From Syntrophorhabdaceae bacterium (lineage in GTDB: Bacteria; Desulfobacterota; Syntrophorhabdia; Syntrophorhabdales; Syntrophorhabdaceae), in contig DASXUJ010000010.1 of the NCBI GenBank assembly GCA_036504895.1, forward strand, positions 1 through 34,817: a stretch of DNA of 34,817 nucleotides, written 5' to 3'. The notes beneath the pieces were generated by a model. It saw nothing but the letters and a program-made list of their open reading frames with translations. It was not told where the DNA came from and did no database searches. Position numbers and translations under genes: made by a program. Positions 1 through 34,817 of the stretch are shown in pieces (position 1 is the first letter of the stretch; each line of letters starts with the position of its first letter).

Positions 1-261
1 GGGGGGCGGGGGGTGTCGTTTCGTTTTCGCGGAATCATTGGTGATTTATCTCCCCGAGAAAACCGTCCATCAGTTTCAAAGGAACATCCGACCCGTCGCG
101 CCTCGTGAAGACTAACAAAAGGGCCTCCCGAGGTCCTTTAAAGCAGTTGAAAAATCTCTCTTTGGGCGCTCGCCCCACCAGAGCTGCTTCCATGCGCGTA
201 ATGGTGAATGTCAATATGTCACCACCGCCCCTTGAGGTTCCCATATCAAGGGCAAGCCTCT

Positions 262-300
262 CTGCCCGCAAATCTGTCTTGCGGACACATTTGCGGGCAG
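262..300. repeat. 12-bp stem hairpin with secondary inner stem
   Basis: CTGCCCGCAAAT (262-273) is perfectly complementary to ATTTGCGGGCAG (289-300). Inside the 15-nt loop, TGTC (275-278) can pair with GACA (284-287), which extends the structure. It sits 16 bp from the next hairpin. Confidence 0.7.
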
Positions 301-316
301 CAAGAACTGTATGCCT

Positions 317-347
317 CATAGCGGCGTCCCTGCGGGACGCCGCTATG
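317..347. repeat. perfect 14-bp stem hairpin with 3-nt loop
   Basis: CATAGCGGCGTCCC (317-330) pairs perfectly with GGGACGCCGCTATG (334-347) around a TGC loop. It is 53 bp downstream of the phosphoesterase stop codon on the minus strand. There is no obvious U-run after it on either strand, so it is either a factor-dependent 3'-end structure or a palindromic repeat. Confidence 0.75.
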
Positions 348-399
348 GGTGACTTCATATATATGTTATGTATCCTGTGCCGGGCTGGGCGGGAGGCCT

Positions 400-2250
400 C
401 TAATGCGCGCCGTTCTGGGTCAGCGTGAGGGTCGCTCCTCCTATGGTCAATGTGCCGGTCCTGGCGGTCGGGCTTTGGTTGAGGGGTATGGAGAGCCTCA
501 CGGAGCCCCTGTTATTGGAGAAGACGGCGGCGTCCTGGGTGACCCAGTCCGTATTGTTCACGATCTCGGGCGCCCTGCAGTACGCATAGCCTTTTGCCGT
601 GATCCCGATAGTGAGGTCGCTGCCCTGAGAGGGGACAGTCCTGCGGCGTGGCGAGATGGTGTAGGTACAGGAGTCTTTCACGAAAATGGCTCCCACCGTA
701 GTCTCGGCGCGGGGACGTACGTTTACCACGCATTTGCCGTTTCCCGAGCAGGCGCCGGTCCAACCGTTGAAGACACTGCCTGCGTCAGGGGTGACGGTGA
801 AGGTGAGCTTCGGCGTTCTCCTGTAAGTCGCCCGACAGGTGGAACCGCAATTTATCGATGAATCGGATGAGGTGACGGTCCCCGACCCAACGCCCGATTT
901 GGTGACCGAGACGACGGATGAAAGGGGGAAGGTGACCGTATCCGCAACGATCGGGGTGTCGTAAGCCGTCGCGGTTGACCCTTCGTCCGTATCCACGTAG
1001 GCCACAAATATCTCCTGCGCCGTGGCCGTGTTGTTCTCCGGGTCCACCGCGACCTTCAGGTATCCGAGCTGCCGGGTTTGCCCGTACTGGTACCATTTCG
1101 CGCGGGGGCTGTCCTTATGCATATTGTTGAACCTCCCTCCCGCGTTCCCGAGAACGAAATAGGGGATACCGTGTACCGAATATCTCTGATAATTATGGGT
1201 GTGGCCCACGAAGCTCGCGCTGATATTGTAGGTCTGATACAGGCTCTCCCAGGGCTGGAGGTTTGGATTTATCCCCGTCCTGCCGTAATCCCAGATCGGA
1301 TGATGATGTACGGTAAAGGTTCCCGCCAGGTCGTTGTCGAGCTGCTGCGCGAGCCAGGGCGCCTGGCTTTTCGCGAGGGTCAGGCTGGTCTGCGGATCGT
1401 CCCCGTTGCATTTATCGGGATCGGGGGAGTTGAGGGCAATAAACCGTACGCCCGAGCAGTCGAAGGAGTAGTTGAGGGCGCCCCCGTCAGGCACGTCATA
1501 TGCCGAGTGGTATTGCACTGCGGCGGTCGGCGGACCGATGGGACTTGCCAGGTTGTGATACTCGTGGTTCCCGATGACGTGGACGAGAGGAAATTTCGCG
1601 AAGACCCCGTCGCCGTCCTGGAAATAATTCTGCCAGTAAGGTACATGGTCCCAGCTCGCGAAATCCCCGCTGTCGAGGATGAAGAGCGCGTCCGTTTCGT
1701 TGGCTGCAATGGCATCCGCCACGTACTTGAACCGTCCCTCCTGGGCATGGGTATCACTTATCACGAGGAAAGTGAAGGGGCCGCTCACCGGCATTGTCTT
1801 GAATGTGCGGTTTGCAAAGGCATCCGCGTTATCCGACGGCCTCGCCCGATACACGTAGGAAGTATTCGGCTCGAGGTCCGTGAGCAGCACGTGCTGGTAA
1901 GTCCCCGTCGTCGAAGACGTCGCCGTTTTATCAAACGCCTGATGGGCGTCATAGTAGCTCGAAGTGGCATACTCCACCGAGCCGGCCGCGGTTTCGGTCC
2001 CTTTCCAGTTGACGGTAGCCGAAGTAATGGTCAGATTCGTGACCCATGGAGACCAATACCCTGCATCCTGGGCTATGGACGGGCCGACCGATAAAGAGCA
2101 GGTGAATAAGAGCATGAGAAAACCGATGGCGAGCCTCGCTGCAAAGGGCAAAGCCGATCGTGATTCGAAGAGAGTGAATTGACGGGCTTCCCGCCCGGCA
2201 TGACTGGTGGTGTCAAACTTCATGATCTGACGCTCACTGCGTGTGTACAT
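400..2250 (-). CDS. secreted metallophosphoesterase (purple acid phosphatase-like) with InlB-like repeat and BACON-type domain
   Basis: This is a calcineurin-like phosphoesterase predicted to act outside the cytoplasm. The start follows AAGGAGAT seven bases upstream. A long positively charged n-region and hydrophobic stretch (residues 38-56) end near SIA|QD at 60, which fits a Sec signal. Residues 65-155 look like the fibronectin-III-type N-domain of purple acid phosphatases. The metal-site motifs are all present: SDTH (D166, H168), SGD (D196), GNHE (N228, H229), HHHP (315-317) and GHTH (H350, H352). Residues about 447-525 resemble a divergent InlB-type repeat with a GWTGAC core. Residues about 528-616 resemble a BACON-like beta domain ending in LTLTQNG. 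The two C-terminal modules suggest binding to a polymer or the cell surface. The substrate is unknown. The gene stands alone. Confidence 0.88.
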   Translation of the reverse strand: MYTRSERQIMKFDTTSHAGREARQFTLFESRSALPFAARLAIGFLMLLFTCSLSVGPSIAQDAGYWSPWVTNLTITSATVNWKGTETAAGSVEYATSSYYDAHQAFDKTATSSTTGTYQHVLLTDLEPNTSYVYRARPSDNADAFANRTFKTMPVSGPFTFLVISDTHAQEGRFKYVADAIAANETDALFILDSGDFASWDHVPYWQNYFQDGDGVFAKFPLVHVIGNHEYHNLASPIGPPTAAVQYHSAYDVPDGGALNYSFDCSGVRFIALNSPDPDKCNGDDPQTSLTLAKSQAPWLAQQLDNDLAGTFTVHHHPIWDYGRTGINPNLQPWESLYQTYNISASFVGHTHNYQRYSVHGIPYFVLGNAGGRFNNMHKDSPRAKWYQYGQTRQLGYLKVAVDPENNTATAQEIFVAYVDTDEGSTATAYDTPIVADTVTFPLSSVVSVTKSGVGSGTVTSSDSSINCGSTCRATYRRTPKLTFTVTPDAGSVFNGWTGACSGNGKCVVNVRPRAETTVGAIFVKDSCTYTISPRRRTVPSQGSDLTIGITAKGYAYCRAPEIVNNTDWVTQDAAVFSNNRGSVRLSIPLNQSPTARTGTLTIGGATLTLTQNGAH

Positions 2251-2416
2251 GGCTGATCTCCTTAACGTTTTAGAGCCGGGGCTCCGGTTGAGACAGAGTA
2301 AAGTTCGTGTCGAAGGTGAAATTGCCGGCCCGAATCCCCCTCAAGAGACCGGACTCATGACGTTCCTTCTCACAGCCTCATTTCTAGTATCGCGATTAAT
2401 CGATTCTACTTAAGAA

Positions 2417-2456
2417 ATCTGCGTCGAAACTCTTCGAAAATCGTTTTGCCGCAGAT
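2417..2456. repeat. imperfect inverted repeat containing the TTTTGCCGCAGATAA motif
   Basis: ATCTGCG at 2417-2423 pairs with CGCAGAT at 2450-2456, and CGAAAC (2425-2430) pairs with GTTTTG (2443-2448) with one G-T wobble. The motif TTTTGCCGCAGATAA recurs at the left end of the element at 18658-18858. The structure lies 46 bp downstream of the RAYT gene, where REP-like substrates of RAYTs are often found. The link is inference. Confidence 0.5.
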
Positions 2457-2502
2457 AAAGGGGAATGGATGGAGATAAGAGGCTAAAATGGAACGTAGCC
2501 GA

Positions 2503-3447
2503 CTAACCCGACTTGTCCTCCCTTCTCCTCATGATCTTCGATACGGCCGAGGTAGTGATTCCCAGTTCACGTGCTATGGTGACCTGAGGTATTCCCACTT
2601 CCCTTGAAAGGAGAAAAACCAACTCGGAACGGAGACGGGAAAGCTTTCCGGCCCGGGAGCCTCCTGCGAGTGCTTCACGGGATATGCCTTCCTTTTGGCA
2701 TAAGGAGACGATAATTTCTTCCATTATCTTATACCGATCGGAAAAAGGATGGGGCTCCTTGCGCACTAATTCCTTCAGGAACTCTCCGGAGCCGAGCACC
2801 CTCTCATCAGTAAGGACCGGGGTTCTTCGCGAAAGAGCCGCTTGGGAGATGCCTCCAAGCGTCCGGATGAGGCCTCCTCCTGAGAGATCGGGCAGATATT
2901 TCTTCTCCACTCCTTCCCTCATGAAGGCCCGATAGTTTTTCTTCGAATTTCCAAACCACCGCAACACGTAAGCTGCATCATACCAGGGGAAAGGATTCTT
3001 GTGGATAAGATAATAATGGCCGCTAAACCGGTAAGAATCGAGAGTCTCTAAGGTAGGCGTGACATGGGCATTGAGAGGATTAAGGTGGATATAGCGCAGA
3101 AGTTCCACGAAATAAGGATCCTCCTCAACCACGATAGATTTATAGCGGTTCTGAAACAGGTGGCCTGCCCGCTCATGCCGGTTATTGAAGCTTACGGCAT
3201 AACCCGTAAGAAGGCGCCTCATGAACCGGGATAACCCCTCCGGGCCGCTGCGGAGAAGCAGATGAAAATGGTTGGGGACGAGGGCAAAGGCGTAAATGTC
3301 CGTTTTTGTTAGTTCCGCTAACAGCCCCAACCGTTCGATGAACCTCTCGCGGTCAACATCATCCCTGAAGATAGGGCTGCGCTCGATACCTCGTGCAATA
3401 ACGTGATGGAGGAAGCCTCCTTTGTCGAGACGCGCTTTTCTGGGCAT
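2503..3447 (-). CDS. REP-associated tyrosine transposase (RAYT, IS200-like Y1 HUH domain) with C-terminal helix-turn-helix
   Basis: The N-terminal 130 residues are a Y1-transposase domain of the TnpA-REP type. They begin MPRKARLD, carry the HUH metal motif in PNHFHLLL (H60, H62), the FQNRYKS motif near residue 100, and the likely nucleophilic tyrosine in LLRYIHLNP (Y119). The C-terminal 60 residues contain an HTH-like segment (VTIARELGITTSAVSKIMR), a common RAYT extension. Such proteins nick and rejoin single-stranded hairpin repeats and are usually domesticated single-copy genes. Length (314 aa) and motifs are intact, so the gene looks functional. It has its own consensus promoter, and a second copy of its 5' end and promoter survives at 5556-5700. 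Confidence 0.9.
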   Translation of the reverse strand: MPRKARLDKGGFLHHVIARGIERSPIFRDDVDRERFIERLGLLAELTKTDIYAFALVPNHFHLLLRSGPEGLSRFMRRLLTGYAVSFNNRHERAGHLFQNRYKSIVVEEDPYFVELLRYIHLNPLNAHVTPTLETLDSYRFSGHYYLIHKNPFPWYDAAYVLRWFGNSKKNYRAFMREGVEKKYLPDLSGGGLIRTLGGISQAALSRRTPVLTDERVLGSGEFLKELVRKEPHPFSDRYKIMEEIIVSLCQKEGISREALAGGSRAGKLSRLRSELVFLLSREVGIPQVTIARELGITTSAVSKIMRRREDKSG

Positions 3448-3460
3448 GGGGTATTTTTAT

Positions 3461-3489
3461 AGTGTAGCGGTAAAAAGGGTGTTTGTCAA
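3461..3489 (-). promoter_or_regulatory. sigma-70 type promoter of the RAYT gene
   Basis: On the minus strand, TTGACA (3489-3484) and TACACT (3466-3461) are separated by exactly 17 nt, with the ATG 13 nt beyond the -10 box. The same arrangement, including the 17-nt spacer and the GTTAGTCAAC/GTTTGTCAAC flank, is preserved at the remnant copy (5649-5677). That conservation supports a functional element. Confidence 0.65.
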
Positions 3490-3765
3490 GTTTGTCAACT
3501 ACGTCCCCAAGCATACATGTCAAGGGAAGCATCTCGGCCTAGATGATGACGTAAGTGACTCACTTAATTAATGTTTAAACATATGAGTGATATAGTTATA
3601 GATATCCCCATCTGACCCAAGGGCCCAGAAATGTGAAACTGCTCAGGTCTCCAAGTTGACTTTTTCGTCTCTGTCCTTATCTTTACAATATAATTAAGAT
3701 AGACCTTGGATTACCTTACCGATCAAGTGTATTTCCATCGACGAATCCCAGGCAGGAGTAAGGGT

Positions 3766-4164
3766 ATGAAAAGAACAACAAGTTCTTGCCGCTATGCCGC
3801 TGATGGCCCGGCAGATCTACGGCACCCCGAGTTCACCCCGCGCCACCCCATCTCCATCGACAGAAAGCAGCTTCCGGCGCCACCTCAGAAGTTCGAGGGA
3901 AAGATCAAGCGCACGACAAAGGGCTCCAGGCCCTATTGGCTGGCCCGCATCGTGCTCTCAAGGGTGTGCCTGACGTGCTGTTGACCAAGACCGAGGGCCC
4001 CGTCTTATGGCGTACCGAGCACCTTTGGCGGGGCGTTCCACTGCCGGCACTCGACGGGATTGCTAATACCGACCTTCGGTAGACGAATTTTCATTCCACC
4101 CCATTGGACTCGCTCACGCGCGCAGCCACTCTCACCTGTCTCAACCACCACTCGGCCGATTGAT
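3766..4164 (+). pseudogene. decayed N-terminal part of an arylsulfatase
   Basis: An ATG at 3766 follows AGGAGTAAGGGT. The first frame reads a typical arylsulfatase lead-in (LPAPPQKFEGKIKRT, then SRPYWLARIV) until about 3955. Homology then hops frames: KGVPDVLLT (compare KGAPNVLLI), then YGVPSTFGG, then PLPALDGIANTDLR, an in-frame TAG, then TNFHSTP and LTRAATLTCLNHHSAD. The family active site CxPxR reads D-S-L-T-R here, so the cysteine converted to formylglycine is gone. Only about the first 120-130 residues of a normally much longer enzyme remain, and similarity stops where the patatin gene begins. With several frameshifts, a stop and active-site loss, this is a non-functional relic. Confidence 0.8.
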
Positions 4165-4240
4165 GGAGGGGCCTGAGAGCGTTAGCCCAAATAACATCGG
4201 CAACGTGGCGTATGACCGGCATCACGCCTGGGAGGATCAA

Positions 4241-5452
4241 ATGAAACCTTCTGAATTCCTTAAAGTCATTCTAGGGACGCGGGCGCGTCAGGCAGCGGTT
4301 CCCATAGACTTGGAAGATCAGGCACACCCGCCTGGTCTTCCGAATGTGCGTTACAGGTCCGGCGTCGCCAAAGACATGGGCGCCATGATGCAAGAGGGCA
4401 TCGACTCTTATAGGCGTGAGCAGGCGCAGCTTGCAGCGGGCGGAGGTTCCGATCGACTTCCGCCGGCTTTCTATCTTGCGATCTCCGGCGGGGGCGACAA
4501 TGGGGCGTTCGGTGCGGGGCTGATATGCGGATGGACAGCTGCCGGGGACCGGCCGGTGTTTAAGCTGGTGACAGGCATCAGCACGGGGGCATTGATCGGT
4601 CCTTTAGCCTTTCTGGGGTCTTCACACGATCCCACACTGAAGGAGTTCTACACAAACACATCTTCCAAGGACATCCTAAAGAAACGAAACCTGCTGGCAG
4701 CCCTTTTCAATGACGCCATGGCCGACACCCGGCCCTTAAGCAGACTGCTTGAAAAGATGCTAACCCAGGAGATACTGGATGAAATAGGTGCTGAGTATAA
4801 GAAGGGTCGCCTCTTCCTGGTGGGCACCACAAATCTCGATGCCCGCCAGGCGATCATATGGAATATGACCAGGATTGCCGCGAGCGGTCGCCCCGGGGCG
4901 CTTGAACTGTTTCGGAGCATTATGATCGCCTCGGCGGCAATCCCCGGGGCTTTCCCTCCGGTGATGATCGATGTAGAGGCGGGGAGACAGAAATATCAGG
5001 AGATGCATGTGGATGGCGGCGCCGTCGCCCAGGTCTTTCTCTACCCTCCGGCAATCAGCCTCAGGGAGTTGGAGCGTAAGGAACGCATTGAGGCGCGGGA
5101 AAGAAAGCTTTACATCATCCGCAACAGCCGACTTGACGCCGAGTGGGCTCGTGTGGACCGCCGGATGCTGACCATTGCCGGGCGGGCCATCTCCTCCATG
5201 ATTCAGACGCAGGGTCTTGGCGACCTTTATCGAATCTATTTGTCTGCCGTGAAAGATGGCATTGATTACAACCTGGCTCACATACCTTCGAGTTTCAACG
5301 TGCCGAAAACGGAGAATTTCGATCCCGTATACATGCGTCAGCTTTTCGATCTGGGATACAGCATGGCGGCAAAGGGCTACCCGTGGCAAAAGACGCCTCC
5401 AGGTATGCAACTCTCGGTGAGCACCGATGCAGACTCGACCGCGAGGAGGTGA
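4241..5452 (+). CDS. patatin-like phospholipase
   Basis: I place the start at the ATG directly after GGGAGGATCAA. An upstream in-frame ATG at 4160 would read through sulfatase debris. The 403-residue product has the patatin oxyanion loop GGGDNGAFGAG (from residue 83), the nucleophile elbow GISTG (S114) and the catalytic Asp in VDGGA (D258), so the Ser-Asp dyad is complete. It should hydrolyse acyl ester bonds of lipids. Relatives with the VPGxPxVRYW-like entry (here LPNVRYRSG) are usually lipoproteins. This copy has no signal peptide or lipobox, which suggests loss or replacement of the N-terminus when the neighbouring sulfatase decayed. It is flanked on both sides by mobile-element debris. 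Confidence 0.85.
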   Translation: MKPSEFLKVILGTRARQAAVPIDLEDQAHPPGLPNVRYRSGVAKDMGAMMQEGIDSYRREQAQLAAGGGSDRLPPAFYLAISGGGDNGAFGAGLICGWTAAGDRPVFKLVTGISTGALIGPLAFLGSSHDPTLKEFYTNTSSKDILKKRNLLAALFNDAMADTRPLSRLLEKMLTQEILDEIGAEYKKGRLFLVGTTNLDARQAIIWNMTRIAASGRPGALELFRSIMIASAAIPGAFPPVMIDVEAGRQKYQEMHVDGGAVAQVFLYPPAISLRELERKERIEARERKLYIIRNSRLDAEWARVDRRMLTIAGRAISSMIQTQGLGDLYRIYLSAVKDGIDYNLAHIPSSFNVPKTENFDPVYMRQLFDLGYSMAAKGYPWQKTPPGMQLSVSTDADSTARR

Positions 5453-5555
5453 GCCATGTCGGCCGCTAATTCAATTAACTTCTCTATTGTGTCGGACGAG
5501 TGAGACAAAACGAGCGCCCCTGGATCGTTGCCTGCAATGAAGGGGATAGGAGCAG

Positions 5556-5633
5556 GAAGGGGCTGCGCTCGATACCTCTTGCGATGACATAATGAACGAA
5601 ACCTTCTCTATCTAGACGTGCTTTTCTGGGCAT
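5556..5633 (-). pseudogene. RAYT remnant (first 25 codons of a second copy)
   Basis: Reading minus from the ATG at 5633, the first 25 residues match the intact RAYT at 21 of 25 positions (MPRKARLD, then VIARGIERSP). Similarity is lost abruptly near 5556, so the catalytic domain is missing. Similarity also extends upstream through the promoter to 5700. The minus frame stays open beyond the break into sequence with no RAYT resemblance. Confidence 0.85.
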
Positions 5634-5648
5634 GGAGTATTTTATATA

Positions 5649-5677
5649 AGTGTAGAGGCAAAGGGATGGTTTGTCAA
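5649..5677 (-). promoter_or_regulatory. duplicated RAYT promoter, now in front of a truncated gene
   Basis: On the minus strand, TTGACA (5677-5672) and TACACT (5654-5649) are 17 nt apart, as at the intact copy. It could still drive antisense transcription toward the 3' end of the patatin gene. Whether it is active is unknown. Confidence 0.5.
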
Positions 5678-5699
5678 GTTAGTCAACTACGTCCCCCAA

Positions 5700-5882
5700 G
5701 TGACCAACGAGAATACCAACGGTCTTCTCCGGTTCTATTTTCCTAAAGGGACGGACTTCCGGCTCATCACCGAAAAAGAAGTTGCACTTGTGGTAAAAAA
5801 GCTCAATAATAGACCCAGGAAGTGCCTCAACTACCGGACACCTTATGAAGTCTATCGTCAGGCTTCAGGTGGTGCACTTTGA
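5700..5882 (+). pseudogene. C-terminal fragment of an IS30-family transposase
   Basis: The frame encodes about 60 residues typical of the end of IS30-type DDE transposases: NENTNGLLRFYFPKGTDF, which includes the position of the catalytic Glu, followed by NNRPRKCLNYRTPYEVY. Everything upstream (HTH, first two Asp residues) is missing. The fragment starts exactly where similarity to the RAYT upstream region ends (5700), so two mobile elements are joined at this point. Its 3' end overlaps the 3' end of the opposing SGNH hydrolase gene. Confidence 0.82.
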
Positions 5883-7248
5883 AGTTGAATTCGCCTGTTT
5901 CTAACCCTTTTTTACGCAACATCAGATACCTCGATATATCGCTTGCCATTGATTGATTGCCTTCTATGTTAGGGTGTGGATCATTCCGAGCCCTCTGGTA
6001 AGGAGTGATATTATCTATTACATCCACCCCCATTTCTTTCATTGCCGATTTAATCACTTGAATATGACTCAAATAATTGATTCTTGAACGCTCATCATCT
6101 CTTATCCTGTGCCAACTCAACGACCATTGATAGTGCCCTTCCTCTGTTTCAGGAAATATCACTACGTCTGCATCGATCAGCTTTGCATGTTTCCTTATTT
6201 CGCCTATAAGGGCAAAATAAAGTCTAAATTCGTATGACTCCGGGTCGGCATGCCTTGGCACAAATTTGTCAAGTGACCAGTAAGCATGGAACCACCTATC
6301 TTCAAGAATTCTATAAATAGTGTTTCGTGAATTGGAATATTCGGATGAATTTATAGCATTGGCTAAATCCTCCAAAGATAAATTCATGTCTTTATGATTA
6401 TGTAAAAATTTGTACAGGCTTGAATCCTCACTTAAGCCTATTACGCGTTGTAAATGAATGAGCTGATTATCGGTAATCCTATATTTATTGTTTACCTCTC
6501 GGTGCCTATAACGCAAATACACAGCATAAAGACGTTTATAAACCTCCGAATGATATATTACTGTTCTGATTTGTTGGTCTGGGGGTTTCGGTTCCCACCT
6601 CTTATAGTTTGGGTTTTCTTTTCTGTGCAACACTTGATTTTCATCCAGCTCATAATAGAAAGGTTTCCTGTTTCCAAGATTCTCCAATCGATTTTCTTTC
6701 TTATTGGCGCCAACGGTATTGTCTGTAAGATCGTTTGTACAAAACTGCACGATTATCAGGTTAGGTTTATATTTGATTCCTTCATTCACTAATGCTTCGA
6801 GTTGTTGATCTGTGCCCCACCCTCCGTATGCGATATTAATTATCTCTATGTTGTATCCCTTCTGCCGTAATTCGTCTTCTAATATGCGGGTATATACTTT
6901 TTCGGCCGGAACGATAGCTCCATACGTCACCGAATCCCCCAAGACAAGGATCCGGTATGCCTTATTCTTATTATCATATTCCCTATCTCTGTCTCGCCAG
7001 CCATGATTATTTGCAGAATCAATAAACGTTTCTCCAGTGTCCGGATCTAATATTGCGAGTCTTTCGTGCGGATTAAACCCCCAACCGTATTTGTCGGCAT
7101 TTTCAGAAGATCGGTGACCAATCGTTGCAATGTTAAAAGGAGCAAACGATCTTAACAGAATCTCAATTATTCCTAAAACCAGGACAAACAATACAACATT
7201 AATCAGCACCAATGCTATTCTGGGATGTCTTCCGATCAACCGAACCAT
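5827..7248 (-). CDS. membrane-anchored SGNH/GDSL-family hydrolase
   Basis: One N-terminal transmembrane helix (residues 11-32) is followed by an SGNH-hydrolase fold. The blocks seen are LVLGDSVTYG (nucleophile S106), NIAYGGWGTDQQ (Gly block), FCTND (N172, D173) and DPHPNIEGN (D423, H425). The catalytic set is therefore complete. The domain is probably extracytoplasmic and acts on acylated polysaccharide or lipid; the substrate is unknown. The start is supported by GGAGTGGAGTAAA. The gene is visibly more AT-rich than its neighbours, which suggests recent acquisition. The last 17 or so codons are antisense to the IS30 fragment, so the natural C-terminus has probably been replaced. The catalytic His lies about 48 residues from the end and is unaffected. 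Confidence 0.82.
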   Translation of the reverse strand: MVRLIGRHPRIALVLINVVLFVLVLGIIEILLRSFAPFNIATIGHRSSENADKYGWGFNPHERLAILDPDTGETFIDSANNHGWRDRDREYDNKNKAYRILVLGDSVTYGAIVPAEKVYTRILEDELRQKGYNIEIINIAYGGWGTDQQLEALVNEGIKYKPNLIIVQFCTNDLTDNTVGANKKENRLENLGNRKPFYYELDENQVLHRKENPNYKRWEPKPPDQQIRTVIYHSEVYKRLYAVYLRYRHREVNNKYRITDNQLIHLQRVIGLSEDSSLYKFLHNHKDMNLSLEDLANAINSSEYSNSRNTIYRILEDRWFHAYWSLDKFVPRHADPESYEFRLYFALIGEIRKHAKLIDADVVIFPETEEGHYQWSLSWHRIRDDERSRINYLSHIQVIKSAMKEMGVDVIDNITPYQRARNDPHPNIEGNQSMASDISRYLMLRKKGLETGEFNFKVHHLKPDDRLHKVSGS

Positions 7249-7415
7249 TTTACTCCACTCCGGCAGCCTGTCGGGCTTGCCTGTTTCTCGAAAAAGTGAC
7301 CCTCAAAATTCGCCTCTGCTGCACATAATGTTGAAAATGAATGGTCTGACGCCCCCTGAATTGCAAGATTTTATGCAAAATATGCCTGAGTCCGACAGAC
7401 TGCTAGCCTCTGTGG

Positions 7416-7751
7416 CTACCTTTGACACATAATCTGTATTAATTTGGCGGGCGCAGTATCATCTGGTATGTTAATATTTGCCCTATCGAAACCGTTTTGT
7501 CCCCTGTTTACGCTAATTTGCGTTCTAAGAGCCTGGACGGTTAGTATTGCGCTTTCTATGAAAGAATCGTTATTGCTGATAATTGTAGCGCGTTCATCTG
7601 GTTCCATCGTATCTAACGCCACCGGAGGGGTCTCTGTTAAAAACCGGATGGTTATATTGGGAGGTGCGTTAAGAACATTTGCTATTGTCTCTAAAGACCG
7701 AACAAGCTCATTATCCGGTATTTTGAATATGTTAAAAGATTTATCAGCCAC
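7416..7751 (-). CDS. hypothetical protein (AT-rich, island gene)
   Basis: I do not recognise this 111-residue protein. It starts at a GTG preceded by AAGGGG. It is acidic, has no signal peptide or transmembrane segment, and shows an amphipathic N-terminal helix (residues 8-28). Like the SGNH gene it is AT-rich, so both may have arrived together. Upstream, on the minus strand, TTGACAAACCACACCC resembles the -35 region of the RAYT copies, though the -10 is poor. A non-coding origin cannot be excluded. Confidence 0.45.
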   Translation of the reverse strand: MADKSFNIFKIPDNELVRSLETIANVLNAPPNITIRFLTETPPVALDTMEPDERATIISNNDSFIESAILTVQALRTQISVNRGQNGFDRANINIPDDTAPAKLIQIMCQR

Positions 7752-8122
7752 AATGCAACCCCTTATTTAGCAATCTTAAGACCTATTCTCCCAGTAAAGG
7801 GTGTGGTTTGTCAACCAATTAGCTGATGAGCCTGCCTATCATTGTGATTGAATATCTGGAGTGTCATCTATGCGTTGGAACGCCAACCCCCCCAAACCCC
7901 CTTCCATCGGCCTGTATTCTTTCTCATATCAAGGCGGGAAGAAGGAGTCGACGCCGGCGTACTCTTAGTAAGTCAAGGAAAGCGACGACGCGCCCAACGC
8001 GGAGATGGGGAAGAAGACAGGCCGATGAGACGCGCCCAACGCGGAGATGGTCAAGAAGACGGGTTGATGAGATGATGGGAAATAGCTCGCCAAACCCAAT
8101 GATCCCGTGATATCTTTCTTTT
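7752..8122. other. gene-free stretch between the island and the addAB operon
   Basis: No convincing gene is visible. The short open frames here give low-complexity, arginine-rich translations without ribosome binding sites. The region holds a RAYT-promoter-like TTGACA segment (7796-7816, minus strand) and a 42-bp tandem duplication (7987-8070). The promoter of the downstream helicase gene should lie here, but I see no clear -35/-10 pair. Confidence 0.4.
7987..8070. repeat. two tandem copies of a 42-bp unit
   Basis: Units 7987-8028 and 8029-8070 share GACGCGCCCAACGCGGAGAT, then differ at a few positions before AAGAAGAC and GATGA. There are only two copies and no spacer, so this is a simple duplication and not a CRISPR. 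The 42-bp period is a multiple of three, so it would keep any frame open. Confidence 0.8.
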
Positions 8123-11100
8123 ATGCCCATCGATCACCAATCCCCCCACATCATCACCGTAAAATCCTCCGCCGGCGCCGGAAAGACCTATAACCTGGCC
8201 CTCCGCTACCTCCAACTCTTAGCCTTACCTTCCCCCTCCGGCACCAACGCCCTAAAGAGCCGCATCTGCAACATCGTAGCCATCACCTTCACCAACAAGG
8301 CCGCCGCCGAGATGCGAAGCCGCATTACGGACTGGATGAAGAGGATCATCCTCGACATACCCTTTAAAGGCTCTACCCTTACGCCCATCGACCAGATCCT
8401 CGGAGACGGCGCCGATCCCCGGGTGCGGGCGGACCTTATGCGGACGGTGGAGGAGGATTTTGAGAACCTGGTGCGGAATTTTTATGATTTTAAGGTGGGC
8501 ACCATCGACTCTTTCGTGAACCTTACCCTCAAGGCCTCGGCTTTCAAGCTGGGGCTGCCTCCTGACTTCGAGATCTCTCTTGATTCGGCCCTCTATGTGG
8601 ATGCGGTGCTTCAGGAGTGCCTTCAGGAGATCCTTGAGGACCGGGAGGTAAAGCGGCGCTTCGATGACTTCCTGTGGGCTTATCTGGAGATCGAGGGGGA
8701 GAACGCGGCGTGGGCGCCTGCCCGGTTCCTTACGGAGACGGTCTACCGGTTCTGGAAGGAGGAGACCAAGGAGAACAAGGAGTTCCTTTCGGGGCCGGGG
8801 CTCGATCATGTCATTGATCTGGGGCGGGAGATCGCCCGGGATGCGGAAGGACTCCTCGCCTTGCTTACTGAGGCTGACGGCTTGAAGGTCCGGAAGGATT
8901 TCCTCAATGCCCTCGAGAACCTCTCGGGCCTGACCCGGACCGATTTCAAGGGGAGCGCCTGTTACAAACGGCCCACCCTGGCCGGATCGCTCAACAAGGG
9001 GAGCGCCCCTGCGGACGAGGCATGGGAGGAGGCGTGGACCGGCATTCGGGGGCTCATTGCATCTTACGTGGAGGGGCTCGCGGAGACGAAGTTTTCTTCC
9101 TATCTCGAAGTGTACTCCCTTTTTAAGGACCGGCTGCGGCGGGAAGTGACCTTTCGCCAGCGGCTCATCCTTATCGAGGAGCTCAATAAGCTCCTCCAGG
9201 ACGTGATCTGCGGCGAGCATTTCATTCCCGAGATCTATTATGCCCTGGCGGAGCGGTATTCCCATTTCCTTATCGATGAATTTCAGGATACGAACCACCT
9301 CCAGTGGAAAAATATCGGCATCCTCGCGGACGAGGCATTATCGCGGGGCGGGACCCTCTTCGTGGTGGGGGACAAGAAGCAGGCGATTTACCGGTGGCGT
9401 GGAGGCAAGGCCGAGCTGGTCGATGAGATTTCCTCCTCCTATCCCTCATACCCGGTCCATCCCGTCTGCCTCGACATCAATTACCGGAGCGGCGAGCACG
9501 TGATCGCCTTCAATAACGCCCTTTTCGACCGGGATAATATGACGCGCCTCCTGGGTTCCGTGGCGAACGGCGATATGCCGGGGGATTGGAGCCGGATCGT
9601 CGAGACCTACGAGGGGTCGGGCCAGCAGTGCCTCGCGGCGAAGAAGAAAGCGGGATATGTCTACGTGGAGCGGGTCGACGGGGAATCCGGGGACGGGCAG
9701 CTCTCGAAAGACGAGAGGGAGCGGCTCATCGCCGGGAAGGTGGGGGATATTGTAAGGGAGATCAGGGAGCGGGGCGTCTACGAAGACCGGGAGATCGCGG
9801 TCCTGGTGCGGCGGCGCCACGAGGCGGAGCTGGTGGTGAAGAAGCTCCTCGAAGCCGGGGTCAGTGTGGACTCGGAGTTTACGGTCAACGTGAAGAATAA
9901 TGTCCTCGTCCGGGAGACGATCGGTTTTCTCCAGTTCCTGAGCGCGCCTCATGACGACGCGGCCCTCGCGGGGTTCCTCACGGGCGCCCTCTTTTCGGGC
10001 CTCTGTGCAATCGATCCGAAGGAGATCATGCTCTGGATTACCCGTCAACGGCTCTCCGTCGAGGTGCGCATTCTCCTCTACCGGGCCTTCCAGCGCGATT
10101 TTCCCTTGCCCTGGGAGGAATATTTCGCCCCCTTCTTTAAAAGCGCCGGGTATCTCCCCCTCTACGAGCTTTTTGTCCTCTCCCTCAAAAGGTGGGCGGT
10201 CCTCGAGCGCTTTCCCGAGGAGGCGCCTTACTTTCTCCACCTTTGCGAGATGATAAAGAAGAGGGAGGGGCTGGGGAGCAACAACCTCACCGGTTTTCTC
10301 CAGTTCTGGAAGGGCGCGGCCGGTTCCGCCTTCGGAGATACGCGGGAGGATGACGGGCCTTTTCTCCTCAAGACTACCGAAGGGGCGAACGCGGTCAAGG
10401 TGCTCACCGTGCACAAGGCCAAGGGCCTCCAGTTCGGGGTGGTGATCCTCCCCTTTCTTAAGCTCGCGAGCTTCGGCGCTGCCGACAGGCGCGACAAGGG
10501 CAAGTTCTTCACCGCCGGCGCGGAAGGGCTGAGGCTCCTCCACATCAAGAAGGAATATGCCGAATATTCCCCTCGCCTGAAAGAGGTCTATCTCGAAAAG
10601 GAGACGGAATATCTCGTCGATGAGATCAATAACGCCTATGTGGCCTGTACCCGGGCGGAAAAGGAGCTTTACATAATCCTCGCCGATTCGGACCGGCAGA
10701 AGAATTATCTCATCGACTACGTCTTCTCCATGGAAGAGTTTGCCGATTATCGGTCTCAATCCGCTATCGAGATCGGCAGTAAGAGAGAAAGGGAAGGGAT
10801 AAGACCGGCTATGGATGAAGGCCCTGCGACCCCGGAGATTTGTAAACCCGACCTTTCCATTTTCGGTCGCACCCTGGCAGCCGACTCGACCGGAAAGGGG
10901 GGCGAGATCCGATGGATGGAGAAGGTGCGGGCCAAGTTCGAGCCGCCCGAGGGCTGCTCCCGCGACCAGGTGAGGGCAAAGAGGAAAGGGGACGTGATCC
11001 ACTACATCCTCTCCCTCATTACCTTCCTGCCTCCCGAGGCGGATGCCTTTCTCGTGGATGCATGCCGCCGGGGCGCGATGCGGTTCGGCCTTAACGAGCA

Positions 11101-11422
11101 CGAGGAGGAGATCCGCCGCTTCATCACCCGCTTCTTCAGGCATGAGCCCTTCAGAAGGTTCTTCCTGCCCGGAGAAGAGGAAACCCTCGTCTACACGGAA
11201 AAAGAGCTGACCGACAGGCGGGGGGACGCCTATAAGGCCGACAGGATCATGATCTGCGGCGGGTTTGTCGACGTGATCGATTTCAAGACCGGCGAGACCC
11301 GAAGCGCGGCCCACCGGAGCCAGATCGCCAATTACGGCCGCCTCCTTCAGGAGATCCACCCGGAAAAGACGGTGCGGAAATACCTCCTCTATATTGACGA
11401 GAACAAGGTGGAGGCTTTATGA
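8123..11422 (+). CDS. addA: AddA-like UvrD-family helicase-nuclease subunit
   Basis: This SF1A DNA helicase with a C-terminal nuclease processes double-strand breaks for RecA-dependent repair. Motifs in order are Walker A SSAGAGKT (15-22), ITFTNKAAAEMR (motif Ia), LIDEFQDT (motif II, about 383), VGDKKQAIYRWRGG (III, about 415), DINYRSGEHV (IV, about 450), VLTVHKAKGLQFG (V, about 758) and YVACTRAEKELYII (VI, about 839). The RecB-type nuclease signature VDVIDFKTGE is at about 1048-1057, so helicase and nuclease both look intact. The 1099-residue length fits AddA. No strong ribosome binding site precedes the ATG. Its stop overlaps the start of the next gene (ATGA), which implies translational coupling. 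RecB is less likely given the AddB-type partner. Confidence 0.9.
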   Translation: MPIDHQSPHIITVKSSAGAGKTYNLALRYLQLLALPSPSGTNALKSRICNIVAITFTNKAAAEMRSRITDWMKRIILDIPFKGSTLTPIDQILGDGADPRVRADLMRTVEEDFENLVRNFYDFKVGTIDSFVNLTLKASAFKLGLPPDFEISLDSALYVDAVLQECLQEILEDREVKRRFDDFLWAYLEIEGENAAWAPARFLTETVYRFWKEETKENKEFLSGPGLDHVIDLGREIARDAEGLLALLTEADGLKVRKDFLNALENLSGLTRTDFKGSACYKRPTLAGSLNKGSAPADEAWEEAWTGIRGLIASYVEGLAETKFSSYLEVYSLFKDRLRREVTFRQRLILIEELNKLLQDVICGEHFIPEIYYALAERYSHFLIDEFQDTNHLQWKNIGILADEALSRGGTLFVVGDKKQAIYRWRGGKAELVDEISSSYPSYPVHPVCLDINYRSGEHVIAFNNALFDRDNMTRLLGSVANGDMPGDWSRIVETYEGSGQQCLAAKKKAGYVYVERVDGESGDGQLSKDERERLIAGKVGDIVREIRERGVYEDREIAVLVRRRHEAELVVKKLLEAGVSVDSEFTVNVKNNVLVRETIGFLQFLSAPHDDAALAGFLTGALFSGLCAIDPKEIMLWITRQRLSVEVRILLYRAFQRDFPLPWEEYFAPFFKSAGYLPLYELFVLSLKRWAVLERFPEEAPYFLHLCEMIKKREGLGSNNLTGFLQFWKGAAGSAFGDTREDDGPFLLKTTEGANAVKVLTVHKAKGLQFGVVILPFLKLASFGAADRRDKGKFFTAGAEGLRLLHIKKEYAEYSPRLKEVYLEKETEYLVDEINNAYVACTRAEKELYIILADSDRQKNYLIDYVFSMEEFADYRSQSAIEIGSKREREGIRPAMDEGPATPEICKPDLSIFGRTLAADSTGKGGEIRWMEKVRAKFEPPEGCSRDQVRAKRKGDVIHYILSLITFLPPEADAFLVDACRRGAMRFGLNEHEEEIRRFITRFFRHEPFRRFFLPGEEETLVYTEKELTDRRGDAYKADRIMICGGFVDVIDFKTGETRSAAHRSQIANYGRLLQEIHPEKTVRKYLLYIDENKVEAL

Positions 11423-14256
11423 GGCCCCTCTACTCGATCCCCTTCGGGACGGACTTCATCGACGTCCTCGCCGCCTTTATCCTGAAAAGCGGCAGGCCCC
11501 TTCACGAGATCGCCGTGGTCTTCCCCGGCAAGAGGCCTGCCTTGTACCTCAGGCGGCGGCTGGCGGAGAGCCTGGCCGGTCCCTTTTATTCCCCGGCCTT
11601 TTTCTCCATCGAAGAATTCGTCGATTTTCTGGCCCTGAAGGCCTATCCCTCCTACTCGGACATCGAATACAACGACGCGATCTGGCTTCTCCACCAGGCG
11701 GTCCTCTCCCTCGACGAGTTTCACGGCCACAAGCTGGGAGGGAAAGGGTTCGACCGGTTCTACTATTGGGGACAGTATCTCTTCTCTTTTATCGACCAGA
11801 TCGACGGCGAGGACGTCTCCCCCGAGAGGCTCCGCTCCCTCGAAAGGAACGCGGAGCTGGGCTACGACGTGCCGGAGAGCATCAACGACCTCCTCACCCA
11901 CGTGAGCGCGCTGAGAGAGAGGTTCCATGCCATGCTCGACGAAGAAGGACTCTTCACGAGGGGCTATAAATACGTCAAGACCCTTGAGGCTTTAGACGGG
12001 CTCCCCCTCGACGAGTTCAGCCATATCTATTTTGCCGGCCCCTTCGGCCTCACGGGCGTGGAAAAAGAGATCACCCGGCGGCTCTGGAAGCGCGGCGCCT
12101 CCGACGTGATCCTGGAAGGCGACCCCGCTGAATGGCCCATCCTCAACCGCCTCGTCTCCTATTTCGGCGCGGAGGTGGAGACGATCCCCTGCGAAAGACG
12201 ATCCCCTGCTGAAATTGCGTTCCATTCCGGATTCGATACCCATGCCCAGGCGCTTAAATGCCTTGAAGTGCTCGAAAAGAGCGAGCCGGGGAAGACTGCC
12301 GTCGTACTGCCCCTGTCGGAGGCCCTTTTCCCCCTTCTCACCTTTGCCGTCGATCGGGTGGAGACGCCTTATAACATATCCCTCGGCTATCCCCTGGAGC
12401 GCACGCCCGTGTTCGACCTCATCGCCAATGTGGCGGCTGCCCAGACCGCGATGCGGGAGAGGGGATATTATCCCGCCAAGTCTTACCTCGCGGTGGCTCT
12501 CCATCCCTTCGTGAAGAACCTGGGACTCGACGAGGGACTGAGAAACCTGCTCCTCACCTTGGAGAGGGCCCTCGCGGGAGACGTGTTCGGCAGCCCCGTG
12601 GCCCTTCGGGCCTTTGTCACCCTCACTGACATGGAACGGGCGGCGCGCCTGATCGCCGAGGGCGACGAGGCCGGCTCGGAGAACCTGAAAGGAGCGCTCA
12701 AGGCCCTCGTTGAGATCCACACCCTCTTTTTCCGTGCCTTTGAAAAGGCGAAGACCCTTTATGATTTTGCGGAAGGCTTGGGCCGCCTTCTCGATTTTAT
12801 CCTCAGGAATACGCCGGTCCGTGCCTACGTGCTCTCGGGCGAGATATTCACCCGCGCCTTCGAGCTTCTCGACAAGATAAAGGGCGCGCGGTTCAGCCGC
12901 GAGATATTCGATCCAAGGGAGAAAGAGAACCGGCGGACCGTCTCCGATTTTCTCCTCCAGTTCCTGAAGAGCGCGAGCCTCCCCTTCGACACGCGGCCCA
13001 TCGAGCCCCTCGAGATCATAGGCGTTCTTGAATCGAGGAACCTGAGCTTCGACACGGTCGTCATGCTTGATGTGAACGAAGGGGTAATGCCCCAGTCCAG
13101 GAAGATCGACCCCCTCGTGCCCCTCGGGGTCTACGACAAGCTCGGTATACCGTCTACGGAATACCAGGAGGAGATCTACCGGTACTATTTCACCCGCCTC
13201 ATAGAATCGGCCCGGCACGTGCACCTCATCTATGCGGACGCGGAAGACCGGCCGAGAAGCAGGTATATCGAGCAGCTCATCTGGCAAAAGGAGAAGGCGG
13301 CAGGGGCACTCGACGTGGTCCCCGTGGACCGGACCACAGTACGGATAAGGCTCACGCCGGGAAGGGCACTTCCCGCCGTCGAAAAAGGCGACGAGGTCTG
13401 GAACGCCCTGACTACCCGCGTCTACTCGCCTTCCGATATCGACGACTATATCCGCTGCCCCGTCTTCTTTTATTTCGGGCGCATCCTCAGGTTCGAGGAG
13501 AGGAAGGAGGTCTCGGAGGAGATGGATGTCATGGACCGGGGCCACATCATCCACCAGATACTCTTTCACACATTCCTTCCTTTCAAAGAGAGGGAGATCG
13601 ACCCCTCCATGTACGAGGCGCTGAAGGTATCCATGACGGACGCCCTGGAAAGGGAGTTCAGGCACCGGGTCATCACGGGTGAGTTCTACATGTTCAAGAA
13701 GCTCGCTTTCTTCAAGCTCGACGCCTTCCTGCGAAAGAACTTGGGGGAAGCCCCGGCGCCCTTTATCGTGAAGCACCTCGAAGCGCCTTTCGATTCCCCC
13801 TTCGACGCGGCCCCAATACCGGTGAGGCTCAAGGGGCGGGTGGACAGGATCGATTTCTGCCCCGGCCGGGATGAATATACCATAGTGGATTACAAAACCG
13901 GGGCCACGAGGGAGTATCCCCGGGGGCTCCTCGGGAAGACGGACTTCGATTCCATAGAGGAGATCCACCGGCGGGTTCCCAGTTTCCAGCTTCCCCTTTA
14001 CGTCCATCTCCTGAGACAGAGCCTCGGCGGTCCTTCGCAAAGAATTAACGGGAAGCTCCTCTTTCTCAAGAATAACCAGGAAGAGGTGTTGTTCAAAACA
14101 GATGAGGCCGGCGAGAGAGATGCCCTCCAGGAGGGATACATGAGGGGCGTGAGTACCGTCTTTACCCATATCCTCGACAGGTCCTTATCCCTTCGGCCTT
14201 TCGACGACCTGTCCTGTGCGGTCTGTCCTTTCAATCTCCTGTGCCACGTTTCATAG
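11419..14256 (+). CDS. addB: AddB-like nuclease subunit with iron-sulfur staple
   Basis: This is the second subunit of the break-processing complex. The N-terminal part is helicase-like but has no Walker A (VVFPGKRPALYLRRRL occupies the equivalent position), as expected for the inactivated AddB motor. The C-terminal PD-(D/E)XK nuclease shows GRVDRID (about 807) and IVDYKTG (about 821-828). Four cysteines frame the nuclease domain as in AddB: C677 in IRCPVFFYF, then C933, C936 and C942 in CAVCPFNLLC, giving the C-x2-C-x5-C spacing known for the AddB 4Fe-4S staple. It overlaps addA by 4 nt. The length (945 aa) is a little shorter than Firmicute AddB. Recognition of a Chi-like site cannot be judged from sequence alone. 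Confidence 0.88.
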   Translation: MRPLYSIPFGTDFIDVLAAFILKSGRPLHEIAVVFPGKRPALYLRRRLAESLAGPFYSPAFFSIEEFVDFLALKAYPSYSDIEYNDAIWLLHQAVLSLDEFHGHKLGGKGFDRFYYWGQYLFSFIDQIDGEDVSPERLRSLERNAELGYDVPESINDLLTHVSALRERFHAMLDEEGLFTRGYKYVKTLEALDGLPLDEFSHIYFAGPFGLTGVEKEITRRLWKRGASDVILEGDPAEWPILNRLVSYFGAEVETIPCERRSPAEIAFHSGFDTHAQALKCLEVLEKSEPGKTAVVLPLSEALFPLLTFAVDRVETPYNISLGYPLERTPVFDLIANVAAAQTAMRERGYYPAKSYLAVALHPFVKNLGLDEGLRNLLLTLERALAGDVFGSPVALRAFVTLTDMERAARLIAEGDEAGSENLKGALKALVEIHTLFFRAFEKAKTLYDFAEGLGRLLDFILRNTPVRAYVLSGEIFTRAFELLDKIKGARFSREIFDPREKENRRTVSDFLLQFLKSASLPFDTRPIEPLEIIGVLESRNLSFDTVVMLDVNEGVMPQSRKIDPLVPLGVYDKLGIPSTEYQEEIYRYYFTRLIESARHVHLIYADAEDRPRSRYIEQLIWQKEKAAGALDVVPVDRTTVRIRLTPGRALPAVEKGDEVWNALTTRVYSPSDIDDYIRCPVFFYFGRILRFEERKEVSEEMDVMDRGHIIHQILFHTFLPFKEREIDPSMYEALKVSMTDALEREFRHRVITGEFYMFKKLAFFKLDAFLRKNLGEAPAPFIVKHLEAPFDSPFDAAPIPVRLKGRVDRIDFCPGRDEYTIVDYKTGATREYPRGLLGKTDFDSIEEIHRRVPSFQLPLYVHLLRQSLGGPSQRINGKLLFLKNNQEEVLFKTDEAGERDALQEGYMRGVSTVFTHILDRSLSLRPFDDLSCAVCPFNLLCHVS

Positions 14257-14272
14257 AAAAGGAGGAAGACGT

Positions 14273-15697
14273 ATGAAGAGAATCATCATTTTCAGTATGG
14301 CCGCGGCCTTTGTGATTTCAGCGGCCCGGTTCGCTCCTGCCGTGGAGAGCCGCTCCACGGACCTCGCGGAGCAGACCTCCGTCGAGGTCACGGTCTATAA
14401 CAGCAACATCGGCCTTGTGAAGGACCAGAGGAAAATACCCTTTATCAAAGGCGTTCAGGAGTTGCGGTTCATGGGCGTGGCGTCCCAGATCATCCCCACG
14501 AGCGTGGGCATCAAGTCCTCCTCCCATCCCGACGGCCTCTCCGTGATCGAGCAGAATTACGAATACGACCTCCTGAATCCCGCAAAGCTCCTCGATAAGT
14601 ATGTGGGCAAGGAAGTGAAGCTCGTCACCAGGAACTCCTATACGGACAAGGAAGAGATCGTGCCGGCCACGATTGTCTCGTCGAACAACGGCACGATAGT
14701 ATATAAGATCGGCAACGAGATCACCTTCAACCATCCCGGAAGGATCATATTTCCCCGCATTCCGGAGAACCTTATCCCCCGGCCCACCCTGGTGTGGCTC
14801 GTCGAGAGCCAGGCAGCCGCCTCCCTCGACGTGGAGGCCCTTTACCTGACCGGCGGAATCAACTGGTATGCCGATTACGTGATGATCCTTGACGAAAAAG
14901 ATACGAGGGCCGACCTCTCGGGCTGGGTCACGATCGACAACAAGAGCGGCGCCATGTATAAGGACGCGCGGCTCAAGCTCGTGGCAGGGGACGTCAACAG
15001 GGTGGAGCAGGTCCGTCCCGCCCAAATGTACCCGTCTCCCGTGAAAAAGGCCGCGGGAGCGCCCCAATTCCAGGAGGAGTCTTTTTTCGAATACCACATT
15101 TATAAGCTGGACCGGCGAACCACCATCAAAGAAAACCAGACCAAGCAGGTAAGCTTCCTCGAAACCCAGGGAATCCCGGTCACGAAGGAATTCATTTACA
15201 AGGGGGCGCCCTATTACTATCAGAGCCGCTATGAAGACCTTATTGCCAAGGAAAAAGTGGCGGTCTACGTGGAGATGATGAACAAGAAGGAGCATAACCT
15301 CGGAATGCCCCTGCCCAAGGGCACCATCAGGGTCTATAAGCTCGACCGCGACGGGAGCCGCCAGTTTATCGGCGAAGACCGGATCGAGCACACGCCGAAA
15401 GACGAGAAGATCAGGGCCCGCCTCGGCTATGCCTTCGATATCGCGGCAAAGAGGAAGCAGACCCAGTGGGAGAAGATATCCAAGGACACCTACGAAGTCG
15501 CCTTCGAGATCACCCTGAGGAACCATAAGAAAGAGGACGTGGTCGTGAAGGTCGTGGAGCCCTTGCCCGGGGACTGGAAGGTATTGGAGTCGTCCCTCGA
15601 GTATACAAAAGAGGATAGCCGTACTATCTTCTTTCAGGCACCCGTCAAAAAGGACGGTGAGACAAAGCTGACCTACCGGGTACGGGTCAAATTCTAG
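14273..15697 (+). CDS. DUF4139 domain protein, exported
   Basis: The start at 14273 follows AGGAGGAAGACGT. A longer frame from 14216 would begin inside addB. Residues 1-23 form a Sec signal ending near APA|VE. The rest resembles the DUF4139 family: an N-terminal beta region beginning VEVTVYNSNIGLVKD and a C-terminal part with DLSGWVTIDNKSG, WYADYVMILDE and a closing beta-sandwich of the type ending in LTYRVRVKF. These proteins are all-beta and extracytoplasmic, and their biochemical role is not established. It follows addB by 16 nt and precedes the DUF169 gene by 50 nt, so it may be cotranscribed with either. Confidence 0.8.
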   Translation: MKRIIIFSMAAAFVISAARFAPAVESRSTDLAEQTSVEVTVYNSNIGLVKDQRKIPFIKGVQELRFMGVASQIIPTSVGIKSSSHPDGLSVIEQNYEYDLLNPAKLLDKYVGKEVKLVTRNSYTDKEEIVPATIVSSNNGTIVYKIGNEITFNHPGRIIFPRIPENLIPRPTLVWLVESQAAASLDVEALYLTGGINWYADYVMILDEKDTRADLSGWVTIDNKSGAMYKDARLKLVAGDVNRVEQVRPAQMYPSPVKKAAGAPQFQEESFFEYHIYKLDRRTTIKENQTKQVSFLETQGIPVTKEFIYKGAPYYYQSRYEDLIAKEKVAVYVEMMNKKEHNLGMPLPKGTIRVYKLDRDGSRQFIGEDRIEHTPKDEKIRARLGYAFDIAAKRKQTQWEKISKDTYEVAFEITLRNHKKEDVVVKVVEPLPGDWKVLESSLEYTKEDSRTIFFQAPVKKDGETKLTYRVRVKF

Positions 15698-15705
15698 AGA
15701 AGAAA

Positions 15706-15723
15706 GTCTGCCCGCGGGCAGAC
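15706..15723. repeat. 18-bp perfect palindrome between DUF4139 and DUF169 genes
   Basis: GTCTGCCCGCGGGCAGAC reads the same on both strands. As RNA it can form a 7-bp stem with a 4-nt loop. It lies 8 bp after the DUF4139 stop and has no T tract, so attenuation, mRNA stabilisation or an operator are all possible. Confidence 0.7.
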
Positions 15724-15747
15724 AGATCAATCAAGGGAGGAACGGAT

Positions 15748-16524
15748 ATGGATGGAGCATTCAAGGGGCGCTTCATGGCCCTGTGGCAGAAATATTTCGG
15801 CGATGCGCCCCTGCCCATGGTCTTTTACTACACGGATAAAGAGGAAGAAGGCGTTATCAAGGTGAAGGCCCCCGAGGTCCACCGGTGCATGGTGGCGGAC
15901 CTGGCGCGGGTGGCCGTGGGGAAAAGCATCCTCTTCGACGCGGGCTCCATCGGCTGCTTCGGGGGCAAGCATTACCTCGGCTATAGCGAGGGGTGGATGC
16001 CCCATTTCGAATATTTCCTCTCCTGCGGCCTCCCCGGCACGGTCGAGGGGGAGCGGTACAAGAAGACGCCCGAGCTGGTAAAGGATTACACGACATTGCT
16101 GCCCGGGTGGAAGGCGCCCGCGCCGTACATGGTGTTTAAAAGATGGGACAAGATCGCCGACGGGGACGATCCCCAGGTGGCGATCTTCTTTGCATCTCCT
16201 GATGTACTTTCAGGGCTCTTTACCCTCGCCAACTTTGACGTGAAGGGGTTGGATGGCGTCATGTCGCCCTTCGGCTCGGGATGCGCCGCGATCGTCCAGT
16301 TCCCTTATCTCGAGCGGGAGACAGAGGGCCCGAAGGCAGTGCTCGGCATGCTCGATGTCTCGGCCCGGCCCTGCGTGAGGCCGAACGTCCTCACCTTCGC
16401 CCTTCCTGTCAAAAGACTGCGGGTCATGGCGGAGAATATGGACGAGAGTTTCCTGACCACGGAAAGCTGGGCAATGGTAAGAAAGAGGATCGATCTCGCC
16501 ACAAAAGAGAAAGCCAAAGCATAA
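15748..16524 (+). CDS. DUF169 family protein
   Basis: The 258-residue protein matches the DUF169 pattern common in anaerobes and methanogens: an N-terminal helical part, PLPMVFYYTD, HRCMVADLARVAVGKS, the Cys/Gly segment GSIGCFGGKHYLGY, and a later SGCAAIVQFPY motif. The cysteines in these segments are typical of the family, whose function is unknown. A ligand- or metal-binding role is often suspected. GGGAGGAACGGAT precedes the ATG. It is immediately upstream of the acyl-CoA synthetase pair, so a role in the same anaerobic carbon pathway is a reasonable guess only. Confidence 0.85.
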   Translation: MDGAFKGRFMALWQKYFGDAPLPMVFYYTDKEEEGVIKVKAPEVHRCMVADLARVAVGKSILFDAGSIGCFGGKHYLGYSEGWMPHFEYFLSCGLPGTVEGERYKKTPELVKDYTTLLPGWKAPAPYMVFKRWDKIADGDDPQVAIFFASPDVLSGLFTLANFDVKGLDGVMSPFGSGCAAIVQFPYLERETEGPKAVLGMLDVSARPCVRPNVLTFALPVKRLRVMAENMDESFLTTESWAMVRKRIDLATKEKAKA

Positions 16525-16537
16525 GAGACAGGTTGCA

Positions 16538-16557
16538 GGCTCTCCCGATCGGGAGCC
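16538..16557. repeat. intercistronic hairpin before the acyl-CoA synthetase genes
   Basis: CTCCCGATCGGGAG (16542-16555) is a perfect palindrome, flanked by partly complementary GGC and CC. It sits 17 bp after the DUF169 stop and about 37 bp before the next start. Together with the palindrome at 15706-15723 it brackets the DUF169 gene, which may set different transcript stability for this cistron. Confidence 0.55.
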
Positions 16558-16591
16558 GGCAGGCAGAATTATTATGCCAAAGGAGGCGCTC

Positions 16592-17959
16592 ATGGATTTA
16601 AATGCCATATTTAAACCGCGGACCCTGGCGGTCATCGGGATTTCCCTTACAAAAGACGACCATCCCGCCAACGTGATATTCCATAAGAACCTCCTGCGCC
16701 ACCGGGTCAAGGTCTACGGGGTGAACGGCCGGGGAGGGACCCTGCGGTGCGAGCCGCTCTACAAGAACGTCGCCGACCTGCCGGAGCCTATTGACGTGGC
16801 GGTGATCGCCACAAAGGCGGATTTCGTGCCCCAGGTCATGGAGGAGTGCATTGCCGCGGGGGTGAAAGGGGCCGTGGTGGTCTCCGGAGGCTTCGCGGAG
16901 ACAGGGCGAGCCGACCTTCAGGACCGCCTCGTCGCCCTGGCCCGGGATGGGGACTTCCCCTTTATCGGGCCTAACTGCCTCGGCATTTATGCCCCTCCTT
17001 TTATCGATACCTTCTTCGTCCCCACCGAGCGCATGGTGAAGCCCGAACAGGGCAGGGTGGCCCTGGTGAGTCAGAGCGGCGGCATCCTCGTGGACCATAT
17101 GCTGAGGTGCGCGAACGAAGGGGTCGGCCTCTCCGCCGGGGTGAGCATCGGGAACAAGGCCCTCATCAAAGAGACGGACCTCCTCAGGTATTTTACCCAG
17201 GACCCGGATACGGACGTGATCGCCTTCTACCTCGAAGGCTTCGAGAAAAACGGCGGGAGGGAGTTCGTCCTGACTGCGGGGGAATGTGGCAAGCCCGTAA
17301 TCGTGCTCAAATCGGGAAAGACCCCCGGCGGATCAAAGGCCGTAAGCAGCCATACCGCCTCCATGGCGGGAAATTACGAGGTCTTCTCCGCGGTTATGGC
17401 CCAATACGGCATTATCGAGGCACGGGAAGAATCGGAGCTGGTCTCCTTCGCCGAATCATTATCCTCCTACAAAGAGTCCTTTCAGGGCAGGGTGGGCATT
17501 ATCACGGGCAGCGGCGGTCACGGCGCCCTCGCCATCGATGAAAGCATTGCCAAGGGCCTCGAAGTCCCGGCCCTTACGGAGAAGGAACAGGCGGAGCTGC
17601 GACAGGTCCTCTCGCCCTCGATTCAGGCGATCACTACCTACACGAACCCCATCGACCTCACGGGAAGCTCGATAGACGAGGATTTCGTCGAGGCCGCGAG
17701 GTATTTGAGCAGGAAGGCCGACCTCGACTGCATCATTACGCTGGTCCTCCCCTACCTTCCGGGGGTTACCATGGATCTCGGCGCCAGGCTCGGCACCGTA
17801 TACCAGCAGGAAGGCAAGCCGATCGTCGCCTACGTGCCCCATGTGGAGAGGTATGCGATCCTCATCGAAGGGTTCATCTCGAACAATATCCCCGTTGCCC
17901 ATTCCGTGGAGGCCGCCGTGCAGATGGCCGAAGCCCTAAGGAGGAACAAGCGATGCTGA
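16592..17959 (+). CDS. NDP-forming acyl-CoA synthetase, alpha subunit
   Basis: The start at 16592 follows AAAGGAGGCGCTC; an ATG 18 nt upstream has no such site. The 455-residue product has the CoA-binding Rossmann domain (TLAVIGIS, residues 11-18), GPNCLGIY (126-133), the succinyl-CoA-ligase-like domain with ALVSQSGG (157-164), and SSHTASMAG with H254, the expected phosphohistidine. Such enzymes convert acyl-CoA, ADP and phosphate to the acid, ATP and CoA, conserving energy at substrate level in anaerobes. Here the subunits are separate genes, as in archaeal ACD, not one fused chain. The acyl specificity (acetyl, aryl or branched) cannot be read from the sequence. The stop overlaps the beta-subunit start by 7 nt. 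Confidence 0.88.
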   Translation: MDLNAIFKPRTLAVIGISLTKDDHPANVIFHKNLLRHRVKVYGVNGRGGTLRCEPLYKNVADLPEPIDVAVIATKADFVPQVMEECIAAGVKGAVVVSGGFAETGRADLQDRLVALARDGDFPFIGPNCLGIYAPPFIDTFFVPTERMVKPEQGRVALVSQSGGILVDHMLRCANEGVGLSAGVSIGNKALIKETDLLRYFTQDPDTDVIAFYLEGFEKNGGREFVLTAGECGKPVIVLKSGKTPGGSKAVSSHTASMAGNYEVFSAVMAQYGIIEAREESELVSFAESLSSYKESFQGRVGIITGSGGHGALAIDESIAKGLEVPALTEKEQAELRQVLSPSIQAITTYTNPIDLTGSSIDEDFVEAARYLSRKADLDCIITLVLPYLPGVTMDLGARLGTVYQQEGKPIVAYVPHVERYAILIEGFISNNIPVAHSVEAAVQMAEALRRNKRC

Positions 17960-18627
17960 ATCAGGAGATCACGGACATTCTCGACGCGAGCGCTTCCATG
18001 GGATGGATCATGGAGCCCGACGCAAAAAAACTCCTCCGTCTTGCGGGCATCGATACGACCCGCTTCATCTTCACCGAAGACCCCGAGGCCGCAGCCGCTT
18101 TTGCAAAGGACCTGGGCTATCCGGTGGTGGCGAAGGTCGTCTCCCCTCGCATCGTCCATAAGTCGGATGTGGGGGGAGTGGCCGCCGGCATCACGAACGA
18201 GGGGGATCTCAACCGCGCCTTCGGTCGTATGATGCTCCTCGACGGGGCAACAGGGGTGATCGTCGAAGAGATGGTGAAAGGTGTGGAGCTTATCGCGGGC
18301 GCAAAGATTGACGACCAGTTCGGCCCAATCGTCCTTCTCGGGGCGGGCGGGACGGCAGTGGAGATTTACAAGGACGTGGCCTTGAGGATGGCGCCGCTCG
18401 TGGAAAAGGACGTGGGGTCCATGCTCGCCTCATTGAAGGCGCGCCCCCTTTTGGAGGGATACCGGGGCGCGGAGCCTATAGACGTGGGAGCCCTCACTGC
18501 CATGCTCCTTAATTTCTCCGCCCTCCTCATGGACCTTGGGGACCGGATAGAATCGATCGACCTCAACCCCGTGATCTGTTCTCCCACGCGAGCCGTGGCG
18601 GCCGACGCCCGGATCATACTCAGATGA
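17953..18627 (+). CDS. NDP-forming acyl-CoA synthetase, beta subunit (ATP-grasp)
   Basis: This 224-residue ATP-grasp protein pairs with the upstream alpha subunit. Visible motifs are YPVVAKVVSP and VHKSDVGGVAAGI (nucleotide and phosphohistidine contact region), VEEMVKGVELIAGAK, GPIVLLGAGGTAVE, and the C-terminal IESIDLNPVI metal-binding segment, which together cover the whole ATP-grasp fold. The 7-nt gene overlap implies translational coupling and a fixed subunit ratio. It is the last gene of the run, followed by a structured repeat element. Confidence 0.88.
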   Translation: MLNQEITDILDASASMGWIMEPDAKKLLRLAGIDTTRFIFTEDPEAAAAFAKDLGYPVVAKVVSPRIVHKSDVGGVAAGITNEGDLNRAFGRMMLLDGATGVIVEEMVKGVELIAGAKIDDQFGPIVLLGAGGTAVEIYKDVALRMAPLVEKDVGSMLASLKARPLLEGYRGAEPIDVGALTAMLLNFSALLMDLGDRIESIDLNPVICSPTRAVAADARIILR

Positions 18628-18657
18628 GGGTGCGTGGAGGAAGAAGCCGGAGCCGCT

Positions 18658-18858
18658 AAAACCTTATTTTGCCGCAGATAAAACCGGATAAGGGCGGATA
18701 AAAGCGACTAATTAGTCCAACCGGTGACACTACCGGTTGGACTACTCTCAGGCCCGAAGGGCCGAGAGTATTTGCCCGGCCAGGGTCGGCCGGGCAAATT
18801 GTTCACATGTCTTCATCCGATTTTATCCGTAGTTATCTGCGGCGAAAAAAAAGGTTTT
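18658..18858. mobile_element. MITE-like element: terminal inverted repeats around three consecutive hairpins
   Basis: The ends are imperfect inverted repeats. AAAACC, then TTTTGCCGCAGATAA, at 18658-18681 mirrors TTATCTGCGGCG, then GGTTTT, at 18833-18858. Between them lie three adjacent stem-loops. Hairpin 1 has a 13-bp stem at 18713-18725/18732-18744 with core TCCAACCGGT. Hairpin 2 is at 18744-18769 with a GAA loop and one bulged A. Hairpin 3 has a 12-bp stem at 18770-18781/18788-18799 with core TTTGCCCGGCC. No protein is encoded. I see no clear target-site duplication. The hairpins could also end transcription of the acyl-CoA synthetase genes. The resident RAYT is one possible mobiliser, as inference only. 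Confidence 0.65.
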
Positions 18859-18936
18859 GATCTTGACCCGGCTTCGGCACCAAACGCGAAATATATTGAT
18901 TACCGCGCGCGATGAATGGTATAGCAAAGCATTCCT

Positions 18937-20409
18937 ATGGCGATGGAGACCGTAACAGATCACAAGGCTCAACGCTGGATCATCGTCAGCATCGCCTTCG
19001 CTGCCTTCATGTCGAAGCTCGACAGCTCCATCGTAAACATCTCCCTGCCCACCATCTCCCGCTATTTCAAGATTGGACCTTCCAAGGCCTCATGGGTGAT
19101 ACTGAGCTACCTCCTCATCCAGACCACCACCATGATGGTCTTCGGCAAGCTCGGGGATGACATAGGGCTCAAAAAGACCTTTATCGGGGGTTACGCCCTC
19201 TTCACCCTCTCGTCACTGCTCTGCGGCATCGCCCCCTCCGTCGACTCCCTCATCGCCTTCCGCTGCATTCAGGGTTTAGGGGGCGCCATGCTCGTGACGA
19301 GCGCCTTTGCCATGGTCCCCCACCTTCTGCCGAAAGACGCCCTCGGCCGGGCCTTCGGCATCCTCGGCACCGGGGCGGGTCTCGGAGTGATCGTGGGCGC
19401 CCCTGTCGGGGGCTTTCTCACCGGGTTCCTGTCGTGGCGCTGGGTATTTCTCATAAACGTGCCCGTCGGCATACTCGCCATTTTCATTGCCCACAGGTCC
19501 ATACGGGAATCGGGACCCAAAGAAAAGATAGCCCTGAGAAAACTGAAAGAGTTCGACGTCCCGGGCACCCTCATGAGCTTTTCCGGGCTCCTCGCCCTCA
19601 TTTACGGGCTCAATGCAGGCGGGGAAGCGGGCTGGCTCTCATTATCCACCCTCGGCTGCTTTGCCCTGGCAGTCATTCTCCTCTTATCCTTTTTCGCGTG
19701 GGAAAAGGGACATCCCCATCCCATGCTCGACCTGAGCCTTTTCCGGAACATGAGGTTCACCTATGCGAATATCGCCGCCTTCTCTGCCTTCATGCTCATG
19801 GCGGGCTCGGGCTTTCTCATGCCTTTTTACCTCGAGCTCGTGCAGGGGCTGGAGACCGCCCAGGCAGGGCTCACCATTACCGCTTTTTCTATCATCTACA
19901 TGATCACGGGACCCTTTGCCGGGAAGCTTTCAGACAAGATCGACCCGAGTGTTCTTTGCGCCCTCGCGATGGCCTCCGCGGCACTGTGCACCTTCACCTT
20001 CGTATTTACCCTCTCCTTTCAGGAGATCATCTTTCCCCTGATCTTTCTCGTATGGCTCGCCTTCTCCTTCGGCATGTTCATCTCGCCCAATAACAACCAG
20101 GCCATGAAGCTCGCCCCTCACGACGAGCAGGGCATCTCTTCAGGGGTTTTCAATACCGTCACGAGCCTCGGCCTCGTCTTTGGTGTAACCCTCTTCGAGG
20201 CCCTCTTCTCCCATTCCCTGCCCGGCCACTCCTTAAGGGCGGGGGTCCACGCCACTCCCCTCCCCATGCTCTTTTCAGGGTTCAAAGATGCGTACCTGCT
20301 GGGGGGATTCGTAGCCTTCATCTCTTTTGTGAGCTCTTTTTTGATACGGAATGGAACGCGGGGCGTTAAGGTGTCGGAGAAGGAGAGCCGGAGAAGCCGG
20401 GCCTCCTGA
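18937..20409 (+). CDS. MFS transporter, DHA2 (EmrB/QacA) family
   Basis: This 490-residue membrane protein is predicted to export drugs or other small molecules by proton antiport. It shows the DHA2 first-helix signature LDSSIVNISLPTI, motif A GKLGDDIGLKKTF (loop 2-3), RCIQGLGGAM, and the antiporter motif C region GAGLGVIVGAPVGG followed by WRWVFLINVPVG. The length and hydrophobic pattern fit 14 helices. No good ribosome binding site precedes the ATG, and a second ATG lies two codons downstream. It follows the hairpin element, so it probably has its own promoter. The final 44 nt overlap the 3' end of the opposing glycogen debranching gene. Confidence 0.85.
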   Translation: MAMETVTDHKAQRWIIVSIAFAAFMSKLDSSIVNISLPTISRYFKIGPSKASWVILSYLLIQTTTMMVFGKLGDDIGLKKTFIGGYALFTLSSLLCGIAPSVDSLIAFRCIQGLGGAMLVTSAFAMVPHLLPKDALGRAFGILGTGAGLGVIVGAPVGGFLTGFLSWRWVFLINVPVGILAIFIAHRSIRESGPKEKIALRKLKEFDVPGTLMSFSGLLALIYGLNAGGEAGWLSLSTLGCFALAVILLLSFFAWEKGHPHPMLDLSLFRNMRFTYANIAAFSAFMLMAGSGFLMPFYLELVQGLETAQAGLTITAFSIIYMITGPFAGKLSDKIDPSVLCALAMASAALCTFTFVFTLSFQEIIFPLIFLVWLAFSFGMFISPNNNQAMKLAPHDEQGISSGVFNTVTSLGLVFGVTLFEALFSHSLPGHSLRAGVHATPLPMLFSGFKDAYLLGGFVAFISFVSSFLIRNGTRGVKVSEKESRRSRAS

Positions 20410-22450
20410 GGAGGAGCACCACGGACCGGGATTTTACCGTATAGGCAAGACTGACGAGGGGCTCTTCTTCCCCGGCCCCTCTTATGTCGAAGGGAGGGGG
20501 CTCGCTCGTATCCGCGACTCTCATCCATTCATGGGCCGAACCTTCCTGGACGAGGAATCGAAGGTCCTCCTCGCCCGCATTGATCATCATATAGATATCG
20601 TCATCTTCTTCGGAAGCGCCGTGAAGGCAAAAGGCGAGGCTATGGGAATCAGGCTCCATATCGACATGGCCTCCCGCGCCGTACCATTTCACGTCTTCCC
20701 GCCAGAAACGGCTCCTCGCCACAGAAGGGTGGTCCTTCCTGAAGGCGATCATGAGCTTGAAGAACCTGAATATATCGCGGTTTTTTTCGAGGAGGTCCCA
20801 GTCGACCCAGGTAATCTCATTATCCTGGTTATAGGGGTTGTTATTCCCTTTCTGGGTGTTCATGAACTCATCCCCTGCCCGGATCATGGGGGTGCCGTTC
20901 GAAAGAAAGAGGAGGGTGCAGAAGTTTTTTATCTGCTGCTTCCGTAGGGAAAGCACGCCGGGAGGGAGATCGATATCCCCTTCCCACCCGCAGTTCCAGC
21001 TCAGGTTGAAGTCGGTCCCGTCCGTATTGTCGTGGCCGTTCGCCTCGTTATGCTTCTTATTATAGGATACGAGGTCGTAAAGACAAAACCCGTCGTGGGC
21101 CGTGACGAAATTTATGCTCTGGTAGGGATGGAAGACGTTCTCCAGGTCATCGGGGAAAAGGTCGCTGCTGCCGTAAAGACGGGTCATAAGGGCCGCCACT
21201 TTCCCCCGGTCTCCCCGGACGAATGAGCGGATATCATCCCTGTACATGCCGTTCCATTGATGCCAGAAGAGGCCGGGAAAGCTCTTGCCGAGCTGGTACG
21301 TCGCCAGGTCCCACGCCTCGGCGATCAGCTCCACATTCAGAAGATCGGGATGGACCCTGATTTCGGTCACGATCGGCGGGTCCTTGAGATTGATCTTTCC
21401 CGTCATGTCCCGGGTGAATATGGAGGCAAGGTCAAAGCGGAAGCCGTCCACGCCCATCTGTTTTGCCCAATAACTGAGGCTTTCCGTAATGGCCATGCGC
21501 ACGTAAGGATGGGCGCACTCGAAGACATTTCCCACGCCCGTATCGTTGCGGTAAAAGCGTCGGTCTTCCTGGAGCAGGTAGAACGCCGAGTTGTCGATAC
21601 CCCGGAAGCTGTAGGTGGGGCCGGTCTCATCGCCCTCGGTGGTGTGGTTATACACCACATCGAGGATGACCTCTATATCCGCCTCATGGAACGCCTTCAC
21701 CATTGCCTTGAACTCGTCGATCTGGTCGCATTCATCGATAGTGCACGCATAGGCCCCATTGGGTGAGAAAAAATTGAGGGGCATATATCCCCAAAAGCTT
21801 CCTTCCTGGGGATCGCCCTGAAACACGGGCTGAAGCTCCACCACGGTCACTCCGAGCTCCTTGAAGTAGGGGATCTTCTCCGTGAGCCCCGCATAGGTCC
21901 CCCGTCTCTCCGGGGATATGCCCGAATTCGGCCTCATGGTGAAACCCCTCACGTGAAGCTCGTAAATGATCTTGTCGGTGGTGTGCCATGGTTTTTTCGT
22001 CCCGCCCCAGTCAAAAGGAGACCTCGACGTCCTCAGTACCCCGAGGGGCGCCTTCCCCGCGTTGGAGCCGGGTCGGCGAGCCGCTTCCCTGCTGAAGCCG
22101 GGCGGGAAATAAACCGCCCTGGCGAACGGGTCGAGGAGCACCTTCTCCGGATCGAAGCGATGCCCCTTAGCGGGATCCATCGGCCCCTCTACTTTATAGG
22201 CATAGTATTTCGCGCCCCCTGTCTCGGTAAGGGGAATCCTGCAGTGCCAGATTCTTCCCGACCGGTTCCTGAGGTAATCCAACCTGTGGGTGCGGACGGG
22301 ATGGACAGGGTCAGTCTCGTGGTAGAGCAGGAGCGTGACCCCCGTGGCATTTTCCGAATAAAGGGCGAAGTTGAAGGCCTGTTCTTCCTTTATCCACGAC
22401 ACCCCCTGGGGCGACGGAGATCCTTCGGTCCGGGTCCAGTCTATTTTCAT
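20366..22450 (-). CDS. glgX: glycogen debranching enzyme (isoamylase-type, GH13)
   Basis: This 694-residue enzyme cleaves alpha-1,6 branches of glycogen or limit dextrin. An N-terminal CBM48-like domain (about 12-100) starts with the typical GVSWIKEEQAFNFALYS pattern. The GH13 barrel shows DVVYNHTTEG (264-273), DGFRFD with nucleophile D340, ELIAEAWD with acid/base E378, and VTAHDGF with D453. The family loop IRAGDEFMNTQKGNNNPYNQ precedes the C-terminal beta domain. All catalytic residues are present. The gene is monocistronic, with no glgA, glgB or glgP nearby. The start lacks a strong ribosome binding site. The 3' end overlaps the converging MFS gene. Confidence 0.92.
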   Translation of the reverse strand: MKIDWTRTEGSPSPQGVSWIKEEQAFNFALYSENATGVTLLLYHETDPVHPVRTHRLDYLRNRSGRIWHCRIPLTETGGAKYYAYKVEGPMDPAKGHRFDPEKVLLDPFARAVYFPPGFSREAARRPGSNAGKAPLGVLRTSRSPFDWGGTKKPWHTTDKIIYELHVRGFTMRPNSGISPERRGTYAGLTEKIPYFKELGVTVVELQPVFQGDPQEGSFWGYMPLNFFSPNGAYACTIDECDQIDEFKAMVKAFHEADIEVILDVVYNHTTEGDETGPTYSFRGIDNSAFYLLQEDRRFYRNDTGVGNVFECAHPYVRMAITESLSYWAKQMGVDGFRFDLASIFTRDMTGKINLKDPPIVTEIRVHPDLLNVELIAEAWDLATYQLGKSFPGLFWHQWNGMYRDDIRSFVRGDRGKVAALMTRLYGSSDLFPDDLENVFHPYQSINFVTAHDGFCLYDLVSYNKKHNEANGHDNTDGTDFNLSWNCGWEGDIDLPPGVLSLRKQQIKNFCTLLFLSNGTPMIRAGDEFMNTQKGNNNPYNQDNEITWVDWDLLEKNRDIFRFFKLMIAFRKDHPSVARSRFWREDVKWYGAGGHVDMEPDSHSLAFCLHGASEEDDDIYMMINAGEEDLRFLVQEGSAHEWMRVADTSEPPPFDIRGAGEEEPLVSLAYTVKSRSVVLLLRRPGFSGSPSPTP

Positions 22451-22520
22451 GATACGAGAGGTTTCATCGGGTGAGACCTGTGAGAGGTCCGTCTTTTATA
22501 CCTTCATTATCCGATCCGGT

Positions 22521-23027
22521 CTATTGGGCCGGCCCTTTATGTTCTGTTGCCTTATAATAATTGCGATCATCCGTCTCGTAGGCAATCCGAAGCGGTGCGG
22601 CTTCGGCGCCGTTTACGATGGGAACGATCCTGTACCGGTCATGGAGGGTCGAATTTTCCGGGTCTTTGAAAGTGACTGTCCGTTCGGGACCGGTCTCCCA
22701 GCTCTGTCCCACACCTTTGGGCAAAGCCGAATTGACCACCGTCTTGGCCTTGAATTCGCCTTCTCCCCCTGCCTGCTTATAGACGCGGAAGCTCTGGCTG
22801 ACCTTCTCCATGGTGATTATGGTGACCACATTGGCGCCCGCCTTACGAAGCTGCACAAAGGCGGTGGCTTCATTCTTCTTTTCAGGGAGAGGATCGGAAA
22901 TCGCATAAAGGGAGTAATGTTTTATCGAACCGCTTCCGCCGGAACAGCCGGCCATTGCGAAAACCAACACCCCAATACCTGAAAAAAGAAAAAGATTCCT
23001 GTTCCGCAGCCAAAAAGAACTTCCCAT
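22521..23027 (-). CDS. small lipoprotein of unknown function
   Basis: The start at 23027 follows AAGGAGCGGAT. A longer frame from 23102 has no such site and would bury the signal. The 168-residue product has a lipoprotein signal with lipobox AMAGC (C28), so the mature protein should be anchored in a membrane. The mature part begins with a Ser/Gly-rich linker, then a compact domain with TAFVQLRKAGANVVTIITM and, near the end, RYRIVPIVNGAEAAPLR. This looks like one fibronectin-III-like beta-sandwich. I recognise no family. It is separated from glgX by 70 nt and could be cotranscribed upstream of it. Confidence 0.75.
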   Translation of the reverse strand: MGSSFWLRNRNLFLFSGIGVLVFAMAGCSGGSGSIKHYSLYAISDPLPEKKNEATAFVQLRKAGANVVTIITMEKVSQSFRVYKQAGGEGEFKAKTVVNSALPKGVGQSWETGPERTVTFKDPENSTLHDRYRIVPIVNGAEAAPLRIAYETDDRNYYKATEHKGPAQ

Positions 23028-23160
23028 ATCCGCTCCTTCAATAGACGGCAAAAGCCGAGTTTTCATTTTCAAGATATTAGAATTAATGCGAAAAGGAGTC
23101 AAGGGTTAAAATCGTGCGAGAGAGTGAAGCGGGGGAGGCGAGTGAATCATGTGAAGCGAT

Positions 23161-23232
23161 CGTGTGAAGCGTGTAATGCGTTAAATGAGAAAATCGGAAA
23201 ACGTGTAACCGGAAAACGGGAAATGCGTCAAT
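23161..23232 (+). repeat. GTGTAATGCG-type dispersed repeat, left copy
   Basis: The copy contains CGTGTGAAGCGTGTAATGCG followed by blocks TCGGAAAACGTGTAA and CGGAAAACGGG. The same order of blocks occurs inverted at 26877-26949 with scattered mismatches. The internal direct repetition of CGGAAAACG and of ATGCGT is characteristic of the unit. Confidence 0.7.
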
Positions 23233-23413
23233 GCGTCAAAAGCCGAAAATCCTTGCCGTGAACGTGCCCAAGGAGTGACCTAAAGCATGCTCATCATTAT
23301 GGGCTATCAGCGTGCTACCCAAAAAGCGCAAATATCCCGATCCACCTGCGGAATGTAGCTCGCACAGCGAGCGCGAAGGGGAGGCTCACCCGGCTTTGCC
23401 GGGCGAGGGGGTG

Positions 23414-23456
23414 ACGTGAACCCCGTTCAATTGCACGTGAACCCCTTTAATTGACA
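23414..23456 (-). repeat. IS-end-like direct repeats (possible solo IS terminus)
   Basis: ACGTGAACCCCGTTCAATTG (23414-23433) is followed one base later by ACGTGAACCCCTTTAATTG (23435-23453), a 21-bp period. Read on the minus strand it begins TGTCAATTAAAGGGG. Short subterminal direct repeats next to a TG terminus recall IS21-like ends, but no transposase remains nearby. The identification as an IS end is tentative. Confidence 0.4.
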
Positions 23457-23479
23457 CTGCAAGGCCGCTCATGTAATAT
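23451..23479 (+). promoter_or_regulatory. consensus sigma-70 promoter upstream of the ABC-F gene
   Basis: TTGACA (23451-23456) is a perfect -35 box, and TAATAT (23474-23479) is a good -10 box with exactly 17 nt between them. The -35 box lies at the edge of the IS-end-like repeat, so the promoter may have formed when that element was inserted or deleted. Transcription would begin near 23486. Confidence 0.65.
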
Positions 23480-23564
23480 ATGGACGTCCAATTCCCGCCG
23501 ATCGATTGACATGAGCATTTAAGATGAACAACATGAATGTAGAAACGGGCATCGACAAAAAACT

Positions 23565-25472
23565 ATGATTACCATAACAGGATTAACCAAGGCATACGGG
23601 CTGCAAACCCTTTTTGACAACGCTTCCTTCTCGGTGGGACCCGGTGAGCGGGTCGGACTCGTGGGGAGGAACGGAAGCGGCAAGACTACCCTTTTTCGCC
23701 TGATCCTTGGTCAGGAGGAGCCTGACGCGGGCTCCATCCACATCTCCAGACACTATGCCATAGGGTATCTTTCCCAGCATATCGCCTTTTCCCGCTCGAC
23801 CGTGCTCAAAGAGGCGTGTGCCGATATGAAAGCGGACGAAGACGGAACGGACAGGACCTATAAGGCGAAAGAGATCCTCCTGGGCCTCGGTTTTTCGCAG
23901 GGAGACTTCGAGCGATCCCCTCACGAGCTTTCGGGGGGATATCAGATCAGGCTCAACCTCGCCCGACTCCTTGTCTCGGGGCCTGAGATGCTCCTCCTCG
24001 ACGAGCCTACCAATTACCTCGATATCCTTTCCGTGCGCTGGCTCCAGCGCTTTCTTACCGCATGGAAAGGGGAGGTGATCCTCATTACCCATGACCGGAC
24101 CTTCATGGACAGCGTGACCACCCATACCATGGCGATCCACCGCCAGGGGTTCAGAAAAATGGAAGGGTCGACCCATAAGCTCTACCAGCAGATCCTGCAG
24201 GAAGAGGAGGTATACGAACAGACCCGGATACACGAGGACAAGAAGCGAAAAGAGATCGAGCTCTTCGTGAACCGGTTCCGCGCCCAGGCGACCCGGGCGA
24301 AAGCGGTCCAGTCGAAGATAAAGGGCCTCGAAAAAAGAGAGAGGCTCGAGAAGCTGTCGGAGGAGCGGAATCTCGACTTTCAATTCAAGTCGGCCCCCTT
24401 CCATGGAAAATGGCTTCTGGAGGCGAGGGACCTCTCCTTCTCCTTCAACGCCGGGGGACCGCCGCTGATAGACAGGCTGTCCGTCGCCATCGGCAGGAAA
24501 GACCGGGTGGGAATTGTAGGCAAGAACGGAAAGGGAAAAACCACCCTCCTCTCCCTGTGTGCGGGGGAGCTGAGACCGGTTTCCGGAAGCCTTGTCATTC
24601 ACGAGAACGTAAAGATGGGCTATTTCGGGCAGACCAATATCGACCGTCTAACTCCAGCGAATACAGTGGAGGAGGAGATCGGCTCCGCCTTTCACGAGGG
24701 AGGGCAGGGCGCCATCCGTACTATCTGCGGTCTCATGATGTTCGAAGGCGAAAGGGCGCTCAAGAGGGTGAGTGTTCTTTCCGGTGGTGAAAAGAGCAGG
24801 GTCCTCCTGGGCAAGATACTCGTGAGCCCCGCGAACCTCCTCCTTCTCGACGAGCCGACCAACCACCTCGACATGGAATCGATCGATTCCCTGGTCGAGG
24901 CGATCGAAGGCTTCACAGGAGCGGTCCTTATCGCCACCCACAGTGAAATGATCCTGAAGGCCCTCGCCACCAAGTTGATCGTCTTCGACAGGGGCAGAGT
25001 AAGCGTCTTCGACGGGACTTATGATGATTTCTTAAGCCGTGTAGGATGGGAGAGCGAGGATGAGGTCCGCACAAGCAGGCCCGAGAGCCGGACGGAAAGA
25101 CCGGAGGCCATCGACCGGAAGGAGCTGAAGCGGCTCCGGGCAGAGCTTATTATGGAGCGTTCAAAAGTCCTCAACCCGCTCAAGGAGAAAATCGATACCC
25201 TCGAGAAAAAGATTATGGAGCTCGAGGCCCGGGTTGAGGAGGAAAACAGGACTCTTCTCAGGGCATCGGTCAATAATGACGGCAAGCAGATCGTGGCCCT
25301 CTCCATGTCGATCCATAACGCGAAAAGAGAAATAGATAAAACCTTCGAAGAATTGGAGACCTCCTCGGCTGCACATTACGAGAAGGCGCAAGCTTTCGAG
25401 GAAAGACTGGACGAACTGGAGAGGCTCGACCGGTGGTCCGTGCCTGCGGCCCCCGCGGCTACGGGGGGATAA
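23565..25472 (+). CDS. ABC-F family ATPase (ribosome-associated type)
   Basis: Two ABC domains lie on one chain without transmembrane segments, which defines ABC-F. These proteins bind the ribosomal E site and assist translation or antibiotic protection. Domain 1 has Walker A GRNGSGKT (34-41), LSGGYQIRLNLARLL (about 125), and MLLLDEPTNYLD (about 141). Domain 2 has GKNGKGKT (about 319), LSGGEKSRVLLGKIL (about 404), and LLLLDEPTNHLD (about 425). The interdomain linker (about 205-275) is charged and helical, as expected. Residues about 520-628 form a long coiled-coil C-terminal extension of the Uup/YdiF kind. No strong ribosome binding site is seen before the ATG. Which ABC-F subgroup it belongs to cannot be decided by eye. 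Confidence 0.9.
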   Translation: MITITGLTKAYGLQTLFDNASFSVGPGERVGLVGRNGSGKTTLFRLILGQEEPDAGSIHISRHYAIGYLSQHIAFSRSTVLKEACADMKADEDGTDRTYKAKEILLGLGFSQGDFERSPHELSGGYQIRLNLARLLVSGPEMLLLDEPTNYLDILSVRWLQRFLTAWKGEVILITHDRTFMDSVTTHTMAIHRQGFRKMEGSTHKLYQQILQEEEVYEQTRIHEDKKRKEIELFVNRFRAQATRAKAVQSKIKGLEKRERLEKLSEERNLDFQFKSAPFHGKWLLEARDLSFSFNAGGPPLIDRLSVAIGRKDRVGIVGKNGKGKTTLLSLCAGELRPVSGSLVIHENVKMGYFGQTNIDRLTPANTVEEEIGSAFHEGGQGAIRTICGLMMFEGERALKRVSVLSGGEKSRVLLGKILVSPANLLLLDEPTNHLDMESIDSLVEAIEGFTGAVLIATHSEMILKALATKLIVFDRGRVSVFDGTYDDFLSRVGWESEDEVRTSRPESRTERPEAIDRKELKRLRAELIMERSKVLNPLKEKIDTLEKKIMELEARVEEENRTLLRASVNNDGKQIVALSMSIHNAKREIDKTFEELETSSAAHYEKAQAFEERLDELERLDRWSVPAAPAATGG

Positions 25473-25557
25473 GAAGGAAATGGGCCCGCTTCTCCATGGG
25501 AGGAATAATTGACCCTTTATATCTTCACCCGGAAGACAGCTTCAGGAGGACTTATTC

Positions 25558-26742
25558 GTGACACAAGATCACACGCCGAATGAACGATTATTCCAGTTGA
25601 AGGAAAAAATCGGAATAGACGAGAAGGACCTCAATGTCCTGAGCCCTTTCGCCGACTTTTTTATCGCAAGAAAAGACGAATTCGCCGATTATTTCTACGA
25701 TGTCTTCTTCCGCATACCCGAAGCGCGCGTGGTGCTCGAGAGCGAGAGCGAGCCGGGCCTTCTGAAGAAGGTGTGGGCCGCATGGTTCGATTCGCTCTTC
25801 CGGTCCCGTCTTGACGGGAAATTTCTGGCATACCTGTGGAGTATAGGCGCGCGGCATGTGGAGGTGAATCTCGACCATCGCTTCACCAATCTCGGGTTCT
25901 CCATTATTCGCCAGTTCTGCCACAAAGTGATTCAGGAAGAGACGGGAATTGCCTATTCGGCAACTCTCGTGTTTGTCTTCGACAAGCTTCTCGATCTCTG
26001 CCTGCTTATAGAAACGGACGCATTCATCGAGAAGACCACGAGATGCGACCTTCAGGTCTTCCAGGGGGTTGAAGACCGGGTGAGGAACCCCGCCCTCGTA
26101 ATAGGAGGGAACATAAAGCGCCTCCAGAAGCAGGTGGCGGCAGGGAGCAAGGAATATAAGGTTTACGAGATGCTCATGGCAGAAAACCAGAGGCTCGAGC
26201 GTATGGTCTCCGACGTAAAGGCCTATATGGAAATTTTCAACGAGGTGGTAAACTTTCAGCCCCTGAGGGTGGATAGCGTCATAGCCCCCCCGCTCTCGGA
26301 GCTTCGGGCAGAGGCGCTCTTCAATCACGTAAAGGTGGAGACCGAGTGTGGCGGCGATACCATGAAGATCATGGGCGACCCCGGAGAATTGAAACGCCTT
26401 TTTTATGCCCTCCTGAGAAACGGCATGGAAGCAGTAGACCCGGAAAACCCCCTTCTTAAGATTACCGCCCGGAAGGAAAAGGCTGCGCCCTTCAATGTGG
26501 AGATAGAGATATTCAACCGGGGCATACCGCCGAAACAGGAAGAGATCGAGGACCTCTTCACCCCCTTTTATTCCACGAAACTTGCAGGAACGGGATTCGG
26601 CCTCCCCATGGCCAAGCTTATCGTGAGAAAGCATTACGGGAAGATACGGATGGAGCCCATGGCAACCGGCACCAAAGTAATTATCACCCTCCCCGCCGGC
26701 CCATCATCCGCCGGGTCATCTTCTTCCCCAGCTCTTCGTTGA
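25558..26742 (+). CDS. globin-coupled sensor with degenerate histidine-kinase module
   Basis: GTG start after AGGAGGACTTATTC. Residues about 8-160 resemble a protoglobin domain; in SIGARHVEVNLDHRF, H100 is at the position of the proximal haem ligand. A linker and dimerisation-like helix follow. The segment EDRVRNPALVIGGNIKRL (172-189) aligns with the H-box HELRNPLxxIGG, but the phospho-accepting His is replaced by D173. The HATPase-like domain keeps an N-box (LLRNGMEAV, N288), an F-box (LFTPFYSTK, from 333) and a G2 box (GTGFGLPMAKLIV, from 344). Its G1 box reads NRGIPP instead of DNGxGI. It may therefore sense gas or redox state and signal without autophosphorylation. No response regulator gene is adjacent. 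The last residues (GPSSAGSSSSPALR) are encoded by a repeat element. Confidence 0.78.
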   Translation: MTQDHTPNERLFQLKEKIGIDEKDLNVLSPFADFFIARKDEFADYFYDVFFRIPEARVVLESESEPGLLKKVWAAWFDSLFRSRLDGKFLAYLWSIGARHVEVNLDHRFTNLGFSIIRQFCHKVIQEETGIAYSATLVFVFDKLLDLCLLIETDAFIEKTTRCDLQVFQGVEDRVRNPALVIGGNIKRLQKQVAAGSKEYKVYEMLMAENQRLERMVSDVKAYMEIFNEVVNFQPLRVDSVIAPPLSELRAEALFNHVKVETECGGDTMKIMGDPGELKRLFYALLRNGMEAVDPENPLLKITARKEKAAPFNVEIEIFNRGIPPKQEEIEDLFTPFYSTKLAGTGFGLPMAKLIVRKHYGKIRMEPMATGTKVIITLPAGPSSAGSSSSPALR

Positions 26743-26834
26743 CCGCGTCGTCGCGTTCCTTGACGTACCAAAATGTACGCCTGCGGAACGCTCCTCCTTG
26801 TCGCCTCGATCTGAGAAAGAATATGACCCGGCGG
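26708..26834. repeat. 127-bp cruciform-like structured element
   Basis: The outer arms 26708-26734 and 26808-26834 are inverted copies: CCGCCGGGTCAT, TTCTT and CAG are matched, with five mismatches in 27 positions. Nested inside are GCGTTCC (26753-26759) with GGAACGC (26785-26791), and CGTAC (26764-26768) with GTACG (26775-26779) around a CAAAAT loop. The mismatches are spread out. The left arm supplies the last coding residues and stop of the globin sensor gene. It has no recognisable protein product, and could be a miniature mobile element or a structured RNA. Confidence 0.7.
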
Positions 26835-27064
26835 CGCCGCTTAAGATAATTCAAATACTAACGACATAGAGCAGCGCTTTAACGCATCCTCGTTTTCCGA
26901 TTATACGTTTTCCGAGTTCCGCTTTTAACGCATTACACGCATCACACGCACTAACGCATTACACGGTTTTTCACGGTGGGGATTTTATGGGTAGAAACTA
27001 TGGGGCGGCCGGAGAGCGCCCTTGGGAGGGCGCCGTCTGGAATCTTCCGGCTATCGGGCGGGGC
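26743..27064. other. intergenic region between the globin sensor and rubredoxin-like genes
   Basis: No gene is seen. It contains the right two-thirds of the cruciform element, the right copy of the GTGTAATGCG repeat (26877-26949), and a small hairpin GCGCCCT/AGGGCGC at 27016-27033 nested within GCCGGA/TCCGGC. The last structure lies about 30 nt after the rubredoxin-like gene on the minus strand and may mark its 3' end, but it has no U-run. Confidence 0.5.
26877..26949 (-). repeat. GTGTAATGCG-type dispersed repeat, right copy (inverted)
   Basis: Read on the minus strand from 26949, the sequence runs CGTGTGATGCGTGTAATGCG, then TCGGAAAACGTATAA, then CGGAAAACGAGGATGCG. It parallels the copy at 23161-23232 block by block. 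A further partial GTGTAATGCG unit lies just outside (26950-26965). The inverted pair brackets the ABC-F and globin-sensor genes. Confidence 0.7.
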
Positions 27065-27253
27065 TTACAAGCCTCCGCGGGTGGTGTGGTAGTTCATTAT
27101 ATTGATGAAGGCCTCGTCGTCGAGGAACTCATCGTAGCTCAATTCTTTCGTTACCATGCTGCTTCCGCAATTCGGACAGAAATTTTCAGGCACTTCTCCG
27201 TCGAGAAACATGTAACCGCATAAATCACATACATACTCATCGGGTATTCTCAA
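27065..27253 (-). CDS. small rubredoxin-like/zinc-ribbon protein
   Basis: This 62-residue protein starts at a TTG preceded by GAGGAGGAGAATAT, a strong site that decides the start. Two Cys pairs, C9-x2-C12 and C26-x2-C29, sit in CDLCGYMFLDG and FCPNCGSS. The spacing and the P-E-x-x-C-P-x-C-G pattern resemble the rubredoxin-like domain of rubrerythrin. It may bind one iron as an electron carrier, or zinc. The C-terminal 30 residues are acidic and helical with no further motif. It lies about 225 nt downstream of the MBL gene on the same strand, so membership of that operon is uncertain. Confidence 0.7.
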   Translation of the reverse strand: MRIPDEYVCDLCGYMFLDGEVPENFCPNCGSSMVTKELSYDEFLDDEAFINIMNYHTTRGGL

Positions 27254-27477
27254 ATATTCTCCTCCTCTTTTCCCTTTACCCGGTTCTTCCGGCCTTCTTT
27301 CGGTCGATACCGGGTTCGATACTTATAGGATCGTTGGGACGGGGGCATGATCCGATGTCTGTGTTTTCCTTACATCTCCGGCAGGCAAAGACACTTTCAC
27401 TTACCACCTCACTATTGTAACATATATTTCCGAACTTTGCACATGCCTCTATGAACGCCCCTCATTCGGGGATGAAG

Positions 27478-28131
27478 TCAAAAAAGTTGTTCCAGAACGA
27501 CCTCGAAATTCTTCTTTATCGTCTTTTCACCCTGAACCATCTCACCATGGCCCGGGATGAGATATTCTATGTCGAGTGCGGCCAGTCGGGCGATGCTTTG
27601 GGCGAGTTGGGAGGCGTCTCCCCCGTAAAGGTCGGTCCTTCCCACGCCCATATAAAAGACCGTGTCCCCTGAGATAAGGACTTTCTTTTCCTCCCAATAG
27701 AGGCAGACGGCCCCCGGCGCGTGACCGGGGGTGAGGAAGATCCTGAACGTCTTGTCGCCCACCTGCAATGTCCCCTCTTTCAGGAAAAGGTTAAAAGACT
27801 TTGCGGGAGATTGGGAGCCCCCGGCAAGGAAGAGCTCGCGGTAGCCATCGTTGAGAAAGGCATATTCTTCTTTGCTTATCCCTTTGATGACGCTCTCGTC
27901 GAAGCGTTCGATTGCTTCTATATGGTCCGGATGGCCATGGGTGCAGAGCACCATCTTTGCACTTTCCGGCCGTACGCCGTCTCTCGCCATCGACTGCACC
28001 ACGTTATCGAAGAGGTGCGTGTGGCCCGGGTCGATAAGCACGGGCGTGTGGCCGTCGATGAACACGGTATTGCAGTTGTTCTCCTGGTAAGAGAGCCACG
28101 GGTATACGTAAAAGTCTTCAAATACTTTCAT
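27478..28131 (-). CDS. MBL-fold metallo-hydrolase (glyoxalase II-like)
   Basis: The 217-residue metallo-beta-lactamase-fold enzyme has the complete dinuclear metal set: THGHPDH (H65, H67, D69, H70), TPGHAPG (H137), SGDTVF (D156) and PGHG (H195). The GRTDL segment (164-168) is typical of the glyoxalase II and persulfide dioxygenase branch. Likely reactions are hydrolysis of a thioester or handling of a persulfide-type substrate; the sequence does not decide which. TAGGAG lies upstream of the ATG. It starts 12 nt after the end of the PP-loop gene, so the two are almost certainly cotranscribed. Confidence 0.85.
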   Translation of the reverse strand: MKVFEDFYVYPWLSYQENNCNTVFIDGHTPVLIDPGHTHLFDNVVQSMARDGVRPESAKMVLCTHGHPDHIEAIERFDESVIKGISKEEYAFLNDGYRELFLAGGSQSPAKSFNLFLKEGTLQVGDKTFRIFLTPGHAPGAVCLYWEEKKVLISGDTVFYMGVGRTDLYGGDASQLAQSIARLAALDIEYLIPGHGEMVQGEKTIKKNFEVVLEQLF

Positions 28132-28143
28132 GCAGGTCCACTC

Positions 28144-29130
28144 CTAAACCCTGAATCTTTCGTAGTCCTCTTCGGTCCTCTCGACGGTGTAAGTCTCGGT
28201 CCCGACCTTCCCGGCTACTACGCTAATCTTAGGGGCTTTATATTTGGCGTAAAAACCTATAATATTGGCTACCAATCGTATGATCTCCCCGTCATGGGGT
28301 CCCTTCAGCACTGCCTCGGGTCCCTTGAACCCCTCGGGCGAAAAAAAGAGGTAAGGGGGCGCGCACAGGGAGCGGAGCCTTTCATTTTCCTCTTCGTCCC
28401 TTCCCACGATAAGCTTCACGTCTTCCCTCAGGCGGAAGTGACGGCCCAGGGTGAGGAGATCGATATCGAGGATGCCGAACGTTTTCTCCATGGAAATAAA
28501 TTCTTTAAATCTGGCGGCAAAGATCGGGTCCGTAAGAAGGCAACCTCCGCCGGGCTTACTGAAGCTGGTGAGATTATACTTTTGCGCCAGGCCGTACTGG
28601 GGCGTTCTGCCTCTGCCCGTGATGGAGAGGAGCTTCGACCGGTCCAGTATACCTTCCTGCTCCGGAATAGTGGGGGTAAAGCACTGTGCGCAAAGGGGCC
28701 TCACGATGAGGCCTTCGAGGCCGCTCTCCACCTCGATCTGCCGCATTGTCTCCCTGCGCTGTGACATGGGGCGCTGCCCAAGGACTTCGCCGGTTACCAC
28801 GAAGCTTGCCCCGGTCTCCTCCATGACTGCCGCGGTGATCCGGAGCATGTATATCCTGCAGTCGATGCAGGGGTTCATATTCTTGCCATACCCGTGCTTG
28901 GGGTGGAGGAGCACGTCAAAGTAATCCTCGCCCTTGTGCCGTGTGAGAAGCTCGATGCCGAGCTCCGCCGCGGTCTTCACGGCCATGGCGCCCTTCTCCT
29001 TATCCCTCTTGCTGGCAAAAGGCGAGGTAAAGTGGAACCCCACGACCTCTATGCCCTGCTCCATGATCAGTTTTGTGGACAGGATGCTGTCGAGTCCCCC
29101 TGAAATGAGGGATATTGCTTTCTTCTTCAT
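28144..29130 (-). CDS. PP-loop (ThiI/MnmA-like) protein with NFACT-R-type C-terminus
   Basis: The N-terminal PP-loop ATPase motif SGGLDS (10-15) marks an ATP-dependent adenylation domain as in tRNA thiolation enzymes. Family-specific features follow: NPCIDCRIYML (C88, C91), GEVLGQRPMSQ, RPLCAQCFTPTIPE (C147, C150), GRGRTPQYGLA and GGGCLLTDP (C197). The C-terminal region (about 228-328) resembles a short NFACT-R/DUF814 RNA-binding domain, with IVGRDEEENERL and GPEAVLKGP. It probably transfers sulfur to an RNA or metabolite, with the cysteines as persulfide carriers or cluster ligands. The gene sits between the DUF39 (28 nt) and MBL (12 nt) genes. The exact substrate is unknown. Confidence 0.82.
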   Translation of the reverse strand: MKKKAISLISGGLDSILSTKLIMEQGIEVVGFHFTSPFASKRDKEKGAMAVKTAAELGIELLTRHKGEDYFDVLLHPKHGYGKNMNPCIDCRIYMLRITAAVMEETGASFVVTGEVLGQRPMSQRRETMRQIEVESGLEGLIVRPLCAQCFTPTIPEQEGILDRSKLLSITGRGRTPQYGLAQKYNLTSFSKPGGGCLLTDPIFAARFKEFISMEKTFGILDIDLLTLGRHFRLREDVKLIVGRDEEENERLRSLCAPPYLFFSPEGFKGPEAVLKGPHDGEIIRLVANIIGFYAKYKAPKISVVAGKVGTETYTVERTEEDYERFRV

Positions 29131-29158
29131 CTCTTACCTTATCTTCCCGATGAGGCGC

Positions 29159-30367
29159 CTACGTCCTGTCCGGGGACCTCTCTTCGAGAGTATTCATCTT
29201 TATCCCCTGACCCACGCCCGGCAGCGGCACTACGGGGTTGGTGAGGAGAAAGCTGCCCGCCTGTATCCAGTCTCTAAGGAGGGTCGCGATCTCCACCGCC
29301 TTCGAATAGCTGGATATGGGGAAGGAGGGTATCTCCTTTCCGTTAAAGGATATAGTGCCGGTCTTTAATTCGGCGTAGCTCACCTCTCCCAGGCTTTTCG
29401 GCTCCCGCTGGGGGTAGTCGGAGCCGTAATCGACGATCTGGGCGAAGTAATCCTCGTCGCCCCGGGAGGTGAGGAAGGCCATCTCCTCATCGAGGACAGG
29501 TATGGGGATGCCTATGCCTACGAACATGGTTGCGCCGTATCCGATAAAGCTGGCCCCTTTCAGAAATTCGGGGCTCATCTGCTTGGCGTCTCCTATGGTT
29601 GCGAGTGTTCCCGCACCCGCCCTCGGTATGCCTTCGGCGCTGCGAATCACATCGGGATTATGCTGCGTGCCATGCCAGGCTACATAGCCCACGCCGCCCC
29701 CGAGGAAGATCCTCGTGCCGATACCGATCGTGCGGTAGAGGGGGTCCTTGAGCAAAGGGGAGAGCTGGCCCGCGCTCGAATAGTTGGCGCACCCCATATT
29801 AGGTTTCAGTACGCCCATATAGGTATGAATCACCTTGGGAGTGAGGTTGACCGCCACGTTATAATTCTGGTAGTCGTTTCGGGGGTTATAGAGGTATGCC
29901 TCGTTTACGTTGTTTTTATTTATATAGGTCTCTATCTTCTTGCGGGGATAACAGTCCGTGCCGTAGGCGGTCGCCACGAGCCTGATGTTTTTTCCGCCCA
30001 CGAACTCTTCGATCACGTGCCCGCCGCCATACTTGAATGCGCCGGGATAGACGGTATTTCTGGGATCGTCGTCAGGAGATGCCGTGGCCCCTATGTAGAC
30101 ATCGACCGCGGCAAGTCCGCTGTATGCGGGAACATCATTAAGATAGCACTTGCCGCCCCCAATCTTGATCCGCGGCTTCGAGTGGCCCACGTTGAGGAAC
30201 ATGCCGCTCGAGCACATGGGGCCGAAGGTCCCGGTCGTCACCACGTCCACCTGCGCGGCGGCCGCTTTTACGCCCTTATCCTTGACGATCCCGATCATCT
30301 CTTCGGCGGTTACCACTACCACCTTGCCCGATTTTATTTTTTCATTAATTTCATCGATGGTCTTCAA
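29159..30367 (-). CDS. homocysteine biosynthesis protein (DUF39/HcyBio family)
   Basis: DUF39 proteins convert aspartate semialdehyde to homocysteine with sulfide in anaerobes that lack the O-acylhomoserine route. I set the start at the TTG at 30367, directly after GAGGAGGAAATT, giving KTIDEINEKI as in relatives. A longer TTG frame from 30427 has no such site. The two family cysteines are seen in TGTFGPMCSSGMF (C52) and AYGTDCYPRKKIE (C139). Gly-rich segments GIGTRIFLGGGVGYVAWHGTQ and GASFIGYGATMFVGIGIP are also typical. At 402 residues it consists of the DUF39 domain only, with no CBS or ferredoxin tail and no ferredoxin gene beside it. It leads the operon with the PP-loop and MBL genes. Confidence 0.9.
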   Translation of the reverse strand: MKTIDEINEKIKSGKVVVVTAEEMIGIVKDKGVKAAAAQVDVVTTGTFGPMCSSGMFLNVGHSKPRIKIGGGKCYLNDVPAYSGLAAVDVYIGATASPDDDPRNTVYPGAFKYGGGHVIEEFVGGKNIRLVATAYGTDCYPRKKIETYINKNNVNEAYLYNPRNDYQNYNVAVNLTPKVIHTYMGVLKPNMGCANYSSAGQLSPLLKDPLYRTIGIGTRIFLGGGVGYVAWHGTQHNPDVIRSAEGIPRAGAGTLATIGDAKQMSPEFLKGASFIGYGATMFVGIGIPIPVLDEEMAFLTSRGDEDYFAQIVDYGSDYPQREPKSLGEVSYAELKTGTISFNGKEIPSFPISSYSKAVEIATLLRDWIQAGSFLLTNPVVPLPGVGQGIKMNTLEERSPDRT

Positions 30368-30529
30368 AATTTCCTCCTCGGATGCGCTCCCGTCCCCGGC
30401 GGCCCGTGGGATAATTCGCGCCCGCAACTATGAATCCGTCCCGTCCCCCGACGGCAACGCCGCGTGTCTCCTCTGAAGTGTTTTCCCGGGGAGGATAGAA
30501 GCGATCCCTTAAGCCACTCCCCTATTATA
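30368..30529 (-). promoter_or_regulatory. possible promoter and about 150-nt leader of the DUF39 operon
   Basis: A perfect -10 box TATAAT is read on the minus strand at 30529-30524; the -35 region is weak. Transcription from it would give a GC-rich leader of about 150 nt with at least one small hairpin (CCGTC/GACGG around GGGG). A methionine-responsive leader would make sense for this gene, but I recognise no known SAM or SAH riboswitch core. Confidence 0.35.
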
Positions 30530-30598
30530 CACTAATCGGGTCAGAATTTCGAAAATTTCCCTGCCCCGGCAATGGAATACGGAGTCCACGGGAGGTAT

Positions 30599-30877
30599 TT
30601 ATTTATAGAAGCAAAGGTATGCCACGTCCGCCTCCACTTCGAGATCGAAGGAGGTATCTTTCGGGACGATAAAGGTCTCTTCGGGCCCGAAAACCTGCCA
30701 GTCCTTGCCCGGCAGCCTCACGCGCATGGAGCCCTCCACCACGGTCATGTGCTCTTCAGAAGAGGTGGAAAAAGTATATTTCCCCGGTTCCATGATGCCC
30801 ACCGTAGCGTATCCTGCCTCGGTGTCCATGCCAAGGCTCTGTACTTTGCCCTCGAAATATTCGTTATGCTTTATCAT
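30599..30877 (-). CDS. ppnP: pyrimidine/purine nucleoside phosphorylase PpnP
   Basis: This 92-residue cupin-fold enzyme cleaves nucleosides with phosphate. It has the full DUF1255 pattern: the entry NEYFEGKVQSLG, GYATVGIMEPGKYTFST, HMTVVEGSMRVRLPG, and the end EADVAYLCFYK. Length and start are those of the family, and TAGGAGGTATTTC precedes the ATG. It is monocistronic and divergent from the cytochrome gene, with both promoters in the 190-bp gap. Confidence 0.92.
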   Translation of the reverse strand: MIKHNEYFEGKVQSLGMDTEAGYATVGIMEPGKYTFSTSSEEHMTVVEGSMRVRLPGKDWQVFGPEETFIVPKDTSFDLEVEADVAYLCFYK

Positions 30878-31014
30878 GAAATACCTCCTATTATATGCCT
30901 GAGGGTCAGTTTAATATGGTTTGCCGCGGATTTGCAAGAGTACGTGGCGAGGACGTCGCGCGAGTCGCAGAGTCCCGCACAGCTCTCGGAAAAAACCAAT
31001 CAGGGTGAAAGCGC

Positions 31015-31043
31015 TTGTCCATTTATGAACTGGTGCTTATAAT
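31015..31043 (+). promoter_or_regulatory. sigma-70 promoter of the cytochrome c gene
   Basis: TTGTCC (31015-31020) and a perfect TATAAT (31038-31043) are 17 nt apart. Transcription from about 31050 would give a leader of about 19 nt that contains the GGGAGG site at 31058-31063. This rules out a translation start at or upstream of 31015. Confidence 0.7.
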
Positions 31044-31068
31044 CCGGGAGAGCCGGTGGGAGGTGAGG

Positions 31069-31425
31069 GTGAGAGTATTTACCTTGTTTTTCGGTATAAT
31101 TTTTACGATCTTTATAAGTTCCTCTGTAATTTACGCCGGGGAAAGAAGTCCGGAATCCTACGCCGATTGGGGGAAATCGCTTTATAAAACTCATTGCGCA
31201 TCCTGTCACGGCAAAGAGGGCAGGGGGGACGGCCCCAAGGCGGCAGCCCAGAATCTTTCGCTCCCGGACCTGTACGGACCAGCTTTTTGGGGACCCGATG
31301 CAAAGAAGAGGTCCCTGGCCGCAATTGCCGACGGTTACAAGACTATGCCTGCCCTGGACCTTACCGAAGATGAAGCACGGGCTGTCACCGATTATATGGC
31401 CCGGGCATTCAACAGATCACCCTGA
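31069..31425 (+). CDS. periplasmic monohaem cytochrome c
   Basis: The start is the GTG at 31069, five bases after GGGAGG and downstream of the inferred transcription start. The 118-residue precursor has a signal peptide with a hydrophobic core (3-20) ending VIYA|GE at 23. The haem motif CASCHG is at 43-48, followed by GRGDGPKAA and the likely axial Met in YKTMPAL. The final helix EDEARAVTDYMARAF is typical of small class I cytochromes c. It should carry electrons in the periplasm. No oxidase or reductase gene is adjacent, so its partner is unknown. Confidence 0.88.
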   Translation: MRVFTLFFGIIFTIFISSSVIYAGERSPESYADWGKSLYKTHCASCHGKEGRGDGPKAAAQNLSLPDLYGPAFWGPDAKKRSLAAIADGYKTMPALDLTEDEARAVTDYMARAFNRSP

Positions 31426-31477
31426 TTAGGACCCTGAATTTATCTTGCGAAAAGGGACGCATCGAAGACTTGCTTGC

Positions 31478-32695
31478 TTACTGCGGCTCTATCTCCTTTA
31501 TTTTTAACCGCTCCGCTGCGAGCTCTCTCCGGTGTGTCTGTCTCAGGAGGAAAGTAGGTATGAAGGAGGCGGCGGCTGCGAAGGCGGCGGGGACGGTTAC
31601 TGCCCAGAGAGCGGCTGCAATGGAGTGGTGGTCCCCGATATAACCGATGAGGATGGGGGAGAGGGATGAGGCGCAGTAGGCGAAGGTGACGATCATGCCG
31701 AGGGCGAGGCCCTTGAAGGAGGCGAAGATGAGACCAGTAAAGGTCCAGAGGCCCCCTGTGGTTGCGGAGCCGACGAAGCCTGCTGCCAGGGTGAATGTTG
31801 CCCTCAGGATCGTATTGGGCGCCCAGAGGGCGAGGGTGAAAAATATCCCCATAAGGATAGCTCCTGACATTCCGGTAAGCCGGTAGCCCGCCTTGTCGGC
31901 GATGAGGCCGGTAACGGGCCTGCCCAGTGCCTGCCCTATGCCGAAAGATCCGGCCAGCAGGCCGGCTCCGGTCGCGCTCATCAAGATCTCCGTGCGGAGA
32001 TAGACGGGATACCACATGGTGAAGCCGAATTCGGACATCATCTGAAAGGTGAGCACCAATCCGAGAAAGAGGAGCATGAGCAGGTTCCGGGGTCGCAGGA
32101 TGACCCGGTCGAAAAATATGCCGGTCCGCGCCCTTGGGCCCAACTCGGGCCAAAAGCGCCATTGGAGGAAGGCAACTGCTAATCCGGCTATGCCGACGAC
32201 CAGAAAGGCACTCCGCCACGTGCCGGTAAGGTCGAGGAGCCAACCCGCCGCCGCCGGTCCGAGGAACCAGCCCACCGCGGAGCCGGAGGCAAGGATGCCG
32301 AGGAAAAATGCCGGTCTCTCCGGAAAAAGCTCCAGCGTGAATGCGGCGAGGGGGACGAAATAGAAGGCTTCGACCGTGCCGGTGAAAAAGCGGCTCCAGA
32401 AGAGCTGGGTCGTGCTGTTCGCGAGTCCCGATATGGCCGTGAGGGTCGAAAAGCCGAAGATGCCGAAGAGAATGACATACTTTCTGCCGAACCGATCCGA
32501 TATGAGGCCGGCAGTGATCGGTATGAACATATACCCCCAGAGGGATGCAGAGCCCACCACGCCGAGGGTCGTCTTATCCACGCCGAAGGATTCCATGAGC
32601 GAGGGGATCAGGGGGCCGAATATCCACCTCTGGGCGAAATAGAAGAGCATCCCGATCCAGGCCGTGGCGAAAAAGGCCATTCTATTCGATTTCAC
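31478..32695 (-). CDS. MFS transporter (12-helix type)
   Basis: The 405-residue membrane protein has the MFS loop 2-3 motif GLISDRFGRKYVI, RFFTGTVEAFYFVPLAA (helix 4), GSAVGWFLGPAAAGWLLD (helix 5), and a second-half motif A relic GLIADKAGYRLTG. The hydrophobic pattern suggests 12 helices with both ends in the cytoplasm. The GTG at 32695 has only a weak ribosome binding site, and the ATG five codons later is an alternative. The substrate cannot be inferred. It converges with the cytochrome gene, 52 bp apart, and no other gene is cotranscribed. Confidence 0.85.
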   Translation of the reverse strand: MKSNRMAFFATAWIGMLFYFAQRWIFGPLIPSLMESFGVDKTTLGVVGSASLWGYMFIPITAGLISDRFGRKYVILFGIFGFSTLTAISGLANSTTQLFWSRFFTGTVEAFYFVPLAAFTLELFPERPAFFLGILASGSAVGWFLGPAAAGWLLDLTGTWRSAFLVVGIAGLAVAFLQWRFWPELGPRARTGIFFDRVILRPRNLLMLLFLGLVLTFQMMSEFGFTMWYPVYLRTEILMSATGAGLLAGSFGIGQALGRPVTGLIADKAGYRLTGMSGAILMGIFFTLALWAPNTILRATFTLAAGFVGSATTGGLWTFTGLIFASFKGLALGMIVTFAYCASSLSPILIGYIGDHHSIAAALWAVTVPAAFAAAASFIPTFLLRQTHRRELAAERLKIKEIEPQ

Positions 32696-32807
32696 GCGGT
32701 CTTCACCTGTATTTTCTCAGGATACAGGAGAGGGCGAGTTAAATCAACGGGAAATTCCGCTTTGAACAGGACCGGAGCTCTTCAATTTCAGCTTCATAAA
32801 CTTCAAG

Positions 32808-32912
32808 GTGGTGAAAACAAAGCAATTCATGGTAGAGGTGACCCGCAAAGAAAGAGCCGATCTGTATACGATGTTCCTTACGTCGGTGATACAATATTAT
32901 GAACCCGGGTAG
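32808..32912 (+). CDS. possible small protein (27-34 residues) ending just before a terminator
   Basis: A plus-strand frame can start at GTG 32808 or 32811, or ATG 32829, and ends at TAG 32910-32912. It contains VEVTRKERADLYTMFLTS. The stop is 4 nt before a strong terminator hairpin with a T run on the same strand, which would make sense only if something on the plus strand is transcribed here. No proper ribosome binding site is seen for any of the starts. An untranslated small RNA ending at the terminator is an equally good explanation. Confidence 0.25.
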   Translation: MVKTKQFMVEVTRKERADLYTMFLTSVIQYYEPG

Positions 32913-32916
32913 AAAC

Positions 32917-32957
32917 AAGGAGGCCCTGTTCCGTAAGGACAGGGCCCCTTAGTTTTT
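32917..32957. terminator. rho-independent terminator, probably bidirectional
   Basis: AAGG-A-GGCCCTG pairs with CAGGGCC-CCTT, extended inward by TCC/GGA around a GTAA loop (32917-32950). On the plus strand it is followed by AGTTTTT. On the minus strand, where the Cache gene ends 30 bp away, it is followed by GTTTC. It is the clearest terminator in the window. Confidence 0.75.
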
Positions 32958-32979
32958 CTATCATTCACGAGAGTGGAAA

Positions 32980-33540
32980 TCAGGGCAGGTATACTCCGGT
33001 GCCTATAAAATAGTTCGTGCCGGGGATGGGCTCCACATAGCCTATTTTTGCCGCTTCATCTTTCGTGCCCGGCTTCAGCCAGTAAAAATCAACGAAGCCT
33101 CCGCCCTTCTTTGCGGCCTCGCTTAAGGCGCGGACCACGAATTTTCCTTTTGTGTCCTTATAGTCATAAAGGTTTTTACCCTGCAGCTCCTTTTGTGTGC
33201 CATGGGCGATATTCACGCCTTTGGCGTCATAGACATAAAAATAGCCCGTATTATCGGGATAAAAGCGGACGGGTGCGATGAAGGAGCGGATCAGCTCGAT
33301 GCGCTTTCTCTCGTTCTTTACCTTGGCGAGTATGCTGCCCAAGCCGGTAGCCACCGTATGGGTCACCGTCTTCGCCGTCTCTTTATAGCCTTCGATAACA
33401 GGGTCGGTTGTCTTTCCGTCGCCTGCTGCCCCTGCCGGACCGGCCAGGCTGATGAGTAACGCGAGACCCAGAAGAAGAGAGAGGAATCCGAGAGTCGGTG
33501 AGGTGGCCGGCGCGTTTCTGTGAATACCTTTGATACTCAT
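32980..33540 (-). CDS. secreted stand-alone Cache-domain protein (sCache_2 type)
   Basis: The 186-residue protein starts after AGGAGGATTTATTATC. A signal peptide (hydrophobic core 17-36, cleavage near AGA|AGD) is followed by one single-Cache domain: a long helix with VATGLGSILAKVKNERKRIELI, then FYPDNTGYFYVYDAKGVNIAHG, LYDYKDTKGKFVV, and GGFVDFYWLKPG before the final VEPIPGTNYFIGTGVYL. Cache domains bind small metabolites in chemoreceptors and kinases. Here there is no transmembrane or signalling domain, so it probably acts as a soluble periplasmic ligand-binding protein. It is monocistronic with a terminator immediately downstream. Confidence 0.85.
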   Translation of the reverse strand: MSIKGIHRNAPATSPTLGFLSLLLGLALLISLAGPAGAAGDGKTTDPVIEGYKETAKTVTHTVATGLGSILAKVKNERKRIELIRSFIAPVRFYPDNTGYFYVYDAKGVNIAHGTQKELQGKNLYDYKDTKGKFVVRALSEAAKKGGGFVDFYWLKPGTKDEAAKIGYVEPIPGTNYFIGTGVYLP

Positions 33541-33671
33541 GATAATAAATCCTCCTATTTTGGAATTATGGGTTGCATCGGTTCAATCTATCATAGGGCA
33601 CGGGGCGGGGGCAACACGGCGATAACTCTTTTATCGGTCAAAGGGCCGGAAGTTTAAAAGAATGCCTGTCT

Positions 33672-34253
33672 TCAGGGATAGGAGAAGAACAGGCCCCCCA
33701 CGAATGAAACGGTGTTCTTTCCGTGGTGATAGGGGATGGCGCACGCCTCGAGGAGCCTCGATACGTCTATGCCGTGAGCCTCGAGCGAGGGGAGGGCTTT
33801 CTCCGGATGGCCGCACGGCTCGTCTCTTTTTGCCCCGCATTCCGGGCAATAGCGGCACGGGCCGGCGCTCAATGCCAAAATTGTCGTCATACCATATTTC
33901 TCGCCGAGGAGATCCCTGATTTTTCTCACCACCTGCTCGTGGGCGATTCCGCCTTTATGCATGCCCCTTATATCGAGAGAGCTTTTCAGGGGATGGACGG
34001 TCTGGAAGATCAGGGCACGGGAATATTTCCGCACCTTTTGTACTAATTCGTGGTACTCTCCCAAGCGGGGAGGGCACATCAGGTTTTTCCCGTAATGGCC
34101 GCACTTGTTTTGCTCGCAGAGTCTTCTGAACATCTCGTCGAACTTCAAGACGTGTGTCTCCACCACCGCGGCGTGGGCTGCTCCCGAATCCAAAGCCGCC
34201 GCAATCAGTTCTTCAGCGGAAAGCGTTCCGGGTGTGGCGGGTTTTTCTTTCAT
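33672..34253 (-). CDS. DUF2284 predicted metal-binding protein
   Basis: The 193-residue protein has the DUF2284 cysteine pattern: C46, C51 and C60 in LCEQNKCGHYGKNLMCPP, then C133, C136, C139 and C147 in GPCRYCPECGAKRDEPCGHP, followed by LPSLEAHGIDVSRLLEA. Seven cysteines of this kind suggest an iron-sulfur or zinc site. The family is common in anaerobes, often near radical-SAM or corrinoid genes, and its function is not known. It starts 6 nt after the stop of the upstream hydrolase gene, with AAGGA before the ATG, so the two form an operon. Confidence 0.88.
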   Translation of the reverse strand: MKEKPATPGTLSAEELIAAALDSGAAHAAVVETHVLKFDEMFRRLCEQNKCGHYGKNLMCPPRLGEYHELVQKVRKYSRALIFQTVHPLKSSLDIRGMHKGGIAHEQVVRKIRDLLGEKYGMTTILALSAGPCRYCPECGAKRDEPCGHPEKALPSLEAHGIDVSRLLEACAIPYHHGKNTVSFVGGLFFSYP

Positions 34254-34259
34254 CGATCC

Positions 34260-34817
34260 TTATGCTTCTCTCGGTCGCTCGTGAGGGCAACCATCCCATA
34301 TCTCCTGGGGGAGTATGATATTCTCTGTGCCGGGTATGCGGGCCACCTGCCTCCCGGTATTGAGGTTTATCCCTTCTTTCAGGTATGCCCGATAGGCCAG
34401 TTGGCTGCAGTAGAATGCATTTTCCGATGAAGAATTGAAGAAGTTGATGTTATAGGGTTTCCCCGCCTCGGCCTGGGCGAGGCAGTAGGCCGCCACCTGT
34501 TCCCTTATCCGCTCCTCCTCGGTTGAAGGAAGGCCGCGGTTTCCCAAAGGATAAGCGACGCCGTAAAGGGTATCCGCGAACATGCCCCTCTCGTCCCTCA
34601 TGAGGCTTTCGTCCCAGATGCCCCCCCTTATTTCGAAGGCCACCACCCGGCCTTTGCCGCCCGCCTCGACACAACGACCCCCGGGTCCGACAAAGATCGA
34701 AACGTGGTCCACGTCGCCGGGTATGAGTTTGCCGATCAGCCGCCAGAACAGGCCCGTGATGTCTCTCCCCGCTCCGTCGGTGGTGCAGATGAGATCTCCC
34801 GTTCTTACCGTGAGTCC
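34260..34817 (-). CDS. YiiX-like permuted NlpC/P60 cysteine hydrolase (5' end outside window)
   Basis: The frame is open to the window edge, so the N-terminus is missing. The visible 185 residues begin GLTVRTGDLICTTDG and contain GDVDHVSIFVGPGGRCVEA, with the His of the permuted papain-like fold, and FYCSQLAYRAYL, with the catalytic Cys. This His-before-Cys order is characteristic of the YiiX/YebB (permuted NlpC/P60) group. These enzymes cleave amide or thioester bonds in lipids, peptidoglycan or protein adducts; the substrate here is unknown. A signal peptide cannot be checked. It is cotranscribed with the DUF2284 gene. Confidence 0.8.
   Translation of the reverse strand, partial: GLTVRTGDLICTTDGAGRDITGLFWRLIGKLIPGDVDHVSIFVGPGGRCVEAGGKGRVVAFEIRGGIWDESLMRDERGMFADTLYGVAYPLGNRGLPSTEEERIREQVAAYCLAQAEAGKPYNINFFNSSSENAFYCSQLAYRAYLKEGINLNTGRQVARIPGTENIILPQEIWDGCPHERPREA

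Follow-up and report, generated by a model that had tools for sequence, protein, structure and literature searches.

The palindrome that ends the globin-coupled sensor kinase gene of the window (the whole 34,817-nucleotide stretch of Syntrophorhabdaceae DNA that was analyzed) is one copy of a dispersed, non-autonomous, MITE-like element of about 127 bp; to our full reading, in which such copies are moved in trans and kept at 3′ gene boundaries with a putative RNA-level role, we give a probability of roughly 55%. Short palindromic repeats are usually explained by their terminal repeats and a parent IS, or else dismissed. Here, the data show a mobile family whose folded strand is constrained in place and whose position is oriented, and its conserved interior, covarying ends and single oriented stop-codon position across families allow selection on a mobile hairpin at gene ends to be put to the test. 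The features of the window are collected in Table 1.

Table 1. Positions of the element, its parts and the genes discussed, in window coordinates.
Position	Strand	Feature	Support or remark
2503-3447	-	Y1 transposase gene (IS200-like/RAYT-type)	weak C-terminal HTH match
7905..8027 (core 7926-8007)	+	second window copy, between divergent genes	
25558..26742	+	protoglobin + HATPase_c gene (globin-coupled sensor kinase)	element DNA makes up the final 11 codons and the stop
26740..26742	+	TGA stop codon	comes from element DNA
26708..26834	minus (folded strand)	whole element, 127 nt	fold, arm pairing, blastn copies
26708..26734	-	outer arm, 3′ arm on minus strand	plus strand codes for a portion of the kinase C-terminus
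26808..26834	-	outer arm, 5′ arm on minus strand	
26729..26812	-	conserved core, 82 positions	covariance model R1, 91.2 bits
26785..26791	-	middle stem P2, 5′ strand, GCGTTCC on minus	tandem G.A mismatches here in most family members
26753..26759	-	middle stem P2, 3′ strand, GGAACGC on minus	
26775..26781	-	apical stem P3, 5′ strand, GGCGTAC on minus	
26762..26768	-	apical stem P3, 3′ strand, GTACGTC on minus	conserved G.U pair
27065..27253	-	convergent neighbor, short zinc-ribbon/rubredoxin-like ORF	adjoins the kinase gene in G002 too

The final codons of the kinase gene read ...GPSSAGSSSSPALR*, with about 11 residues and the TGA coming from the element. The initial annotation had credited the left arm with both the serine-rich tail and the stop codon of this gene. 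The arm does supply the tail, but the TGA lies 6 nt beyond the 27-nt arm, just inside the core. In genome G002, which belongs to the same genus, the kinase orthologue is 62% identical, has the same convergent neighbor and ends in LPMPD without the element. The window copy has replaced the original stop codon of the kinase, giving it the serine-rich tail. This arrangement is unusual, since the arm is translated as part of the kinase whereas most copies in the same genome lie just past a stop codon and outside the frame. It illustrates a route by which a mobile element can supply a gene with a new C-terminus and stop codon. Between the element and the convergent zinc-ribbon ORF, short repeats TAACGCATTACACG occupy positions 26926-26965.

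The cruciform proposed in the initial annotation, with matched 27-nt arms and two nested stems, proved to be real. The arms of the window copy are 85% complementary over 27 nt each and stand 73 nt apart, and the plus strand, taken as RNA, folds with −52.5 kcal/mol (z −5.66), a value that 0 of 200 shuffled sequences equaled. On this strand the nested stems read GCGTTCC/GGAACGC (middle) and GACGTAC/GTACGCC (apical). The minus strand of the same 127 nt folds better still (−73.1 versus −52.5 kcal/mol). It is the purine-rich, folded strand, on which the family shows a fixed order of parts: an outer helix of free sequence, an internal region AGGCG.../...CAACG, the middle stem, and the apical stem GGCGTAC-loop-GTACGTC with a conserved G.U pair (GUAC apical hairpin). 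The middle stem is Watson-Crick paired in some copies, including that of the window, and carries tandem G.A mismatches in most, which, judging from the alignment, may form tandem G.A pairs.

A nucleotide search (blastn) found about 28 copies in the 4.35-Mb genome to which the window belongs, and the covariance model of the 82-position core gave 47 matches at E ≤ 1, about 32 of them at E < 1e-8. Of 297 genomes sampled across the phylum, 36 carry the element, and its carriers include genera from several families. The initial annotation had thought of a repeated element, to be checked by BLASTN, and had named a lack of other copies and of compensatory substitutions as the outcome that would speak against it; the 47 model matches at home (about 32 of them clear copies), the 36 genomes and the compensatory changes described below bear the proposal out. 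Copy number across the order is patchy, with at least 77 copies in G029, 53 in G025, 41 in G005, 24 in G002 and 19 in G059, and zero in G001 (same genus) and in many other relatives. Carriers include Geobacter sp. AOG1, and among the plasmid records searched one copy lies on pGLOV01 of Trichlorobacter lovleyi SZ, while the phage records searched held none. Exact pattern matches in Actinobacteria and Clostridia are mostly at chance level for 18 fixed bases; they were counted only if supported by the model, and weak ones (below about 40 bits) form no part of our claim. A search of Rfam returned nothing at gathering score and, below it, only tRNAs and chance matches.

Several copies show additional features. 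Behind the second window copy, part of its 3′ portion is repeated in direct orientation (GACGCGCCCAACGCGGAGATGG...). At three loci in the same genome, L022 (C29), L023 (C127) and L015 (C67), half copies are joined to a GC-rich repeat with GCTCGCACGGCGAGCGAGAGG, possibly as a composite repeat. Different subfamilies occupy apparently the same site upstream of orthologous genes in G005 (L135) and G016 (L181), through either parallel insertion or replacement.

That the family is mobile is close to certain. In 63 copies the trinucleotide TNA stands at both ends, equally far from the core; the two ends share the same N in 52 of these, where 2000 shuffles gave a mean of 19 and a maximum of 32; TTA, TAA, TCA and TGA were all seen. 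These 3-bp direct repeats, carried by copies in other genomes, are a target-site duplication, so the family moves or has moved recently. Together with orthologous sites that lack the element, they support the earlier suggestion of a mobile element. A target motif beyond TNA was looked for and none was found. Counting against our preferred reading, the window copy lacks a clean target duplication, as does most of the majority subfamily of its genome to which it belongs; these copies are therefore probably older or have moved differently.

For movement, our reading invokes a putative enzyme that would act in trans. None of the transposases considered (RAYT and two DDE families) tracks the element, and the outer-arm sequence varies between copies in a way unusual for ends recognized by a transposase; both observations count against this reading. 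Like the REP/BIME/REPIN elements moved by RAYT (Y1) transposases, the copies are dispersed palindromes near gene 3′ ends, and the genome holds seven Y1_Tnp genes. However, no copy flanks the Y1 genes, no Y1_Tnp match was found in G005 (41 copies), G025 (53) or G059 (19), and the 3-bp duplications present here are unexpected for Y1 transposition. With the link to Y1 transposases missing, we give almost no credence to the family being of this kind. The data speak against an IS5-type mover as well: DDE_Tnp_1 (PF01609) is absent from the element-rich genomes G005 and G059, and DDE_Tnp_1_2 (PF13586) does not track the element, since of the 3 genomes among 22 that have it, two lack the element. A non-exhaustive search by end pattern for an autonomous copy found none, mostly returning known copies and a few single sites. 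The family points to a mobilizing enzyme outside the transposase families tested.

The covariance analysis proposed in the initial annotation revealed compensatory changes both across copies and at one fixed locus. Among 81 distinct copies from related genomes, 97.7% of the cells are paired, and double-change cells number 113 against 28 in shuffled alignments and at most 43 in slid controls, a signal that does not distinguish RNA from single-stranded DNA. The arms could in principle have acquired paired changes by mutation alone, through template switching or hairpin-primed replication repair that copies one arm onto the other (quasi-palindrome correction), and in some arms, such as those of L058, pairing is indeed complete or nearly so for 20-30 bp, with the arms extending into coding sequence. 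This process yields Watson-Crick pairs and no strand asymmetry. In the outer arms, however, G.T cells occur at 0.47 of the shuffled expectation and A.C cells at 0.16; copies from other families, taken as an independent set, gave 0.50 and 0.20, with the arm register in both comparisons chosen by Watson-Crick matches only. Retention of G.T with depletion of A.C would follow if it is the purine-rich strand that must fold; neither double-stranded DNA nor template-switch correction should produce such an asymmetry. Moreover, the interrupted stems of the core covary as well. We therefore regard quasi-palindrome correction as an improbable source of the pairing.

The fixed locus is found in genus g5, where the element lies between the same pair of genes in G022, G050 and G051 and where G017 has it at the same stop codon. 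The same gene end is without the element in G045, G047, G061, G041, G049 and G006, and G043 has a disrupted copy. Between the three close orthologues (G022, G050 and G051) nine columns differ, and eight of the nine keep a pair: six make up three compensated pairs, two have changed on one side only and still form a wobble pair, and one is unpaired. Both one-sided changes are of the wobble type on the purine strand, which again speaks against correction by template. The fold has probably been selected in place. With the interior conserved and the ends variable, recognition or function appears to rest on the fold. At the L101 locus of this genus (~1627-1680) a different, very abundant repeat of about 50 nt with CAAGCGGTTCAA-like units adjoins the element; several g5 genomes contain dozens of copies of this repeat.

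The position of the element with respect to genes is oriented. Among 138 copies, 51 have the stop of a frame that runs antisense to the folded strand 18-24 nt past the end of the core, 36 of them at one exact position, against 9 at the mirror position. A further 40 copies from other families gave 22 at the antisense-frame stop and 5 at its mirror, for a combined 73 versus 14 among 178 copies. These genes are unannotated open frames of at least 90 codons; this criterion was used in place of a codon-usage gene finder trained on the window, which undercounts stops in other genomes. Of the duplication-bearing copies, 17 of 46 sit at stops, compared with 3.9% of nearby control TNA sites, which include coding ones; measured against non-coding sites only, the excess is therefore less pronounced. 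In the genome of the window, an antisense gene is found on that side in 28 of 30 copies. At orthologous genes from two families of the order (L084 in this genome, L113 in G029), the element is found at the 3′ end in opposite orientations.

A strong hairpin that often lies between convergent genes (18 of the 30 copies in this genome) might suggest a bidirectional intrinsic terminator of transcription. Divergent and leader positions also occur, however, and T-runs after the hairpin are no more frequent than at control positions (3.4% and 5.9% of copies on the two strands, against 4.4%), which counts against our preferred reading as well. We consider a terminator highly improbable.

A weightier alternative, though one we hold to be unlikely, is a purely selfish mobile hairpin. 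The fold would then serve mobility only, as folded single-stranded DNA or an RNA intermediate bound by the putative enzyme, with no host function, and the stop-codon bias would reflect target preference or the least harmful landing place. Target duplications, a high and patchy copy number and a sole target motif of TNA all agree with such an element; its conserved core and free arms suggest recognition of the folded shape, and G.T would be tolerated equally in single-stranded DNA. Against it stand the compensated changes that accumulated after insertion at the fixed locus and the single orientation of the stop-codon bias. Furthermore, the copies of the window's own genome, mostly without duplications, keep more strictly to gene ends (28 of 30) than do the duplication-bearing copies (17 of 46), which fits selective retention.

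According to the reading that we prefer, copies landing at a 3′ gene boundary in the antisense-to-fold orientation would be retained. As RNA, the folded strand would place a boundary hairpin on transcripts entering the 3′ end of the neighboring gene, which may block antisense or read-through RNA or mark it for processing. This is the least certain part of our reading; working from sequence, we propose an RNA boundary hairpin only tentatively, with the odds somewhat against it, and the folded strand being antisense to the gene at whose stop the element sits counts against a role as RNA. A more elaborate scenario, rather unlikely as a whole, would have a phylum-wide element whose recognition depends on the shape of the folded strand and not on the sequence of the ends, and which is moved by an undescribed enzyme, places itself harmlessly at stops in one orientation, and afterwards persists as a structured RNA at 3′ gene boundaries.

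How does this family compare with known palindromic elements? The 127-bp ERIC element is described, in the relevant parts of two papers, as a long imperfect hairpin that is dispersed, intergenic and proposed to be mobile, with some copies fused to reading frames; in Yersinia it influences mRNA decay in a manner that depends on its orientation (PMC2229807, PMC10969869). The family described here resembles ERIC in size, in its long imperfect hairpin, in its intergenic dispersal and in the fusion of some copies to a frame. Unlike ERIC, for which PMC2229807 gives TA ends and terminal repeats of 7 bp, it has TNA duplications and variable arms of 16-20 bp, and the sections on ERIC in PMC2229807 and PMC10969869 report no oriented stop-codon position of the kind seen here. 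E. coli genomes, in which ERIC is present, gave no sequence match to the family at E ≤ 0.01.

The likeness to bacterial MITEs (Correia/NEMIS, QMITE2, Chunjie) is closer, these being short and non-coding with inverted-repeat ends and target duplications that fade with age, and giving stem-loop transcripts. QMITE2 is placed mostly in 3′ untranslated regions by the passage of PMC10969869 that concerns it. The family has several of the features by which MITEs are recognized, namely many dispersed copies below 500 bp without a transposase gene, terminal inverted repeats and a target-site duplication. However, MITEs have conserved terminal repeats and a variable interior, whereas this family shows a conserved interior and freely covarying ends, and no parent IS was found. 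Chunjie of Geobacter uraniireducens was compared by its description only, and a relation to it is possible.

None of the open-access papers searched by sequence string and by topic describes the family; it is possibly already listed in the supplements of Geobacter genome papers as an unnamed repeat. According to portions of two such papers, Geobacter genomes, from the same broad bacterial group, hold multicopy intergenic palindromic sequences, some of which are called predicted RNAs (PMC2700814, PMC3543383). The one motif printed in their text, GRCGTAGCGCTGCTACGCC, is similar in style to the apical stem of our family, although it differs from GGCGTAC-loop-GTACGTC, and some of these palindromic sets may belong to the hairpin family described here.
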